From NCBI GenBank assembly GCA_031254915.1, contig JAIRTL010000047.1:1-64000 (forward strand): DNA of 64,000 nt, written 5' to 3'. Position 1 is the first letter of the stretch, and the number at the start of each line of letters is the position of its first letter. The notes under the pieces were generated by a model that did no database searches, was not told where the DNA came from, and worked only from the letters and a program-made list of their open reading frames with translations. This DNA is from Planctomycetota bacterium (GTDB taxonomy: Bacteria; Planctomycetota; SZUA-567). Made by a program: the position numbers and the translations under genes. This document shows, in pieces, positions 1 to 64,000 of the stretch.

Positions 1-1
1 G

Positions 2-277
2 ACGCTGTTCGTGCCGCCGGAGATGCCGGGCGTGCGCACCGACTCCTTCATCTATTCAGGCTACCGGATTTCCCCGTATTACGATTCGATGATCGCCAAG
101 ATGATCGTGCACGCCGACAACCGGCAGAACTGCATTGAGAAGGCGAAGCAGGCGTTCCGCGACCTGATTCTCGAGGGGGTGAAGACGACGATACCGTTCC
201 ACCTCAAGATGCTCGACAACATCGATTTCGTAACGTCGCAGTTCGATATAAATTTCGTGGACAAGCTCTACGCCTAA
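2..277 (+). CDS. accC: Biotin carboxylase (acetyl-CoA carboxylase subunit), C-terminal end, partial
   Basis: The reading frame is open from the left edge and ends at a stop at 275-277, leaving about 91 residues. The text YYDSMIAKMIVHADNRQNC and the following EGVKTTIPFHLKML are typical of the C-terminal domain of AccC, which carboxylates biotin carried on AccB using ATP and bicarbonate in the first step of fatty acid synthesis. The N-terminal ATP-grasp part lies outside the window. The next gene starts 43 bases downstream on the same strand, so the two are probably cotranscribed. Confidence 0.93.
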   Translation, partial: TLFVPPEMPGVRTDSFIYSGYRISPYYDSMIAKMIVHADNRQNCIEKAKQAFRDLILEGVKTTIPFHLKMLDNIDFVTSQFDINFVDKLYA

Positions 278-320
278 CCGCGCCGGCGCTGTCCGGCGCG
301 TCCAAACCAGGAGGTGACGC

Positions 321-923
321 ATGCGCAAGGTCGTCGATTTCGTCAACATCGCCGTTTCCGTGCTTTTCGGCGCGTATCTCATCGTGTTGGTGTTTTTCCG
401 CCCCGAGAAGCTGATGGCCGCGCCGGAATGGCTCGTCACTTCCGGGGTGGTGCTGATCACGCTGCTTGTCGGCCTGTTCACCGTCGGCGCGAACCTCTAC
501 ATCCTCTTCAACGAGTGGAAAGCCGGCGGGCTGCGCCGCAACCTCAAAATCACCACCGACCACGGCCAGAACGAACTGTCGGTGGCGGCGCTGGAAATGC
601 TTCTCCTCCGCGACCTCAAGTCGCAGCCGGATATCGTCGACCCCGTCATCACGCTGTATCCGCGCGGCGAGGGGAAGCCGATGCTGTGCCTGCTCGAGCT
701 CAAGCTCCGCCGGCAGAACGACGTCATCCACCGGATGGACGCGATCAAGCTCCACATCCGTGAGATTTTCGACCGCCTTATCCCGGGAGGCATCACGGTC
801 GAAGTCCAGGAGGAAGTGCGCGGCTTCGTCGAGGACGCGCCCAAAACCCGCGAAAGTGCGGTCATGGACAAGGAATTCAACGGCCCCGTCTATTCCGACG
901 GCGGCGACGCGGACGGCATCTGA
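321..923 (+). CDS. Alkaline-shock-type membrane anchor protein (AmaP/Asp23-related)
   Basis: A 200-residue protein with two membrane segments near the N-terminus (about residues 8-27 and 40-63), followed by a soluble domain of about 120 residues with alternating strands and helices (NELSVAALEMLLLRDLK, then an IREIFDRLIPGGITVEV stretch). This matches the layout of AmaP, which anchors Asp23-family proteins to the membrane. A strong Shine-Dalgarno (AGGAGGTG, 310-317) sits just before the ATG. Asp23/AmaP proteins are best known in Gram-positive bacteria, where Asp23-like genes often neighbour acc genes; the same link is kept here in a diderm. No partner Asp23 gene is visible, though it could lie left of accC. 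The family call rests on architecture, so the exact role is uncertain. Confidence 0.65.
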   Translation: MRKVVDFVNIAVSVLFGAYLIVLVFFRPEKLMAAPEWLVTSGVVLITLLVGLFTVGANLYILFNEWKAGGLRRNLKITTDHGQNELSVAALEMLLLRDLKSQPDIVDPVITLYPRGEGKPMLCLLELKLRRQNDVIHRMDAIKLHIREIFDRLIPGGITVEVQEEVRGFVEDAPKTRESAVMDKEFNGPVYSDGGDADGI

Positions 924-1211
924 TCCGCGCGGCCGGCTCCGGTCGGCTTTGGGAGCCTTTCCGGTTGAGCGCTTTCCGTCTCCGCCGTCTTCCGCTCCGC
1001 GGCGGCGGTCGGGCGACGGCGGGGCATCACCGGAATGTGGCGACAATGTCGATTATTTCTCGCAAAGTGGGGACGGTTGGCAAGGCCGTCCCCGTTGCGA
1101 TTGGCGGCGTGTTTTCGGCAAGAATCGGCCCTGCGTTGCGTTTTCGGGCGCAACCGCGCCACCGGGACGCGCAATAGGGAAAGGGCTGCCATCCGCGACG
1201 ATACCACAGGC

Positions 1212-2288
1212 GTGAACCGCGACGACCTGCTTGAATCATACCAATTCCATCTTCCGCCCGAATTGATCGCGCAACGTCCCGCCGCGCGGCGGGACGCGTC
1301 GCGCCTTATGCTTCTCGAGTCCGGCGGAGGCCTTCGTCATCTGTCGTTCAGCGGCTTCCCCGATCAGCTTCGCCCCGGCGACGTCCTTGTCCGCAACAAC
1401 GTCAAGGTCCTGCCGGCGCGGTTGATCGGTAAACGGGCGGGAGGCGGCAAAACGGAACTCCTTCTCGTCCGCGAGGAGGCGGACGACGACGTTTCCGTCT
1501 GGCTGTGCCTGGCGCGGCCGTCGAGCCACTTGAAGCCGGGCGGGACGCTGACGTTCGCCGACGGCGCTCTTGCCGCCACGGTGGTCGAAAAGTGCGGACA
1601 GGGTCGGGTGCGGGCGACGTTTTCCGAATCTGGTGCGCGTTTTCGCAAACTCATCGACGACATCGGCCTGCTTCCGCTTCCGCCCTACATAGTCCGGCCG
1701 GACGAAAAACCGACTCCGGAGGATGTTGAGCGCTACCAGACCGTATACGCCCGGAGCGACAAAGCGGGCGCGGTGGCGGCGCCGACGGCCGGCCTGCATT
1801 TCACGGCCGAAATCGACCGCCGCATGACGGAGCGCGGCGTGGAGGTTCACGAACTGACGCTGTACGTCGGGCCGGGGACCTTCCGGCCGATCAAGGCGGA
1901 AAATCTCGCCGACCACAGGATGGACGCGGAGCGGTTCGAGATTCCCGGCGACGCGTGGAGGAAAATACTCGGGGCGAAGGCGTCCGGCCGCCGGATCGTC
2001 GCCGTGGGGACGACGACGGCGAGGGCGCTCGAGAGCGCCCTCGCCACGCCGGACGGCGAGGGCGACAGGGCTGGTTGGACGGATCTGTTTATCCGTCCGG
2101 GCCACGCTTTCCGCGTCGTCGACGGTCTGGCGACGAATTTCCACCTTCCCGGGTCGTCGCTCCTCGTCATGCTGTCGGCGCTCGCCGGGCGGGAACGAAT
2201 GCTTGCCGCCTATGCCGCCGCCGTGGAAAATGGCTACAGGTTTTATTCATACGGCGACGCCATGCTGGTTTGGCGTGCCGACCCATAG
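1212..2288 (+). CDS. queA: S-adenosylmethionine:tRNA ribosyltransferase-isomerase QueA
   Basis: QueA moves the ribosyl part of SAM to preQ1 in tRNA to make epoxyqueuosine. The protein is 358 residues, the usual size. Family landmarks are YQFHLPPELIAQRPAARRDASRL near the N-terminus, the DVLVRNNVKVLPARL segment, AAPTAGLHFT in the middle, and ATNFHLPGSSLLVMLSALAG near the end. The frame is open well upstream (to 1035), but the GTG at 1212 gives the conserved N-terminus and the right length. It heads a long same-strand run; the 288 bases before it hold no recognisable gene or clear promoter. Confidence 0.95.
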   Translation: MNRDDLLESYQFHLPPELIAQRPAARRDASRLMLLESGGGLRHLSFSGFPDQLRPGDVLVRNNVKVLPARLIGKRAGGGKTELLLVREEADDDVSVWLCLARPSSHLKPGGTLTFADGALAATVVEKCGQGRVRATFSESGARFRKLIDDIGLLPLPPYIVRPDEKPTPEDVERYQTVYARSDKAGAVAAPTAGLHFTAEIDRRMTERGVEVHELTLYVGPGTFRPIKAENLADHRMDAERFEIPGDAWRKILGAKASGRRIVAVGTTTARALESALATPDGEGDRAGWTDLFIRPGHAFRVVDGLATNFHLPGSSLLVMLSALAGRERMLAAYAAAVENGYRFYSYGDAMLVWRADP

Positions 2289-2299
2289 CCCGGAGCGCC

Positions 2300-2926
2300 A
2301 TGTTTTCGACGCGCAGAATAAAATTCCTCATGCGTCGCCTGCTTCGCGCCCTCGGACGCGCCACGGGAACGTCGCATCAGATCGCGCTCGGCGTGGCAAT
2401 CGGATTCTTCGTGGGTTGGCTGCCGATCGTCGGGATTCAAATGGCGGTGGCGATCGTCGTCTGCCAGATCGTCCACGCCAACAAGGTGGTGCCGATCTTT
2501 CCGATCTGGCTCACGAATCCGGTGACGCTCGTCCCGATCTATTCCTTCAACTATTGGGTCGGCTGGCTGGTCGTCGGCGGGCCGCCGTTGTCCGACATCG
2601 CCCGCGTTCTCGGGCGCATGATCGCGGTGCAGGAACCGGGCCCCGACGTCGGGCGCTTCGAAACCTGGTGGGAGTCGATCCGTCATGCCTTCTCGGAACT
2701 GTTCAGCATGGGTTGGGACATGCAGATTCCGCTCTGGCTGGGCTGCGTGATCGTCGGCGCCGCGCTTGCGGTTCCGTCGTATTTCCTGACCAGGAAGTTC
2801 GTGGACTCGTTTCGCGAGGCGGTGGCGAAAAAGCGCCAGATGCGCCGCGACATCAGGCGCAGGCAGAACATCGACGCCGATATCGTGTTCGGCGACAAGG
2901 GTCTTGGCGGCGGCGAGCGCGATTGA
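2300..2926 (+). CDS. DUF2062 family membrane protein
   Basis: A 208-residue protein. The segment ATGTSHQIALGVAIGFFVGW, followed by VNP-type loops (IWLTNPVTLVPIYSFNYWVG) and a second hydrophobic pair ending IPLWLGCVIVGAALAVPSYFL, is the DUF2062 signature, with about three to four membrane helices. A basic tail (RKFVDSFREAVAKKRQMRR) should be cytoplasmic. The chosen ATG lies 12 bases after the queA stop. DUF2062 proteins often occur near glycan or envelope genes, but no biochemical function is established, and the neighbours here (queA, an ABC permease, murD) do not settle it. Confidence 0.85.
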   Translation: MFSTRRIKFLMRRLLRALGRATGTSHQIALGVAIGFFVGWLPIVGIQMAVAIVVCQIVHANKVVPIFPIWLTNPVTLVPIYSFNYWVGWLVVGGPPLSDIARVLGRMIAVQEPGPDVGRFETWWESIRHAFSELFSMGWDMQIPLWLGCVIVGAALAVPSYFLTRKFVDSFREAVAKKRQMRRDIRRRQNIDADIVFGDKGLGGGERD

Positions 2927-2964
2927 AAAGAACGCGGAACACGCGAAAGCCGCAAGGATGAATC

Positions 2965-3996
2965 ATGCGCGCGTATGTCATTAGACGCCTGTTGTGGATG
3001 ATGCCGACGATGATCGCGATCACCGTCGCCAGTTACGGAATGATGCGGCTGGCGCCGGGCGATCCGGTAAAGGCGACCTTCCTGTCCTCCGGCTCCGGTC
3101 AGGACGGGGTCGGCGTCCAGCGCGAAGGCGAGAGCAACGCCGCCCGCGCCTTCCGCCGGCGCTTTTATCTGGACAAGCCGTGGTATGTCGGCTACTGGCG
3201 CTGGCTGGTCGGCGACAGCGAGCGCGGCCGGGGCGGCGTCATCCACGGCGACTTCGGCGACAGCATCGTCATCAGCCTCGGCACGCCGGTCTGGGACGTC
3301 ATCAAGGAGAAGGTGCCGGCGACGATCAAGCTCAATCTCTGGTCCTTCGCCGTCATTTACCTGGTCGCCATTCCCTTCGGCCTTTATTCGGCCGTCTTCC
3401 GGGGGTCGTCGGCGGACAAGTCGGTGACGACCGGCTTCTTCGTGCTCTACAGCCTGCCGTCGTTCTGGGTCGGCATTCTCCTCATCCTCCTCGTCACCCG
3501 CTACTTCCCGAGCTGGCCGATCAGCGAACTGACGCAATATCCCCGCGCCGACGAGAGCTATTGGTCCGCGCTGTGGCGGAGCGCCCGGCATTACGTGCTG
3601 CCGGTGATCTGCCTGAGTTACGGCGGCTTCGCCAGCCTTTCCCGCTTCACCAGGGCGTCAGTGCTCGAGAACATCGGCCAGGACTACGTGCGCACCGCCC
3701 GCGCCAAGGGCATGGGCGAATGGGCGATCATGGTCCGCCATGTTCTCAGGAACTCCCTCATCCCCCTCATCACCTTGTCGGCCGGGCTCTTGCCTGGCAT
3801 GCTCGGCGGCAGTATGATCATCGAATATCTGTTCAACATCCCGGGCATGGGCACGCTGATGCTCCAGGCCTTGTCGAACCGCGACTATCCCGTCCTCATG
3901 ACCGTGATGGGGCTGGGCACGCTTCTGGTTCTGGCCGGGATTCTGCTCTCCGATCTGCTGTACGCGGTCGTCGATCCGCGCATCACTTTCGAATAG
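2965..3996 (+). CDS. OppB/DppB-type ABC transporter permease, orphan
   Basis: A 343-residue inner-membrane permease. The N-terminus RRLLWMMPTMIAITVASY and LAPGDPVKA are the standard start of peptide/nickel permeases. The cytoplasmic EAA loop for ATPase contact is visible as DYVRTARAKGMGEWAIMVRHVLRNSLIPL, and the end DLLYAVVDPRITFE is typical. In this family it normally works with an OppC-type permease, two ATPases and a binding protein, none of which is adjacent: murD follows 16 bases later. Possible explanations are partners elsewhere in the genome or loss of the rest of the operon. Confidence 0.9.
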   Translation: MRAYVIRRLLWMMPTMIAITVASYGMMRLAPGDPVKATFLSSGSGQDGVGVQREGESNAARAFRRRFYLDKPWYVGYWRWLVGDSERGRGGVIHGDFGDSIVISLGTPVWDVIKEKVPATIKLNLWSFAVIYLVAIPFGLYSAVFRGSSADKSVTTGFFVLYSLPSFWVGILLILLVTRYFPSWPISELTQYPRADESYWSALWRSARHYVLPVICLSYGGFASLSRFTRASVLENIGQDYVRTARAKGMGEWAIMVRHVLRNSLIPLITLSAGLLPGMLGGSMIIEYLFNIPGMGTLMLQALSNRDYPVLMTVMGLGTLLVLAGILLSDLLYAVVDPRITFE

Positions 3997-4012
3997 GAAC
4001 GGGGTGAAGACC

Positions 4013-5458
4013 ATGCCCGTGAAGGAACCGCTCACCAGGGAACGCCTCCGCTCCTACGGCAGGGTGACGGTGATGGGGCTGGGAGTGTTCGGCGGCGGCA
4101 TCGGCGCGGCGCGGTATTTCTCCGATCTCGGGGCGAAGGTGGTCGTTACCGATATCGCGCCGGCGGAGAAGCTGGGCGCGTCCGTCGCGGCGCTGAAAGG
4201 CAGGGACATCCGCTTCCGCTTTGGCGGCCATGACGTCGGGGACTTCACCGACGCCGATCTTGTCGTCGCCAACCAGGCGGTGCGGCCCGACCACCCGCTT
4301 CTCGCGGCGGCGGCGGAAAAGGGGGTTCCCGTGCTTGCGGAGACGGGGATCGCGCTCGCGCTCAGCCGTTCGCCCCTCGTCGCCGTCACCGGCAGCGCCG
4401 GCAAATCCACCACCGCATCGCTCATCGCCGCCATGCTCCTCCGCCACGACCCCAACACCATGTTCGGCGGCAACATCGGCGGCGACCTCATCACCAGGAT
4501 CGAGGAGCACCCGCCCGCATCGCCTCTCGTGGCGGAACTGTCCAGCTTCCAGCTCAGCCACATCGGCCCGGCCCTTCTTGCCGGGGATATCGAACCGCCG
4601 CGCGTCGCCGTCGTCACCAATCTTTCTTCGAACCACCTCGACTGGCACCGCGACCTGGGCGAATATTACGAAAGCAAGAAAACCCTCGCCCTGGCGCAGG
4701 GCGGCGACGCCTGGACGATCCTCAACGTCGACGACCCGGTCCTCGCCGCCTGGGCGGACGAGGTCCCCGGCCGCGTGCTGCGCTGTTCCTTTCGCGATGC
4801 CGGGCATCCGGACGCCTGCTTCGCGGATGATGGCCGGATAGTCCTCCGGCTCGGCGGCGATCCCGTCGTCCGCGTTCCGCTCGAGCTTCTCCGTCCGCGC
4901 GGCCGTCACAACGTCATGAACGCGGCGCAGGCGGTCGCGGCGGCGGTCGCGGCCTCGGGCAACGCCAAGGCGGCGGCGGACGGCCTAGCGTCGTTCAAGG
5001 GCTTGCCGCACCGGATGGAATCGGTCGCCAGCGTCGCCGGACGGACTTTCGTCGACGATTCGAAATGCACGACCCCGGAGGCGGCCCGCCTCGCCCTGAT
5101 GGCGATGGACGAGGCGAAAGTCCTGATCGCAGGCGGCTACGACAAACAGGCCCCGTTCGAGGCGCTCGGCAGAACGGTGCAGGAGCGAGCCCACGGGCTG
5201 GTGCTGGTCGGCGCGGCGGCGGAAAGGATTCTCGACGCGGTGCGCGGCGCCGAACGCTTCCGTCCGCCGGAAATGGGACGGTTGGAGCTGGTCGTGGCCG
5301 GCGACGACTTCGGACGCGCGGTGCGCGAGGCGTTCAATCTTTGCCCGGTGGGCGGAGTGGTGCTTCTTTCGCCCGCCTGCGCGAGCTGGGACATGTTCCT
5401 CAACTACGAGGAGCGCGGCGACAAGTTCCGCGCCCTCGCCGTCGGGCTGGGGCGCTGA
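4013..5458 (+). CDS. murD: UDP-N-acetylmuramoylalanine--D-glutamate ligase MurD
   Basis: MurD adds D-glutamate to UDP-MurNAc-L-Ala in the cytoplasm during peptidoglycan synthesis. Visible parts are an N-terminal Rossmann domain (GRVTVMGLGVFGGGIGAARY), the ATP loop GSAGKSTTASL, the NLSSNHLDWHRDLGEYYESK segment with the conserved Asn and His, LPHRMESVASVAGRTFVDDSK, IAGGYDKQAPFEAL and the C-terminal VVLLSPACASWDMF. The P-loop reads GSAGKST where GTNGKST is usual, a conservative change. An in-frame GTG at 4004 is possible, but the ATG at 4013 has GGGGTG at good spacing. Other mur genes are not nearby. Confidence 0.93.
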   Translation: MPVKEPLTRERLRSYGRVTVMGLGVFGGGIGAARYFSDLGAKVVVTDIAPAEKLGASVAALKGRDIRFRFGGHDVGDFTDADLVVANQAVRPDHPLLAAAAEKGVPVLAETGIALALSRSPLVAVTGSAGKSTTASLIAAMLLRHDPNTMFGGNIGGDLITRIEEHPPASPLVAELSSFQLSHIGPALLAGDIEPPRVAVVTNLSSNHLDWHRDLGEYYESKKTLALAQGGDAWTILNVDDPVLAAWADEVPGRVLRCSFRDAGHPDACFADDGRIVLRLGGDPVVRVPLELLRPRGRHNVMNAAQAVAAAVAASGNAKAAADGLASFKGLPHRMESVASVAGRTFVDDSKCTTPEAARLALMAMDEAKVLIAGGYDKQAPFEALGRTVQERAHGLVLVGAAAERILDAVRGAERFRPPEMGRLELVVAGDDFGRAVREAFNLCPVGGVVLLSPACASWDMFLNYEERGDKFRALAVGLGR

Positions 5459-5459
5459 C

Positions 5460-6977
5460 ATGCTGGCGAAGCTGTACTCCATAGCGATCAGCGGCATCGA
5501 TGCCGTTCCGGTGGAAGTCGAGCTCGACCTTTCGGGCGGCGTGCCGCAGGAACGTCTCGTCGGCCTCCCGGACAAGGCGGTGCAGGAGGCGCTCGACCGG
5601 GTGCGCTCCGCGGTCAAGAACAGCGGCTATGATTTTCCGAGCCGGCGGCTTGTGTTCAGCCTCGCCCCGGCGGAACTGCGCAAGGAAGGCGCCGTCTACG
5701 ATCTGCCGCTCGCGCTCGTGACCCTCATCGCCAGCGAACAGCTCGAGGTGGCGCGCCAAGGGAGGTATCTCGTCGCCGGGGAGCTTGCCCTCGGCGGAAC
5801 CGTGCGGCCGATCCGGGGCGCGCTCGCCGCCGCCATCGCGGCCCGGCAGCTCGATTGCGACGGCGTCGTCCTGCCGGCGGAGAACGCGTCCGAGGCGACG
5901 GCGATAACCGGCATCGAGGTCGCGGGCGTCGCGGATCTGGCGGAGGCGGTCGGCTTTTTCGCCGGGACCTGGTCGCCGGGGCCGGTTCCGCAGCCGGAGG
6001 CCGAACGGGAAATCGAGGCGGCGCTGTGTTACTCCGACATGCGCGGGCAGGAAATGGTGAAGCGCGCCATGCTTGTCGCCGCCGCCGGCGCGCACCATTG
6101 CATCCTCATGGGGCCTCCCGGGAGCGGCAAAACCATGGCGGCGCAGCGCCTGCCCACGATCCTGCCGCCGCTGACCCTCGCCGAAAGCCTGGAGACGACG
6201 AAGATCCACAGCGTCGCCGGCGAATTGCGGCCCGGACGGGGACTTATGCGCCGGCGGCCGTTTCGCGCGCCGCATCACAACGCCAGCGTTGCCGGCCTGG
6301 TCGGCGGCGGCACCATACCGCGCCCGGGCGACATCTCCCTAGCGCACAACGGCGTGCTGTTCCTCGACGAGGCGCCGGAGTTTCCCCGTCAGGTGCTCGA
6401 GACCCTGCGCCAACCGCTTGAGGACGGCAGCGTCACCATCAGCCGCGTCGCCGGCAGCGGCACCTTTCCGGCGCGTCTGCTTCTCGTCATGTCCATGAAT
6501 CTCTGTCCGTGCGGCGCGCGCGGCGATCCGAGGCGGATATGCCGCTGTTCGCGGAACCAGGTGGAAAATTACGCCGGGCGGATCTCGGGGCCGCTCCTCG
6601 ACCGTCTCGATTTGCATGTCGAGGTGCCTCCGGTGGACCGGAACCGGCTGCTCGAAAAGCGTAACGGCGCGACCTCGAAGGAAATGGCGGAGCGCGTGCG
6701 CCGGGCGCGCGCGGTGCAGGAGGCGCGCTATCCCGGGCGCGGCTCGCCCGTCAACTCGGCGATGACGGCGAGGGACGTGGAAACGCACTGCCGGCTCGAC
6801 CGCAACGGCGAGTCCCTCATCCGCGCCGCCATCAACGACTACGGTCTTTCGGCCCGCGCCTATGGACGGATCCTCAAAGTGGCGAGAACCATCGCCGACC
6901 TGGACGGAAAGGAACGGATAGGCGTCGACCACCTGCTCGAGGCGGTGCAGTATCGCCAGGCGGACAAGCGGCTATAA
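5460..6977 (+). CDS. comM: YifB/ComM family magnesium-chelatase-like AAA+ ATPase
   Basis: 505 residues starting one base after the murD stop, so translation is probably coupled. The N-terminal domain (VEVELDLSGGVPQERLVGLPDKAVQEA) is the Lon-protease-like fold of YifB. The AAA+ core has Walker A GPPGSGKTMAA and Walker B GVLFLDEAPEF, followed by LRQPLEDGSVTISRVAGSGTFPA and the Cys-rich CPCGARGDPRRICRCS loop. ComM is a hexameric branch-migration helicase acting during natural transformation in several proteobacteria; whether this organism is competent cannot be told from the window. Confidence 0.93.
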   Translation: MLAKLYSIAISGIDAVPVEVELDLSGGVPQERLVGLPDKAVQEALDRVRSAVKNSGYDFPSRRLVFSLAPAELRKEGAVYDLPLALVTLIASEQLEVARQGRYLVAGELALGGTVRPIRGALAAAIAARQLDCDGVVLPAENASEATAITGIEVAGVADLAEAVGFFAGTWSPGPVPQPEAEREIEAALCYSDMRGQEMVKRAMLVAAAGAHHCILMGPPGSGKTMAAQRLPTILPPLTLAESLETTKIHSVAGELRPGRGLMRRRPFRAPHHNASVAGLVGGGTIPRPGDISLAHNGVLFLDEAPEFPRQVLETLRQPLEDGSVTISRVAGSGTFPARLLLVMSMNLCPCGARGDPRRICRCSRNQVENYAGRISGPLLDRLDLHVEVPPVDRNRLLEKRNGATSKEMAERVRRARAVQEARYPGRGSPVNSAMTARDVETHCRLDRNGESLIRAAINDYGLSARAYGRILKVARTIADLDGKERIGVDHLLEAVQYRQADKRL

Positions 6978-7004
6978 CAATTTTCATGCGACATTCGGAA
7001 AACC

Positions 7005-8114
7005 ATGAGCGAACGCTTCAACCACGGCGGCGATGTTGAGGGGATGGCGGACGGCCTCGGCGTCCGGACGGAGGACATCCTCGACTTCAGCGCCAACATC
7101 AATCCCTACGGCCCGCCCGACGGGTGGCTCGAAATCGCGACGCAGGCGCTTCGCCAGGTGGCGCATTATCCGGATCCCCATGCACGCGACCTGGTCGCGG
7201 CGATTGCCGGGCGCCACGGCCTCGACCGCGCCGGGGTCGTCGTCGCCAACGGCGCGTCCGAAGCGCTCGACGCCGTTATGCGCGCCTTCTCGAAAAAGGG
7301 TCCCGGCCGCGCGGCGGTCGTGCCGGTTCCCTGCTACTCCGACTACGCCCGCGCCGCCGCGAAGGCGGGTTGCGAAGTCCGACCCTTCGCCTTGCGCGCG
7401 GATAATCGGTTCGCTCCGGACATGGACGCGATTCTCGCCGCCGCGCCGAAAGGCGGTTGCGTCGTTCTCGGCCGACCGAACAATCCGACCGGAATCGACC
7501 CCGGGGTCGATTCCGTCGCCGCCGCCGCCGCGAAGCGGCCCGACCTCGACTTTCTGGTGGACGAATCGTTTCTCGACTTCATCCCCGGCGCGGCATCGGC
7601 TGCGGATGCGGGACTTGAGAACATCGTCGTTGCGAAATCGCTGACGAAATTCTATTCCATTCCCGCCCTCCGCGTCGGCTTCGCGGCCGCTGCTCCGGAA
7701 ATCGCCGCCCGCGTCCGCACGGAACTGCCGTGCTGGCCGGTGAACGCCGTCGCCATGCGCGTCGCCGGGCACGCGCTTCGCGACGCCGCCTTCGCCGCCT
7801 CCTCGATCGAACGGATCGGGCGCGAACGGGAACGGTTCGCCGCGCTTCTTCGCGACCTGCCCGGTCTCGACGTTTTCCCCGGGACGGCGAATTTTCTTCT
7901 CCTGCGCCTCCGCCCGCCGGCGGCGGGCGACGCCCACCGGCTGGCGCGGACGCTCTTGCATCGGCATCGGATCGCCATCCGGACCTACTTCCCGGAAGAA
8001 CATCTCGACGCCGCCTTTTTCCGCGTCGCCGTCCGCCGCCCGGAAGACGACGACCGCCTCGTCGCCGCCTTGCGCGAGGCAAATGCCGGTTCCGGCGAGG
8101 ATCGACTCCGATGA
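7005..8114 (+). CDS. cobD: L-threonine-O-3-phosphate decarboxylase (CobD type), aminotransferase fold
   Basis: A PLP enzyme of 369 residues in the class I/II aminotransferase fold. It opens with HGGDVEGMADGLG and FSANINPYGPP, the start typical of CobD; VLGRPNNPTGI and SLTKFYSIPALRVGF (Schiff-base lysine after SLT) follow. CobD makes (R)-1-amino-2-propanol phosphate, the linker of the B12 lower ligand. A histidinol-phosphate aminotransferase would look similar, but the N-terminus and the cob neighbours decide. The gap to comM is only 27 bases, so there is no room for a cobalamin riboswitch here. The end overlaps cbiB by ATGA. Confidence 0.9.
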   Translation: MSERFNHGGDVEGMADGLGVRTEDILDFSANINPYGPPDGWLEIATQALRQVAHYPDPHARDLVAAIAGRHGLDRAGVVVANGASEALDAVMRAFSKKGPGRAAVVPVPCYSDYARAAAKAGCEVRPFALRADNRFAPDMDAILAAAPKGGCVVLGRPNNPTGIDPGVDSVAAAAAKRPDLDFLVDESFLDFIPGAASAADAGLENIVVAKSLTKFYSIPALRVGFAAAAPEIAARVRTELPCWPVNAVAMRVAGHALRDAAFAASSIERIGRERERFAALLRDLPGLDVFPGTANFLLLRLRPPAAGDAHRLARTLLHRHRIAIRTYFPEEHLDAAFFRVAVRRPEDDDRLVAALREANAGSGEDRLR

Positions 8115-9064
8115 CTGTCCCGCACTGGCAGATCCTCGCCGCCGCACTGGTTGACGCCGTTATCGGCGATCCGGAAGCATGGTCGCATCCGGTGCGCTGG
8201 ATCGGCGCCCTCGCGGACCGGCTCGAACGCTGGACGCGTTTCGCGTTTCGCGGCAACGCCGGGGCGGCGGGCGTTATGGCGACGTTGACGGTGTATATCG
8301 TCGCGGTCGCGTCGGCGTGGTTTTTCAGCGCCGTTCTCGGAGCGGTGAATCAGCCTCTCGGCTTTCTCGCCGGCACGGCGTTGATCTATTATTCGCTCGC
8401 CGCGCGCGACCTTCTCGACCACGTCTTCGCCGTCTATCGGCCACTCGCCGACAACGATCTCGCGGCGGCGCGGAAGGCGGCCGGGCGCATCGTCGGCCGC
8501 GACACCGATCGCCTCGACGCTTCCGGAATCGCCAAGGCGGCGACGGAGAGCGTTGCGGAGAGCCTAGCGGACGGCGTTGTCGGGCCGCTTTTCTGGGCCG
8601 CGATCCTCGGGCCGACGGGGGCGTTTCTGTATCGCGCCGTGAACACGCTCGACTCGATGTTCGGACACAGGGACGAGCGGTATCGCGAATTCGGCGCGCT
8701 GGCGGCGCGGGTGGACGACGCGGCGGGCTACCTGCCGGCGCGGTTGTCGGCGCTCCTTCTCTGCGTGGCCGGTTTCGCCGGAGGGCGGATGGAGCGCTCC
8801 TGGCGCGTCTGGCGGCGCGATCACAACCGACACGCCAGCCCCAACGCCGGCCATCCCGAGTCAGCCATGGCGGGGCTGCTCGGGGTCGAACTCGGCGGGC
8901 CAGTCTCCTACGGCGGCGTCCCGCACGGGCGTCCCGTCCTCGGCAGGCCGGGGCGGGCTCCCGCGCCTGCAGACATACTTTCCGCGCTCGGCTATTCCGG
9001 AGTCGCGTACGCGATCGCGCTCGCGCTTCTTTCCATATTCGCTCACGCGATCGTTCGCGTATAG
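8111..9064 (+). CDS. cbiB: Adenosylcobinamide-phosphate synthase CbiB
   Basis: 317 residues, with membrane segments at about 60-85, 90-105 and at the very C-terminus. CbiB attaches aminopropanol (phosphate) to adenosylcobyric acid at the membrane. Family landmarks are AAALVDAVIGDPEAWSHPVRWIG at the start, LADGVVGPLFWAAILGPTGAFLYRAVNTLDSMFG, the ARVDDAAGYLPARLSALLL segment and the NAGHPESAMAGLLGVELGG motif. It starts inside the cobD stop (ATGA), so the two consecutive steps are translationally coupled. Confidence 0.95.
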   Translation: MTVPHWQILAAALVDAVIGDPEAWSHPVRWIGALADRLERWTRFAFRGNAGAAGVMATLTVYIVAVASAWFFSAVLGAVNQPLGFLAGTALIYYSLAARDLLDHVFAVYRPLADNDLAAARKAAGRIVGRDTDRLDASGIAKAATESVAESLADGVVGPLFWAAILGPTGAFLYRAVNTLDSMFGHRDERYREFGALAARVDDAAGYLPARLSALLLCVAGFAGGRMERSWRVWRRDHNRHASPNAGHPESAMAGLLGVELGGPVSYGGVPHGRPVLGRPGRAPAPADILSALGYSGVAYAIALALLSIFAHAIVRV

Positions 9065-9089
9065 ACTCGAACCGTCGGGATGCGTCATC

Positions 9090-10076
9090 ATGGACCAACA
9101 ACACGCGATAGTGCTTCTCGGCCACGGCGGACACGACAGCGAAGCCAACGCCGCGTTCTTTCCGCTCGCCGAGCGCTTGACGCTCCGGCTCGGCGCAGCC
9201 GTGACGCCGGCGTTCCTCGCTGCGCAACCCGGTCTCGTGGAGACGGCGCGGACGCTGTACGACGCTGGCGCGCGCTCGTTTCTCGTCCTGCCCTATTTTC
9301 TCCGCGCGGGAAGGCATGTTCTCCGGGATCTTCCGCGCCTCATCGGCGTTTGCGCCGACCATCTGCCGGACGCGGTTTTCGAGACGCTCCCCTCGCTGCA
9401 GGACGATCCCGCCGTCGAGGACGCCCTTCTCGACCGCTTGATCGATCGGATAGGTTCGGGGGCGCCGCCGCACTCGGCGGCGGACATCGAGAAGCGGAGC
9501 TATGAAATCATCGCCGCGGCTCTCGGCCGCGCCGCGGATGGCAGCGCCGCGGACGCGGTGGCGCGGCGGGTCGTTCACGCCACCGGCGACCTTTCCTTCG
9601 CCCGGAGCCTTCTTGTCCGCCCGGGAGCCCCGGAAGCGGGGATCGCGGCGCTGAGCGCCGGGAAGAACGTCTTCGTGGACGTTCGCATGCTTTCGGCCGG
9701 CATTACCCGCGTCGACGCCGCGAGGATCGGATTCGGCATCGCCGATCCGGACGTGGTCGAAAAGGCGAAAGGCGAAAACAGCACCCGCGCGGCTGCGGCG
9801 GTGGAAAAATACGCCGACTTCTGGGCCGGCGGCATTATCGCGGTCGGTAACGCGCCGACGGCGATCTGGCGGCTGCTCGAACTGTGCGGCGGGGGCGCGC
9901 GGCTGCCCGCCCTCGTCGTCGGGCTTCCCGTCGGCTTTGTCGGCGCGGCGGAGGCGAAGGCCGCCTTGTGGGACAGCGGACTTCCGGCGATCACGAACCG
10001 TGGTCGGCGCGGCGGCAGTCCGGCGGCGGCCGCCGCCGTGAATGCGCTGGCGCTCCTCGCGGACATGGATCGATGA
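9090..10076 (+). CDS. cbiXC: Fusion of sirohydrochlorin cobaltochelatase (CbiX) and precorrin-8X methylmutase (CbiC)
   Basis: A 328-residue two-domain protein. Residues 1-125 are CbiX-like: IVLLGHGGHDSEAN at the start carries the His of the chelatase family, and VLPYFLRAGRHVLRDLP the second metal-binding His. Residues about 130-328 are CbiC/CobH: EKRSYEIIAAALG, VVHATGDLSFA with the catalytic His, and IAVGNAPTAIWRLLEL with the closing GGSPAAAAAVNALA. Together they insert cobalt into the tetrapyrrole and, at the end of the ring pathway, migrate a methyl group to give cobyrinate. The presence of CbiX, CbiD and CbiE indicates the early-cobalt (anaerobic) route. The stop overlaps cbiD by ATGA. Confidence 0.92.
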   Translation: MDQQHAIVLLGHGGHDSEANAAFFPLAERLTLRLGAAVTPAFLAAQPGLVETARTLYDAGARSFLVLPYFLRAGRHVLRDLPRLIGVCADHLPDAVFETLPSLQDDPAVEDALLDRLIDRIGSGAPPHSAADIEKRSYEIIAAALGRAADGSAADAVARRVVHATGDLSFARSLLVRPGAPEAGIAALSAGKNVFVDVRMLSAGITRVDAARIGFGIADPDVVEKAKGENSTRAAAAVEKYADFWAGGIIAVGNAPTAIWRLLELCGGGARLPALVVGLPVGFVGAAEAKAALWDSGLPAITNRGRRGGSPAAAAAVNALALLADMDR

Positions 10077-11134
10077 AGCGCCTCGTTCTCCCTCCCGGAT
10101 GCGGTCCGACGACAGGCTCCTGCGCCGCCGCCGCGGCGCTCGCCGCCTTGACGGCATGGCGCGGCGGGGAACCGGTGGACGCGGTCGAAGTGGCGCTTCC
10201 GGACGGGCGCTCGGTGGCGGTCGAAATCGCCTCGGCCGATCGCATCCCGGGCGGCGCGCGGGCGACCGTCGTCAAGCCGGAGAACGGCGACGACGACCTG
10301 ACGGCCGGCGTCGCCATCACCGTTTCGCTGTCGCCCCTGCCGGAACCGGGGCTGGTTTTCGTCGCCGGCGCCGGCGTCGGCGCCGTCACCCGACCCGGTC
10401 TTTCCGTCCCTCCGGGCGAACCGGCGATCAATCCGACGCCGCGTCGGATGATCGCAGAGGCGCTCGCCGGCGCTGAACACGGCTGGCGGGTGGAAATCGC
10501 GGCGGCGGGCGGACGGGAAATAGCGAAAAAAACGTATAATCCGCGACTTGGCGTCGTCGGGGGCATTTCCATCATCGGCACCACCGGCATTGTGCGGCCG
10601 TTCTGTCGCGCCGCCTTCCGTGACAGCCTCCTGTGTTCGTTTTCCGTCGCCAAGGCGTCCGGGCATGACGCGATAATTCTCGCGCCGGGCCACATAGGCG
10701 CACGTGCGGCGGAGCGGCGTTTCAGCTTCCGCCCGGAACAGCTTGTTGAAGTCGGCAACGCTTGGGACGACGCATTCGAACTTGTTCGCGGCTTCGCTTT
10801 CGACTGCGCGCTCGTCGCCGGGCATCCGGGGAAATTGGCTAAACTGGCGCGGGGGCCCGTCGATACGCACTCCGCCGGAAGCGGCTCGGCCTTGCCGATC
10901 CTTGAGGAGACGCTCGCCGCGATGGGGACGAGGACGCCCGGAGACGCAGGAACGGCCGAGGCGCTGTTTTCGATGCTTGAACCGGAGGCGGCGGGGAGGC
11001 TGGCGGAGCGCGTCGCCGAAAGGATCGCATCGGCGCTGACGGAAACGGTCGCGACGGGACGCGTGGCGGTATGGCTGTGCGATCTCGCCGGCGGAGAACT
11101 CGGGAGCGCGGGGGATCTGACGCCATGGCAATGA
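10073..11134 (+). CDS. cbiD: Cobalt-precorrin-5B C1-methyltransferase CbiD
   Basis: 353 residues. CbiD methylates C-1 in the anaerobic B12 pathway. The N-terminus GCGPTTGSCAAAAALAALTAW, the VGAVTRPGLSVPPGEPAINPTPRRMI block, the segment IAKKTYNPRLGVVGGISIIGTTGIVRP and GHPGKLAKLARGPVDTHS are all standard for the family. The ATG at 10073 overlaps the stop of the previous gene by four bases. The frame continues upstream, but that part only shadows cbiXC. Confidence 0.95.
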   Translation: MKRLVLPPGCGPTTGSCAAAAALAALTAWRGGEPVDAVEVALPDGRSVAVEIASADRIPGGARATVVKPENGDDDLTAGVAITVSLSPLPEPGLVFVAGAGVGAVTRPGLSVPPGEPAINPTPRRMIAEALAGAEHGWRVEIAAAGGREIAKKTYNPRLGVVGGISIIGTTGIVRPFCRAAFRDSLLCSFSVAKASGHDAIILAPGHIGARAAERRFSFRPEQLVEVGNAWDDAFELVRGFAFDCALVAGHPGKLAKLARGPVDTHSAGSGSALPILEETLAAMGTRTPGDAGTAEALFSMLEPEAAGRLAERVAERIASALTETVATGRVAVWLCDLAGGELGSAGDLTPWQ

Positions 11135-11823
11135 TGCATCCCATACACGTCGTCGGTTGCGGACCGGGAGCGGGCGAATTCCTCACCCGCGAAGCGGAAC
11201 GCGTCGCCGCCGCCGCCGATGTGCTGGCCGGCGCGGCGCGGCTTCTCGATCTTTTTCCCGACGCCGGCGGGAAAAAATACGTGTGGCGGAGCGGGGCGGA
11301 CGATTTCATCGCCGCCGTGCGCGACTTCCGGGAAAACGGCAAGCGGGTCGCCGTTCTGGTCAGCGGCGACGTCGGCGTCTACAGCCTTGCTTCAAGGATT
11401 GTGGCGGCGTTCGGCGCCGACACCTGCCGGCTCCACCCCGGCGTCAGCGCTTTTGTCCTCGCCTTCGCCCGGCTCGGCCTGCCGTGGGAAAACGCGCTTT
11501 TTATTCATGCCCACGGCGGCAGGCCGGAAGTCGGCCAGGCGGACATCGACCGCGCCGAACGGATAGCCGTCGCCCTCGGCCCGGGGGAGGGCTGGGATTG
11601 GTTCGTCCGCTTCGCCGCCGATGTGATGAAAACGCACGACGTCAGTCTCTGTCTCGATCTCTCCCTGGCGGGCGAAAGGATCGTCGCGGTCCGAAGCGCC
11701 GGCGACTTGGCCGCGCTGACGCCGCCGCGCCTGGCGATCGCGGTTCTTGTCAGGACCGGTCACCAGTCGTTGCCGCGCAGGTCTATCTGCCCTTCCGGGA
11801 ACGAATCCAACCGCAACGCGTGA
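11131..11823 (+). CDS. cbiE: Cobalt-precorrin-7 (C5)-methyltransferase CbiE, without a CbiT domain
   Basis: About 230 residues of tetrapyrrole (corrin/porphyrin) methylase fold. IHVVGCGPGAGEFLTREAERV at the start and VAVLVSGDVGVYSLASRI (SAM-binding GDxG-type loop) are diagnostic, and FIHAHGGRPE follows. There is no C-terminal CbiT half, so the C15 methylation/decarboxylation must be encoded elsewhere. Start: ATG 11131 overlaps the cbiD stop as ATGA, like the other junctions of this operon; ATG 11125 is an alternative. The last 21 residues overlap the convergent acetyltransferase gene by 64 bases. It is the last cob gene in the window. Confidence 0.9.
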   Translation: MMHPIHVVGCGPGAGEFLTREAERVAAAADVLAGAARLLDLFPDAGGKKYVWRSGADDFIAAVRDFRENGKRVAVLVSGDVGVYSLASRIVAAFGADTCRLHPGVSAFVLAFARLGLPWENALFIHAHGGRPEVGQADIDRAERIAVALGPGEGWDWFVRFAADVMKTHDVSLCLDLSLAGERIVAVRSAGDLAALTPPRLAIAVLVRTGHQSLPRRSICPSGNESNRNA

Positions 11824-12302
11824 AACATGGCGATGTTCTTTCCGGGGAGCGGCAGCCGTTCGCCGTGCGCCGTGCGTACGACATCGCGAACGCCAAGATC
11901 CGTCCACCCAAGTGGAGCATAGATTTTGGCGAGTTCCGGCAGGCAGAACAGGAGCCCGAGGTCGAATCCGCGCCGTCCGGCCTCAAGCATGGCGGCGCGC
12001 ATCACCGGCGTTGACAGTCCGCGCCCGCGTTCCTCCGGCAGGACGAAGACGTTCTGGACGCCGGCGACCCGGACAGGAATCCGTCCGGCCACGATCGTCC
12101 GATCGACCACGCCGGCATGGGCGACGGCGCGGCCATGCCGTTGCAGGATGGCGGAGTAGGACGGCGCGCTCCCGTGCCAGGCGCGGCTGACGGAAAACGC
12201 CGCTGCGTCCCCGGGCATCGCCAGGCATAGGCTTTCGCGTATGGCGGCGTCGAGTTCGGCCGTCATGTCGTTTCGCTCGTCCAGTATCGTCACGTCTTCC
12301 AT
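11760..12302 (-). CDS. GNAT family N-acetyltransferase
   Basis: 180 residues. The acetyl-CoA pyrophosphate loop is visible as VLPEERGRGLSTPVMRAAM, preceded by the strand GRIPVRVAGVQNVFV and followed by LGLLFCLPELAKIYAPLGW, a pattern seen in GNAT enzymes related to AAC(2')/NodA-like acetyltransferases. The substrate cannot be predicted. GGAG lies about seven bases before the ATG. It converges with cbiE (64-base overlap) and is divergent from the HAD gene at 12396. Confidence 0.75.
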   Translation of the reverse strand: MEDVTILDERNDMTAELDAAIRESLCLAMPGDAAAFSVSRAWHGSAPSYSAILQRHGRAVAHAGVVDRTIVAGRIPVRVAGVQNVFVLPEERGRGLSTPVMRAAMLEAGRRGFDLGLLFCLPELAKIYAPLGWTDLGVRDVVRTAHGERLPLPGKNIAMFHALRLDSFPEGQIDLRGNDW

Positions 12303-12395
12303 GCCTGTCTCCGTTGCAGACGATTGCCTAATCTACACCGGCCGGGTAAGATGTCTCAACCGGATTTTTGTCGGTTTTATTTTTTTGGAGGGGAT

Positions 12396-13064
12396 ATGCG
12401 GCGAATCGAGGCTCTTCTGTGCGATCTCGACGGCACGATATGCGACAGCGAGTGGGCGCACATAGAAGCGTGGGAACTGGTCGTGCGCGGTCACGGGTTC
12501 GAACTTGACGAGGGCTGGGATCTGGACTATGTCGGCAAGCCGGACGATTTCGCGGCGGTGAGGATGCGTGAACGGTATCCCTCGCTTCCGCCGGCCAAGG
12601 ATCTTCTCGCGGAACGGCACGGAGCATATAGAAAAATCATCGCCGAACACTCGGACCGGGTCAGTTATCCCGGGGTCGCGGAAGCGCTGGAAAAACTCGC
12701 CGCCGCCGGAATCAAGCTCGCCGTCGGCACCAACAGCCCCTGGGACAACACGATAGCCGCGCTTCGCGCCGCCGGCATCGAGCGCTTCTTTCCGGTCATC
12801 GTCGCCTACGGCATGACCCCCCGGGGCAAACCGGCGCCCGACCTCTATGTCGAGGCCGCCTTGCGGCTGGACGTCGATCCGGCCGTCTGCGCCGTCGTCG
12901 AGGATACCCCGATCGGCATCGACGCCGGCAAGGCCGCCGGCGCGTTCGTCGTCGCCGTGACCACCACGAACACGCGGGACGCGCTCGTTGACGCGGACAT
13001 CGTCCTGGACAGCCCCGCCGCCGCCATGAACTGGATTCTGGACAATGCCCGAGGCGTTCCGTAG
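12396..13064 (+). CDS. HAD-superfamily phosphatase (beta-phosphoglucomutase-like subfamily)
   Basis: 222 residues. HAD motif I is CDLDGTICDSEWAH (nucleophile DxD), motif II VGTNSPW, the Lys of motif III is in GKPAPDLYVEAALRL, and motif IV is VVEDTPIGIDAGKAAG. A helical cap sits between motifs I and II, as in phosphoglycolate phosphatase/beta-phosphoglucomutase relatives. GGAGGGG at 12387-12393 supports ATG 12396 over an upstream ATG at 12324. The substrate is probably a small phosphorylated metabolite; nothing nearby narrows it. Confidence 0.88.
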   Translation: MRRIEALLCDLDGTICDSEWAHIEAWELVVRGHGFELDEGWDLDYVGKPDDFAAVRMRERYPSLPPAKDLLAERHGAYRKIIAEHSDRVSYPGVAEALEKLAAAGIKLAVGTNSPWDNTIAALRAAGIERFFPVIVAYGMTPRGKPAPDLYVEAALRLDVDPAVCAVVEDTPIGIDAGKAAGAFVVAVTTTNTRDALVDADIVLDSPAAAMNWILDNARGVP

Positions 13065-13229
13065 AACGTTTTCCCTCATCATGCTGTTTCTTCCGGCGGC
13101 CGGGGACAGCACCGGCATTGCCATGTTTTTCGTCGACGTCACGGAAGATTCAGGCGAACGCCGGGTCCATCACTTCACACCGCCTCCCGGGAAGACGGGG
13201 CTCCGCCAAGCGAAGCCGTGAATTTACTG

Positions 13230-13258
13230 TTGACGCGCTTTCCCGTTGGACCGATAAA
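13230..13258 (+). promoter_or_regulatory. Possible sigma-70 type promoter for the gene at 13376
   Basis: TTGACG (13230-13235), 17 bases, then GATAAA (13253-13258), about 118 bases before the next start codon. The rest of the 311-base gap 13065-13375 shows no convincing gene. Confidence 0.3.
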
Positions 13259-13375
13259 GACGGCGACGGGGTCGAGACGCATAACCTCGATATCGACAAA
13301 CGCGCGGATCCGGTGACGGTTGCGCATCGCCGCCTCCCGTGACCGGCCCGCCGAAGCGCCATTCGGAGGACAACG

Positions 13376-13909
13376 ATGCCGACGCCCGGGCTGTTCCGTC
13401 CATTTGCGATCTTCGCGATATTCGTTGCCATTATGCATGCGCATTTTCCAGTCCGCTCTGCCGAGACGCGCCTTGCTGACGCGAGGCGGATCGAGGCCGC
13501 GTATCGTCTTGGCCTCGAACGAGCAGCGGGGGGAGCGGAGCGGATGGAGGCGGCGTGGATCCGCGTCGTGTCGCTGAACAGCCTCGCCGACCTCGCCTAC
13601 GAGTCGACCCTCGCCTGGTTGGCGGAGCGGGACGCCATTCTCGCCGAGGTTGTCCGCGACCAGGAAGCGTGGTTCGAGGAACGGTCGCGTTTGCGGCGGG
13701 TAGCTGAGGACGAATCGCGTTCGCCGGGCGAAAGAATGAGAGCGCTCGACGGTATGGCGGCGCTCGCAGTGGCGCGATTGCGCGCTTTCGCCGCCGTCAC
13801 CTCGCGACCCGAGATCGCCGCGCCGGTCCCCGGTAGCGCCCCCCATTTCCCACCTCCTCAAACGAATCTGTGGGACAACTCTGGCCTCGACAGATTCCCG
13901 AGCTGGTGA
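13376..13909 (+). CDS. Secreted protein of unknown function, 3' end replaced by IS debris
   Basis: A 177-codon frame with a clear GGAGG six bases before the ATG. Residues 8-30 (FRPFAIFAIFVAIMHAHFPV then SAE) look like a signal peptide; the rest is Ala/Arg/Glu-rich and helical, with no family I recognise. From about residue 161 (13858 onward) the frame runs antisense through the end of an ISL3-type transposase remnant, so the natural C-terminus is probably lost and the last 15 or so residues are accidental. It may still be expressed as a truncated protein or be a dead gene. Confidence 0.5.
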   Translation: MPTPGLFRPFAIFAIFVAIMHAHFPVRSAETRLADARRIEAAYRLGLERAAGGAERMEAAWIRVVSLNSLADLAYESTLAWLAERDAILAEVVRDQEAWFEERSRLRRVAEDESRSPGERMRALDGMAALAVARLRAFAAVTSRPEIAAPVPGSAPHFPPPQTNLWDNSGLDRFPSW

Positions 13910-14082
13910 AATAGCGTCAGCATAAGGGTTTTCGTGGTTCTGTAGCCGTACGCCAGCTTGATTCGAGTTTGGCTCTTGTTGTTCAAACCCTCGGTTATGC
14001 CGTTATTGTACTCCTTGCAGGCCTTGAACCAGTTCGGCAAAAGGTCATAATGCGACCGGAGCATCCGTGCCTTTTTCTTCAT
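13858..14082 (-). pseudogene. ISL3-family transposase, C-terminal fragment
   Basis: The minus-strand translation HYDLLPNWFKACKEYNNGI, then TEGLNNKSQTRIKLAYGYRT and LFHQLGNLSRPELSHRF, is the conserved C-terminus of ISL3/IS204-type transposases, which cut and rejoin DNA with a DDE catalytic core. Only about 74 residues are left; the DNA-binding and most of the catalytic part are missing, and on the upstream side it abuts another IS remnant. It is therefore inactive. Confidence 0.8.
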
Positions 14083-14084
14083 CA

Positions 14085-14257
14085 GGTCCGCTCATACACC
14101 CCGTCGCGAACCACATCCATCGCTTTTCGCGATTCCACGGCATGTCGATGACAGCCGGATGGGGTAGAGGCGGCGGAAGCAATATCTCGATGCGCTCCCA
14201 TAATGCGCCGGGAATTTTCCAGCCGTCGTTTGTGACTGCAGTGTTCCCGGTAGACAT
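14085..14257 (-). pseudogene. IS5-type transposase, N-terminal fragment
   Basis: The minus-strand text GALWERIEILLPPPLPHP resembles the DUF4096-type start of IS5-family transposases (a W-x-x-I-x-x-LLPP pattern). The frame then decays (ATGC where a LRTGC motif is usual) and stops at the junction with the ISL3 fragment. A second frame (ESRKAMDVV) carries more of the same family, showing frameshifts. Inactive relic. Confidence 0.55.
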
Positions 14258-14305
14258 AACTATATCCCGAACATGTCGTTTTCAGGAGTGTTGTGTATCC
14301 GAAAT

Positions 14306-14434
14306 TATACTGTTTGCAGCTTGAAATTGTGATTCCCCGGACTGTACGCGGCAAGCGATGCGCTCGAAGAACGAAGGAGGAATGGGGGGCAACCCCAACC
14401 CCCATTTTCACAATTTCGTGCCGCCCCCGGTATA
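14306..14434 (+). repeat. Dispersed 130-bp inverted-repeat element, copy 1
   Basis: A 129-bp element with imperfect terminal inverted repeats of about 27 bp (20 of 27 matching). The left end starts TATACTGTTTGC and ends GAAATTGTGA at 14323-14332; the right end begins TCACAATTTC at 14408 and finishes CCGGTATA. A second copy of the outer motif (ACTGTACGCGGC, 14341-14352) lies inside. It is one of four related copies in the window and lies between the IS5 remnant and the promoter at 14567. Confidence 0.8.
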
Positions 14435-14566
14435 GTTGACGTCTCGGCCTATTCGGATAGACTCCAAGAGAATACCCACTTCGACGCATTCTGATGCGGC
14501 CTATTTTCGCCCATCCTCCTGGCTGTCATTCCTCCCGCAGGCTGGTGATATTTTTTTGAAATTCTC

Positions 14567-14594
14567 TTGACATTTCTTCAAATTGATGTATAAA
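14567..14594 (+). promoter_or_regulatory. Sigma-70 type promoter for the transporter/lactonase locus
   Basis: TTGACA at 14567-14572, 16 bases, TATAAA at 14589-14594, inside an AT-rich stretch that stands out from the high-GC surroundings. It faces the gene at 14942 and would give a leader of about 340 bases. Confidence 0.6.
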
Positions 14595-14634
14595 TCATAA
14601 TGTTGTATTTTTAAAATCCATCTAATCGATTACG

Positions 14635-14644
14635 TAAACGTTTA
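14635..14644 (+). promoter_or_regulatory. Putative LacI-family operator
   Basis: TAAACGTTTA is a perfect palindrome with the central CG typical of LacI/GalR-family operators, about 35 bases after the predicted transcription start. A bound repressor here would block elongation. The LacI-type regulator at 20483, inside the same locus, is the obvious candidate ligand. Confidence 0.5.
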
Positions 14645-14714
14645 ATTCCTTATTATTCTCCCTGTCCTTCTGCCGATCGATTGAGTTGAAGCCGTCCGCA
14701 CAACGTGGGCTTGT

Positions 14715-14756
14715 CCTGCCATGATCGCATGGCAGGGACGGTCGTTTCGTTTTTTT
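14715..14756 (+). promoter_or_regulatory. Leader hairpin with downstream T-run, possible attenuator
   Basis: CCTGCCATG and CATGGCAGG form a 9-bp stem with loop ATCG (14715-14736). A run of seven T (14750-14756) follows, but 13 bases beyond the stem, so it is not a canonical terminator. It lies in the leader between the operator and the first gene (14942). Confidence 0.3.
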
Positions 14757-14941
14757 GCGATGTTTTCCGCCGGGCGAGCGGGCGATCTTGGCTTTCTTTT
14801 CCGGGGGGCGGGTCGAGTCCGTCTTTCCCGCGCGGTGACGCGGCCTTCGACAATAACAGTCTATTTCCCGATTCCGGCCGGATCGGCGAATTGTCCGATC
14901 CGGAAGTGTTTTTATCACCTTTCGCAAGGAGCGGTCGGGCT

Positions 14942-15694
14942 ATGAAAAAATGGCGAGTAAAGGCGATTCGGGGAGGTTCGATTTCGGCGGACAAGAGTGG
15001 CTGCACGCATTACCGGAATTTCGGGGTCAAGCTGGAAATGCCTATCTGGTTCGTCGCCGCCACCAACGGCGACCTCAAGGTGCTTGTCGACACCGGAATG
15101 AAGGATCTCGATTGGGTGGTGAAGAGCGGCGCCGAGCCGTTCGCGCACCAAACCGCCGAGGAGGAGACCCCGGCCGCGCTGAAAAGCGCCATGGGATGGG
15201 AGCCTGACGAGGTGGACGTCGTCATCAACACCCACCTGCACTATGACCATTGCGGATACAACGCAGCGTTCGGGAACGCGGCGATCTATTTGCAGAGGAA
15301 GGAATACGAGGCCGCCTTCGATGCCACCCCGGGCCTCCGCCACTTGTACGCGGCAAGGTATTTCGACAAGCGCGCCGTTCCCTACTTCCGGTGGAAGCTG
15401 CTCGACGGCGAAGAACTGATCGCGCCCGGCCTGCTCGTCTTTCCCACTCCCGGGCATTCGCATGGGCACCAGAGCGTTCTTTTCGACGCCGGGGAAGGGG
15501 CTGTGTGCGTCACCGGCGACGTCGCCGCCCTCGCCGAGAACATTTACGAAAACATCGAGACCAACATCGTCGTGGACGCGGGGAAGGTCTACGAAAGTTT
15601 TGAAACCATCCGCCGCCGGGCGGACTTCATCATCCCCGGCCACGAACCCGGCATAGCCAATCTCAGTGAATGCGGTTTTCCCACCGTTGGATAG
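14942..15694 (+). CDS. Metallo-beta-lactamase-fold hydrolase, N-acyl-homoserine-lactonase-like
   Basis: 250 residues. The zinc motif THLHYDHCG (H98, H100, D102, H103) is followed by the third-ligand His in PTPGHSHGHQS, the bridging Asp in VTGDVA and the last His in IIPGHEPG: the full dinuclear-zinc set of AiiA/AttM-type lactonases. No signal peptide, so it acts in the cytoplasm. Start: ATG 14942 after AAGGA at 14926-14930; the open frame further upstream is not conserved-looking. It is the first gene of a ribose-type transporter operon and has a counterpart at 25226, which points to hydrolysis of an imported lactone or ester rather than to antibiotic resistance. The substrate is unknown. Confidence 0.85.
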   Translation: MKKWRVKAIRGGSISADKSGCTHYRNFGVKLEMPIWFVAATNGDLKVLVDTGMKDLDWVVKSGAEPFAHQTAEEETPAALKSAMGWEPDEVDVVINTHLHYDHCGYNAAFGNAAIYLQRKEYEAAFDATPGLRHLYAARYFDKRAVPYFRWKLLDGEELIAPGLLVFPTPGHSHGHQSVLFDAGEGAVCVTGDVAALAENIYENIETNIVVDAGKVYESFETIRRRADFIIPGHEPGIANLSECGFPTVG

Positions 15695-15759
15695 CGTGCA
15701 GGACGCTTTTTGCGGCGTTTTTTGGAAAGCGGTTTTCCGTATCGTACAGGAGATTCGAA

Positions 15760-16860
15760 ATGAGGAAGCTCATGGCACTGTTGTGCGTGACGGTCGTCGT
15801 CTTGATCCTTTCCGGGACGGAGGCCGGGGCCGGCCAGAAGAAGTACAAGATCGGCATCGCCGCCGGGAAGATGGGCAACACCTGGACCGCCCAGTTCGCG
15901 GAGGTGCTTGACGCGGGCATGAGGAAGTACATCGCCGACGGGATCATCTCCGACTACCAACTCGCCAGCACCGACGGCAACGTCACCGAGCAGGTTACGC
16001 AGTGCATGACCATGATCAACAGCGGCGTCGACGCCCTCCTGATCTGGCCCGTCTCGCCCGGCGCGCTGCAGGGGGTGGTGGATGCCGCGCACGCCAACGG
16101 CATCGTGGTCGTGAACTACAACGATCTCATGGCCTACGACGGCGTCATATCCATCGTGTGCGACAACTACGCCTTCCAGAGGATCCAGGCGATCTGGCTG
16201 GTCGAGCGCCTGAACGGCAAGGGCGACATCGTCCAGATCACCGGCACCCCCGGTTTCTCCAGCGACGACATGCGCCAGAAGGCTGCGGCGGAAGTATTCG
16301 CGAAATATCCGGGCATCCGCATCCTCGGGTCGGCGCCGGGCAACTGGCACACCACCGTCGCCCAGCAGGCGATGACCACCTTCCTCGCCACCTACGACGA
16401 CATCGACGCCGTCTTCTCGCAGGACGTCATGGCGGAAGGCATTTTGAAGGCCTACGAAAACGCCGGCATCGAGCCGGAGGTCATGACCGGCGACTACACC
16501 GCCGGGTTCTTCCGCAAATGGGTCGACATCCCCGGCCTCGACTCCATCGGCGTCACCAACCAGCACAGCCTGGTCATCAACGCCGTCGACGTCGCCCTCA
16601 ACCTTCTGGACGGCAAGAAGATCAAGCCCGGTGTGCTGGAATCGAACCCGCTGAATCCGGAACTGATCAACATGATCCCCGTCGCCCCCGCCTACGTCGT
16701 CACCCGAGAGGGCGACCAGAATGCGCCGTGGATGCAGGGTCTGGTCGGCTCCAGGGCGATCACGCTCGACGGGACGCTGAAGCTGCTCGAGGGGAAGCCG
16801 GACACCGCCGGCCTCGACGGCTGTATGACCCGCGAGGAAGTCGCGCAGTTTTTCGAATAA
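15760..16860 (+). CDS. Sugar ABC transporter periplasmic binding protein (RbsB-type), transporter 1
   Basis: 366 residues with a signal peptide (MRKLMALLCVTVVVLILSG then AGA). The mature part begins KYKIGIAAGKMGNTWTAQFAE, as in the type I periplasmic binding proteins for monosaccharides, and contains GVDALLIWPVSPGALQGVVDAA and VFSQDVMAEGILKAYENAGI. It should capture a small ligand in the periplasm and deliver it to the permeases encoded at 18405 and 19444. CAGGAG lies eight bases before ATG 15760; an earlier ATG at 15670 overlaps the previous gene and would spoil the signal peptide. Confidence 0.9.
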   Translation: MRKLMALLCVTVVVLILSGTEAGAGQKKYKIGIAAGKMGNTWTAQFAEVLDAGMRKYIADGIISDYQLASTDGNVTEQVTQCMTMINSGVDALLIWPVSPGALQGVVDAAHANGIVVVNYNDLMAYDGVISIVCDNYAFQRIQAIWLVERLNGKGDIVQITGTPGFSSDDMRQKAAAEVFAKYPGIRILGSAPGNWHTTVAQQAMTTFLATYDDIDAVFSQDVMAEGILKAYENAGIEPEVMTGDYTAGFFRKWVDIPGLDSIGVTNQHSLVINAVDVALNLLDGKKIKPGVLESNPLNPELINMIPVAPAYVVTREGDQNAPWMQGLVGSRAITLDGTLKLLEGKPDTAGLDGCMTREEVAQFFE

Positions 16861-16920
16861 ACGGACGCAAGGCGGACCGGGCGGGCATGGTCCCGCCCGG
16901 TCCCATCGGGAGAGCGGCGC

Positions 16921-18408
16921 ATGCTTCATCTTGAGAACGTCTCCAAAACATACGGGCATGTCCGGGCGTTGGAAGACGTATCCCTCACGGTGAACCAGGG
17001 TGAGATAAGGGGAATCCTCGGCGGCAACGGGTCGGGGAAATCGACGTTGGTGAAGATAGCGGGGGGGACCGTGGTACCGGACACCGGATCCCTCCATATC
17101 GCCGGCAGGAAAGCGGCAATCAAGTCGCCCCGCGACGCGAAACGGAACGGCATCGTCATGACCTCGCAGGAATTGAGCGTCATGCCGAATCTCACTGTCT
17201 GCGAGAATCTCATGCTTTGCCGCTTTCCGGTCCGCGCCGGCGTATTCGCCGACCGGCGGAAGGCGCGGCAAACCTGCCGGGAGATGCTTCGCGACCTCGG
17301 GCTGGAGCATCGCTGCGACGCGGCGGTCGGTTCGCTCCCCAAAAACGAATTGTACATGCTGGAATTCGGCAAGGCGCTGGTGCAGGATTCCGACATCCTG
17401 ATGTTGGACGAGATCACCTCCGCGCTGTACAGTGAAAACGTCGATATCGTGCGGAAAAAACTGAAGGAGTACAAGGCGAAAGGCAAGACCGTCCTCTTCA
17501 TCTCGCACCGCATGGACGAGTTGTACAGCATCTGCGATTCGGTGACGGTGATGCGCAACGGGGAGGCGGCCGGCACTTTCGGCATCGACGAAAAAAACGA
17601 GAGCGAGCTTCTGTCGCTCATGGTCGGCGGGGATTACGAGTTGGGCGGCAGGATCGAATCGACCCTTTGCGAAAAAGGCGGGCGGCCGATCGTAAAGGCG
17701 GATCGCATTCCCATTCCGCGCTACGGCAAGAGCGTGTCGCTGGAGATCGCGCACGGCGAAATAATAGGCGTTGCCGGCCTGCAGGGCCACGGGCAGGCCG
17801 AGATCGTGCGCACGCTGCACGGCCTGCTGGGAGACGTCGACATGAACGTGGAGGGGATTCCGGTGACGATCCGGAATCCGAGGCAGGCGGTCGAGAAAGG
17901 GTTCGCTTTCATCAGCGGCGACCGCGAAGGGGAGGGCGTGTTCAAAGAGCACAGCATCGCGGACAACCTGGTGGCGGTGGAGGACCTGGTGAAGCGGAAA
18001 AGGCCGGGGGCCGTCGCCGACGTCCTCGCGGCCATAAAGGTCAAGTACGCGAACATCCACCAGAACTTGACCTCGCTGTCCGGCGGCAATCAGCAGAAGG
18101 TTATAGTCGGCCGCTGGACCAGCACCAATCCGCTGCTGATCCTTGCCGACGATCCCACCAAGGGGATCGACGTCCTGGCCCGCAGCGAGCTGCATGCGCT
18201 GTTCGCCGGGATGACCAAGCGCGGATCGTCCCTGGTCATGGTGTCGAGCGACGAGCAGGAGCTGGTTTCCCTCTGCGGGCATTCGGACAACTCCAGGGTC
18301 ATAGTTCTGTACGAGGGCGCGATCGTCTGCACCCTGCGCGGCGCCGACATTACCCGGGACAATATCGTCGCCGCGACCATACCACAGAAAAACGGGGCGC
18401 TATCATGA
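16921..18408 (+). CDS. Sugar ABC transporter ATPase with two nucleotide-binding domains (RbsA/MglA-type), atypical motifs
   Basis: 495 residues, two fused ABC domains. NBD1 has GGNGSGKSTLV (Walker A), LPKNELYMLEFGKAL in place of the usual LSVAERQMVEIAKAL-like signature, and DILMLDEITSAL as Walker B. NBD2 has the degenerate GLQGHGQAEIVRTL instead of Walker A, an intact LSGGNQQKVIVGRW signature and LLILADDPTKGIDV, where the catalytic Glu is replaced by Asp. A weak second site is common in this family, but the altered NBD1 signature is not. It couples ATP hydrolysis to uptake by the permeases that follow; its stop overlaps the first permease start by ATGA. Confidence 0.9.
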   Translation: MLHLENVSKTYGHVRALEDVSLTVNQGEIRGILGGNGSGKSTLVKIAGGTVVPDTGSLHIAGRKAAIKSPRDAKRNGIVMTSQELSVMPNLTVCENLMLCRFPVRAGVFADRRKARQTCREMLRDLGLEHRCDAAVGSLPKNELYMLEFGKALVQDSDILMLDEITSALYSENVDIVRKKLKEYKAKGKTVLFISHRMDELYSICDSVTVMRNGEAAGTFGIDEKNESELLSLMVGGDYELGGRIESTLCEKGGRPIVKADRIPIPRYGKSVSLEIAHGEIIGVAGLQGHGQAEIVRTLHGLLGDVDMNVEGIPVTIRNPRQAVEKGFAFISGDREGEGVFKEHSIADNLVAVEDLVKRKRPGAVADVLAAIKVKYANIHQNLTSLSGGNQQKVIVGRWTSTNPLLILADDPTKGIDVLARSELHALFAGMTKRGSSLVMVSSDEQELVSLCGHSDNSRVIVLYEGAIVCTLRGADITRDNIVAATIPQKNGALS

Positions 18409-19367
18409 ACCGCGCCAGACTGTTGCTGGGCAGTTTGAGGAAGATGTCGGCAATGCCCGCCATCCTCCTGTTCTTCGCGCTGCTCGTCGCCAATTCCTTC
18501 ATTATGGCGAACTCGCTGAGCCGGAGCTTTCTCGTCAGCTACCTGAACAACACGACGCCGGTGATGTGCATCGCCATCGGCACCTCGGTGGTGATCATCT
18601 GCGGCGAGATCGACATTTCGCTCGGGGCCATGCTGTCGGTCGGCAACGTCCTGCTCATCAAGCTCCTCGGCGCCGGCGTGCCCTACCAAGCCGCCGTCGT
18701 CTTGGTCCTCGCCGCCTCCATGGCGATGGGCCTGTTGAACGGTTTTCTCATCGCGGCGATGCGCGGGTCCTCGCTCCTCACGACGTTCGCCACCTCCACC
18801 ATATACAGCGGCCTGGCCCTGCTCATAATGCCCGTGCCAGGCGGGTCGGTCGCCCGGGAGATGTCCCGTTTTTACAACGGCAGCCTTCTCGGCCTGCCCG
18901 CCGCCGCCCTCTTCTTCATGATCCCCTATGCGATCTGGAAGATCTACAAGCGCACGACGCACGGGATGCGGCTGTACGCCGCCGGCTACGACCGGAACAA
19001 GGCGTACGTTTCGGGGGTTAACGTCACCGGCGAGAAGATCTTTGCCTTCGTTTTCGCCGGCTTCTGCGCCGGCATGGGTGCGCTGGCCATTACCTCCTCG
19101 CTCGGTGCGGGGGACGCGCTGATCGGCGCGGCCATGAGCATGATGGCGATATCGGCGGCGGTCATCGGCGGCGTCTCGCTTTCCGGGGGATACGGCGACG
19201 TCACCGGGAGCCTTTTCGGCAGCCTGTTCCTCGGGCTCATCACCGTCTCGGTGTTGTCCTCCAACGTCAGCCCCTTCGTGCAGCAGCTCGCCAGCGGCCT
19301 TATCCTGTTGTTCGGGATGCTGGGGGCGATGGCGTTCGGCATGAAGAGCGGGAAGAAAAGAAATTAG
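18405..19367 (+). CDS. Sugar ABC transporter permease (RbsC-type), transporter 1 subunit A
   Basis: 320 residues, about nine hydrophobic helices. Family marks are GTSVVIICGEIDISLGAMLS near residue 60-80 (GGIDLSVG-type motif) and GVSLSGGYGDVTGSLFGSLFLGL near the C-terminus. It starts inside the stop codon of the ATPase gene (ATGA). With the second permease at 19444 it should form the membrane channel as a heterodimer. Confidence 0.9.
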   Translation: MNRARLLLGSLRKMSAMPAILLFFALLVANSFIMANSLSRSFLVSYLNNTTPVMCIAIGTSVVIICGEIDISLGAMLSVGNVLLIKLLGAGVPYQAAVVLVLAASMAMGLLNGFLIAAMRGSSLLTTFATSTIYSGLALLIMPVPGGSVAREMSRFYNGSLLGLPAAALFFMIPYAIWKIYKRTTHGMRLYAAGYDRNKAYVSGVNVTGEKIFAFVFAGFCAGMGALAITSSLGAGDALIGAAMSMMAISAAVIGGVSLSGGYGDVTGSLFGSLFLGLITVSVLSSNVSPFVQQLASGLILLFGMLGAMAFGMKSGKKRN

Positions 19368-19443
19368 GACCCGCTCCGCCCGGGATGGCAACGGTTTTCC
19401 AGCCTTCGCGCTGGTTCTTGAAACGCCTTGGGAGGAATGCCAC

Positions 19444-20412
19444 ATGGAATGGCCGTTGAAAAGGACCGTCAACACCAAGAATATACGGGTCCTGCTTCCG
19501 TCGATCGTCGTGGTGGCGGTTTTGCTGATCTTCGGGGCGACCCTGTCGGGAAGGTTCATATCGGTCAGAAACCTGGGCAGCATACTGATGACCGCCAGCC
19601 TGCTCGTGTTTGCCACCACGGCGCAGAATATCGTTTTCCTGAGCGGGAACAACGGGATCGACCTGTCCATCGGCGCGGTGATGAGCATGACCGCGCTGGT
19701 GGGGCCGATGATGCCGATCGGGACGCCGGTCGAGTTCGCCTTCGCGACGCTGACGGTGATCGCCATGGGCGCGGTCTGCGGCCTGCTGAACGGGTTGGGC
19801 ATCCGTGTCCTGAGCATACCGCCGCTCATCATGACGCTGATCATGTCCAACGTCATCTACGGTTTTACCCTGTTCGTCACCAAGGGGCGGCCGGCGATGG
19901 AACTGAGCAAGATCCTCCTCGGCGTCAACAAGACGGTGTTTCCCATGATCAGGGTGCTGACCATATGCGGGGTCGTGGCGGTGGCGGCGGCGGAGATCAT
20001 CCTGCGAAAGACCCGCGCCGGGCGCAAACTGGCCATCGTCGGCGACAATCCGAACGCCGCCGGCCTGTGCGGGCTGCGCGTTTCCCTCATCTCGGTAGCC
20101 GCCTACGTTTGCTCCGGCGGGATCGCCGGCTTCGCCGGTTTCATGCTGGTGGGATACGCCGGCAGCGCCATCATGCGCATGGCCGACAGCTACACCCTGC
20201 TTTCGGTCGCGGCCGCGATAATCGGCGGGACCAGCGTGGCCGGCGGCAGGGGAAGCTTCGTCGGCGGCGCGCTGGGCTCCCTTGTGCTTATTTTGCTGAC
20301 CAGCATACTCCAGATGCTGAATATTCCCCAGGGCGCGCGTTTCGTCATCCAGGGCGTGTTGTTGGCCGTCATCCTCCTGACCAACACCCGTTCGGAAAAG
20401 CTGCGCCAGTGA
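19444..20412 (+). CDS. Sugar ABC transporter permease (RbsC-type), transporter 1 subunit B
   Basis: 322 residues with about nine to ten helices. The motif LSGNNGIDLSIGAVMSMTAL is the RbsC signature, and ATPase-facing text RAGRKLAIVGDNPNAAGLCG and IIGGTSVAGGRGSFVGGALGSL follow. A GGGAGG (19429-19434) precedes the ATG. The second, different permease copy makes this a heterodimeric system. Confidence 0.9.
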   Translation: MEWPLKRTVNTKNIRVLLPSIVVVAVLLIFGATLSGRFISVRNLGSILMTASLLVFATTAQNIVFLSGNNGIDLSIGAVMSMTALVGPMMPIGTPVEFAFATLTVIAMGAVCGLLNGLGIRVLSIPPLIMTLIMSNVIYGFTLFVTKGRPAMELSKILLGVNKTVFPMIRVLTICGVVAVAAAEIILRKTRAGRKLAIVGDNPNAAGLCGLRVSLISVAAYVCSGGIAGFAGFMLVGYAGSAIMRMADSYTLLSVAAAIIGGTSVAGGRGSFVGGALGSLVLILLTSILQMLNIPQGARFVIQGVLLAVILLTNTRSEKLRQ

Positions 20413-20482
20413 TCATCGTCGCGCCTGGTCGCCGGGTTCCGGAATGGACCCCGTTTGTTTTCTCATGCGGAACGGTTATTAC

Positions 20483-21472
20483 ATGGCAGCCACGATCAAG
20501 GATGTCGCCAAACTGGCGGGAGTCTCGACCGCGACCGTGTCCTACGTCGTCAATGGAACGCGGTTCGTGTCGGAAGACACCTGTCAAAAGGTCAAGCGGG
20601 CGATGGCGAAGCTCGAATACTATCCCAGCGCGGTCGCCCGGAGCCTACGCCTCCAGCGCACCCGCACCGTCGGCCTCATCATTCCCAGCCTCAGCAACCC
20701 CTCCTACACCGGCGCGGCCCACGGCGTGGAGGAGATCATGCAGCAAAACGGCTACAGCCTCATCATCGGCGAGTCCGGCGACAACCCCCAGCGCGAGCGG
20801 AACCTCATCCAGACCTTCAACTCGCTCCTCGTCGACGGCCTCATCATGGCCCCGTGCGACCACCGCCACAGCGAACTGAAGGACGTCCTCCGCGGCACCT
20901 ACCCGACCGTCTTTCTCGACCGCCGGCTCCAGGGGTTCCAAGGTGATTCGGTCACGCTCGACAACTTCACCTCGATCCGCGACGCCACCCGCCATTTGCT
21001 GGGCATGGGCAGGAAGCGCATCGCCCTCATTCTCGGTCCCGAATGGTATTCGACGACCCGCGACCGCATCGAGGGTTACCGGAAAGCCCACGAGGAGGCC
21101 GGCCTCACCCCCGACCCGACGCTTACCCGCTACGGCAACTTCGAGCTGGACGCCGGCCTGGCGCTGAGCGAAGAACTGTTCAGGGCCAGCAAGCCCGACG
21201 CCGTCATCGCCGCGAGTTCCGGCATGACGCTCGGCGCGTTCCTCAAGGCGAAGGAAATGGGCCTGAGCATTCCCGGCCGGATCGCCATCATCGGCTGCGA
21301 CGACCTCGCCTGGGCCAACGCCACCAAGCCGCCCCTCACCATGATCTTCCAGCCCACCTCGGCCATGGGCAAGAAATCCGCCGAACTCCTGCTCAAGCGG
21401 ATCGAAAACGCCACCGACGAGTTCGAGACGATCTTCCTGCCGACCAAAATGATTTTGAGGGGATCGACGTGA
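20483..21472 (+). CDS. LacI-family transcriptional regulator
   Basis: 329 residues. N-terminal helix-turn-helix ATIKDVAKLAGVSTATVSYVVNGTRFVS, the hinge helix around YYPSAVARSLRLQRT, then a periplasmic-binding-protein-like sensor domain (VGLIIPSLSNPSYTGAAHGVEE; IIGCDDLAWANATKPPLTMI). It should repress or activate the transporter genes around it depending on the imported ligand. Start: ATG 20483 gives the standard LacI N-terminus; in-frame ATGs at 20444 and 20465 would add residues with no family counterpart. It sits between the two transporters in the same direction. Confidence 0.92.
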   Translation: MAATIKDVAKLAGVSTATVSYVVNGTRFVSEDTCQKVKRAMAKLEYYPSAVARSLRLQRTRTVGLIIPSLSNPSYTGAAHGVEEIMQQNGYSLIIGESGDNPQRERNLIQTFNSLLVDGLIMAPCDHRHSELKDVLRGTYPTVFLDRRLQGFQGDSVTLDNFTSIRDATRHLLGMGRKRIALILGPEWYSTTRDRIEGYRKAHEEAGLTPDPTLTRYGNFELDAGLALSEELFRASKPDAVIAASSGMTLGAFLKAKEMGLSIPGRIAIIGCDDLAWANATKPPLTMIFQPTSAMGKKSAELLLKRIENATDEFETIFLPTKMILRGST

Positions 21473-21569
21473 AGCCGATCGGCGGCGCCACCGCCCGTTC
21501 CATCGGCGCGACGCGGGAAGAACAGACCGCAGTTGGCATTTTGGAAAAGCGATGAAGGGACACCGAGCC

Positions 21570-23069
21570 ATGACCGACGAACCTGTTCTCAGCATGGAAG
21601 GCATTGTCAAGGGATTCGGCGGGATCGTCGTCCTCGACCGCGTCGATTTCTCGGTCAGGCGGGGCGAGGTCCACGCCCTGATGGGCGAGAATGGCGCGGG
21701 CAAGAGCACCCTCATGAAGATTCTCGCCGGCATCTACCACAAGGACGATGGCAGGATTTTCGTTGAGGGAAGGGAAATCAACATCAAGTCACCCAACGAC
21801 CCCATCCGCGCCGGCATCGCCTTCGTCCACCAGCACCCAAACCTCGTGCCGATGTTCGACGTCGCCCACAACATTTTCCTCGGCCAGGAACCCCTTCGCG
21901 GCCGGAGGGTCGACCACAAGAAAATATACGCCGAGGCGGGAAAAATCCTCGCCGCCATCGGCACGGCGATTTCTCCCCACGCCCTCGCGCGCGACCTCAC
22001 TGTCGCCGAGAGGCAGGAACTGTCCATCGCCCGCGCCTTGTCGTTCGCGCCGCGCGTCATCGCCTTCGACGAACCGACCGCCCCCCTGTCCTTCAAGGAG
22101 GTGGAGCGCCTGTTCGAGGTCATCTCGCGCCTGACCAAGAACAACGTTACCGTCATCTACATTTCGCACCGCATGGACGAGATTTTCCGCATTTCCGAGC
22201 GGATCACCGTTCTCAGGAACGGCAAAAGCATCACCACCCTCACCACCAAGGAAACGACCCCGGACGAAGTCATCCACGCCATGCTTGGGAGCGACATCGC
22301 CTTCAACCCCAAGTCCGTCTACGACGAGACGGGCGAGACGGTCCTCAAGGTCGAGGGCATCGTCACCAAGAACCTTCCCCAGACCATAGACTTCTCCCTG
22401 CGGCGGGGCGAAGTGTTGGGGTTGTTCGGCCTGGTCGGGGCGGGACGGACCGAGGTCGTACGGGCGCTGTTTGGGGTGGACCGGATCAACGCGGGAGCGC
22501 TGGAGGTCAACGACAGGCGCTTCGGCGCCGTCTCGCCGTCCCTGATGATGCGGAACGGCGTCGCCCTCGTGCCCGAGGACCGGCACGCCCTCGGCCTGGT
22601 GATGGATATGACGATCAAGGAAAACATCAGCCTCGCCAACATGAATTCCTTCAAGCTCGGCCCCTTCATCAATCACGCCAGGGAACGCGCCGCCGTGCGC
22701 GGGCTTTCCCATCAACTGTCCATCAAGAGCCGCGGGATCAACACCCCCGTGTCCTCCCTCTCGGGCGGCAACCAGCAGAAGGTGGTGTTGGCCAAATGGC
22801 TGCACCGCCGGCCCTCCGTTCTCATTCTTGACGAGCCGACCGTCGGCGTCGACGTCGGCGCCAAGGGGGAGATTTACAACCTCGTCAACAGCCTCGCTAA
22901 AAGCGGCGTCAGCGTCATTTTCATTTCCTCCGAACCTGAGGAAATCTTCCGCGTCGCCGACCGCATCCTCGTCATGTACCGGCGGCGGATCGTCGGCGAG
23001 TTCCAGGCCGGCGCCACCGACATCAAGAAGCTCATGGCCATCGCCACCGGCGTCCAGGCCGCATCGTAA
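21570..23069 (+). CDS. Sugar ABC transporter ATPase (RbsA-type), transporter 2
   Basis: About 499 residues, two ABC domains. NBD1: MGENGAGKSTLMKILAG, LTVAERQELSIARAL, VIAFDEPTAPLS. NBD2: GLVGAGRTEVVRALFG, LSGGNQQKVVLAKWL, VLILDEPTVGVDVGAKGEIY. Unlike the ATPase of transporter 1 it has canonical motifs. AAGGGA at 21555-21560 favours ATG 21570 over ATG 21552. It lies 97 bases after the LacI gene and heads the second transporter set. Confidence 0.92.
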   Translation: MTDEPVLSMEGIVKGFGGIVVLDRVDFSVRRGEVHALMGENGAGKSTLMKILAGIYHKDDGRIFVEGREINIKSPNDPIRAGIAFVHQHPNLVPMFDVAHNIFLGQEPLRGRRVDHKKIYAEAGKILAAIGTAISPHALARDLTVAERQELSIARALSFAPRVIAFDEPTAPLSFKEVERLFEVISRLTKNNVTVIYISHRMDEIFRISERITVLRNGKSITTLTTKETTPDEVIHAMLGSDIAFNPKSVYDETGETVLKVEGIVTKNLPQTIDFSLRRGEVLGLFGLVGAGRTEVVRALFGVDRINAGALEVNDRRFGAVSPSLMMRNGVALVPEDRHALGLVMDMTIKENISLANMNSFKLGPFINHARERAAVRGLSHQLSIKSRGINTPVSSLSGGNQQKVVLAKWLHRRPSVLILDEPTVGVDVGAKGEIYNLVNSLAKSGVSVIFISSEPEEIFRVADRILVMYRRRIVGEFQAGATDIKKLMAIATGVQAAS

Positions 23070-23144
23070 CGCGCGTTTTCCGCCCTCCCCTTCGGCGGGA
23101 AGCGCTGCGCTTCAACCGACGGCGGCGTTATCAAGGAGGCAGAT

Positions 23145-24119
23145 ATGTTGAATGTCCTGATCACGGCGGCGAGGAATTTCGTCAAGAACTATTTCGTGGC
23201 GACGATCATGATCGCGACGCTCGCGGTGTTCTGCCTGACCTGTCCGAATTTTTTCTCCATCAACAATCTCCTGGACATCACCAAGCAGGGCGGGCTTCTC
23301 TCCCTCCTGGCGTTGGCGATGACCATGGTGCTGATCGTCGGCGGCATGGACATGTCGGTCGGCGCGATCTACGACATCTGCACGAATTTCTGCGCCGGCA
23401 TGGTCATCAGCGGCTACGGCGTTTTCCTCTCCGTCGCCGTGTCGGTCGCCGCCGGCCTCGGCTTCGGCATTTTCAACATGGTCATGATCGTTTTCATCCG
23501 CGTCCCGCCGTTCATCGCCACGGTCGGCACCATGTTCGTCGTCACCGGCCTTACCTTCGCCTACAACAAGGGCCAATCGATCCTGCTCAGCAACCAGCCC
23601 CTGTTCTTCTCGCTCGCGCAGGGCGCGACCCTCGGCATTCCCAACATCGCCATCATCGTCGCCGTCATCACCGTCGTGATCTATATTTGCCTGCGCCGCT
23701 TCCGCTACGGCCTCTACATGTACGCCACCGGCGGCAACTCCATGGCCGCCAAGGCGGCGGGCATCAACACCACCCTTTCGCAACTCATCGCCTACGGCAT
23801 GTCCGGCATGCTGAGCGGTCTCGGCGGCGCTCTCGCCGCGTCGTATATCTCCGGCTCCTTCGCCCTCGGCTCGCCCTTCGAATTCCTGATCACCGCCTTC
23901 GCCGCCGCCTTCCTCGGCAGCACCCTTATCCGCCAGGGCGAGCTGAACCCACTGGGAACGGTCATCGCCGCGTTGTTCATCACCTCCCTGAACAACGCCC
24001 TCACCCTGTACGGGGTCTCATTCCTCATTCTTCCCGGCATGCAGGGAACGGTGCTGATTCTCGCTCTGGTCCTCGGCAATTGGGGGAAGAAGCAAACCGG
24101 CCAAATGACCATTTTCTAG
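23145..24119 (+). CDS. Sugar ABC transporter permease (RbsC-type), transporter 2 subunit A
   Basis: 324 residues, about nine to ten helices. MTMVLIVGGMDMSVGAIYDI is the RbsC-type motif (GGxDxSVG), and ATGGNSMAAKAAGINTTL the ATPase-contact loop. A strong AAGGAGG (23132-23138) precedes the ATG. Confidence 0.92.
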   Translation: MLNVLITAARNFVKNYFVATIMIATLAVFCLTCPNFFSINNLLDITKQGGLLSLLALAMTMVLIVGGMDMSVGAIYDICTNFCAGMVISGYGVFLSVAVSVAAGLGFGIFNMVMIVFIRVPPFIATVGTMFVVTGLTFAYNKGQSILLSNQPLFFSLAQGATLGIPNIAIIVAVITVVIYICLRRFRYGLYMYATGGNSMAAKAAGINTTLSQLIAYGMSGMLSGLGGALAASYISGSFALGSPFEFLITAFAAAFLGSTLIRQGELNPLGTVIAALFITSLNNALTLYGVSFLILPGMQGTVLILALVLGNWGKKQTGQMTIF

Positions 24120-24161
24120 AAACACCGATCGTCGCGCTTGAATGCAAATAAGGAAGTCGCC

Positions 24162-25163
24162 ATGCAGCTTTCCAACGAACCCGCGAAATCCTCGTTCCCG
24201 TTTTTCGCCCCCGGCTGGCGGGACCGGTTCATCATCCGCTTCGGTACCATTGCCGGCGTCTGCGTCGTCGTGCTGGTCTTTTCGCAGCTGTCCCCGGCGT
24301 TCTTCACCTCCGCCAACGCCCGGAACATCCTGCTCCAGAGCATGCCGCTCCTCATGCTGTCCCTCGCCATGACGATCGTCCTCATCATGCGCGCCGTCGA
24401 CCTGTCCATCGCCTACAACGCCGACGTTTCGGCCCTGGCCGTGGTGTGGCTGCTCCTGAACGGTCACAGCACTCCCGCCGCGATCCTCGGCGGCCTCGCG
24501 GTCGGCGCCTTCATCGGCCTGGTGAACGGCTGCATGGTCGTCAAGGGCGTCTCCGCCCTCGTCGCGACCTTGGGCATGATGTTCATCATCCGAAGCGCCC
24601 AGCTCCTCACCACCGGCGGAGGCACGCCCCTGATGCTGTTCACGCTCCCGAAGTCGAAAACCCGGTCGTTCCTCTACCTCGGCCAGGGTTTCGTCGCCGG
24701 CATTCCCATGCAGGTGGTGATCGGCCTCTCGATCCTGCTCCTCGTCTACATCATCGTCTATCAGACCCGCTTCGGCCGCTACATGCACGCTATCGGCGGC
24801 AACGTCGACGTCGCCTTCCTCTCGGGCATCCAGACGAAAGCCTACCTGGCCCTCGGTTTCGTCCTTGGCGGCTTCCTCTCAGCCTGCGGCGGCATCATGA
24901 ACGCCACCCGCACCGGCATGGCCCAGCCCGAAGGCAGCTCCTACCTCCTCCTCGACTCCTTCGTCGCCTCCTACATCGGCAGCATCACCTTTTACAAGGG
25001 CAAGATGAACATCCTCGGCACGGTGGTCGGGGTGTTTTTCGTCAGTATCCTCTCGAACGGCGTCACCGTTCTCGGTCTCGGCGTCGTGTACAACTACATC
25101 CTCAAGGGTTGTCTGATTTTCGTCGCCGTCGCCCTGGCCAAGGCCGGAACTGCGCGGGAATAA
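24162..25163 (+). CDS. Sugar ABC transporter permease (RbsC-type), transporter 2 subunit B
   Basis: 333 residues. LAMTIVLIMRAVDLSIAYNA is a diverged version of the GGIDLSVG motif (RAVDLSIA). The contact loop AIGGNVDVAFLSGIQTKAYL and a C-terminal helix pair are present. AAGGAAG at 24149-24155 supports ATG 24162; a TTG at 24138 is in frame but weaker. It pairs with the permease at 23145. Confidence 0.9.
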   Translation: MQLSNEPAKSSFPFFAPGWRDRFIIRFGTIAGVCVVVLVFSQLSPAFFTSANARNILLQSMPLLMLSLAMTIVLIMRAVDLSIAYNADVSALAVVWLLLNGHSTPAAILGGLAVGAFIGLVNGCMVVKGVSALVATLGMMFIIRSAQLLTTGGGTPLMLFTLPKSKTRSFLYLGQGFVAGIPMQVVIGLSILLLVYIIVYQTRFGRYMHAIGGNVDVAFLSGIQTKAYLALGFVLGGFLSACGGIMNATRTGMAQPEGSSYLLLDSFVASYIGSITFYKGKMNILGTVVGVFFVSILSNGVTVLGLGVVYNYILKGCLIFVAVALAKAGTARE

Positions 25164-25225
25164 TCGCGGCGGCGAAAAAGACGCCGGTCATTCACCCGCA
25201 TTGCGGTAAAGAAAGGAACCTGATC

Positions 25226-26002
25226 ATGAAGATGCGTTTCCATCCGTTCACGTCCGGGACGCTCGTCGTCAACAAGGGTACCCTCGACAACACCAACTGG
25301 GGCGTCAAGTACGAACACCCGAACCCGATGTTCGCCATCCGCCACCCCAAAGGTGTCGTCGTTTTCGACACCGGCATGAACCACCGTGCCCTGGCCGACC
25401 CGGGGGGATGGTGGGGCAAGTCCTCCGCCGGGATCGAAGTGAGGCTGACCGAGGGCGACTGCCTTCCGGCGCAGCTCGAAAAAGTCGGGATCGGCGTGGA
25501 CGAGGTGAAATACGTCGTCATGTCGCACCTCCATATGGATCACTCGGGGGAGATGCTGTCTTTCCCCGACGCCACCTTCGTCGTCAGGCAATCGGAACTG
25601 TCCTACGCCTGGTGGCCGGCCAGGAACCAGCGCTATACCTATTGCTTCAACGATCTGGTCGGCACACGCGAGTTCGCGTTTCTCGGCATCGCCGACGGCG
25701 TCGACTTCGACCTGTTCGGGGACGGCTCCCTCGTTCTCGTCCACACTCCCGGCCACACTCCCGGGCACCAGTCGCTCGTCGTCGCGCTCCCCGATTACGA
25801 CAACCCGATCCTTCTCTGCCAGGACGCCTGCTACATGCGGACCAATTTCGAAAGGAATCCCTATAGCCTCAATCTGATGTGGAACGCCGAGAAATGGTTC
25901 CAGTCGATCGAACGAATCCGCTATTTGGCGGGAATCGGGCACGAAATCTGGTTCGGGCACGAAATGGAATCGTGGGACGGCTTGATCAAGAAATTTGCCT
26001 GA
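25226..26002 (+). CDS. Metallo-beta-lactamase-fold hydrolase, lactonase-like, second copy in the locus
   Basis: 258 residues. The zinc motif SHLHMDHSG, the His in HTPGHTPGHQS, the Asp in LCQDACYM and the last His in IWFGHEMES form the complete ligand set of the AHL-lactonase branch. It differs clearly in sequence from the hydrolase at 14942, so it is not a recent duplication. No signal peptide; GAAAGGAA precedes the ATG. It lies between the permease and binding-protein genes of transporter 2, which ties it functionally to the imported ligand. Confidence 0.85.
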   Translation: MKMRFHPFTSGTLVVNKGTLDNTNWGVKYEHPNPMFAIRHPKGVVVFDTGMNHRALADPGGWWGKSSAGIEVRLTEGDCLPAQLEKVGIGVDEVKYVVMSHLHMDHSGEMLSFPDATFVVRQSELSYAWWPARNQRYTYCFNDLVGTREFAFLGIADGVDFDLFGDGSLVLVHTPGHTPGHQSLVVALPDYDNPILLCQDACYMRTNFERNPYSLNLMWNAEKWFQSIERIRYLAGIGHEIWFGHEMESWDGLIKKFA

Positions 26003-26094
26003 GCCTTGTAATTTGCTGGTTTTTGCACGGGTCTCCAGGGTGGAGGCCACGAATTTGGAGTTCGTTGCGGCACTTGGATCTTCAGGAGAGAAAC

Positions 26095-27150
26095 ATGAAG
26101 GACATCATTGCGAACATGGCGAAGCGCATTTCGGCGACGGCGTGCCTGGGTCTGGCGGTCGCGGTCGTCCTGTCATCCGGCTCCGTCGCCGGTGAGAAAA
26201 AGCTGGTGATCGGCATGGCGGTCCGGGAAATCACCAACGACTTCAATCGCACCATCATCGAGGGCGGTCGGAAGGTCGTCGAGGAAAACGGCGGCGAGCT
26301 GGTCGTCACCGACGGCAACGCCGACATCCGCAAGCACATCGACAACATCTCGAACCTCATCACCAAGCAGGTCGACGGCGTCATCGTCCAGCTCGGAGAG
26401 CCGTCCCAGCTGGTGTCGGTGTTCGAGAAGGCCAAGGCCGCCGGCATTCCCGTGTCGTCCACCTCGGTCGGCCAGCGGACCCCCGGCTGCATCACCGACG
26501 TCAACGGCGACGAAGAACTGTCCGGCATGCTTCTCGGCCGCCAGCTTCTGAACGACCTGAACGCCAAGGGCCGCGTGTTCATGATTTCCGTCCCCGGCGC
26601 GCCGGTCCTCGAGAAGCGTCTGCGCGTGTTCCGCGCCCTCCTCGCCGGCTACGAGAACATCTGGCTCTCGGACGTCTACCCGACCCAGCACAGCGTCACC
26701 GACACCCTGAACGTCATGCAGAACATCCTCACCGCCAACCCGAACAAGGAAGACATCGCCGCCGTGTTCGTCACCTACGACCTCTTGGCTTCCGGCGCGG
26801 TCCAGGCCATCAAGAACGCCGGTCGCGAAAAAGACATCAAGGTCTACTCCATCGACGGCGACAAGATCGCCTTCCAGATGATGTTCGAGGAGGACAACCC
26901 GTTCGTCGCCACCGTCTCACAGGACACCTACGGCGTCGGCGTCCTCGCCGCGCAGGCCCTGATGGACGTCATCCACGGCAAGGACCCGGAAACGATTCCC
27001 GCCGCCCTCTATCCCGACGACACCCTACTCGCCAGCAACACCAACATCAAGAAGGCGGTCGAGGTCGCCAGGAGGAAGTGGGGCGAAAACTGCCTGGAGG
27101 AATGGGAGATCGACGAAGCCGAGCTGCTCGACCGCTACGGCGAGAAATAA
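26095..27150 (+). CDS. Sugar ABC transporter periplasmic binding protein (RbsB-type), transporter 2
   Basis: 351 residues with a signal peptide (ATACLGLAVAVVLSSGSVAG). The mature start KLVIGMAVREITNDFNRTI, the GVIVQLGEPSQLVSVFEKA segment and AVFVTYDLLASGAVQAIKNAG are typical of RbsB-type proteins. AGGAGA lies about seven bases before ATG 26095. It closes the second set, whose order (ATPase, permease, permease, hydrolase, binding protein) is nearly the reverse of the first. Confidence 0.9.
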   Translation: MKDIIANMAKRISATACLGLAVAVVLSSGSVAGEKKLVIGMAVREITNDFNRTIIEGGRKVVEENGGELVVTDGNADIRKHIDNISNLITKQVDGVIVQLGEPSQLVSVFEKAKAAGIPVSSTSVGQRTPGCITDVNGDEELSGMLLGRQLLNDLNAKGRVFMISVPGAPVLEKRLRVFRALLAGYENIWLSDVYPTQHSVTDTLNVMQNILTANPNKEDIAAVFVTYDLLASGAVQAIKNAGREKDIKVYSIDGDKIAFQMMFEEDNPFVATVSQDTYGVGVLAAQALMDVIHGKDPETIPAALYPDDTLLASNTNIKKAVEVARRKWGENCLEEWEIDEAELLDRYGEK

Positions 27151-27190
27151 TCCCGGCCGCCTCGCGAATCCTTCGAATGATGGCAAAGAA

Positions 27191-27228
27191 ATGCGCGCGC
27201 CCCGCTCATATGGGCGGGGCATGCGCAT
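27191..27228 (+). terminator. Strong hairpin after the transporter locus, terminator-like
   Basis: GCCCCGC and GCGGGGC pair around an 8-base loop, with outer ATGCGC/GCGCAT arms. No T-run follows, so it may be a Rho-assisted or bidirectional end, or protect the mRNA 3' end. It lies 41 bases after the last transporter gene. Confidence 0.4.
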
Positions 27229-27369
27229 TTGCCGAGTTGTCGCCGCCTGCCGGTATCGCGGGAGCGGAAATCTGGCTTGTCGGGGATGGTCGCTGCGGCT
27301 ATCTCCTGCCGGATTCTTTCCGCCGCCAGTCGTCCGGCGCCGAGGCCGTCGCCGAAGAACGCGGCGAAC

Positions 27370-28308
27370 TCATTGCGGTTCGCCCGTTCCCGCTTCCGGC
27401 CCGGGTTCCGGTACAGGCGCCGGGGCGGGGGAGGAAAACATTGTAGCCTCGAATTCGCGCGACACGGGGACCTGTTTTTTCAGGACTGTGCTCGATTTCT
27501 GTTTTCCCCCGCCTTTTTTGTCGCGCGCGACGATGAACTGGTCCACATCGACGAACGCGTCCGACTTGGCGCAATTGGGGCAAGCGAAGGCTGTCACCGC
27601 CACCCAACTGTCCGCTTTTTCGAGTTCTTCATCGGAAAGCCGGGGGAAGTCCGCGAGCAGGTCGATTTCCCCGCGCTTCATCACATCCGCCGCCTTGACG
27701 CCGCCGAATGCCGGGACGATGTTGACGACGTCCCCGGTCCTGGCGAGCCAGTCGTGGCAGGTTGCGCAGAGTCGATTCGATTTGATGAGGTCGTACGGCA
27801 TGCGCGCGGCGAGGCCGGCGAGGAGCGCGCATTCGCCTAACCAGACGAGATAATACACAAAAGCCGGCATTTCCGACTCGCCGGCTGTCCATACCGGGTT
27901 TATCGAAAAATATCTCATGAAATCGATAATATCCAGCGGATGGGTGAGTGCGCTCCAGTAGGCCGTGAAGTCGTAATCGAACAGGACCCAGAGATAGCTC
28001 ACCCACGACAGCCACCAGGTGACGACGCCCGCGATCGCCCCCGCGACAAAGGCGAGCCCGGCTTTGTCGATCCGGTAGAGACGGACGACGGCACGGACAA
28101 TCATGCCTGTCACATATCCAAACGCCATCGCGACGAGAAAATTCGCGGAGAGGAGGGGAATATGATGGCAAAGCGGACTGTAGGCGAACGAAAGCGCCCA
28201 GCCGGCGAGTATCCCGGCGACGATGGCGAGAATCGCCCCTTTCGTCGCGCTTTTTCTGTAATCCACGTCTTCTCCCGGCGGCAAGCCGACCGCGTCCGCG
28301 TCCGTCAT
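27370..28308 (-). CDS. Polytopic membrane protein with cytoplasmic CxxC motifs, unknown function
   Basis: 312 residues. About five hydrophobic helices fill residues 25-180 (LAIVAGILAGWALSFAYS; FLVAMAFGYVTGMIVRAVV; FVAGAIAGVVTWWLSWVSY). The soluble C-terminal part has two CxxC pairs, LCATCHDW and FACPNCAKSD, about 60 residues apart, which could bind zinc as a ribbon. A Pro/Glu-rich tail ends the protein. ATG 28308 has AAAAGGA upstream; a TTG six codons earlier is in frame. I do not recognise a family. Confidence 0.65.
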   Translation of the reverse strand: MTDADAVGLPPGEDVDYRKSATKGAILAIVAGILAGWALSFAYSPLCHHIPLLSANFLVAMAFGYVTGMIVRAVVRLYRIDKAGLAFVAGAIAGVVTWWLSWVSYLWVLFDYDFTAYWSALTHPLDIIDFMRYFSINPVWTAGESEMPAFVYYLVWLGECALLAGLAARMPYDLIKSNRLCATCHDWLARTGDVVNIVPAFGGVKAADVMKRGEIDLLADFPRLSDEELEKADSWVAVTAFACPNCAKSDAFVDVDQFIVARDKKGGGKQKSSTVLKKQVPVSREFEATMFSSPAPAPVPEPGPEAGTGEPQ

Positions 28309-28361
28309 GTCAGTCCTTTTCGTCAATTGCCTTCAATGCCATTTCCGCGGCTGGGCGGCGG

Positions 28362-29255
28362 CTAGACATTCCTGAGTATACGCCAAAACAACTTTTTGAT
28401 CGGCCTCATTCTTCTGCCGGCAAATTTTTCATATCGCTTCCCGAATGCCGGTTGGCGATCGGCGTAAAGATAGTCCACCATCGTCCTGAGGAAAAAGTGG
28501 CGGTCGTACTGGTGGACGATTTCCGGTATAGAGCCGTCGTCATTGACGACGACGCCGGGTTGGACGATGGTGAACGTATCCCTCAGCCCGGCGGTGAGGA
28601 CCGCTTCGCCGTTATGTCGTATGTGCAGCTTCATGCCGATCCGTTCGAGGTTTTCGGCAAGTTCCCCAGAATAGGCCAGTTTATTGTGCGGCCCCTGGTC
28701 GGAGAATTCGCGCTTGAACTTTTCGTTTTCCCGGTGCTTGGCCCTGAATTCGGCCAGCATCGTGTCCAGATAGCACAGCATGGAAGCGCGGTCGCCGAAC
28801 GTCGTGCCGGAGCAGATGATGGTCTTTTCGGCCAGTCTTCCGTGCCATTCCTCGCCGTACCAAAGGCGTATCCAGTCGGAGACGAGTTTATCCCCGCCGA
28901 GCGGCAGCCTCGGGTCCTCCCGGAAAACATGCAGGCCTGGCTCCAGATGCGGCGACGAAAACAGATCGCCCTGTGCGATGACGTCCCTGACGTCGGTGAT
29001 GAAAATGCGTTCATAGCGCTCGTGCCGCGAAAGAAATTCGTGATATCCGAAAAACCGCGCCTGGTGCGGCGGCATGTTTGGAATCGAGAATTCGCGCGTG
29101 ACGACTCCCTGGCGTCCAAGCCAGGTCAGGACGTTCCGCGGCGTCTTGTCCACCAGCAAGACGGCGTCGGCATCGCAATGCTTTTTCATGGACAGCGCGA
29201 ATGCGCGCAAGTTGGGGATGTCGTAGTTCGACGAAGTCCCCAGAATCAGATTCAT
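28362..29255 (-). CDS. Glycosyltransferase-like protein (GT-A type), putative
   Basis: 297 residues. It starts with a nucleotide-sugar-fold-like strand (MNLILGTSSNYDIPNLRAFA), has a DxD-like FITDVRDVIAQGD at about residue 90-100, ICSGTTFGDRASMLCYLDTM and FSDQGPHNKLAY, a succession seen in GT-A glycosyltransferases of eukaryote-like type. A basic C-terminus (RRMRPIKKLFWRILRN) could touch the membrane. GGAGG lies close to the ATG. Possible role: decoration of LPS or another surface glycan. The family call is by pattern only. Confidence 0.5.
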   Translation of the reverse strand: MNLILGTSSNYDIPNLRAFALSMKKHCDADAVLLVDKTPRNVLTWLGRQGVVTREFSIPNMPPHQARFFGYHEFLSRHERYERIFITDVRDVIAQGDLFSSPHLEPGLHVFREDPRLPLGGDKLVSDWIRLWYGEEWHGRLAEKTIICSGTTFGDRASMLCYLDTMLAEFRAKHRENEKFKREFSDQGPHNKLAYSGELAENLERIGMKLHIRHNGEAVLTAGLRDTFTIVQPGVVVNDDGSIPEIVHQYDRHFFLRTMVDYLYADRQPAFGKRYEKFAGRRMRPIKKLFWRILRNV

Positions 29256-29282
29256 ACATCCTCCGGTTCGCCGTTCCGGCGA

Positions 29283-30881
29283 CTATGCTTGATGCAGCCT
29301 TCTTCGGTGATTCGCGGCGCTTTTGCCGCCGTGGCGCATGATGAGGTATTGAAAGCTGTCGACCAGCGCCTGGCACGAGGCGTTGAGGATGTTCTCCGAC
29401 ACGCCGACCGTTCCCCACGTGTCCTCGCCCTCCTGGGACTGGACGACGACGCGCACCTTGGCGTTGGCCGCGGCCTGGGCGTTGACGATATGCACGCGGT
29501 AGTCGATGAGGCGGATGCCGTCGAAAAAGGGGAAGACGTGGACGAGCGCCTTCCGGAGCGCCAGGTCGAGCGCCCCGACGGGACCGTGCAGCCCCTCGGA
29601 GACGGTGTGCAGTTCGATGTCGCCGATGCGGATCTTCACCGACGCTTCCGAAATCGAGCCGCCGTCGCGTTCCTCCGTCGAGGCGCGAAAGCCGATGAGG
29701 TCGAAAGCGGGCTCGAAGGCGCCGATGATGCGTTTGACCAGCATTTCGAACGAGGCGTCGGCGTTTTCGAAGGCGAAGCCCTCGTTTTCGAGGCGCATGA
29801 CCTCCCCGAGGACGGGCTTCATCTTGTCCGGATGCGCCTCGAGGGCGGGATAGCGGGCAAGCACGCTGGCGCGGCCGGCGAGTTCGGAAATGAGGATGCG
29901 GCGGGTGTTGCCGACCACCTCGGGATCGATCGATTCGTAGGTTCGCGAATTGCGGGCCATGGCCGAGACGTGGACGCCGCCCTTGTGGGCGAAGGCGCTC
30001 GAGCCGACAAAGGGCTGGAAGCCGCGGCGCGGCATGTTCGCGAGTTCGTAGGCGAAGCGGCTGATGTTGGTGAGTTTTACCAGGTTTTCGCGGCCGATGG
30101 CGCGGATGTCCGCCTTGAGGTCGAGGATGGGGATGACGGCGCAGAGGTCGGCGTTGCCTGTCCGCTCGCCGAAGCCGTTGACGCAGCCCTGCACCATGTC
30201 GGCCCCGTGCATGACCGCCTCCACCGAGTTGGCGACGGCGAGTCCGGAGTCATTGTGGCAGTGGATGCCGACGCGCGCGTCCGGGAAGCGCTTCAACACG
30301 GCGTCAACGCCGGCGGCGACTTCGCGCACCAGCCGGCCGCCGTTCGTGTCGCAGAGGACGACGCGCTCGGCGCCGCCGGCGAGCGCCGCCTCGATGCACT
30401 TGAGGGCGTACTCGGGGTTCTCCCGGCAGCCGTCGAAAAAATGCTCGGCGTCGAAGAACGCCCGTCCCACCTTGTCCTTGAGGAATTTGATCGAGCTTTC
30501 GATCATGGCCAGGTTTTCGTCCAGGGTGACGCGAAGGGCGTCGTGGACGTGGAGGTCCCAGGTCTTGCCGAAGATGGAGGCGACGCCCGGCCGGGCGGCG
30601 GCGATCTTGTTGAGGTTCTCGTCCTCGGCCGCCGATTTGCCGGCCCGTCGCGTCGAACCGAACGCGGCGAGCACCGCGTTGTCGAGAACGATTGCCTCCA
30701 TCGCGGCGAAGTATTCGGCGTCCTTGGGGTTCGACCCGGGCCAGCCGCCTTCGATGTAATGGACGCCGAGATCGTCAAGCGCCTGCGAGAGGCGCAGTTT
30801 GTCCTCCAGACTGAAGTTGACCCCTTCGCCCTGCGAACCGTCGCGCAGGGTGGAGTCGTAGATTTCGACTTGGCGCGTCAT
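29283..30881 (-). CDS. cimA: (R)-citramalate synthase CimA
   Basis: 532 residues. It condenses pyruvate and acetyl-CoA to citramalate, opening the threonine-independent route to isoleucine. The TIM-barrel starts IYDSTLRDGSQGEGVNFSLE (metal-binding Asp), with GGWPGSNPKD, VLCDTNGG, GIHCHNDSGLAVANS (metal His pair) and GCVNGFGERTGNADL. The C-terminal part carries a LeuA-type regulatory domain (ASVKIRIGDIELHTVSEG). The GGWPGSNPKD signature fits the CimA subgroup rather than 2-isopropylmalate synthase. AAGGGGAA precedes ATG 30881; the frame continues upstream only as an unlikely extension. Confidence 0.92.
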   Translation of the reverse strand: MTRQVEIYDSTLRDGSQGEGVNFSLEDKLRLSQALDDLGVHYIEGGWPGSNPKDAEYFAAMEAIVLDNAVLAAFGSTRRAGKSAAEDENLNKIAAARPGVASIFGKTWDLHVHDALRVTLDENLAMIESSIKFLKDKVGRAFFDAEHFFDGCRENPEYALKCIEAALAGGAERVVLCDTNGGRLVREVAAGVDAVLKRFPDARVGIHCHNDSGLAVANSVEAVMHGADMVQGCVNGFGERTGNADLCAVIPILDLKADIRAIGRENLVKLTNISRFAYELANMPRRGFQPFVGSSAFAHKGGVHVSAMARNSRTYESIDPEVVGNTRRILISELAGRASVLARYPALEAHPDKMKPVLGEVMRLENEGFAFENADASFEMLVKRIIGAFEPAFDLIGFRASTEERDGGSISEASVKIRIGDIELHTVSEGLHGPVGALDLALRKALVHVFPFFDGIRLIDYRVHIVNAQAAANAKVRVVVQSQEGEDTWGTVGVSENILNASCQALVDSFQYLIMRHGGKSAANHRRRLHQA

Positions 30882-30924
30882 TTCGTCGGTTCCCCTTTTT
30901 TTGCTTTGTGTTTTCCCTGGGAAA

Positions 30925-30953
30925 ATTATACATAAAGAAGGCGCGTTAATCAA
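30925..30953 (-). promoter_or_regulatory. Sigma-70 type promoter for cimA
   Basis: On the minus strand, TTGATT (complement of 30948-30953), 17 bases, TATAAT (complement of 30925-30930), 44 bases before the cimA start. It lies in the 158-base divergent gap between cimA and the isomerase gene. Confidence 0.6.
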
Positions 30954-30994
30954 AACGGTTTGCTGATGCGCCAAATCCCGAGCGCGTGTTTTTT

Positions 30995-31012
30995 CACAGC
31001 ACGATTGCTGTG
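30995..31012 (+). promoter_or_regulatory. Palindrome before the isomerase gene
   Basis: CACAGCA, loop CGAT, TGCTGTG, followed by a T-rich stretch and then the TGGAGGA ribosome site of the gene at 31040. It could be an operator for a dimeric regulator or a small leader hairpin. Confidence 0.35.
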
Positions 31013-31039
31013 CGTTCCTTTTTGTGGAGGAAACAGCCG

Positions 31040-32749
31040 ATGGCAACCGCCAAAAATCTGGGCGAGGGCAAACCCGCCAAAATCAAGGCTCCGGTGATCG
31101 GAGTCTTCGCCACCAACGATCCGCGCATCGACAAATCGTTCTGGGACCGCGGCAAAAACATCGTCAGGATGGCCGCGGACATCATCGCCAAGAATGTGAA
31201 GCTCCCGGACGGCAAGGCCCCCGAGGTGGTGTACACCCTCACCCAGGTCATGGAGGAAAAGTCCGCCGACATCGCCGCGCGCCAGCTTCTCGACGCCGGC
31301 GCCAACATCCTCGTCTGCGTCCCCGACGCCTGGTGTTTCCCGCAGCCGACCCTGCTTTCCTTCATCGCCCATTTCCCGAGGGAAACGCCCCTCAACATCA
31401 CCTGCGGCAATTCCGCAACCCTGCCCGGCGTCGTATTCGCGCAGGCGTCCCTGGGCGCGCTCGCCCAGACCGGGCGCATGGCGCACCTCAACGTCGGCAC
31501 CTGGCCCGACGTCGGCCAGAACCCGACCATGACCAAGAGCACCGCCGACGCGCTCATCGACTGGTGCCAGGCGGCCGTGGCGGTGGTCGGCCTTCGCGGC
31601 CGCAGGGTGGTGATGTTCGGCGGCGACTCGATGGGCATGGAGACGGCGCTCCAGCACGTCATGCCGACGCGGAAGACGTTCGGCCTCGAAATCGCCCGCC
31701 TCGACATGAAGCTGCTCGCCGACATGCTCGCCAAGAAGGCGTACAACCCCGCCGAACTCAAGGCCATGCGCGCCTGGATCGACAAACAGCTCGGCAAGCG
31801 CCTCGTCGCCAAGAACAAACGCGAGTCGGAAAACTTCAACCAGTGCATCGCGCTGTATCTCATCACCCGCGACCTTATGGCCGACATGAACGCCATCGGA
31901 GGCGGCTTCAAGGCGCAGCTCGAATGGAACTCGGACAAGCGCGGCATTCCCCTTCCCGGCCCCGACTTCATGGAGTCGGTGCACAACTCGACATTCGATC
32001 ACAACGGCCGCAAGGAACCGCTCCCCTACGCCACGGAATCGGACATGCAGGGTCTGCTCACGATGCTGGTCATGACCTGGCTCACCGGCGGCAATCCGCC
32101 GCTGTTCATGGACTTCCGCAAGGTGTGGGAGCCGTGGGAAATCCAAACCCTCGCCGACAAGGTGGGCGTGCCGCACACGGACGAAATCTGGGCGAAAAAG
32201 GGATTCGTCGACGGCACCAATTCCGGTTCCGCGTCCCTCGACTGGGCGGGGAAGCCGGGCTGGAAGCCGGAGAAGATCCTCGAGGGAGTCGGCCTGCCGG
32301 CGGTCGACCCCTACTACTTCCCCGGCGGCGGCAACTCGGTGACTTTCGTCACGCCGGGCGGCATCGACGGCATAGCCGGGCGCATCGCCTACAGCTACGT
32401 CGCCGACCGTTTCACCATGTTCTGGGACGAAGCCGCCACGACGGAGATGCCGCTGAAGCTCTCCGAGGCGGTCCGGAAATCATCCGCCTACGACTGGCCG
32501 CACACCTGGGTCGTGCCGAAATACGCGACCATGAACGAATACAAGCATTACGCGCCCGCCAACCACCTGCACATGATCTGGGGCTTGAAGCCGGCGCGCC
32601 TACAGTTCTGGATGGACATGACCAACGTCCTCTCCGGCACGCCGTGGGCGGCGCGTCCCGCCTTCATCGAGGGCGTCGATCGGCCCCAGCCGCTGCCGCA
32701 CCTTATCAACGGCGGCGAGGTGAACGCCAAGATGCTGCTTGGGAAATAA
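31040..32749 (+). CDS. L-fucose/D-arabinose isomerase family protein (FucI-like)
   Basis: 569 residues, close to E. coli FucI (591). Shared landmarks are VVMFGGDSMGMETAL, NSTFDHNGRKEPLPYATESD (with the metal-binding Glu and Asp), TNSGSASLDWAG, YFPGGGNSVTFVTPGG and a His-bearing ANHLHMIWG near the end. The family interconverts aldoses and ketoses with a divalent metal in the cytoplasm; the substrate here (fucose, arabinose or another sugar) is not fixed by the sequence. GGAGGAAA precedes ATG 31040. Single-gene transcript with its own terminator at 32782. Confidence 0.85.
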   Translation: MATAKNLGEGKPAKIKAPVIGVFATNDPRIDKSFWDRGKNIVRMAADIIAKNVKLPDGKAPEVVYTLTQVMEEKSADIAARQLLDAGANILVCVPDAWCFPQPTLLSFIAHFPRETPLNITCGNSATLPGVVFAQASLGALAQTGRMAHLNVGTWPDVGQNPTMTKSTADALIDWCQAAVAVVGLRGRRVVMFGGDSMGMETALQHVMPTRKTFGLEIARLDMKLLADMLAKKAYNPAELKAMRAWIDKQLGKRLVAKNKRESENFNQCIALYLITRDLMADMNAIGGGFKAQLEWNSDKRGIPLPGPDFMESVHNSTFDHNGRKEPLPYATESDMQGLLTMLVMTWLTGGNPPLFMDFRKVWEPWEIQTLADKVGVPHTDEIWAKKGFVDGTNSGSASLDWAGKPGWKPEKILEGVGLPAVDPYYFPGGGNSVTFVTPGGIDGIAGRIAYSYVADRFTMFWDEAATTEMPLKLSEAVRKSSAYDWPHTWVVPKYATMNEYKHYAPANHLHMIWGLKPARLQFWMDMTNVLSGTPWAARPAFIEGVDRPQPLPHLINGGEVNAKMLLGK

Positions 32750-32781
32750 GTTCCTGGCGCATAATGCATTTGCGACAGCGA

Positions 32782-32811
32782 GGCGGAGCCGGCGACGGCT
32801 CCGCCTTTTTT
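32782..32811 (+). terminator. Rho-independent terminator of the isomerase gene
   Basis: GGCGGAGCC, loop GGCGAC, GGCTCCGCC, then six T. A perfect 9-bp GC stem with a T-run, 32 bases after the stop codon. Confidence 0.93.
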
Positions 32812-32814
32812 ACG

Positions 32815-32984
32815 GTGCGCCCGGCAGGGCGCACCCGCTTGGGGTGGGAGTCCCCAACGGGCCCCGATGACGGGGGCCGTTGGCCGGACAGCAAGGGTGC
32901 CCGTCGCGAGACGGAACCGTACGTACGGTGGCGTAAGGGAACGGAAGGCGGGCTCATTATGAGCCTGCCCTCCTCCTACTCGAT
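32815..32984 (+). mobile_element. Internally deleted group II intron remnant (5' domain I joined to 3' domain V/VI)
   Basis: Begins GTGCGCCCGGCAGGGCGCAC, the GUGCG 5' end with its first hairpin. GGGGTGGGAGTCCCC and AGCAAGGGTGCCCGTCGCGA resemble domain I text of bacterial introns. Then CGTACGTACGGTG resembles the 3' half of domain V, GGCGGGCTCATTATGAGCC is a domain VI-like hairpin, and CCTACTCGAT carries the branch-A context and an AY end. At 170 bp it lacks the reverse transcriptase gene and most of the ribozyme. It starts three bases after the T-run of a terminator, the habit of class C introns. The identification is by recalled motifs and needs a covariance search. Confidence 0.55.
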
Positions 32985-33052
32985 TGTGACCGGGATGAAG
33001 TTCAGTAACCGTTCACATTTATTATTTACAAAAAAGAGACCGTTCCGGGCGT

Positions 33053-34090
33053 TCACGGCCGCTCGAACAGTTCGAGGACGGCGTCCGCGACTTTCTCCAC
33101 CGTCAGCGCCAGCATTCCCGACTGGTCGAGGCGGCGGCGTTCGCGGGTGGAGCGCGGTATTGCCAGGCGTTCGTACACGGCGGCGCCGCGCGGTCCGTAG
33201 GGCCCAAGGCGGCGCGGATCCGTGACCGCGAACAAGCCGAGCGTCCGGCAGCCGACGCCGGCGGCGGCGTGCATCGGAAAGGAATCGCAGCCGACGAACA
33301 GCCGCGCTCTCCGCGCCAATTCCGCGACTCCGGGGATGGAGACTTCCGGCGCGGGACAAAGATCGCCCGGTGGTCGGGCGGCGACGAGTTCCGCGACCGC
33401 GCCCCGTTCCTGCGGCCCGTGTCCGAGGACGAGCGCGGGCCAGCCGGTCTTCGCGCGCAGGATCGCCGCCAGTTCGCCGAAGCGGTCCAGCGGCCAGCGC
33501 TTGGCGGCGAAGCTGCCCCATGGACCCATGAGGATGAAGCCGCCGTCGAGTTGGTGCGTCGTGATATGCGCTTCAATAGCGCTTTTTTCCCCGGGAGGGC
33601 AGGGAGGAAATATGAACCCGGCTTCGCCGGGGGCGCGGGCGTCCATGCCGGCGAGGAGCGACAGCACCTTGTCGACGGCATGCACGCCTTGCGGCCGCAC
33701 CAGGCGATTGTCGAGGAAGTGGGCGAGTTCGCGCGATTCGCCCTTTTCGAACCCTATCCGGACCGGCGCGCCGGAAAGGCGGGCGACGATGGCGCTTTTC
33801 GCCAGGCCCTGGACGTCGAAGGCGATGTCGAAGCGCTCCCGGACGAGCGCGCGGCGGAGTTTTTTCACCTCTGTCCACGATTTCAACCAGCCCCGGGGCA
33901 GGGCGTGATGCCAGTCGACGAGGGGATTGCCGACCACCACCGGGGCGGACGGTTTTTCCACCACCCAGCCGAGGCGGCAGTCCGGGAAAAGCCGCTTCAC
34001 CGCCGCCGCCAGCGGCAACGCGTGAATGGTGTCGCCTATGGCGGAAAGGCGGGCGATGAGGATGCGTTTTCCTTCCCGGTCCGAGGTCAT
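33053..34090 (-). CDS. Glycosyltransferase family 9 (heptosyltransferase-like)
   Basis: 345 residues. ILIARLSAIGDTIHALPLAAAV is the WaaC/WaaF N-terminus; FDIAFDVQGLAKSAIVARLSGA, ILMGPWGSFAAKRWPLDRF and LFVGCDSFPMHAAAGVG are the further GT9 blocks. These enzymes add heptose from ADP-heptose to the LPS core on the cytoplasmic face. GGAGGG supports ATG 34090; the frame continues 20 codons upstream with low-complexity text. The other LPS genes of the window lie 13 kb away. Confidence 0.88.
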   Translation of the reverse strand: MTSDREGKRILIARLSAIGDTIHALPLAAAVKRLFPDCRLGWVVEKPSAPVVVGNPLVDWHHALPRGWLKSWTEVKKLRRALVRERFDIAFDVQGLAKSAIVARLSGAPVRIGFEKGESRELAHFLDNRLVRPQGVHAVDKVLSLLAGMDARAPGEAGFIFPPCPPGEKSAIEAHITTHQLDGGFILMGPWGSFAAKRWPLDRFGELAAILRAKTGWPALVLGHGPQERGAVAELVAARPPGDLCPAPEVSIPGVAELARRARLFVGCDSFPMHAAAGVGCRTLGLFAVTDPRRLGPYGPRGAAVYERLAIPRSTRERRRLDQSGMLALTVEKVADAVLELFERP

Positions 34091-34208
34091 GGACGAACCC
34101 TCCGAAGAGGAAGAAATGTCCGGCGCATTGATGGAAACGAAAATAACCAAGGCGACACCGGTATTGCTTCCTTTTTACGCACTGGGCGCAACGGGGCGCG
34201 CCACGCCG

Positions 34209-35564
34209 TCAGGTATAGCGTCCGACCTCTTTTTCGTCGCTGGTCTTGAAAATAAGGCGAAGCGGAATTTCCGGATAATCGAGGTCGCGGCGCAACTGGC
34301 CGACGAGGTAGCGTTTGTAGTTGTCGTCGAACTGGGACGGGTTGTTGACGAAGAGGAGAAAGGTCGGGGGCGAGACCTCGATCTGGGCGCCGTAATAGAT
34401 TCGCCCGAGTCTGCCGCCCTTGGCGCGGGTGGCGCGTTTTTTCTGCGCCGCTTCGAGCGCGGCGTTCAGCGCCGCCGTGGGGGTTTTTCGCCCGCCCTGC
34501 CGGACGAGTTCGAGCGCGGACTCCACCACCTGCCAGGCGTTGACCCCCTCCCGCGCCGACAGGCCGGCGAGACGGGCGAAGGAAAGGCCGGGGAGGCGGT
34601 CGTCGATGTATTTGGTGAACGCGTCCAGCGCGATGCCGGGGCTTTTTTCCTCCACCATGTCCCACTTGTTGAGGGCGATGACGCAAGGCTTGTAGTTCTC
34701 GAGAATGAAGGCTCCGATGCGCTTGTCCACCTTGCCGATTTCCTCGGTGGCGTCGAGCATGAGAATCACGGCGTCGGCGCGGCGAACGGCGCGCTCGGTG
34801 CGCATGTGGCCGAAAAATTCGAGGGAATCGTCCATCTGGCCGCGCTTTCTCAGGCCGGCCGTGTCGATGAGGGTGAAGGCGGCACCCTCGAGCCTGATCG
34901 TAATGTCGAGGGAGTCCCGGGTGGTGCCGGGGGCGTCGGAGACGATGACCCGCTCGGCCCCGGCGATCTGGTTGATGAAGGTCGACTTGCCGACATTGCG
35001 GCGGCCGACGACCGCGATTTTCGGGAGGGAGCGGGCTTCGGCGTCGCCGCCTTCCGTTCCGTCGTCCGGCGGCAGCAGGCCGAGGATCGCCTCCCCGAGG
35101 TCGGCGAGTCCCCGGTTCTGCTTGGCGCTTACCGGCAGGGCGTCGCCGAAGCCGAGGGCATGGAAGCTCGGCAGCGCGTCCTCGATGCGTTGGGTGTCGA
35201 CCTTGGCGGCGACGAGAAGCGCCTTTTTGCCGGAGCGGCGGATCCGGTCGGCGACGTCCTGGTCCAACGGCGTGATGCCGTCGCGGCTGTCCACGAGGAA
35301 GACGATGACGTCGGCGGCGCCGATGGCGATGTCGATCTGGCGCTCGACGAGGTTCTCGAGCTTCTGGCTGTCGACGATGCCGATGCCGCCCGTGTCCACC
35401 AGGTCGAACGTGCGGTCGTCGATGGTGAGCGGATACAGCACGCGGTCGCGGGTGACGCCGGGGGAGTCGGCCTCGATCGCGATGCGCGAGCCGGCGAGAG
35501 CGTTGAACAGGGTGGATTTGCCGACGTTGGGCCGGCCGACGATGGCCACGGAGGAATAGGGCAC
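34209..35564 (-). CDS. der: Ribosome-assembly GTPase Der (EngA)
   Basis: 451 residues with two tandem GTPase domains and a C-terminal KH-like domain. G1/G3/G4 of domain 1: VGRPNVGKSTLFN, DTGGIG, then AAKVDTQ in place of NKxD. Domain 2: VGRRNVGKSTFINQI, DTAGLRKRGQ, ALNKWDMVEEK. Der helps 50S subunit maturation. The only fitting start is a GTG. The G4 motif of domain 1 reads AKVD instead of NKxD, which may weaken guanine selectivity of that domain. Confidence 0.95.
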   Translation of the reverse strand: MPYSSVAIVGRPNVGKSTLFNALAGSRIAIEADSPGVTRDRVLYPLTIDDRTFDLVDTGGIGIVDSQKLENLVERQIDIAIGAADVIVFLVDSRDGITPLDQDVADRIRRSGKKALLVAAKVDTQRIEDALPSFHALGFGDALPVSAKQNRGLADLGEAILGLLPPDDGTEGGDAEARSLPKIAVVGRRNVGKSTFINQIAGAERVIVSDAPGTTRDSLDITIRLEGAAFTLIDTAGLRKRGQMDDSLEFFGHMRTERAVRRADAVILMLDATEEIGKVDKRIGAFILENYKPCVIALNKWDMVEEKSPGIALDAFTKYIDDRLPGLSFARLAGLSAREGVNAWQVVESALELVRQGGRKTPTAALNAALEAAQKKRATRAKGGRLGRIYYGAQIEVSPPTFLLFVNNPSQFDDNYKRYLVGQLRRDLDYPEIPLRLIFKTSDEKEVGRYT

Positions 35565-35605
35565 GGTTGGGGCGCTTTCAAGCGGCAGTGGGTACGGTGC
35601 GGCGG

Positions 35606-37459
35606 CTACCAGGTCGGCACCGTCGCCTTTATTTCATTGGCCCAGGCGTAGACGTACGCGAGGACGAGCGGATTGGAGACGACGAGACGGTCGAGAAGCA
35701 CAACGGTGAAGCCGTGGATGCCGATGGGGCTGTACGCCTGGAAGACGATGCCCTGCGGCGTGTTTCTCACGCCCAGTCCGACGCCGAACAGTTTCGGCAC
35801 GACCGCCGACGCGGTCGGAAGAAGCCCGGTGTCCACCGGGTAATGCGACGATCCCGCCCACAGGGAGGCGATGGGAAGAAGCGTATTGTACACCCGCCGG
35901 TAGCTCTCCCCGGCGTCGGCGTAATAGAACATGGAATATTGGCCTTCCAGCCCGGCCATTGCCTTCTGGAAGTCGGCGGTGTTGGCGAGCGACTCCCGCG
36001 CCACCGCGGCTTCCTGGATGAGGGACACCACCGCCTGCGGGAACGACGCGGCGTAGAGGACGCCGCGCCCGGGCGGCTGGGCCCTCGGGATGAGGCAGAA
36101 CGCCGGCGCCACCGGCAGCGCGAGGTCGGAACGCTGGTTGAAATAGTGCACCAGGTAGTTGCCCACCGCCACCGAACGGAAGCGCGCCCCCGCGTTCTGT
36201 TCCATGAACGCGATCAGCCGCTCGAAGCCCTGGACGTCGACGTTGTTGAACAGAAGCACCGTCGTGTCGTCGTGCGGGCGCAGGATGAGGTCGTTGCCGA
36301 GCACGCGCGCAATTTCACCCACCGGAACGCCGAGGATTTTTTCGTCCGTAATGAATGAGGCCAGCCCGCCCGGGCGCGAAACGGCGCCGACCGCTTCGGC
36401 GAAATACGGCGCCTCGTTGAGGAAGCCGGGGACGTCGAGCCGGAGCGCGGTGAAGCTCTCCGCCTCCGCCGGGGTGGCCTGGCCGAACGCCTCCATGCCG
36501 ATTGGGGAGTCGGGGGGCATGGCGGCGATGGTGGAAAGAATGCCGCTGCGCTGGCCGGGCCAGTGGATGTAGAGGTTGTGGCGGATGCCTTCGCCGACGT
36601 AGTTGCCGGAAACACCGATCCCCTGGGCCGTGGACAGCCCGAGCGAGTCGAGCATCCGGCCGACGCCGCCGAGGTTGGCGACGTCGAGGAGCGGGAGCAG
36701 GCGGGGAATGTTCACGAAGGTGAAGGCGCCGCCCGGAGTGGCGTCGGCGCCCTGCCGGCAAGCCTGGTACAGCGGCTGCATGGCGAGGGAATCCTGCGGA
36801 TTCTGGAGGGCGTCGAGAATGGCGCGCACGCCGTCGGTGCCATGCCCGTTGTAGAAGATGATCATGCGGCCGACGACGGCGATCCTGATCCGGGGGCCGA
36901 CGCGGAGCATCGGCGGATAACCGGGGATGTCTTCCTCCTGGGCGATGGAGCGGATGGGGGTGTCGGGGTCCATGCCCTGGCTCTCGAGCGCCATGCGCAC
37001 GACGTCCCGCCGGTTGAGAAGGTTGCCGATCGCCTTGAAGACGAGGTTCCTGTCCGGCGTGAAGGGAAGGGAGATGCAGACGACGTATTCAGGGACCGGG
37101 TTGCCTTCGCGGTCGAGGCTGACGTTGATGAGGGCGCCGCCGAACCTGCCGTTGAGAATGGCTGAGGCGAGGTCGGGGCCGACGCCGGCGCCGGTCGCGA
37201 AATCCATGGCGAACTCCTGGCGCGACCGCTCCATTCCCTGGAAGAACGCGCCCATCTCCGGCATGGTCGCCAGGGAGCGCATGATGCTGTTCTGGTACGC
37301 GTGCTCGACCGCCTGATCGTCCGGCGGCACGAGGCAGAGGATCGTGGAGGCGGGGAGGATGTCGGCGAGGGTCGCTTCGCCGGCGCGGGCGAAGCGGGGC
37401 GGGGGCAGGAACGCCAGAATCGCCGCCAGGATGCCGAGAATGGATGAATGCTTTTGCAT
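35606..37459 (-). CDS. Large secreted protein, DUF3352-like
   Basis: 617 residues with a signal peptide (SILGILAAILAFLPPPRFARAGE). The body, starting LADILPASTILCLVPPDDQA, with repeated alpha/beta units (FTFVNIPRLLPLLDVA; LLFNNVDVQGFERLIAFMEQ), resembles the DUF3352 proteins common in planctomycete-type bacteria, whose function is unknown. No catalytic motif is seen. It lies 75 bases after the FMN-binding gene on the same strand, probably in one transcript. ATG 37459 gives the clean signal peptide; the upstream extension is basic and unlikely. Confidence 0.65.
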   Translation of the reverse strand: MQKHSSILGILAAILAFLPPPRFARAGEATLADILPASTILCLVPPDDQAVEHAYQNSIMRSLATMPEMGAFFQGMERSRQEFAMDFATGAGVGPDLASAILNGRFGGALINVSLDREGNPVPEYVVCISLPFTPDRNLVFKAIGNLLNRRDVVRMALESQGMDPDTPIRSIAQEEDIPGYPPMLRVGPRIRIAVVGRMIIFYNGHGTDGVRAILDALQNPQDSLAMQPLYQACRQGADATPGGAFTFVNIPRLLPLLDVANLGGVGRMLDSLGLSTAQGIGVSGNYVGEGIRHNLYIHWPGQRSGILSTIAAMPPDSPIGMEAFGQATPAEAESFTALRLDVPGFLNEAPYFAEAVGAVSRPGGLASFITDEKILGVPVGEIARVLGNDLILRPHDDTTVLLFNNVDVQGFERLIAFMEQNAGARFRSVAVGNYLVHYFNQRSDLALPVAPAFCLIPRAQPPGRGVLYAASFPQAVVSLIQEAAVARESLANTADFQKAMAGLEGQYSMFYYADAGESYRRVYNTLLPIASLWAGSSHYPVDTGLLPTASAVVPKLFGVGLGVRNTPQGIVFQAYSPIGIHGFTVVLLDRLVVSNPLVLAYVYAWANEIKATVPTW

Positions 37460-37534
37460 GGGCGTCCTATCGGTCCTTTTCTTCGCATTAGGCCGGTGCG
37501 CCATGGCGCGGCGCGAACGGGATGGAAAACCGCG

Positions 37535-38260
37535 TCAACGCGCGGCCGAGGCCAGGGACGAACCGCCGGCGAGGGCGTCTTCGAGGCGCTTGCCCGCGTT
37601 CTGGATGGCGGCGGTCACCGCGTTCGAGGTGATGGTGGAGGCGGTGATCGCGTCCAGGTCGCCGCCATTCTTCCTGAGAAGCAGGTTGCCGGGCAGTCTG
37701 CCGCGGAACTGGCGCTGAAACGCGGTCGAGCGGTCCGGATCCGGAGGCGGAACCTCGCCCTTGATGAACTGCGACCACGTGAAGGGCGGCCGCGTGTCCT
37801 TGACCCGTTCGCCCAGCCCCGGCGTCTCCTCGCTCGATACGACGGAGAAGCCGACGACATAGTGACCCTTCTCGCCGGCCGGGGGCAGCCGGGATTCGTC
37901 GACATAACCGGCGAGAAGCTCTCTCGCGTCCGCGCCGGAGCCGGTGAAGCCGACCATGATGACGATCGGGGAGGCGGAGTTGTAGCCGACCGCGTCGCCG
38001 CGCGCCGCGTAGTAGGCGGGGATGTCGGGGGACGACGGCGCGTACACGGCGGACACGCCGTCCGCGATCTCGCGAATAGTCATGCCCTTGTCCGAATTGG
38101 CGGGGTGGAGAAAGAACACGTTCTCGAGCGCCTTCGCCTGTTCCTCCTTTTCACGGATCTCGATGACCGGCGCGGTGACGCCGTAAGTAACGGCGAGTAG
38201 CGCGGATGCGATGCCGGAGACCAGGGCGAGGGAAATGATGAGTCGACGGTAGAAGTCCAT
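37535..38260 (-). CDS. RnfG/NqrC-like protein with covalent-FMN motif
   Basis: 241 residues: one N-terminal membrane helix (LIISLALVSGIASALLAVTYGVTAPVI) and a periplasmic FMN-binding domain. The flavin attachment site reads DAITASTITSNAV, close to the family SGATxTS motif, with the acceptor Thr kept. RnfG and NqrC are electron-carrying subunits of ion-pumping complexes; no other rnf or nqr gene is nearby, so this is an orphan or serves a different partner. Flavinylation would need an ApbE transferase elsewhere. Confidence 0.8.
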   Translation of the reverse strand: MDFYRRLIISLALVSGIASALLAVTYGVTAPVIEIREKEEQAKALENVFFLHPANSDKGMTIREIADGVSAVYAPSSPDIPAYYAARGDAVGYNSASPIVIMVGFTGSGADARELLAGYVDESRLPPAGEKGHYVVGFSVVSSEETPGLGERVKDTRPPFTWSQFIKGEVPPPDPDRSTAFQRQFRGRLPGNLLLRKNGGDLDAITASTITSNAVTAAIQNAGKRLEDALAGGSSLASAAR

Positions 38261-38445
38261 GGCGATCCCGGAGAAGTAGTCGTCAAAACAAAAAATCACG
38301 TCGATATTCGACACGCCGTCACCGCCGGACCGGCGGTGACGTTCGCGTTCACAACCATTTATCATACTTTATGCCGGAGGATTGGCAAGGAATTTCAGCC
38401 GTGGGACCCCGGGAGGTTTTTGATTGTCAATCGGCCGGCGTTGCC

Positions 38446-38578
38446 TATACTAGGCGCGGCCCGGAATTGCGAGGATGGGGATGGGGTGGGGATTGTCCTG
38501 TTCCACAGCCATTTCCCTTGGCCATTTCATGGCCGCGCCCGGTTGGGGGAATCACAACTCCGGACCGTGAACGGTATA
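38446..38578 (-). repeat. Dispersed 130-bp inverted-repeat element, copy 4
   Basis: 133 bp in inverse orientation to the other copies. Read on the minus strand it starts TATACCGTTCACGGTCCGGA, nearly identical to copy 3 (one mismatch in about 31 bases), and contains the hairpin GGCCATGAAATGGCC. Its ends, TATAC at 38446 and GTATA at 38578, are inverted repeats matching at 19 of 27 positions. It lies about 90 bases before the binding-protein gene at 38672. Confidence 0.8.
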
Positions 38579-38671
38579 CAATCGACATATTGACAGCTTT
38601 TGGACGGCGTCCGTCCGGACGAACCGGGCAAACCGGACAAAATGGATGGAAGGGACGCCGCGGAGGTCGCC

Positions 38672-39856
38672 ATGCGCGGACACGCGCCGATGAAGTTTTT
38701 GTTTTGCGCCGCGCTCGCGACGGCGTTGGCCGGTTTCGGGCGTATCCGCGCGGGCGAGGAGAAGGTCGTCCGCTTCGGCGCCTGCATCTCCCTGACCGGC
38801 GAATTCGCCCCCCTCGGCAACACCCTCTTCACCGGTCTTGAACTGCGTCTGAACGAATTCAATGAAGAAGGCGAGCTGCCCGGCGTCCGCCTTGAAATGG
38901 AGGTGCGGGACGACGCGAGCGATCCCGACCGGGCGCGGGAAATCGCCCGCGAATTCGCCGCCAGGGAGGACATCGTCGCTGTCGTCGGTCCCGTTTCGAC
39001 CACGTTGGCCTTGGCGATGCGGGAAATTATCTCGTCGGCCCGGGTCCCCCTGGTGATGCCGTCCGTTACCAGCCCTCTCCTCGGGCGCGACGGCGACCGC
39101 GTGTTCCGCATTCTTTTCGACGACGATTTCCAGGGCCGCGCCCTGGCGGAATTCCTCTTCGGAAAATTGGGTTTGAAACGCGCGGCGGTGGTGCTTAACA
39201 GCCGCTTCGAGTACGGCGTCTCGATCAGCCGCGCCTTCAAGGACGCCTTTATCGCGCAGGGCGGCACGATCGTTCTGGAGGAGCGCTATTCCCGCGATCT
39301 CGATTCGGAGGAGGCATACGGCTTCGTCCCCATTCTCGAGCGCGTCAAGGCCGCCAACCCCCAGGCCGTTCTTCTGCCCTGTTACGCCGAGGACGTGGTC
39401 GCGATCATCCAGGACTCCCTCGAGCTGGACTTCGTCGACAACCTCGGCCTTCCCATCCGCTTCTGCGGCGGCGACTCCTGGCACCAGGACAGCGTCCTCA
39501 ACGAATCCGGCTACAACCTCAACGACTCGTATTACGTCGGGCCGATGGACGACGACAACCGCAGGCCGGCGAACACGCACTTTCTGCGCCTCCTGAACCT
39601 GTCCAACGAAACGACGGCGGAAATGTCCAGCGCCCGGGGATACGACGCCCTGTCCGTCATCGCCGAAGCGCTCAAAACCGGCCTCGACCGGGAGTCGGCG
39701 ACTTCCGGTCTGTACGCCCTGCGGAACTTCCCGCTCGTCACCGGGAACATCACCTTCGATCGCGAAAAAGGCACGCTCAAAACGGCGTACGTCATTCGCA
39801 TCCGCATCCGGGACGGGGTCCTCGTCCGCGAGGTCGTGGCGATCGTCGATCCGTGA
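38672..39856 (+). CDS. Branched-chain amino-acid-type periplasmic binding protein (LivJ-like), orphan
   Basis: 394 residues with a signal peptide (MKFLFCAALATALAGFGRIRAG). VRFGACISLTGEFAPLGNTLF and VVGPVSTTLALAMREIISSA with RVPLVMPSVTSPLL are the receptor-family ligand-binding fold of LivJ/AmiC-like proteins. No Liv permease or ATPase is nearby, so it may serve transporters elsewhere or be a sensor component. GGAGG at 38662-38666 supports ATG 38672. The stop overlaps a possible GTG of the next gene. Confidence 0.85.
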   Translation: MRGHAPMKFLFCAALATALAGFGRIRAGEEKVVRFGACISLTGEFAPLGNTLFTGLELRLNEFNEEGELPGVRLEMEVRDDASDPDRAREIAREFAAREDIVAVVGPVSTTLALAMREIISSARVPLVMPSVTSPLLGRDGDRVFRILFDDDFQGRALAEFLFGKLGLKRAAVVLNSRFEYGVSISRAFKDAFIAQGGTIVLEERYSRDLDSEEAYGFVPILERVKAANPQAVLLPCYAEDVVAIIQDSLELDFVDNLGLPIRFCGGDSWHQDSVLNESGYNLNDSYYVGPMDDDNRRPANTHFLRLLNLSNETTAEMSSARGYDALSVIAEALKTGLDRESATSGLYALRNFPLVTGNITFDREKGTLKTAYVIRIRIRDGVLVREVVAIVDP

Positions 39857-39882
39857 CGCGGCTTTTCGGGAGGTTTTTCCGC

Positions 39883-40827
39883 ATGAAGGCGGCGATCTTT
39901 CTCAGGCATGAAACAATTCCGCTTCCCGTTCCCCGGCCCGATTTCATCGACCGGGCGCGCCGGCTTCTGCCCGAGTTCGAGTGGTCGGAATGCGCGGACG
40001 AGAAAACGTTCCTCGCCCAACTCCCTCGCGCCGACGCGGTCCTGGTCTGGCGGTTCGACGCCGCCTGGCGCGGACTTGCCGAAAAACTGCGCTGGATCGC
40101 GACGCCGGCGGCGGGCGCGGAACTGATCGGCGTTCAGCCGGACGACCGCCTGGTCGTGTCGCACGGCGCTTTCCACGGCGTCCTCATGTCCGAGACGGTG
40201 CTCGCGCTCATGCTCGCCTTCGTTCGCGGGATCAAGGCCGGCTTCGACCTGCGCGACGACCCCTGGCCGAGGGCGCGCCTCACGGAAATCGCGCGGCCTC
40301 TCGCCGGATCGACCGCGCTCATCCTCGGCTTCGGGCATATCGGAAAATGGATAGGGAGGCGTCTGAAAGCGCTCGACGTGCGCCTAGTCGGCGTCAACCG
40401 GACCGATCTGGCGCGGCCTGACTATATGGAGTCCGGCGACAGCGTCGTGCCGGCGGACGAACTCGACCGCTGGCTGCCGGAGGCGGATCACGCCATCCTC
40501 GTCCTCCCGTCCGGACGCGGGACGGACAAAATCATGGACGCCCGCCGTCTCGCCCTTCTGAAGGCGGGGGCGTACCTGTACAACGTCGGGCGCGGCAACG
40601 CGGTGGACGAGGAAGCGTTGGCGGAGGCGCTCCGTTCCGGCCGCCTCGCCGGCGCGGGGCTCGACGTGTTCGAGCGCGAGCCGTTGCCGGCCGATTCGCC
40701 GCTCCGCCGCTGTCCGAACGCGATTCTTCTTCCCCACGTCTCCGCCATGGCGCCGAACTACCTTGATCTGTTTTTGGACGAATTCGCCGCCTCCGCCCGC
40801 GAGCGCATGGCCGCGCCGCGGGGTTGA
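39883..40827 (+). CDS. D-isomer-specific 2-hydroxyacid dehydrogenase
   Basis: 314 residues. The NAD-binding fold shows ALILGFGHIGKWIGRRLKAL (GxGxxG), the Arg in YNVGRGNAVDEEAL, Glu in AGAGLDVFEREPLP and the His in ILLPHVSAMAP. Upstream, GAFHGVLMSETVLALMLAF is the substrate-side segment. It reduces a 2-keto acid or oxidises a D-2-hydroxy acid; substrate not predictable. GGGAGG precedes ATG 39883; a GTG at 39853 overlapping the previous stop is possible. The next gene, larC, serves a lactate-racemase-type cofactor, which may be a functional hint. Confidence 0.9.
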   Translation: MKAAIFLRHETIPLPVPRPDFIDRARRLLPEFEWSECADEKTFLAQLPRADAVLVWRFDAAWRGLAEKLRWIATPAAGAELIGVQPDDRLVVSHGAFHGVLMSETVLALMLAFVRGIKAGFDLRDDPWPRARLTEIARPLAGSTALILGFGHIGKWIGRRLKALDVRLVGVNRTDLARPDYMESGDSVVPADELDRWLPEADHAILVLPSGRGTDKIMDARRLALLKAGAYLYNVGRGNAVDEEALAEALRSGRLAGAGLDVFEREPLPADSPLRRCPNAILLPHVSAMAPNYLDLFLDEFAASARERMAAPRG

Positions 40828-40910
40828 CGGCGAAAAATGGATGGAAGACCACCGGATCGGCCAGGCGGAGTCGTGCGGCGGTTTCTTGTCACGGAAAGGC
40901 GACGTTTTTT

Positions 40911-42362
40911 ATGCATCTTCACATCGATTGCAGTCTCGGCATGTCCGGGGACATGTTCCTCGCCGCCCTCGTCGACGCGGGGGCGGACCTGGACGCCGTC
41001 AAAAGCGCTCTCGAGGCGCTTCCCCTCGAAGGGTTTTCCCTCCATGCGGAAAAGGCGCCGCGCGGCGGGATTTCCACCGCCACTCTCGACGTCCGCGACC
41101 ACACGGACGACGAACCGCGCGGTTGCGGCCACGGCGGAACCGCCGGCGACGATGATCATGGCCGTCGTCATCGCCACCAGGATCACGCGCACTCCCACGG
41201 ACACGAGCGCCCCCACGACGGGCATGCGCACCGCCACGGCGACCACGGCCATTCGCACGAGGGAACCGGTCCGCACCGGCATTTGACCGGCATGCTCGCG
41301 CTATTGAATCCGGATGTGTTGTCGCCCCTGGCGCGGGAGCGCGCGGAGCGGATTTTCCGCATTCTCGCCGAAGCCGAGGCGGCGGTGCATTCTGTTCCGT
41401 TGGACAAGGTGCATTTCCACGAAATCAGCGGCGTCGACACGGCGGTCGACGTCATCGGCGCCTGCGTCGCGCTCGACCTTCTCGGCGCGGCGAGCGTGTC
41501 CGCGTCGGCGCCGAGCACGGGATCGGGGATGATCGCGTGCGCGCACGGGCTTCTTCCCGTTCCCGCGCCGGCGACGCTGGAAATATTGAAAAGCCGAGGC
41601 ATTCCCTGGCGCTCCGGCGGCGACGGCGAGCGGCTGACCCCCACCGGCGCCGCCCTTCTCGCCGGCCTGGCGGAGTCGTTCGATGGTTCGCCCGAATTGA
41701 ACGTCCTGCGCATCGGCTACGGCGGCGGCAAGGCCGATTTCGCCGACGCCCCCAATCTGGTCCGGGTCATCGTCGGCGCGCCGACCGCCGGGCGCATGAA
41801 GGACGGTGCGGCGTCCGCGGCCGCCGAGTTTCGCTGGGAAGCGGCGAAAATGCCCCTCGCCGTCAAGGCGGCCCGGCTGCCGGCGGAATGCAAACCGCTT
41901 CTGCCCGACCTCCCCGAAACGCATCCCGAGCGGGTGGTGGAGTTCCGCGCCGTGGTGGACGACATGACGCCGGAGACGGTGGCGTTCCTGCAGGAGGCAT
42001 GTCTCCGCGCCGGGGCGGTGGAGGCGTACAGCCTGCCGGCGACGATGAAAAAGGGCCGTCTTGGCCATGAAATAACCGTGATCGCCCACAGCGCGCAGGC
42101 AGGCGAGGTGCTGGAGGCGATCTGGCGGCATTCGTCGACATTCGGCGTCCGCTTGCGCGAGACGTCGCGTCTGACGCTTGCGCGGGAGATGCGCGTCGTT
42201 GAGGTGGACGGCAATCCGATCCGCATCAAGGTGGGCGTTCTCGGAGACGAAGCGATCCGCCGCCAGCCCGAATACGAAGATTGCCGCGCGGCGGCGCTCG
42301 CCACCGGCAAAAGCATCAGGGAGATTTTCCGCCTCGCCGAACAGGCTGCCAACGGCGGCTGA
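40911..42362 (+). CDS. larC: Nickel-pincer cofactor biosynthesis protein LarC, His-rich insert, single frame
   Basis: 483 residues (family about 400-430). LarC inserts nickel, using CTP, into the pyridinium cofactor of lactate racemase and relatives. MHLHIDCSLGMSGDMFLAAL at the start, VHFHEISGVDTAVDVIGAC, the STGSGMIACAHGLLPVPAPATLE block and LPETHPERVVEFRAVVDDMTPE mark LarC1 and LarC2. Both halves are in one open frame, whereas some bacteria join them by a programmed frameshift. Residues about 85-127 are very His/Asp-rich, probably nickel storage. No larA, larB or larE is in the window. Confidence 0.92.
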   Translation: MHLHIDCSLGMSGDMFLAALVDAGADLDAVKSALEALPLEGFSLHAEKAPRGGISTATLDVRDHTDDEPRGCGHGGTAGDDDHGRRHRHQDHAHSHGHERPHDGHAHRHGDHGHSHEGTGPHRHLTGMLALLNPDVLSPLARERAERIFRILAEAEAAVHSVPLDKVHFHEISGVDTAVDVIGACVALDLLGAASVSASAPSTGSGMIACAHGLLPVPAPATLEILKSRGIPWRSGGDGERLTPTGAALLAGLAESFDGSPELNVLRIGYGGGKADFADAPNLVRVIVGAPTAGRMKDGAASAAAEFRWEAAKMPLAVKAARLPAECKPLLPDLPETHPERVVEFRAVVDDMTPETVAFLQEACLRAGAVEAYSLPATMKKGRLGHEITVIAHSAQAGEVLEAIWRHSSTFGVRLRETSRLTLAREMRVVEVDGNPIRIKVGVLGDEAIRRQPEYEDCRAAALATGKSIREIFRLAEQAANGG

Positions 42363-42449
42363 GCGGCGGGAGCATTGGGGTCGGGATTCCGAACGATGCC
42401 GTTCGGGGGAGATCTGAATCAGCCCTTTTTTGCCCGCGCGAATCAAAGT

Positions 42450-42576
42450 TGCATTGTTTGCGCCTTGAAATTGTGATTTCCCGGACTGTGCGCGGCAAGC
42501 AATGCGCCAGGGAAACGAATGTGGAATGGGGCAACCCCCACCCTCATTTTCACAATTTCGGGCCGCGCACAGTATT
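42450..42576 (+). repeat. Dispersed 130-bp inverted-repeat element, copy 2
   Basis: 127 bp. Arms GAAATTGTGA (42467-42476) and TCACAATTTC (42550-42559) pair perfectly, as do ACTGTGCGCGGC (42485-42496) and GCCGCGCACAGT (42562-42573); the two pairs interleave. The left outer end TGTTTGCGCCTT also pairs with the right end as a terminal inverted repeat. A GGGGCAACCCC hairpin lies between. The right edge supplies the rluD stop codon (complement of 42575-42577). It fills the 212-base gap between larC and rluD. Confidence 0.85.
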
Positions 42577-43663
42577 ATACGCCGAATGCTCCGACGTCAT
42601 CGCGGGGCGCGGCGTCCATTTCTGCCCGCGCCTTGCGGAGCGGTATGAGGACGTCGGCCATGTCGGGGGGGAGGGGGGCCGTGAAGGCCATGCGCTCGCC
42701 GGTCGCGGGGTGGGTGAAGGCGAGCTTCCACGCGTGGAGCGCCTGGCGCGCGAGGATCGGCCTGGGGTTCCGGTGATGGAGGCCAGCCGGCCTGCCGGTG
42801 CGGTACAGCGCAAGCGCGTCCGCGGCGTCGGCGACGGTATAGACTTGGCGCCGCCCGTAGTCCCGGTCGCAGAGGACCGGCGCTCCGAGGTGGGCGAGGT
42901 GCACGCGCGCCTGGTGGGTGCGACCGGTTTCGAGATCGCAGCGCACCAGCGCGAGCGCGCCGTAATTCTCGAGCGTCCGGTAGCGGGTGACGGAGCGTCG
43001 GCCGCCGTTGGGAAGCACGGCGTGAAAGCGCCGGTCCCGGGGATTGCGGCCGATCCGGACCTCCACCCTGCCTTCAAGCGGCCTGGGCGCGCCTTCCGTG
43101 ATCGCCAGGTAGGTTTTCTCCACTTCCCTGGACGTGAACTGGCGCATAAGGGCGCTGTGGGCGCGGTCGTTCTTCGCCGCGACCAGGCAGCCGGAGGTGC
43201 CTTTGTCGAGGCGGTGGACGATTCCCGGCCTGAGCACGCCGCCGATGGCGGACAGGCTTTCGCCGTAATGGTGCAGGAGCGCGTTCACCAGGGTCCCGTC
43301 GGCATGGCCGGGCGAGGGGTGGGCGACCATGCCCGGGCGCTTGTCGATGACGATGAGATCGCCGTCCTCGTGGAGGACCGAAAGCGGCAGGTTTTCCGGT
43401 TCGAGGGAAAGCGGTTCCGGGGGGGGGATGCGTACGAGAACGCGCTCCCCCCCCTTCACCTTCCGGGATGCTTTTCGCGGCGCGCCGTCCATCAGGACAA
43501 GGCCGTCCTCGAGCAGCTTTTGCAGAAACGCCCGCGACCTGTCGGGAAGGAGTTCCGCCAGGGACTGGTCGAGCCGCCTGCCCGTGTGTTCCGGAGGCAC
43601 GGCGCATTCGATCGTTTCCGGCGTTTCGCCGGTGTCATCCGCAACGTTCCCGTTCGCCGGCAT
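42575..43663 (-). CDS. rluD: RluA-family 23S rRNA pseudouridine synthase (RluD-like)
   Basis: 362 residues. S4-type RNA-binding start (RLDQSLAELLPDRSRAFLQKLL), then the catalytic domain with GIVHRLDKGTSGCLVAAKN (catalytic Asp in HRLDxxTSG), CDLETGRTHQARVHLAHLG and HAWKLAFTHPATGE. It isomerises uridines in rRNA. The ATG overlaps the stop of the upstream secreted hydrolase gene by one base (TGATG), so translation is coupled. The stop codon lies within the repeat element at 42450. Confidence 0.92.
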   Translation of the reverse strand: MPANGNVADDTGETPETIECAVPPEHTGRRLDQSLAELLPDRSRAFLQKLLEDGLVLMDGAPRKASRKVKGGERVLVRIPPPEPLSLEPENLPLSVLHEDGDLIVIDKRPGMVAHPSPGHADGTLVNALLHHYGESLSAIGGVLRPGIVHRLDKGTSGCLVAAKNDRAHSALMRQFTSREVEKTYLAITEGAPRPLEGRVEVRIGRNPRDRRFHAVLPNGGRRSVTRYRTLENYGALALVRCDLETGRTHQARVHLAHLGAPVLCDRDYGRRQVYTVADAADALALYRTGRPAGLHHRNPRPILARQALHAWKLAFTHPATGERMAFTAPLPPDMADVLIPLRKARAEMDAAPRDDVGAFGV

Positions 43664-44982
43664 CAGGGCAGTATCGCCTCCAGGTCGATCGCCTCCGCCA
43701 TCTTGAGAAGGCCGGCGCGGTTCGGATGCAGCCAGTCGGGTTCGAGCCCGAAGCTGCTGTCGGGGCCGTAGGCCGGGCGCAGCATCCCCGTTTCCGGATC
43801 GAGCGTCGCCGCGTCGAACTCGATGACGCCGTCGAAAATGTCGGTCGAGCGGATGAAGGCGTTCAACTCCCGGCGCTTGGCGTCGATCGCGGCGGCGCCG
43901 TATTCGCCGATTGTGGAGTTTTTGGACGAGACCAGGGTGCAGGCGAATATGCGCACCCCGGGGGCGGCGCGGCGGATGCGCTGGACGGTGTCGCGCATGC
44001 CGTTCTCGACCTCCTTGGCGCTCCGGCCGCCGGTGTGCAGGTCGTTGATGCCTTCGAGCCAGAGCACCGCGCTGACGCCGGAAAGCGAGAGCAGGTCGCG
44101 TTCGAGCCGGTCCTTCACCGAGGGGCCGCCGTTGTAGGGGGAGTCGGGACCGTAGACGTCGGGACCGACCACTTCGTTCCCCGAAATGCCAGCGTTCACC
44201 ACCGAGACCGAATTGCCGTATTTGGCGTGCATGAAGCGGGACAGCTCGTCCGGCCAGCGGTCGTCGCCGTTGATGGTGCTGTAGTGCCCGTCCGTGATCG
44301 AATCGCCGAGGCAGACGACGACCTTCGTCTCCGACGGCGCCAGCATGTCCACCGCGTCGACGAAGAACCAGGAGACGGCGCTGAACGGGAAGGCGGCGTC
44401 GCTCTCGTTCGAGCCGAGGGATCCGGCCCTGGGCCAGGAGATGTAGTTGGTGCTGAGGCCGAGCGCGTGCCAGGTCATTGGCCCGCTTTCGCCTGCGACG
44501 TGGAGGCTGACGGCGAGTTTTTTTCCGTAAAGATACTTCACCGGAATGTCCTTCGCGAACGGAAGCGCAACGGCGTCGCTCCACGCCGAGCCTCCGGGCG
44601 GTATCGTGACCGACTTGCCGCCGCCGAAGGTGACGGGCGTGTTCGTCCCCGCGACGATCGCGCCGGCGGCCTGATGGAGGCCGGCGAAGGCGCCGTCTAT
44701 GGTGAGCGGCTTCGCCCCGTAGGCGTTGGTGAAGCGGATGCGCGCCATGTCGCCCCAGATGTTCGGTTTGACAAGCATGCGGAAGGATTGGTCCACCGCG
44801 CCCTGTTCCGGATCGGGGAAGGCGAGGCTCAGGTCGGGTTGGGCCATGGGGTAGCCGACGGGGTAGGGGCCCTGGACGGAGGCGGTCCAGCTGGTCCGCC
44901 ATTCGAGCGCCGACGCCTGGAGCGTCATGAGCAGGGCGAAAAGGGCGGCGAAAACAATCATTGTCCCGCGTGTGCGTTTCAT
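43663..44982 (-). CDS. Secreted SGNH/GDSL-type hydrolase
   Basis: 439 residues with a signal peptide (TMIVFAALFALLMTLQASA). An N-terminal beta-rich domain of about 190 residues precedes the SGNH core: block I VVVCLGDSITDG (catalytic Ser), VVNAGISGNEV (Gly), LWLEGINDLH (Asn) and EPDWLHPNRAG (Asp and His). Such enzymes deacylate or deacetylate carbohydrates, which fits the sugar-uptake genes of the window. Exported to periplasm or beyond. Coupled by overlap to rluD, an unrelated cytoplasmic enzyme. Confidence 0.9.
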   Translation of the reverse strand: MKRTRGTMIVFAALFALLMTLQASALEWRTSWTASVQGPYPVGYPMAQPDLSLAFPDPEQGAVDQSFRMLVKPNIWGDMARIRFTNAYGAKPLTIDGAFAGLHQAAGAIVAGTNTPVTFGGGKSVTIPPGGSAWSDAVALPFAKDIPVKYLYGKKLAVSLHVAGESGPMTWHALGLSTNYISWPRAGSLGSNESDAAFPFSAVSWFFVDAVDMLAPSETKVVVCLGDSITDGHYSTINGDDRWPDELSRFMHAKYGNSVSVVNAGISGNEVVGPDVYGPDSPYNGGPSVKDRLERDLLSLSGVSAVLWLEGINDLHTGGRSAKEVENGMRDTVQRIRRAAPGVRIFACTLVSSKNSTIGEYGAAAIDAKRRELNAFIRSTDIFDGVIEFDAATLDPETGMLRPAYGPDSSFGLEPDWLHPNRAGLLKMAEAIDLEAILP

Positions 44983-45070
44983 CGTTCTCTCCTCTCGAAA
45001 AAGGAACGCCGGAAACGGCCGGCCGCCGGGCGGGCTCTCCTGCCCGTCCGGTCCGGAGTATGGACAGTCT

Positions 45071-46819
45071 TCAGATTTTCAGGCCAAGCAGATCCTGCGC
45101 GGCGGCGCGCAGGCAGTTGCGGACGTCACGCGCCGACGAGAGGGAGGCGACGTCGTCGGCGACTTTTTCTGCGGCGGTCAGGGACGCGCTCCGGATGATT
45201 TTTTTCACCTCGGGGATCTGCGGCGGACTGACGGAGAACGTCCGCAGGCCGAGGCCGAGGAGATAGAGGACGAACAGCGGATCGCCGGCCATTTCGCCGC
45301 ACAGGCTGACCGGGACATGGTTCGCTTTCGCCGTTTCGATAACGTACTTGAGGACCCGAAGCACCGAAGGGTGGTCGGGACGGAAGATGTGCGCGACCTG
45401 CTCGTTGGTGCGGTCCACCGCGAGCAGATACTGGGTGAGGTCGTTGGTGCCGATCGAAAAGTATTCGGAGATGTCACAGAACTGGTCGATCGTGATCGCG
45501 ACGGACGGCACCTCGACCATGATCCCGACCTTCATGTGCGGGTCGTAGGGGATGCCTTCGTCGGCGAGCCGCTCCTGGATGCTCCGGACCATGCGCATGA
45601 CCTTCTGGACCTCTTCGCGCGACGACACCATGGGGATGATCATCTTGACCTCGCCAAAGGCGGAGGCGCGGCAGATGGCGCGGATCTGGGCGCGGAAGAT
45701 GTCCGGGTTCGCGAGGCAATAGCGTACCGCCCTGAGGCCCAGGCCGGGATTCTTTTCAAGATAGAGCCGGTCGTGGTCCTGGAGCTGGAACGCCTTGTCG
45801 GAGCCGAGGTCGAGCGTGCGGATGGTGACCGGGCGCCCGCCCAGCGCCTTCACGACCCGGGAATAGGCGGCGAAATGCGTCTCCTCGTCGGGGACGCCCT
45901 GATTGTCGATATAGATGAATTCCGTGCGGTAGAGGCCGATGCCGTCGGCGCCGTTCTTGAGGACGGATTCGGATTCGTGCGGGAATTCGATATTCCCCTG
46001 GACGTGCACCCGGCAGCCGTCGAGGGTGACGGCGGGCTGGCTGGCCTCGGCGAGCAGTTCGGCGCCGAATTTGTGGAAGTCGGAGCGCACCTTCTCGTAC
46101 GTTTCCCTGGTGCTTTCCGTGGGCTGGATGATGAGGATGCCGCGGCTGCCGTCGAGGATGACCTCGGTCCCGGGCTGGATGGTGTCGGAGACGCTCCCGA
46201 GGCCGACGACGGCCGGAAGCTCCCGCGCGCGGGCGACGATGGCGGTGTGGCCGGTGGTGCCGCCGATGTCGGTGGCGAAGCCGAGGATGCGCTCGCGGTC
46301 CATGCCGGCCGTCTGCGACGGGGTGAGGTCGTGCGCGATCACCACCACCTCCCGGGCGAGGGAATGAAGCTCCTCGTAGTGACGCCCGAGGATCGCCTTG
46401 AGCAGGCGGCGTTCGATGTCCTGGATGTCGTTGATGCGCGGATTGAGGAACGGCTTTCCCTTGAGGCCGCGGACGTATTCGCCGAAGGTGCATTGGACCG
46501 CGTATTCGGCGGTCATGCGGTTGCGCTGGATTCGGCGGAGGACTTCGTTATGGAGGGACGGATCGGAGAGTATGAGGATGTGCGCCTCGAAAATGGAGCC
46601 GACGTCCTGCATGGCCTCGGACTGGACGCGGCTTTTCAGTTCCTCGATTTCCGCCTGGGCGGTGCCGACCGCCTGCTGGAAGCGCTCCACCTCGCCCGGG
46701 ATCATCTCTTCGTCGGAAAGATACGACGGCGGGAGCTTCGACTCCACCGAGCCGAGAACATAGGCGGGGCCGATGGCCACGCCCTGGGATACCGGTATGC
46801 CTTTGATGATCGTTTCCAT
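45071..46819 (-). CDS. ptsI: Phosphoenolpyruvate-protein phosphotransferase, PTS enzyme I
   Basis: 582 residues. The phospho-His loop is GGTTGHTAIVARARELPAVVG with His191 (E. coli His189). The PEP-binding barrel shows NGADGIGLYRTEFIYI, GLRAVRYCLANPDIFRAQ, FSIGTNDLTQYLLAVDR and the active Cys in VSLCGEMAGDPLF. It starts the PTS phosphate chain from PEP to HPr. No ptsH or sugar EII is next to it, so it may feed a regulatory PTS. It has its own promoter in the divergent region before bamA. Confidence 0.95.
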   Translation of the reverse strand: METIIKGIPVSQGVAIGPAYVLGSVESKLPPSYLSDEEMIPGEVERFQQAVGTAQAEIEELKSRVQSEAMQDVGSIFEAHILILSDPSLHNEVLRRIQRNRMTAEYAVQCTFGEYVRGLKGKPFLNPRINDIQDIERRLLKAILGRHYEELHSLAREVVVIAHDLTPSQTAGMDRERILGFATDIGGTTGHTAIVARARELPAVVGLGSVSDTIQPGTEVILDGSRGILIIQPTESTRETYEKVRSDFHKFGAELLAEASQPAVTLDGCRVHVQGNIEFPHESESVLKNGADGIGLYRTEFIYIDNQGVPDEETHFAAYSRVVKALGGRPVTIRTLDLGSDKAFQLQDHDRLYLEKNPGLGLRAVRYCLANPDIFRAQIRAICRASAFGEVKMIIPMVSSREEVQKVMRMVRSIQERLADEGIPYDPHMKVGIMVEVPSVAITIDQFCDISEYFSIGTNDLTQYLLAVDRTNEQVAHIFRPDHPSVLRVLKYVIETAKANHVPVSLCGEMAGDPLFVLYLLGLGLRTFSVSPPQIPEVKKIIRSASLTAAEKVADDVASLSSARDVRNCLRAAAQDLLGLKI

Positions 46820-46882
46820 GGACCGGGTTCATTTCCTGCACGGAATGAATCGACGATGTCTCGAACGAGCCGGCGCGCCGTT

Positions 46883-46911
46883 ATCATATTCCCGTCGGTC
46901 GCGCTTGTCCA
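46883..46911 (-). promoter_or_regulatory. Sigma-70 type promoter for ptsI
   Basis: On the minus strand TGGACA (complement of 46906-46911), 17 bases, TATGAT (complement of 46883-46888), about 64 bases before the ptsI ATG. Confidence 0.5.
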
Positions 46912-46927
46912 GGCATTTTACATCCGC

Positions 46928-46942
46928 ATGAAAACGTTTCAT
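46928..46942 (-). promoter_or_regulatory. LacI/CcpA-like palindromic site upstream of ptsI
   Basis: ATGAAAACGTTTCAT, a near-palindrome with central CG, 17 bases upstream of the predicted ptsI -35 box. It resembles LacI-family and cre sites, with one base fewer than the cre consensus. Binding by one of the LacI proteins is only a possibility. Confidence 0.35.
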
Positions 46943-46971
46943 CCTCAACCGGAAATGACGCGGGTAGCGCA

Positions 46972-47000
46972 TTGCGCGGGGTGGGGCGAATTCCTATAAT
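46972..47000 (+). promoter_or_regulatory. Promoter facing bamA
   Basis: TTGCGC (46972-46977), 17 bases, perfect TATAAT (46995-47000). It faces bamA but lies almost 500 bases before its start codon. Confidence 0.5.
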
Positions 47001-47498
47001 ATCCATAATGGAGAGAAGGACCCGTTGCGCGGGGCGGACGGCGGAGCCGCCGGTCCGCGCGGGAGAAAGCCCCCGGCGCCATGCCGCGACCGATCCTCAG
47101 GGTGGTGTCCGTTCCCGTTGCCGGGAGCGCGCCGACTCTGGCGACGCCGCGCGGCGGGGAAAAAATGAAAGCGTGATTTCAGTCGAAAAAAGTTGAATCG
47201 TTCGGGCGAGAGGTCCGATAAAGAAACCAGGATTCCTGATCATTTGGAATGATCCCCGGTTTGTCGGTCCGCGCTCGGCGATGTTTACGGCGCCTTTCGC
47301 CATGGGAACGACGGACGTTCGCGAACCCATTGAGGCCGTGCATGGACGCGACGTCCGACGTCATGCCGTCACCGGGACGACGAGAAAAATCGTGGGTATC
47401 CGAGGAGGATGCGGAGGCTGGGGCGACAGTACGAACAGTTCCATATTTGTCGCGGAAAAACGCTCCGCTCCTGGCGAACGGCATGGGGGATTTGAGGA
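47001..47498 (+). other. Long untranslated-looking leader before bamA
   Basis: 498 bases with no convincing gene. It holds a strong GC hairpin (GCGGAC and GGCGG paired with GCCG and GTCCGC, about 47034-47059) and several short Arg-rich frames that look like chance. It may be a regulatory leader or contain a small RNA; nothing familiar was recognised. Confidence 0.3.
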
Positions 47499-50165
47499 AT
47501 GTCGATAAAATTTGGCGCATGGCTGGCCGTGGCGTGTCTCGTCGCCGTTTTTGCCCTGGCCGGACAGCGCGCTTTCTCCGCCGAGGATTATTACGGCGGT
47601 CCGGCGGCCGACGCCGGCGACGAATACGACTACTTCGGTCCGGCCCCGGACTCCGACCCGGAAATGACTTTTCCCGACCAGCAGGGCGCATACGCCGGCC
47701 CGACCTCCATTGAAGGCCCCGAAGCCGGCGGCGCCATGATCGTCGCGATCGAGGTCGTCAATACGGTGACCACGACCCCCGAACAGGTGCGCTACCGCAT
47801 GTCCACCCGCGTCGGGCATCCCCTTGACGAAGACATCCTCGACGGCGACTTCCAGCGCCTTACCGCCATGGGCGTGTTCGACGACATCCAGATCCGCAAG
47901 GAATTCGTCGACGGCGGCGTCAGGATCGTGGTCGCCGTGCGCGAGAAGGACGTCATCCGCCGGATCGATTTCCGCGGACAGCAGCAGACCCGCGTCCGCA
48001 AGCTCCGCTCTCTCATCGAAAGCAAGGTCGGTGAGCGCTACGACGTCGGCAAGGGCAACCGCGACCGCCTCGCCATTCAGGACTTCCTGCAAAAGGAATA
48101 TTATTATTTCAGCGAGGTCGACGTGAACGTCGAGCCGTTCGAAGACGGCGTCCGCTTGGTGTTCGATGTCCAGGAAGGCGGCAGGATGTACGTCGCCGAT
48201 ATCGTTTTCCGCGGCAACACCGTTTTCACCCGCAAGGAGCTCCTGGCGAAGATGGAGACCAAGCGCTCCGGCATCATTTCCCGGGGCAAGTTCCTGCGTC
48301 GTGCCTTCGAGCGCGACCTCGAGCGCATCCGCATGTCGTACCTCGACAAGGGCTACCTCGACGTCCGGGTGATCGAGCGCCCGTTCGAAATCACCGCCAA
48401 CACGCCGAGAAACCGCTGGCAGCGCCGCGACGCCTTCATCCACATCGACATCGACGAAGGCGAACAGTACCGCGTCGGCGCCGTCCACTTCGACTTCATC
48501 CGTTCCACCCTGGTTCCGGAGGAGCGGATCCGCCAGACCATCAAGACCATGCCCGGCGCGGTGTACAGCCCGATCACGCTGCAGGAAGACGCGATGAAGA
48601 TCCGCGACGTCTACGGCCGGTATCCGAACTCGCGCTACTTCACCCGCGTCGTTCCGGAACCGGAAATCACCGAGGACGGCCTGGTGATGGACGTCACCTT
48701 CTCCATCATCGAAAGCCCCGAGGTCACCATCGAGGGCATCCGCGTCACCGGCCTCACCCACACCAAGGAAGTCGTGGTGATGCGCGAATTCGAGCTCTTT
48801 CCGGGCGAAAAGGTCGATTCGCGCCGGCTGAACCGTTCCAAGGAAAACATCGAAAACCTCGGCTACTTCAGGGAACGGCCCGCCGTGGAGGTTCGAGAAG
48901 GCTCCGCGCCGGATCGCGCCATCCTCGTCGCCGAGCTCGAGGAAATCCCCACCGGCCGCATCACCGCCGGCGTCGGCGTCTCCTCCGAGGACAACGTGGT
49001 CGGCTCCATCGGCATTTCGCAGCGCAATTTCGATTACAAGGACTTCCCCAAGTCGTTCCGCGACCTCTACACCGGCAAGTCGTTCCGCGGCGCCGGGCAG
49101 TCGTTCTCCGCCAACGTGTCGGCGGGCAAGTACACGCAGAACTATTCGGTGAGCTTCATGAATCCCTGGATTTTCGGCAAGCCGATCAGCATGTCCCTGT
49201 CCGCGCATTTCAGCGAGTACGAATACGACAACGACTACAGGGAACAGCGTTACGGCGCGACGGTCGCCTTCGGAAAAAAGCTCTTCGACATCCGGGAGCT
49301 CTCCGTCTCCGCCGGGTATCGCTTCGAGATCGTGAAGCTGGACAACTTCCATTGGCGGCATCCGCCGGAATACCACCGGCAGGAGGGTGCGCACAACGTG
49401 AGCCGCTGGATCGCCGGCATCAACTGGGACACCCGCGACAGCGTCTTCGAGCCGACCCGGGGCGCCATGGCGAGCGCGAACGTCGAACTCGCCGGCCGCG
49501 TCGCCGGCAGTTCCAAGGACTTCTGGCGCGCGTTCATGGGAGCGCAGTATTTCATCCCGCTCTACGTCGACAGCCAGGAACGGAACTGGTCTCTGGGCTT
49601 CCGCGCCGACGCGGCGCTCGCGCAGGCCTATGGCCGCGGCGACGGCAGGTACTATCATACGGATTATGACGCCGCTGGAAACCCGATAGCCCCGGGACCT
49701 AACAGCAACACCGGCATGAAAGATTATTCGCGCGAAGTGCCGTACTATGAGCGCTTCCATCTCGGCGGCGTCGGCTCCCTGAGGGGCTTCGACTTCCGCG
49801 GTGTGGGTCCGCGCTACTGGGACCACGAGGGATACGACACCAACGTCGGCGGCGAGGCGATGATCTCCGCGTCGGCCGAGTTCTTCTTCCCGATATGGGA
49901 CCGCATGGTGCGCGGCAGCGTTTTCTACGACGTCGGCACCGCGTGGCGCTATCTCGACGACCCGAGCTACAACAAGATTGTGGACAAGCAGGGCTTCAGG
50001 TCGACGGACACCAAGATGGAATGGCGGCACAGCGCCGGCATCGGCCTGCACATCAAGACGCCTCTTGGCCCGCAGCCGGTCCGCCTGTACTACTCGATAC
50101 CGATGAACAAGCAGGAAAACGACGAGGTGCAGAAATTCCAGTTCAGCATGGGAGCCATGTTCTAG
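47499..50165 (+). CDS. bamA: Outer-membrane protein assembly factor BamA
   Basis: 888 residues: signal peptide (LAVACLVAVFALAGQRAFSA), a short acidic linker, five POTRA domains over about residues 85-435 (GGRMYVADIVFRGNTVFTRK; EVTIEGIRVTGLTHTKEVVV) and an Omp85 barrel to the C-terminus, which ends in Phe (FSMGAMF) as outer-membrane barrels do. The barrel holds YERFHLGGVGSLRGFDFRGV, the conserved (V)RGF/Y motif that folds inside. It inserts beta-barrel proteins into the outer membrane. GGGGGA lies eight bases before the ATG. Head of the skp-lpx cluster. Confidence 0.95.
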   Translation: MSIKFGAWLAVACLVAVFALAGQRAFSAEDYYGGPAADAGDEYDYFGPAPDSDPEMTFPDQQGAYAGPTSIEGPEAGGAMIVAIEVVNTVTTTPEQVRYRMSTRVGHPLDEDILDGDFQRLTAMGVFDDIQIRKEFVDGGVRIVVAVREKDVIRRIDFRGQQQTRVRKLRSLIESKVGERYDVGKGNRDRLAIQDFLQKEYYYFSEVDVNVEPFEDGVRLVFDVQEGGRMYVADIVFRGNTVFTRKELLAKMETKRSGIISRGKFLRRAFERDLERIRMSYLDKGYLDVRVIERPFEITANTPRNRWQRRDAFIHIDIDEGEQYRVGAVHFDFIRSTLVPEERIRQTIKTMPGAVYSPITLQEDAMKIRDVYGRYPNSRYFTRVVPEPEITEDGLVMDVTFSIIESPEVTIEGIRVTGLTHTKEVVVMREFELFPGEKVDSRRLNRSKENIENLGYFRERPAVEVREGSAPDRAILVAELEEIPTGRITAGVGVSSEDNVVGSIGISQRNFDYKDFPKSFRDLYTGKSFRGAGQSFSANVSAGKYTQNYSVSFMNPWIFGKPISMSLSAHFSEYEYDNDYREQRYGATVAFGKKLFDIRELSVSAGYRFEIVKLDNFHWRHPPEYHRQEGAHNVSRWIAGINWDTRDSVFEPTRGAMASANVELAGRVAGSSKDFWRAFMGAQYFIPLYVDSQERNWSLGFRADAALAQAYGRGDGRYYHTDYDAAGNPIAPGPNSNTGMKDYSREVPYYERFHLGGVGSLRGFDFRGVGPRYWDHEGYDTNVGGEAMISASAEFFFPIWDRMVRGSVFYDVGTAWRYLDDPSYNKIVDKQGFRSTDTKMEWRHSAGIGLHIKTPLGPQPVRLYYSIPMNKQENDEVQKFQFSMGAMF

Positions 50166-50295
50166 CGAGTCGCGGCAACGGAATATGCGCAAAGGCCGCC
50201 CGGGGACGGGGAGAATTTCGGCGGTCCGAAGGCCGCCGCCGTCCGGCCGGGCGATGCGTCGCCGTCCGGGATGCGGTTGCGGAAAGGTTCTGTAG

Positions 50296-50323
50296 GCGGG
50301 CAGGCCGTTATGCGCCTGCCCGT
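50296..50323 (+). terminator. Hairpin after bamA, terminator-like
   Basis: GGGCAGGC and GCCTGCCC pair around an 8-base loop, 130 bases after the bamA stop, followed by GTTTCATT. The T-run is weak. A second GC hairpin (GGCGGGGC, CTTC, GCCCCGCC) lies at 50433-50452. The rest of the 394-base gap before the Skp gene shows nothing else. Confidence 0.45.
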
Positions 50324-50559
50324 TTCATTGCGTTGCGGCGGGATGGGGAGGGGCCGGCGCAGGGTCGGCGTTTTTGGCTTGCTTTATCGTTTCCCGCGGA
50401 TAGCATTGGCGCAAATTATCGGATAAAGTTGAGGCGGGGCCTTCGCCCCGCCGCCCCGGTTCGATCGGTTGGTTACCGCCCCCGGGTGCGCACGGCCTCC
50501 GCCGGCGCGAACCCGGCCGGACGGATGCGGCGCGCGGCAAGTCTTTAGAGGAGAGCGAA

Positions 50560-51201
50560 ATGCGGAACGTGAAGTGGGTTGTCCTGGCGGCGGTCGCCGT
50601 GGCCGCCATCGGTGCGGCGCGGGCTGGCGAGCAGGTCCAGGTCCCGGAAACGCGGCGCATCGGCGTCGTCTTCATTCAACAGGTGTTCCAGAACTACGCC
50701 TACGCCAAGGACACCGAAGAACGGCTGCGGACAACCTTCATGCCCGACCAGCAGCGGATCGAGGCCGAAATCGCGGGCGTCCAGGAAATGGAACGGGCGC
50801 TGCAGAACAACCCGATGTCGCCCGCCGGCAGCGCGCAATGGCGCAAGCGGATGATGGAGATCGAAACGAAAAAGGTCGAGGTCCAGGCCATGCAGGAGGA
50901 CTTCGGCAAGCGGGTCAGGGACGAGGAGGCCGTTTTCTGGCGCAACATGTACGAGGCGTTCCAGCGCTCCTGCCGCATCCTCGCCGATTATTACAAGTAC
51001 GACATCATCATCGCCGCGCCTGATCCGGCGCTGTCCGAGGAAGCCCTGCAGGCCATGGACCCCATGGCCATCCAGCAGGAAATCCTCATGCGCAGGATCC
51101 AGTACGTGAACGACGGCGCCAACCTGACCAAGTCGATCACCGACCTCCTGAACCATCGCTATCAGCAGCACCTTCAGGACCCCCAGAGGAATCCCCTCTA
51201 G
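50560..51201 (+). CDS. skp: OmpH/Skp-family periplasmic chaperone
   Basis: 213 residues with a signal peptide (VVLAAVAVAAIGAARAG). RRIGVVFIQQVFQNYAYAKD resembles the OmpH/Skp N-terminal strand (IGVVNxxxVF), followed by a long charged helical arm with about 100 residues of coiled-coil character. Skp carries unfolded outer-membrane proteins to the Bam complex, which fits its place between bamA and lpxD, the classical order. GAGGAGAG precedes the ATG. Confidence 0.85.
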   Translation: MRNVKWVVLAAVAVAAIGAARAGEQVQVPETRRIGVVFIQQVFQNYAYAKDTEERLRTTFMPDQQRIEAEIAGVQEMERALQNNPMSPAGSAQWRKRMMEIETKKVEVQAMQEDFGKRVRDEEAVFWRNMYEAFQRSCRILADYYKYDIIIAAPDPALSEEALQAMDPMAIQQEILMRRIQYVNDGANLTKSITDLLNHRYQQHLQDPQRNPL

Positions 51202-51253
51202 GGCGCGCGGCGACGGCGCAGATCCCGGCCCTCCCTCCGACGCAGGAAGACAG

Positions 51254-52330
51254 ATGCCCGAAACCACCCTCGGAAAACTGGCGGCACGTCTGGACGCGGT
51301 TTTGGAAAACGGCGATCCCGGCAAGCGGATCGCCGGCGTCAACAGCCTCCTGAAGGCCGGCCCGGACGAGGTCGCGTTCCTCGCCAATTCCGTATACCGC
51401 CCGCAGCTCGCCGAAACGGGCGCCGGCGCCGTCATCGTCCACAAAACCGAGGACGTCGGGGGCGTGACCGCAGCGCTTCTCAGGGTCGACCGCCCGAATT
51501 ACGCCTTCGCGCTCGCGGAGGAACTCCTGACGCCGGCGCCGAACATGCCCGGGCCGGGAGTGCATCCGACGGCGGTCGTCAGTCCCGGCGCGACGCTGGG
51601 CTCCGGCGTGTCCGTCGGCCCCTGGACTGTCGTGGAGGACGGCGCGGCCATCGGCGACGGGACGATACTGTATCCCAACGTCTATGTGGGCGAGGGAACC
51701 GGCGTCGGCGCGAACTGCGTGTTCCACCCCGGCGTCTTCGTCGACCGGAAGGTGACGGTGGGATCGCGCTGCGTGTTTTACGCCGGCGTTACGGTGGGTT
51801 CGGACGGCTTCGGCTACGCCTGGACCGGGAGCGGATATCACAAGATCCGCCATTCCGGGACGGTCGAAATCGGGGACGACGTCGAGCTGGGCTGCAACGC
51901 CTGCGTGCATCGCGGCCGCTTCGGCGCGACGCGCATCGGAAAAGGGACGAAAATCGACGCGCTCGTGGTCGTCGCGCACAATGTGCGGATCGGCGAGCAT
52001 TCCGTCCTCGCTGCGCAGAGCGGCATCGCGGGGTCGGCCGAGATCGGGGACAATGTCAAAATGGGCGGCCAGACCGGCGTCGCCGGTCATATTCGCGTCG
52101 GCAGCAACCTCGTGTTCGGCGGCCAGGCCGGAATCACGAAAAGCATCCCCGACGCCGGGGCGGGGCGGAGCGAGTACGAGCGCTTGTGGATAGGCTACCC
52201 CGCCGCGCCCTACCGGGAGCAGGCGCGGAACATCAAGGACGTGCGTTTGATCGGAGCGTTGCGCAGGAAGGTCCGCGACCTTGAGGAGCGGATGCGGCGT
52301 CTTGAGGAGAAGGAAGAGCATGGCGGCTGA
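51254..52330 (+). CDS. lpxD: UDP-3-O-(3-hydroxyacyl)glucosamine N-acyltransferase LpxD
   Basis: 358 residues. An N-terminal uridine-binding domain (LAARLDAVLENGDPGKRIAGV; FLANSVYRPQLAETGAGAVI) is followed by a left-handed beta-helix of hexapeptide repeats (GVHPTAVVSPGATLGSGVSV) with the catalytic His region VVVAHNVRIGEHSVLAAQSG. It adds the second acyl chain, N-linked, in lipid A synthesis. The C-terminus (RKVRDLEERMRRLEEKEEH) is a short coiled coil. The stop lies 11 bases inside lpxC. Confidence 0.95.
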   Translation: MPETTLGKLAARLDAVLENGDPGKRIAGVNSLLKAGPDEVAFLANSVYRPQLAETGAGAVIVHKTEDVGGVTAALLRVDRPNYAFALAEELLTPAPNMPGPGVHPTAVVSPGATLGSGVSVGPWTVVEDGAAIGDGTILYPNVYVGEGTGVGANCVFHPGVFVDRKVTVGSRCVFYAGVTVGSDGFGYAWTGSGYHKIRHSGTVEIGDDVELGCNACVHRGRFGATRIGKGTKIDALVVVAHNVRIGEHSVLAAQSGIAGSAEIGDNVKMGGQTGVAGHIRVGSNLVFGGQAGITKSIPDAGAGRSEYERLWIGYPAAPYREQARNIKDVRLIGALRRKVRDLEERMRRLEEKEEHGG

Positions 52331-53615
52331 GAAACAAAGGACGTTGGCCGGGGAGGCGGTTTTTTCCGGTGTCGGCCTGCACGGCGGAAAGGAGGCCCGG
52401 ATCGTCCTGAGGCCGGCGGAGCCGGATTCCGGCCTGCGGATGGCCGCGGGGGGGGCTGAAAAGCGTCTGGCGCCGTCGTTGTGCGCCGGCGGCGGCAACT
52501 GCAACACGGTGACGATCGCCAAGGGCGTCGAGGTGATGACGGTGGAGCACCTCCTGTCGGCGGTCTGGGGCATGGGCGTCGACAACCTGACGATCGGGGT
52601 GGACGGCCCGGAAATTCCCGGCTTGGACGGCTCGGCGCTCGAGTTCGTCAAGGGCATCGAAAAGGCGGGCATCGTCGAACAGGATGCGGAACGAAGGACC
52701 TTTATTCCCCGTGATCCCGTCTCCGTCGGCGACGCCAAGGCCGGGATCACCGCCTATCCGGCGCCGGACGGCGGCTTCAGCGTCACCTACACGCTCGATT
52801 ATCCCGAATCCGCGCACGCCCGGGGGACGGGGGATTTCTCCCTCGTTCCGGAATCGTACCGGGAGCTCCTCGCGCCCGCGCGCACCTTCGTCATGAGGCA
52901 ACACGCCGACGCCATGCTCGCCGCCGGCCTCGGCAAGGGCGCGAATCCGCAAAACACCGTCGTCCTGGACGGCGATGCCGTCGTCGGCGGCGAATTGCGC
53001 TTCGCGGACGAATGCTTGCGCCACAAGGTGCTGGACCTCGTCGGCGACCTTTCCGTCGTCAACCGCCGCCTCGGCGTGCACATCGTCGCGCGGCGGAGCG
53101 GCCACCGGCAGAACGTCGAACTGGCCCGCAAGCTGTGGAGCGAACTTTCCAGGGCGGAATGCCCGCGGGGGGTCATGGACATCCGCCAGATCCTCCGGCT
53201 GCTGCCGCACCGCTATCCGTTCCTCCTCGTCGACCGGGTGATCGAGCTCGAGGAGCGCCAGCGCATACTCGCCCTGAAAAACCTGACCGGGAACGAGACG
53301 TTTTTCCAGGGGCATTTCCCCGGCCAGCCGATCATGCCCGGCGTCCTCCAGATCGAGGCGCTGGCGCAGGCCGGCGCGATCATGCTGCTGGGCGAATTCA
53401 AGGACCAGGGCAAGCTGGCGCTCATCGTCGGCTGCGACGGCGTCCGCTGGCGGCGTCAGGTCGTGCCCGGCGACGCCCTCTATCTGCACGTCGAGGCCGA
53501 CAGGTTCAACGGCCGCATCGGCGCGGTCCGCGCCTGGGGCACGGTGGACGGCGACGTCACGGTCGAGGCTATGATCAAGTTCGCCATCATTGACGCCGCC
53601 GGCGCAATGTCCTGA
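52320..53615 (+). CDS. lpxC-fabZ: Bifunctional UDP-3-O-acyl-GlcNAc deacetylase / 3-hydroxyacyl-ACP dehydratase (LpxC-FabZ fusion)
   Basis: 431 residues. Residues 1-280 are LpxC: zinc His77 in VMTVEHLLSAVWG, His235 and Asp239 in ECLRHKVLDLVGD, catalytic His262 in SGHRQNVEL. Residues about 290-431 are FabZ: LPHRYPFLLVDRV, GHFPGQPIMPGVLQIEALAQAG with the catalytic His and Glu. The first half commits to lipid A synthesis, the second feeds fatty acid elongation; both draw on 3-hydroxyacyl-ACP, so fusion may balance them. The LpxC half is shorter than the stand-alone enzyme (about 305). The fusion is known in Bacteroidetes and some other diderms. Confidence 0.93.
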   Translation: MAAEKQRTLAGEAVFSGVGLHGGKEARIVLRPAEPDSGLRMAAGGAEKRLAPSLCAGGGNCNTVTIAKGVEVMTVEHLLSAVWGMGVDNLTIGVDGPEIPGLDGSALEFVKGIEKAGIVEQDAERRTFIPRDPVSVGDAKAGITAYPAPDGGFSVTYTLDYPESAHARGTGDFSLVPESYRELLAPARTFVMRQHADAMLAAGLGKGANPQNTVVLDGDAVVGGELRFADECLRHKVLDLVGDLSVVNRRLGVHIVARRSGHRQNVELARKLWSELSRAECPRGVMDIRQILRLLPHRYPFLLVDRVIELEERQRILALKNLTGNETFFQGHFPGQPIMPGVLQIEALAQAGAIMLLGEFKDQGKLALIVGCDGVRWRRQVVPGDALYLHVEADRFNGRIGAVRAWGTVDGDVTVEAMIKFAIIDAAGAMS

Positions 53616-53682
53616 TCCGGGCGGCTTTCGCCGCCGCAGTATCCGAATCCGGGCCGCAAAGCGCCAAAGGAAAAAGAGCGCG

Positions 53683-54525
53683 ATGAAAACCAGCATACAC
53701 GAGTGGGCAAGCGTCGATCCGGGCGCCGAGATAGGCGAGGGCGCGCAGATCGGTCCCTTCGTCGTGGTCGGTCCCAAATGCCGCATCGGCGCCCGCACCG
53801 TCCTGCTTCCGCACTGCCACGTGGTGGCGAGAACGACGATCGGCGCCGACTGCGTCGTCTCGTCCTCGGCCGTCGTCGGTGGCGATCCGCAGGACATGAA
53901 ATTCCACGGCGAGGACACCGATCTCGTCATCGGCGACCGCACCCGCATCGGCGAATTCGCCACCATCAACCGTGGGACCGGCGTCGGCGGCGGCTGCACC
54001 TCCATAGGCGACGACGTCCTCGTCATGGCCTATACCCACGTCGCCCACGACTGCGTCGTCGGCAACGGCGTCGTCATCACCAACAATTGCCAGCTTGCCG
54101 GCCATATCCACATCGAGGACCACGCCTGGGTGTCCGGGCTCTGCGCCGTGCACCATTTCGTGACGATCGGTTCCATGTCGTTCGTCGCGCCGCATTCGAC
54201 CCTGCGCGCCGACGTGCCGCCGTACATGCTCGCCGACGGCTCCGAGGGTCCGTTGCGCATCCGGAACGTGAACCTCGAGGGCCTGCGCCGCCGCCAGTTC
54301 CCGGACGAACATCTCGCCGCGCTGCAAAAGGCGTATCGCGCGCTGTACCGCTCGGACAAGCCGATCGCGGTCGCGGTGAAGGAACTGGCCGGGACGGAAC
54401 TCGCGAAGGATCCATGCGTCCTGAACGTCATGCGCCACATCGAGGGCAGCCTCGCCGGCTACCAGAACCGCGCCCTCGAGCGCTACCGCACCGACAAGAC
54501 CCGCCAGATAATACGGGCCGAATGA
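53683..54525 (+). CDS. lpxA: UDP-N-acetylglucosamine acyltransferase LpxA
   Basis: 280 residues. Beta-helix hexapeptides (EWASVDPGAEIGEGAQIGPF) with the signature GGDPQDMKFHGEDTDLVIGD and NRGTGVGGGCTSIGDD, the catalytic-region AYTHVAHDCVVGNGVV with its His, and the helical C-terminus NLEGLRRRQFPDEHLAALQK. First acylation of lipid A synthesis, from 3-hydroxyacyl-ACP, made from the same pool that the fused FabZ uses. AAAGGAAA precedes ATG 53683. lpxB is not next to it. Confidence 0.95.
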   Translation: MKTSIHEWASVDPGAEIGEGAQIGPFVVVGPKCRIGARTVLLPHCHVVARTTIGADCVVSSSAVVGGDPQDMKFHGEDTDLVIGDRTRIGEFATINRGTGVGGGCTSIGDDVLVMAYTHVAHDCVVGNGVVITNNCQLAGHIHIEDHAWVSGLCAVHHFVTIGSMSFVAPHSTLRADVPPYMLADGSEGPLRIRNVNLEGLRRRQFPDEHLAALQKAYRALYRSDKPIAVAVKELAGTELAKDPCVLNVMRHIEGSLAGYQNRALERYRTDKTRQIIRAE

Positions 54526-54571
54526 GATGAAGTGTGAAGTCTTCCGACTTCCGACTTAGACCGGAGGCGAT

Positions 54572-55471
54572 ATGCCGCTGCTGGAGGTTCGCGGACTGGT
54601 TAAGACCTACAACAACCGCCGCGTCGTGGACGGGGTGGATTTCCACGTTTCCTCCGGCGAGATCGTGGGGCTTCTTGGTCCCAACGGCGCCGGCAAGACC
54701 GCGACCTTCCGCATCGTCATGGGGCTGATCCGCCCCGAGGCCGGCCGCGTCCTCCTCTTGGACGAGGACATTTCGCGCCTGTCCATGTACAGGCGCGCCC
54801 GCCACGGCATGGGCTATCTGTCGCAGGAACCCTCGATTTTCCGCAACATGACGGTCGAGGACAACATAATGGCCATCCTCGAGACCCAGAACCTGTCGCG
54901 CGGTCAGCGCCGCCAGCGCCTCGACGACCTCCTCTCCGACATGAACCTCGCCCGTCTCGCCAAGAGCGTGGCGCACACGCTTTCGGGCGGCGAGCGCCGC
55001 CGTCTGGAGATTTCCCGCGCCCTCGTGGCGGGCCCGTGCCTTCTTCTGCTCGACGAGCCGTTCAGCGGCGTCGATCCGAGGGCCTGCGAGGACATCCAGA
55101 AGATCATCTACAGCCTCCAGCAGCGAGGCATTTCCATCCTCATCACCGATCACAACGTTTTCGAGACCTTCACCATCGTCGACCGCGCCTACATCATCCG
55201 CGACGGCCGCGTGCTCAAGCACGGCACGCCGCAGGAGCTGGTCGAGGACGAGGAGGCGCGCCGCCTCTACCTCGGCGACAAGTTCACCGAGTACGGCGAC
55301 GCCTTCAAGAACCTCCGCGACGAAATCCGCCGCAAGGGCCGCGACGAACCGATCGTCAAGGTCGGCAAAGTCACCCGCATGGTCCGCCTCGAGGAGCAGG
55401 ACGGGATCCGCCGCGCGCAGGAGGGGGAATCGGGCGGCCTCCCGGTGTCCCGCGACGAGGCGAAGAAGTGA
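54572..55471 (+). CDS. lptB: LPS export ABC transporter ATPase LptB with C-terminal extension
   Basis: 299 residues, where LptB is usually about 240. LGPNGAGKTATF (Walker A, with Ala after the Lys-Thr), MGYLSQEPSIFRNMTVEDN (Q-loop), LSGGERRRLEISRAL, LLLLDEPFSGVDP and the His-switch ITDHNVFET define LptB. It powers LptFG, which lift LPS from the inner membrane to the Lpt bridge. The extra 55 or so residues after YLGDKF are highly charged (NLRDEIRRKGRDEPIVKVGK) and have no family I know. LptF/G/A/C are not in the window. Confidence 0.92.
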   Translation: MPLLEVRGLVKTYNNRRVVDGVDFHVSSGEIVGLLGPNGAGKTATFRIVMGLIRPEAGRVLLLDEDISRLSMYRRARHGMGYLSQEPSIFRNMTVEDNIMAILETQNLSRGQRRQRLDDLLSDMNLARLAKSVAHTLSGGERRRLEISRALVAGPCLLLLDEPFSGVDPRACEDIQKIIYSLQQRGISILITDHNVFETFTIVDRAYIIRDGRVLKHGTPQELVEDEEARRLYLGDKFTEYGDAFKNLRDEIRRKGRDEPIVKVGKVTRMVRLEEQDGIRRAQEGESGGLPVSRDEAKK

Positions 55472-55748
55472 GAGGCGAAGAAGTGAACTGTCGACGTTTG
55501 GAGAGAATCAAACAAACCGCCGCTTGATTATCTCCAACGTTTCTTGGTTTCCATTTTACGCCGGGAATTGCGCCAGTTTCCTTTAATTTTGACCGATTTG
55601 TGTAATCCATTCGCCTCCGCAAAGTGAGCGCATGGCGTTGGCGTCTTTTATCACTTCCAGCCACGGCGTCGTCTACTTCTTCGGCGATGGGAAAGACTCG
55701 CTTCCGGGTCGCGCTGTCGCGGACTGTCGAATACGCCTGCGGCAAGGT

Positions 55749-56014
55749 GTTTTTTTTAAACTCCCCCCGCTCTTCATCGGAAGAACCGGGATGCTTGGGG
55801 CGAGGCATCAAGGCCGAGAAGCCCAAACGGTGCATGAGCTTGCACGCGCCGGTCAGCGTATAGGAGACGCAAATTCGTCGCGCAGGACATCCCGCACGAA
55901 ATGTCCCCGCCAAGAGGGGAACGCATCGTCCTCCGTGGGACCGTTTCGGATACGAATCCGGAACTCCTCCAACCGCTCGGAAGTGAGCTTCGGCGGTCGA
56001 CCGGGACTCCAATT
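55749..56014 (-). pseudogene. IS630-family transposase fragment with a frameshift
   Basis: Minus-strand text WSPGRPPKLTSERLEEFRI and FVRDVLRDEF in one frame continues as YTLTGACKLMHRLGFSALMP and RPKHPGSSDEERGEFKKN in the next: the winged-helix N-terminal part of IS630/Tc1-like transposases. The frames switch near 55857 and no DDE catalytic domain is recognised. The region from 55472 to 55748 shows no gene. Confidence 0.65.
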
Positions 56015-56048
56015 CGGTCGCATCGCTTCTATTCCATCCATATCGAAG

Positions 56049-56401
56049 GCGCAAACGGGACGGACATACTCGCGGACAAGGATGGAGTCGGGGATATGCT
56101 CGAGTTCGCGGCGGATCTCTTCGCCGATGCGCATCTTTTCGCTTCCGCGGGGGCGGCGGACAAGCTCTTCGGCGGGGACGTCGATTTCTATCCGCTCCAC
56201 CGGAAGATTGGCGGGAACGGGCCTTCTGCCGCGGCTCTTGCGGACCGACAGTGCGGCGAGCGCGTCTTCCTTCTCCGTCGAAACGGCCGCAACGCCCGGA
56301 AATAGGCTCAGTTGGCCCGAAGCCTCCAGCTTTTCCGACCTCTTTCCGAAACGCCACTGCCGAGGCGGCAACAGCTCGTACTTCAGGCGCTCGATGACCG
56401 A
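56049..56401 (-). pseudogene. IS66-family transposase (TnpC) N-terminal fragment
   Basis: Minus-strand ERLKYELLPPRQWRFGKRSE, SRGRRPVPANLPVERIEIDV and IGEEIRRELEHIPDSILVRE with YVRPVCAF match the IS66 TnpC N-terminus. The Cys residues of the usual zinc-binding CPxCG motif are gone (the text there is RRPRGSEKM), and the catalytic domain is missing, so it is dead. It runs directly into the IS630 fragment. Confidence 0.7.
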
Positions 56402-56558
56402 AAGGCGGGGTTCGCCGGACGCGTACCAATTTCGGGCCGCACCCGATATACAAACGATTTGGGCTTGACGGAAGGATGGGCGAGTCGGATGCTTATGCGT
56501 ATCGGGCAATTGGATGCGCGGCGGAAAATAAGCGCACTGGCAAGCGAAGGGAAACAAC

Positions 56559-57125
56559 GTGAAAAGCGTATTGAAAAACATGTTGGCGACGGCGGCCATC
56601 CTGATCGGAGCCAGCGCACTGTGCATATGCCGGGCGGCCGATGCCGCGGACAGGGTCGACGTGTCCTTCGAATACCGGCGGCAAAGCGGTTTCGGCAGCA
56701 ATCAATTCGCGATTTGGGTGGAAAACGCCGGGAAGGAGATAGTCAGAACACTGTTTGTGACCGACTTTACCGCCGGCCGGGGCGGCTGGAAAATACGCGA
56801 ACAGTCCCTACCGCTGTGGGTGGCGTCCTCCGATATTGCCAACATGCCCTCCGGGGAGGTGGATGCCGTCACCGGGGCCACTCCCGCCTCCGGCAAGGTC
56901 ACGGTGTCATGGGATTGCCGGAACAAGGACGGCGCGCCAGTCCCTTCCGGGGAGTACACGCTTGTTCTCGAAGCGACGTTGCGCGGAGAAAATCGCGTCG
57001 TTTATCGAACCCCGGTGGTCATCGGCGGGGCGGCAAGGTTCATCGCGCCCGAACCGCGATACTTCGGTCCTGACAAAGCGGAACGCGGTATGATAGAAGA
57101 TGTCACCGTCGATTACATCCGATGA
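56559..57125 (+). CDS. DUF2271 periplasmic protein
   Basis: 188 residues with a signal peptide (MLATAAILIGASALCICRA). The immunoglobulin-like body has YRRQSGFGSNQFAIWVENAG, DAVTGATPASGKVTVSWDCR and VPSGEYTLVLEATLR, the DUF2271/FlgD-like pattern. AVTGAT looks like the flavin-attachment motif of RnfG-type proteins, but it belongs to the DUF2271 signature and no flavin binding is implied. GTG start with GCGAAGGGA upstream. Such genes often lie near PepSY-type redox membrane proteins; here the neighbours are only IS fragments. Confidence 0.7.
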   Translation: MKSVLKNMLATAAILIGASALCICRAADAADRVDVSFEYRRQSGFGSNQFAIWVENAGKEIVRTLFVTDFTAGRGGWKIREQSLPLWVASSDIANMPSGEVDAVTGATPASGKVTVSWDCRNKDGAPVPSGEYTLVLEATLRGENRVVYRTPVVIGGAARFIAPEPRYFGPDKAERGMIEDVTVDYIR

Positions 57126-57556
57126 GAAACCGAAGCTGTCCCCGAAATTGCGGGAGCTTCGATCGAACATTTGGAACGAGGACGGCATCCGGCATGGCGC
57201 CGGAAGAGGTACGTGCGTTCTCATCCACCAACAAGGGGCTTGGTCCAGCCCCGCAAAGATGGACTTTCCCGCGGGGCGCCTCCGCATACATTCCATGCCG
57301 GTGATAGCATTTTCACAATTGCACTCCGCGATCAGCATAACATCGTTGAGTGCCCTGCGAAAGTCACTCCATTATTTAGGACCACGCTCGCGGCGATTTC
57401 GCACACTGGCTACGCATTACAAAGGTGATTACAAAAACCGGAAGTTCTCGTGCCGCGGCCAGTTTCCCACCATAATCTTCGCCCAACTCGCCTCCTGCGA
57501 CAGACTCTGCGACATCGAGGTCGGTCTTTCCTCGAATCCTTCGAAGCTTTACCTCC
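57126..57556 (+). other. Gap without recognisable gene
   Basis: 431 bases between the DUF2271 gene and an ISL3 fragment. Short frames exist on both strands but none has a ribosome site or familiar content. It may be decayed mobile DNA. A 12-base stretch near 57308 resembles the right end of the dispersed repeat but has no partner arm. Confidence 0.3.
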
Positions 57557-57870
57557 TTGACATTCGCTGCCGCTCTGCGCGATTTGGAGAATCTGTCGCC
57601 GGAGCCTGGCAGGAACGGGAAGACCCCGGAGACGGAACTGCTGAAGGAGGCGCTGTCTCTCAACGAGTCATTATACACGGCGTACTATCTGAAGGAGGAC
57701 CTGCGGATGCTATGGATGATGTCGAATTTGAAGAGCGCCAAGACATGGCTTCGGGACTGGCTGAAAGTGGCCGAGGCGAGCGGCATCGAACGGATGAAGA
57801 AGATTGCCGCCAGCATTCGAGCGCATCACGATGGAATCCTGGCCTACTTCACCCACAACATAACAAATAT
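57557..57870 (+). pseudogene. ISL3-family transposase internal fragment
   Basis: ELLKEALSLNESLYTAYYLK, LRMLWMMSNLKSAKTWLRDW and ASGIERMKKIAASIRAHHDG with ILAYF correspond to the late catalytic region of ISL3/IS204 transposases. The characteristic EGxNNKIK end is missing; the sequence breaks off after ILAYFTHNITN. It differs from the other ISL3 remnant at 13858, which starts roughly where this one ends, so they could be different parts of related elements. Confidence 0.7.
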
Positions 57871-58046
57871 AACCATGTCCGCGTGGTTCTGGCCGATCAT
57901 GAAGTCCACATAATCGGAGGCTGCACTATCCTGTCGATGAGATTTCTCGCCGGCCCGGCAAAGCCTATTTGGGTCATATCGCCACAGGCGGGGGTTTTAT
58001 GAACCGCAATAATCCCTGCCTTTTAAACCGTGCGTTCAGAATTCTG

Positions 58047-58075
58047 TTGTGTTTTCGGATTATTTTTACCATATT
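58047..58075 (+). promoter_or_regulatory. Possible promoter of the LacI gene at 58119
   Basis: TTGTGT (58047-58052), 17 bases, CATATT (58070-58075), in an AT-rich pocket 44 bases before the start codon. Confidence 0.35.
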
Positions 58076-58118
58076 GCCCCAATCGGAAATATTTCCCAAT
58101 TCCGGACCGGGGTGGCGC

Positions 58119-59150
58119 ATGAAAGGCGATACGGTTACTATTCTCGATGTTGCGAAACGTGCGGGCGTCGCTCCCGGCACTGTTTCCCGGGTTATCCACA
58201 ACACGGGATACATCAAGGACGCCACTCGCACCAAGATCGAAAAAGCGCTCAATGAACTCAATTACGTTCCCAACCGGGCCGGGAGAACGCTCAAAACCAC
58301 CCGCACCGGCCTCATCATGCTCGCTATCCCCGATACGTCGAACGCCATCTATGTGGGCATGATCGAGGCGGTCCAGGAGTACGTCGACAACTTCGGCTAC
58401 TCGATGGTGCTTTTTTATACCGGCGGCAAGGTGAAGGGTGAACTCAAAGCGGTCAGAATGCTTCGCGAACATCTGGTAGACGGACTGTTTCTCATCCACT
58501 TCTCCTACAGCGCAGAGTTGCGCGCAGCGATCGACGGCTGCAATTCCCCCGTCGTTCTCTGCGGCATGTGCAACAATCTTTGGGCCAACGCGAAAGGCCG
58601 CCGCTTCAGCACCATTTCCATCGACGTTTTCCACGGCATTTATACCGCGACGGCCGGGATGATCCGCGCCGGCCACCGGAAAATCGCCTACTTGGCGGGC
58701 GAAAAAGGTACAAACGTTTATTTGCAACGCTTTCAGGCGTACAGAAAGGCCCTTCGCGACCACGGGATACCGTACGACGGGAGGCTCGTGTTTTGGCATA
58801 ATTACATGAAGAACCATGGGCGCGAGGCGGCAAGCGCGGTACTTGCTATGAAAAAACGGCCGACCGCGATGGTGGCGTCCAACGATCTGCAGGCGCTGGG
58901 ATTCTGGGAGGAATGCCGCGACCACGGTTTGGCGATCCCCGGCAACATGGCGTTGAGCGGCATGGACAATCTGGACGAGATGAACATGCTCCACCTCACC
59001 TCGATCATTATGATGGAGGACAGGATCGGCGCCTCCGGCGCGGAAATACTCATGCGCCAGCTTCGCGAAAAGAACGCACCGCCCGTGGACCTCTCCTTCC
59101 GGCCCGAGCTCGTTCCGAGGGCGAGCACAAATGGGGCATATTTTTCTTGA
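58119..59150 (+). CDS. LacI-family transcriptional regulator of the third sugar locus
   Basis: 343 residues. HTH VTILDVAKRAGVAPGTVSRV, hinge NYVPNRAGRTLKTTRTGLIM, sensor domain with AIPDTSNAIYVGMIEAVQEY, AGHRKIAYLAGEKG and MVASNDLQALGFWEECRDHG. ATG 58119 gives the normal LacI N-terminus; the frame extends upstream through non-family text. It is followed by a 458-base regulatory region with two palindromic operators and then the isomerase and transporter genes it most likely controls. The C-terminal tail is short. Confidence 0.92.
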   Translation: MKGDTVTILDVAKRAGVAPGTVSRVIHNTGYIKDATRTKIEKALNELNYVPNRAGRTLKTTRTGLIMLAIPDTSNAIYVGMIEAVQEYVDNFGYSMVLFYTGGKVKGELKAVRMLREHLVDGLFLIHFSYSAELRAAIDGCNSPVVLCGMCNNLWANAKGRRFSTISIDVFHGIYTATAGMIRAGHRKIAYLAGEKGTNVYLQRFQAYRKALRDHGIPYDGRLVFWHNYMKNHGREAASAVLAMKKRPTAMVASNDLQALGFWEECRDHGLAIPGNMALSGMDNLDEMNMLHLTSIIMMEDRIGASGAEILMRQLREKNAPPVDLSFRPELVPRASTNGAYFS

Positions 59151-59372
59151 CAATAAGCGAGTCTGTGTTTTAGTATGTATAATTGTTGCCTATGCGTTTT
59201 CCGCCCCAACGACGTCGTGGTTCCGGCGTGTATCATGGAGGCCGGTTTGGGGACACCCCGTTCTTTGTACGGCGCACCGTTACTCCATAGACGCCGCTCC
59301 AGCGAATCAAGTCGTTTTTCACGGGAGTCGGAGAGGGATTTTGTTGAACGAATGGAAGCATTCGTTTTTCCT

Positions 59373-59400
59373 TTGGACGATATAAAAACGTTTTTATATT
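59373..59400 (+). promoter_or_regulatory. Promoter of the isomerase/ABC operon, overlapped by an operator
   Basis: TTGGAC (59373-59378), 16 bases, TATATT (59395-59400). The spacer and part of the -10 box are covered by the palindrome at 59381-59398, a classical layout for repression. Confidence 0.5.
59381..59398 (+). promoter_or_regulatory. LacI-type operator 1
   Basis: TATAAAAACGTTTTTATA, a perfect 18-bp palindrome (20 bp with its flanks) with central CG. It lies in the promoter spacer. Its centre is 50 bp from that of operator 2, which would allow a tetramer or two dimers to hold both. Confidence 0.7.
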
Positions 59401-59431
59401 GGGGAATTAGCGAATATTTTTTTGCCATAGC

Positions 59432-59447
59432 ATAAAAACGTTTTTAT
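59432..59447 (+). promoter_or_regulatory. LacI-type operator 2
   Basis: ATAAAAACGTTTTTAT, a 16-bp perfect palindrome with the same core as operator 1, downstream of the predicted start of transcription. Its last three bases overlap the left end of repeat copy 3. Confidence 0.7.
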
Positions 59448-59572
59448 ACCGTTCACGATCCGGAGTTGTGATTCCCTCAACTGTGCGCGGCCATGAAATG
59501 GCCAAGGGAAACAGATGTGGAAGAGGGCGGGCCCCATCCCCATTTTCACAATTTCGGGCTGCGCCCAGTATA
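59445..59572 (+). repeat. Dispersed 130-bp inverted-repeat element, copy 3
   Basis: 128 bp, left end TATACCGTTCACGATCCGGA, right end GCGCCCAGTATA. Arms GGAGTTGTGA and TCACAATTTC pair with two G-U pairs; ACTGTGCGCGGCC pairs with the right arm GGCTGCGCCCAGT with one mismatch; the hairpin GGCCATGAAATGGCC lies next to it. It occupies the 5' leader of the isomerase gene, ending 36 bases before its ATG, and so should be transcribed. Confidence 0.85.
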
Positions 59573-59608
59573 TATCAAGGTCAGCGGCGGATTTTCCGGA
59601 GGGAGATC

Positions 59609-61045
59609 ATGGGCAAGCCGAAGATAGGGGTTGTCGCCATCGCCAAGGTGAACCATCAAAAGGATGAAATAGGGGAAATGGTCGGGTATCTCCGGGAGAG
59701 GTTGGCGCGGGAGACCGGCTGCGAGGCGATGATCCACCCCGATATCCTTTTTGAAGAATGCGGCATAGCGGACGAATGCCGCAGGATGGAGGCGGAAGGC
59801 GCGGACGCGCTCCTTCTCATTGTGGGGACCTGGGTGTTTTCCTCCCACGCGATCTCCGCCGTCAACGACCTGCATATCCCGTTCATCCTCTTCGGCGAAT
59901 CCGAGGAGATCGCCAATGGAAATTTCGGCGCGTCCATCCAAATCCGCTATGTCCTGCAGGAGATGGGGAAAAACTTCCTGTACCTGTACGGCAGCGCGCG
60001 AGACGAAACGAACATGGACAGGATTCTCAAGTACGCCAATGCGGCGCACGTTATGCGCGCCATACGCAACAAGAAGATCGCCACCATCGGCGGCAAATGC
60101 ATGATGATGTACCAGACGCAGGTCAACGAGTTCAGTTGGAAGCGGACCTTCGGCGTCGACTTCCCCCAATACGATACGGTGCAAGTGTTCGCGGAAATGA
60201 AGAACATTTCCGACGCAGAGGCGGACGCCGTCGCCGAGGAGTTCAAAAAGCGCTTCGACCGCATTGTCTGGAAATACGAGCCGACCGGCGAGCATATCGG
60301 TGATGACGTCTTTCGCTCGCAGGCCAGGATGTTCCTCGCGTTCAAGCGGCTGAAGGAAATGTACGACGTGGAGGTTTTCGCGAACAAATGCATGCCGGAA
60401 ATGGCGAGCGAAGTATACGGATACAAGTACGCGGGCTGCATCGCGACCTGCCTTCTCAATGAGGCGGGAATCCTCACCGCGTGCGAGGCCGACCTCCCGG
60501 CTGCGTTGTCGATGCTGCTTCTCAGCCGCCTCTCGAAGCAGAAAGTCTTCTTCGCCGACATCGCCAAACTGAGTCGTGATAAGCGGCGCATCACGTTTTT
60601 CAACTGCGGGACGGCGCCGGTGTCCCTGGCGGACGGCTCCCGCCCGGTCGAAATCTGGCCGAACCCGGACGCCACGGCGGACGAAGGCGTCGTCGTCGAC
60701 TATATGAAGCACGGAGTTGACAAACGGCGCGGCGGGTGCGTGCGATTCGATCTTGAAAACGGGCGCGAGGCGACGATTCTTCGCGTGGGCGGAAATGACG
60801 GCACGCTCCGCTTCCACGTGGCCAAGGCGCTTACCTGCCCCCGCGAGGTGCGGCCCGACGAAGTGCTCGGTCAGCGCTGGCCCGGCTTCGGCCTCGAGTT
60901 CGAGGGCGATATCGACGAGTTCATCCAAAAAACCGTGGGGCATCACTATACGCTCTGCTTTGGGGACTGGTCGCGCGAACTCGAATATCTGGCCGGACTC
61001 TACGGCATCGGCTACTCCTGTTACGATGGGTTGAAAAAACGGTGA
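59609..61045 (+). CDS. Sugar isomerase of the L-fucose/L-arabinose isomerase superfamily
   Basis: 478 residues. PKIGVVAIAKVNHQKDEIGE at the start, IRNKKIATIGGKCMMMYQTQ in the middle, YAGCIATCLLNEAGILTACE and ADLPAALSMLLLSRLSKQKV in the third domain are the fold and metal-site segments of this superfamily. It is only distantly like the FucI-type protein at 31040. It probably turns the sugar imported by the adjacent transporter into a ketose. GGAGGGAG lies six bases before the ATG. First gene of the operon; a 268-base gap with nothing recognisable separates it from the binding-protein gene. Confidence 0.8.
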   Translation: MGKPKIGVVAIAKVNHQKDEIGEMVGYLRERLARETGCEAMIHPDILFEECGIADECRRMEAEGADALLLIVGTWVFSSHAISAVNDLHIPFILFGESEEIANGNFGASIQIRYVLQEMGKNFLYLYGSARDETNMDRILKYANAAHVMRAIRNKKIATIGGKCMMMYQTQVNEFSWKRTFGVDFPQYDTVQVFAEMKNISDAEADAVAEEFKKRFDRIVWKYEPTGEHIGDDVFRSQARMFLAFKRLKEMYDVEVFANKCMPEMASEVYGYKYAGCIATCLLNEAGILTACEADLPAALSMLLLSRLSKQKVFFADIAKLSRDKRRITFFNCGTAPVSLADGSRPVEIWPNPDATADEGVVVDYMKHGVDKRRGGCVRFDLENGREATILRVGGNDGTLRFHVAKALTCPREVRPDEVLGQRWPGFGLEFEGDIDEFIQKTVGHHYTLCFGDWSRELEYLAGLYGIGYSCYDGLKKR

Positions 61046-61313
61046 ATTTCGCGGAAATATGTGATTTCCGCCGAGTTATACCGAGTTTAGTTGAAATATT
61101 CCGGTATCTTTTTGGGGGAGGAAACCTTCCGGCGCATTTTTTGAACACGAAAGGCCTCCGGCTTGGCATTTCCGGCTGATTTCGTATTCATCCCGAAAGA
61201 GCGCAACAGGAATCTTTCACTCCGCGGGAAAACAGGAACAGGTCTTCCGTTCAGGAACATGCCGGAAAATCTCAACCGGAAATTCGGTATTATTGTTTAG
61301 GGAGGCCCGAACC

Positions 61314-62324
61314 ATGAAAAAACTGTTGATCCCGCTATTGATTCTGAGCCTGTTGTCCGTGGGCGCGGGCGCCCACGCCGCGTCGGCGTTCAATCCGGAC
61401 GAGGAGACCGATACCATCGCCTACTCCGATCTGGGTGGGAAATTCGGTGCCATGACCACCCTCTCCTTGCCGAAAGACGTTTCGCTTGGATCGATTCTCA
61501 AGAACCAGGCGAACGAGTTCTGGCTCATGCTCGGTTCCGGCATGCAGGACGAGGCGGCCAAATACGGCGCGACCATCGACATTCAGGCCACACGGACGGA
61601 GACGGACACCGCCGGGCAGCTTTCCATCGCCGAGACGATGATTCAAAACAATTACAGCGCGCTTATTCTTTCGCCCCTGACCAACGACTGTCTGGACGGT
61701 GCCGTCGCCGTCGCCAAGGCGGCGGGCAAGCCCGTCGTCAACGCGAACTGTGAGTACATCGCCGACTGCGACGTTTTCGTCGGCGGCCTGCAGATCGAAA
61801 TCGGCTACAAAGCGGCCGATTACATCGCCGACAAGATCGGCTCCAAGGGGAAGGTCGCCATCATCGAGGGCGTTGCCGGCACCTTCACCTCCATTCAGCG
61901 CGTGAACGGCTTCAGGGAAAAGATGCGGGAAGCGTATCCTTCCATCGACATTGTGGCCAGCGTGCCGGCGGATTACGAAACGGAGAAAGGCCTGAACGTC
62001 GCGACAGACATCCTCACGGCCAATCCCGATATCGCCGCTATCTACTGCTGCAACGACAACATGGCGCTGGGCGCTGTTGAAGCGCTCCGGGCGCGCGGCC
62101 TCCTGGGCAAGGTCATCGTCCTTGGCGTCGACGGCACCGGCGATGCGTACAACTCCATTGCCGCCGGCGAACTGACCGCGACTGTTGACCAGTTCCCCGC
62201 CGTCAACGGTTCCGCCGCCGTGGAGGCGGCGTTGCGCCTGCTCGCCGGGCAGAAGCTGCCCAAGGTCGTGTCCACCCCGATCGAGGTGATCGATGTGGAC
62301 AACGCGGCGAAATACGGAAAATAA
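61314..62324 (+). CDS. Sugar ABC transporter periplasmic binding protein (RbsB-type), transporter 3
   Basis: 336 residues, signal peptide LIPLLILSLLSVGAGAHAAS. The ligand-binding fold shows ANEFWLMLGSGMQDEAAKYG, YSALILSPLTNDCLDGAVAV, GKVAIIEGVAGTFTSIQRVN and IYCCNDNMALGAVEALRARG, standard for RbsB. There is a longer than usual stretch (about 35 residues) between the signal peptide and the first strand. GGGAGG precedes ATG 61314. Confidence 0.93.
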   Translation: MKKLLIPLLILSLLSVGAGAHAASAFNPDEETDTIAYSDLGGKFGAMTTLSLPKDVSLGSILKNQANEFWLMLGSGMQDEAAKYGATIDIQATRTETDTAGQLSIAETMIQNNYSALILSPLTNDCLDGAVAVAKAAGKPVVNANCEYIADCDVFVGGLQIEIGYKAADYIADKIGSKGKVAIIEGVAGTFTSIQRVNGFREKMREAYPSIDIVASVPADYETEKGLNVATDILTANPDIAAIYCCNDNMALGAVEALRARGLLGKVIVLGVDGTGDAYNSIAAGELTATVDQFPAVNGSAAVEAALRLLAGQKLPKVVSTPIEVIDVDNAAKYGK

Positions 62325-62363
62325 CGCGCGGATACGGGTGAAGCGGGATCGGCGGTGGAAGCC

Positions 62364-63863
62364 ATGCAGGAAGATGTCCTGGAAATTTCGGGCGTGAGCA
62401 AGCGCTTCGGCGGCATCCAGGCGCTGGATAATGTGCATTTCTCCCTGGCGCGGGGCGAAATCCATGCGCTTCTGGGCGAAAACGGCGCCGGCAAATCGAC
62501 CCTCATGAACATCGTTTCCGGCATCTACCCCCAGGATTCCGGCTCCATCGCCCTCAATGGCGAGACCGTTGACCTTAGAACGCCCCTCTCCGCCAAGCGG
62601 CGCGGCATCATAAAAGTGCATCAGGAGTTGCAGCTCGTTCCGGAAATGTCCGTTGCCCAGAATATATTTCTGGGCAACGAACTTGTTTCCCGTTTCGGCC
62701 GGGTGGACTTCGAAACCATGGTAGCGCGCGCGGATGAAATGCTTAAAAGCCTGGAGGCGGAATTCTCCGCCCGGATCGTAACCCGGCGCCTATCCACCGC
62801 GCAGATGCAAATGGTGGAAATCGCCAAGGCGCTTCTCAACCGGTTCACGGTGCTCATTCTGGACGAGCCGACCGCCAGTCTCACCATGCGCGAAACGGAG
62901 CAGTTGTTCAAAACCATGCGCTCTCTGCGGGCGAACGGGAAATCGATCATTTACATCTCGCATCGCCTGGACGAGATTTTCGAGGTTTGCGACCGAGTCA
63001 CCGTGCTTCGGGACGGCAAATACGTGGGCGCCGCCGATGTGGCCGCCATGACGAAAGACGGGCTGATCCGCATGATGACCCAGCGGGATATCAGCCACGA
63101 GCGGTTCAACGCGACGAGCAACGCCACCGACGAGATCGTGCTGTCGGCGAAGGGATATTCCGACGGCAGGCATTTTCATGACGTGGACTTCGACCTCCAC
63201 CGCGGCGAGATATTAGGGTTTTCCGGCCTGGTCGGAGCCGGCCGGACCGAATTGATGCGGGCGGTGATCGGCGTCGACGGCAAGGTGGCGGGCGAACTGT
63301 TCGTGCACGGCGTCCGCGTGACCATCAACTCCCCGAAGGACGCCAAGCGCGCCGGCATCATGCTCGTCCCCGAGGATCGTAAGCTGCAGGGCTTCGTGGC
63401 GGGCATGACCAACTACCAGAACGTTTCGCTGAGCAATCTGCGGAAATTCGCCAAATGCCGGCTCCTCGATTTTCGCAAGCGCGACCGCGCGGTCGACGGG
63501 ATAACGCGCGCGCTCAACGTGCAACCGGACGACAACATCCTGCAAACGTCCCGCTTGAGCGGCGGCAACCAGCAGAAGGTCGTCCTTTCCAAGGCGGTCA
63601 ATGCGGCGCCGGAGATACTGATTCTGGACGAACCCACGCGCGGAATCGACGTCAACGCGAAAAACGAGATTTATCTGCTCATGAAGAAGCTGGCATCGGA
63701 AGGCAAATCCATCATCATGATATCCTCGGAGCTGCCCGAAATCCTGAGTTTGAGCGACCGAATCGTCGTCATGTACGAAGGCCGCGTCACCGGTGTCCTG
63801 CATGGTTCCGACGCGACCGAGGAAGATGTCATACGCCGCGCGATAGGAGGGGAAACGACATGA
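62364..63863 (+). CDS. Sugar ABC transporter ATPase (RbsA-type), transporter 3
   Basis: 499 residues, two ABC domains. NBD1: LGENGAGKSTLMNIVSG, LSTAQMQMVEIAKAL, VLILDEPTASLT. NBD2: GLVGAGRTELMRAVIG, LSGGNQQKVVLSKAV, ILILDEPTRGIDVNAKNEIY. All motifs canonical. A GTG at 62355 is in frame; ATG 62364 is preferred. Its stop overlaps the permease start by ATGA. Confidence 0.93.
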   Translation: MQEDVLEISGVSKRFGGIQALDNVHFSLARGEIHALLGENGAGKSTLMNIVSGIYPQDSGSIALNGETVDLRTPLSAKRRGIIKVHQELQLVPEMSVAQNIFLGNELVSRFGRVDFETMVARADEMLKSLEAEFSARIVTRRLSTAQMQMVEIAKALLNRFTVLILDEPTASLTMRETEQLFKTMRSLRANGKSIIYISHRLDEIFEVCDRVTVLRDGKYVGAADVAAMTKDGLIRMMTQRDISHERFNATSNATDEIVLSAKGYSDGRHFHDVDFDLHRGEILGFSGLVGAGRTELMRAVIGVDGKVAGELFVHGVRVTINSPKDAKRAGIMLVPEDRKLQGFVAGMTNYQNVSLSNLRKFAKCRLLDFRKRDRAVDGITRALNVQPDDNILQTSRLSGGNQQKVVLSKAVNAAPEILILDEPTRGIDVNAKNEIYLLMKKLASEGKSIIMISSELPEILSLSDRIVVMYEGRVTGVLHGSDATEEDVIRRAIGGETT

Positions 63864-64000
63864 ACAAGCGAGGCTTGCTCGGCCGCCTTCTCAAAGACGA
63901 GAGCGTGACGCGCAAATTTGGCATCGTCTGCTGCCTTCTTCTCCTCTCGGTCGTTTTCTCTTTTCTGTCCTCGAAGTTCGCGACCGGCTCCAACTGGATG
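63860..64000 (+). CDS. Sugar ABC transporter permease (RbsC-type), transporter 3, N-terminal part
   Basis: 47 codons before the window ends. The text RKFGIVCCLLLLSVVFSFLS followed by SKFATGSNWM is the first membrane helix and the loop usual in RbsC proteins. It overlaps the ATPase stop by four bases (ATGA), and AGGAGGGG lies upstream. Confidence 0.85.
   Translation, partial: MNKRGLLGRLLKDESVTRKFGIVCCLLLLSVVFSFLSSKFATGSNWM

Follow-up and report, generated by a model that had tools for sequence, protein, structure and literature searches.

What is the short stretch of DNA that follows the terminator of a fucose-isomerase-like gene in a planctomycete genome, and what could have left it there? 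The locus lies in a 64,000-nucleotide (64-kb) stretch of contig JAIRTL010000047.1 (Planctomycetota bacterium, assembly GCA_031254915.1), the whole of which is referred to here as the window. A preliminary description had read the stretch as the remnant of a deleted group II intron, in a position that is habitual for class C. We put the probability that it is an internally deleted class C intron relic, stemming from an insertion behind the terminator, at about 0.93.

Boundaries of the element and homology of its two ends

The element sits between two convergent genes, which encode a fucose-isomerase-like protein and a family 9 glycosyltransferase (Table 1). The fucose-isomerase-like protein has a homologue with 86% identity at another locus (L025), and its match to the Pfam domain Fucose_iso_C is below the cut-off. 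The hairpin behind this gene (fold -26.4 kcal/mol, z -5.42) was not listed by a simple terminator scan, probably because a G-T closing pair consumes part of the T-run. It is the terminator of the gene and the insertion target of the intron. Only the three bases ACG separate the end of the T-run (32811) from the start of the element (32815), the spacing that had been described from the letters.

Table 1. Coordinates of the element, its parts and its neighbours in the window, and of short relics in a distant planctomycete genome (G149).
Feature	Position	Strand	Basis
Internally deleted group IIC (class C) intron, 170 bp	32815..32984	+	Both ends: models built without the window; blastn to own-genome copies
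Retained 5′ end, ~102 nt, boundary motif and start of domain I	32815..32916	+	blastn to C109 copies, alignment, R1 90.1 bits
Deletion joint ACGGAA	32911..32916	+	Alignments of both partners, coordinates
Partial domain V, tip and 3′ strand, CCGTACGTACGGTGG	32911..32931	+	Alignment with G028 and C109_54k (domain V complete in both)
Domain VI stem-loop, 10-bp stem	32947..32969	+	R2 60.4 bits, fold, alignment
3′ boundary CCTACTCGAT	32975..32984	+	Pattern match, coordinates, consensus in PMC4028801
L-fucose isomerase-like host gene, 587 aa	30986..32749	+	Pfam Fucose_iso_N1/N2 above cut-off
Intrinsic terminator	32780..32811	+	12-bp stem 32780-32791 / 32796-32807, loop GCGA, T-run 32806-32811
Glycosyltransferase family 9 gene, convergent, downstream	33053..34150	-	Pfam PF01075; stop at 33053
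G149 class C relics (L191, L219, L220)	C1:3733647-3733818, 3451783-3451875, 107829-107898		Each directly behind a hairpin

The 5′ boundary GTGCGCCCGGCAGGG (32815-32829) corresponds to the class C consensus GUNYGCCNRGCAUGG with one mismatch, and the 3′ boundary is an exact match to the consensus CCUACYCGAU, both as given in PMC4028801. Each pattern occurs once in the 64-kb window, where chance means of 0.07 for the 5′ pattern (with the differing position left open) and 0.19 for the 3′ pattern would be expected.

The genome to which the window belongs (G000; 2.75 Mb in 137 contigs, 87% complete) contains four further loci that match the remnant by blastn, two on contig C109 and one each on C32 and C15. 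The C109 copies (C109_18k and C109_54k) share 83% and 82% identity with the first ~103 nt of the remnant and match its 3′ end separately, and those on C32 and C15 match as 5′ ends only. Across 60 genomes, including this one, the remnant found matches in four. Two covariance models were built from copies other than the window's and run over the whole window: R1, which represents the first ~102 nt and is based on seven copies, and R2, which represents the last ~60 nt and is based on four. The best R1 match was at 32815-32915 (90.1 bits, E 2.2e-17; next match 19.3 bits) and the best R2 match at 32923-32984 (60.4 bits, E 2.6e-11; next match 14.5 bits), with E-values that are approximate by the tool's own statement. 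Both ends are therefore real and directly joined, and the group II intron call of the preliminary description holds for each of them. The two ends were aligned separately with the full-length intron, because MAFFT scattered the 3′ part when given the whole remnant. The 3′ text that had been called domain V/VI-like contains domain VI and, of domain V, the tip and the 3′ half; the 5′ half of domain V, which that wording implied, is absent. One pair of the domain VI stem differs on both sides between the window copy and C109_18k (C-G versus T-A).

Chance resemblance in GC-rich intergenic DNA would draw on the fact that short 5′ motifs recur: near-matches to the boundary pattern number 38 in this genome, compared with 15 for the reversed pattern. 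Five of the 38 are the known copies, all of which have 6 T in the last 10 upstream bases; the other 33, which we read as chance, have at most 4, and some hairpin precedes 8 of them. We rejected this explanation, to which we assign a negligible probability, on the E-values at the two ends, their right order and their direct joining.

The stretch 32813-32984 also folds very stably (-105.5 kcal/mol, z -5.9), as would a structured RNA with a role for the host (a backup terminator or an element of the 3′ untranslated region, for example) whose likeness to an intron is superficial. Some of the predicted pairs, however, belong to hairpins of the intron itself, and the element has the sequence of a class C intron and the boundaries of one at both ends. 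The domain VI hairpin of the element is not followed by a T-run, and no orthologous copy was found at this locus in the relatives examined, which together make a host RNA very improbable.

The deletion joint and the missing interior

A full-length relative of 1959 bp is present in another genome (G028:C111:244-2202), with a hairpin and T-run directly in front of it. It comprises the 5′ boundary, matches to RF02001, RF01998 and RF00029, and the 3′ boundary CCTACTCGAT, and its reading frame of 422 aa contains RVT_1 and GIIM domains. A second full-length class C intron, of 1881 bp, was found in G316. The preliminary description had proposed a search for full-length relatives in the window's own genome; the four copies there are related, and none is full-length.

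Comparison with these relatives locates the joint. The 5′ part reads ..GAGGCGGAATCTGAAGG.. in the C109 copies and GAGATGGAATC.. in G028, the complete domain V of C109_54k and G028 reads ..GAACCGCCGTATACGGAACCGTACGTACGGTGG.., and the window reads ..GAGACGGAACCGTACGTACGGTGG.. across the joint. A repeat of 5-6 nt (CGGAA/ACGGAA) occurs both in domain I (..GAGRCGGAATC..) and in the domain V tip (..GTATACGGAACCG..), and a single internal deletion at ACGGAA can explain the joined ends, whose comparison the preliminary description had proposed. The deletion begins at nt ~102, ends at the tip of domain V and includes the 5′ strand of that domain; relative to G028 and G316, about 1.7-1.8 kb are missing. 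The same joint was not found by blastn in another copy of this genome.

Class C introns are among the group II introns with a CGC catalytic triad. The parts lost here are most of domain I, domains II-IV, the gene for the intron-encoded protein (IEP) and, with the domain V 5′ strand, the presumed triad; CGC is the catalytic triad of some group II introns according to PMC4424553. About nine tenths of the element are gone and both ends survive. The remnant was correctly described as 170 bp long and as lacking the reverse transcriptase (RT), since 170 bp are insufficient for an IEP of about 420 aa, as in G028.

The Rfam group II models gave no match in the window at gathering or relaxed thresholds. 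A lack of matches at both ends had been named beforehand as grounds for abandoning the intron call, and this is literally what the search returned; it is misleading here, since these models cover the deleted interior. In G028 the RF02001 match begins 86 nt into the intron and RF00029 spans domains V and VI, so the models are silent on the window because the corresponding regions are deleted or halved. Unlike the window copy, in which domain I is deleted after nt ~102, both C109 copies match RF02001 (56.7 and 54.9 bits) and retain more of domain I. Nine weak matches in the window to other Rfam models (Xoo2, CrfA and others) fell below their gathering scores and are attributed to fortuitous resemblance of the terminator and the hairpins to these models.

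The RT of the full-length G028 intron has a peculiarity of its own. The usual active-site motif of RTs is YADD, and at this position (L105:1505-1545, G028:C111) the G028 protein reads YAGDSPTVVGGN. The DNA of the motif contains an 18-nt inverted repeat with 7-nt arms and a 4-nt loop, and the frame is kept. This repeat could be either a natural active-site insert or an assembly oddity.

Position behind terminators

Class C introns insert at terminators according to PMC4424553 and PMC4028801, and terminators and intron fragments are treated in PMC3522654. The preliminary description had counted the position behind a terminator in favour of its call, and our counts agree: a hairpin lies upstream of 26 of the 32 5′ ends located by R1, as against 212 of 1195 positions drawn at random from the loci concerned. 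To count, a hairpin had to have 6 or more stem pairs and to end no further than 14 nt upstream of the intron, and an intron end was included when 50 nt of upstream sequence were available. The 32 ends derive from 36 R1 matches at E up to 0.01 in 56 chosen loci, after removal of three duplicates and one end with too little upstream sequence. Six of them have no hairpin (L003, L155, L004, L198, L021 and L179); the R1 match begins within the intron at L155, L162 and L198, and these unfair tests are nevertheless counted in the 32. For a set of 25 ends picked by eye, which includes two shorter G149 copies and leaves out some other matched ends, the values were 21/25 and 139/943 control positions. 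Two of the five own-genome copies (C109_18k and C32) fail the hairpin rule.

We looked for an empty site through the homologues of both neighbours. No locus had both within its 1.5-2 kb flanks among those tested, namely three of 80 loci for fucI (L025-L027), the first four of the 80 being also inspected by eye, and 10 glycosyltransferase loci from 15 genomes of the family; the closest loci examined, L025 for fucI and L209 (genome G001) for the glycosyltransferase, each had one neighbour without the other. The case for an insertion event therefore draws on the family-wide location of these introns.

Two other loci showed features of the same kind. Far upstream of fucI at L025 (200-255), a hairpin and T-run are followed by ~25 bases that resemble a strongly eroded class C 5′ end, a weak candidate (blastn E 0.005) that R1 did not report. 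On the minus strand of L107 (~1125-1200; G001:C89), the upstream neighbour of an intron 5′ stub ends in CTCGATTCGAT, like the 3′ end of another intron, and a tandem insertion is possible there.

We propose that a full-length class C intron would have retrotransposed into the interval between the convergent genes, directly after the terminator that ends the fucose-isomerase-like gene. Later, or during insertion, ~1.7-1.8 kb would have been lost between the two occurrences of ACGGAA, one in domain I and the other at the domain V tip, leaving a remnant with both boundaries, no IEP and no complete domain V. With these parts gone, neither splicing nor mobility, including retrohoming, is to be expected from the sequence, and the element may well be without function. 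Its location past a strong terminator implies that it is probably little transcribed and that loss of splicing would have been costless.

Short relics and the timing of the deletion

The family is in an eroded state in this genome. Besides the window copy there are four decayed copies. In C109_54k (341 bp) domain V survives but most of the IEP gene is gone. C109_18k (319 bp) is missing part of domain V and still contains a degenerate stretch of RT sequence with two stops, and C15 and C32 are 5′ stubs. Where the two C109 copies agree, the 5′ part of the window copy differs from them at nine sites, seven of which are A/T to G/C differences. No RVT_1 domain was matched in the assembled genome, a tblastn search with the G028 IEP returned only short pieces on C23 and C109, and no full-length copy is present in the assembly, which is 87% complete in 137 contigs; the parent intron could lie in an assembly gap. 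As for other group II introns of this genome (L114-L120), RF00029 matched above the cut-off on C8, C60 and C111 and below it on C92, C109, C66 and C23, the last of which carries an RT fragment. No more than ~550 bases separate the matches on C8, C60 and C111 from the end of a contig, so that gaps in the assembly may hide intact introns.

Short elements with two recognisable ends also occur in G149, a distant one-contig planctomycete genome, where they measure 172, 93 and 70 bp. R1 scored the 172-bp copy at 67 bits and the 93-bp copy weakly at 15.3 bits (E 0.073), and did not report the 70-bp copy; the respective R2 scores were 19.6 bits, 16.0 bits and nothing. We assigned the 93- and 70-bp copies from their blastn matches with the 172-bp copy (E 3.2e-7 and 1.3e-5, each spanning ~50 nt), their end letters and the hairpins in front of them.

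Domain V contains the 3′ breakpoints of the window copy, C109_18k, G001:C201 and the 93-bp G149 copy. Elsewhere they are just upstream of domain V (172-bp G149 copy), in domain VI (70-bp G149 copy) or at the end of the IEP gene (C109_54k). Breakpoints in domain V could reflect deletion prompted by its palindrome or an RT jump during insertion, and detection bias can also explain the pattern, as all copies were found by their ends.

Class C RTs may be capable of template switching. The deletion might have arisen at birth, the IEP copying the RNA from its 3′ end by target-primed reverse transcription, stalling at the domain V hairpin and jumping via ACGGAA to the 5′ part. The copy would then have been short from the moment of insertion, and its two ends exact. 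This is a variant of the explanation we prefer and differs from it only in the timing and mode of the deletion. Both boundaries are recognisable in the window copy, the two C109 copies and the three G149 copies, and several 3′ breakpoints are in or near domain V, as such a jump would leave them. Against this, one-ended relics outnumber two-ended ones in the two genomes of this genus (five, namely C15, C32, G001:C89, C199 and C201, versus three), as later random deletion predicts. The queries were themselves intron ends, which favours breakpoints near the ends, and C109_18k requires two deletions. We regard a deletion at birth as rather unlikely. The broader proposal that class C introns regularly yield very short two-ended copies by an RT jump at the domain V hairpin, with the window relic and the 70-172 bp elements of G149 as abortive insertions, is more doubtful still. 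A literature search for template switching with internal deletion in group II introns found nothing on the subject.

Several short copies without an IEP in one genome, and the very short two-ended copies of G149, might instead suggest a non-autonomous family of mini-introns, similar to MITEs, moved in trans by the IEP of another copy. No two of the copies compared share a deletion, however, and splicing and target choice depend on parts that are absent from the window copy, namely the 5′ strand of domain V and most of domain I. In 392 planctomycete genomes, strict patterns running from one end of the element to the other (145-205 bp and 65-125 bp) revealed no repeated mini-family. Each pattern, tolerating no mismatch in the specified letters and so missing the diverged 172- and 70-bp G149 copies, matched in four of the 392, with one real relic (the window copy for the longer range, the 93-bp G149 copy for the shorter) and three other matches. 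None of these six others was scored by R1 at E up to 1; one gave an R2 match of 17.1 bits on the opposite strand (E 0.042), which we read as chance. A control with reversed patterns yielded one match in one search and none was seen in the other. We consider a mini-intron family highly unlikely.

One element elsewhere is a candidate for a true ORF-less intron, a 623-bp class C intron in G295 (L184:222-844; G295:C1:2331421-2332043) with domain V, no insert of IEP size, and a hairpin and T-run in front. By eye, a tRNA 3′ end can also be seen there.

An internally deleted relic, as we prefer to read the window copy, can be set beside known systems. Like class C introns behind terminators, it has the boundary consensus at both ends, the domain VI hairpin and a location behind an intrinsic terminator, and both ends are homologous to a full-length class C intron whose interior is deleted in the window. 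Unlike them, it has no intron-encoded RT/maturase, no complete domain V and no complete domain I with EBS1/EBS3, most of domain I being gone, and activity is not expected. It shares the absence of an IEP with ORF-less group II introns, but these keep the ribozyme, which is not preserved in the window copy. According to PMC4424553 and PMC4028801, the majority of group II introns in bacteria are truncated, fragmented or inactivated. The element is one more truncated relic of this kind, in a genome with other eroded copies. It does not qualify as a functional class C intron, given that the IEP, domain V and most of domain I are incomplete or missing. It differs from other truncated bacterial group II introns in keeping both ends with so much of the interior lost.

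Our literature search for group IIC introns in planctomycetes, within a limited library, found nothing. The element shows how class C introns decay in these bacteria: in relics of 70-340 bp the 5′ end is often still in place next to the terminator, and their boundaries hence make them recognisable, while Rfam and IEP searches can miss them, as happened here. One possible reason for the retention of 5′ ends is that longer deletions would remove the host terminator. If the two-ended short copies were born short, they would provide a testable statement on how these retroelements fail. In the reading that we favour, an intron that lands behind a terminator harms nothing, and the element is an ordinary genomic fossil.
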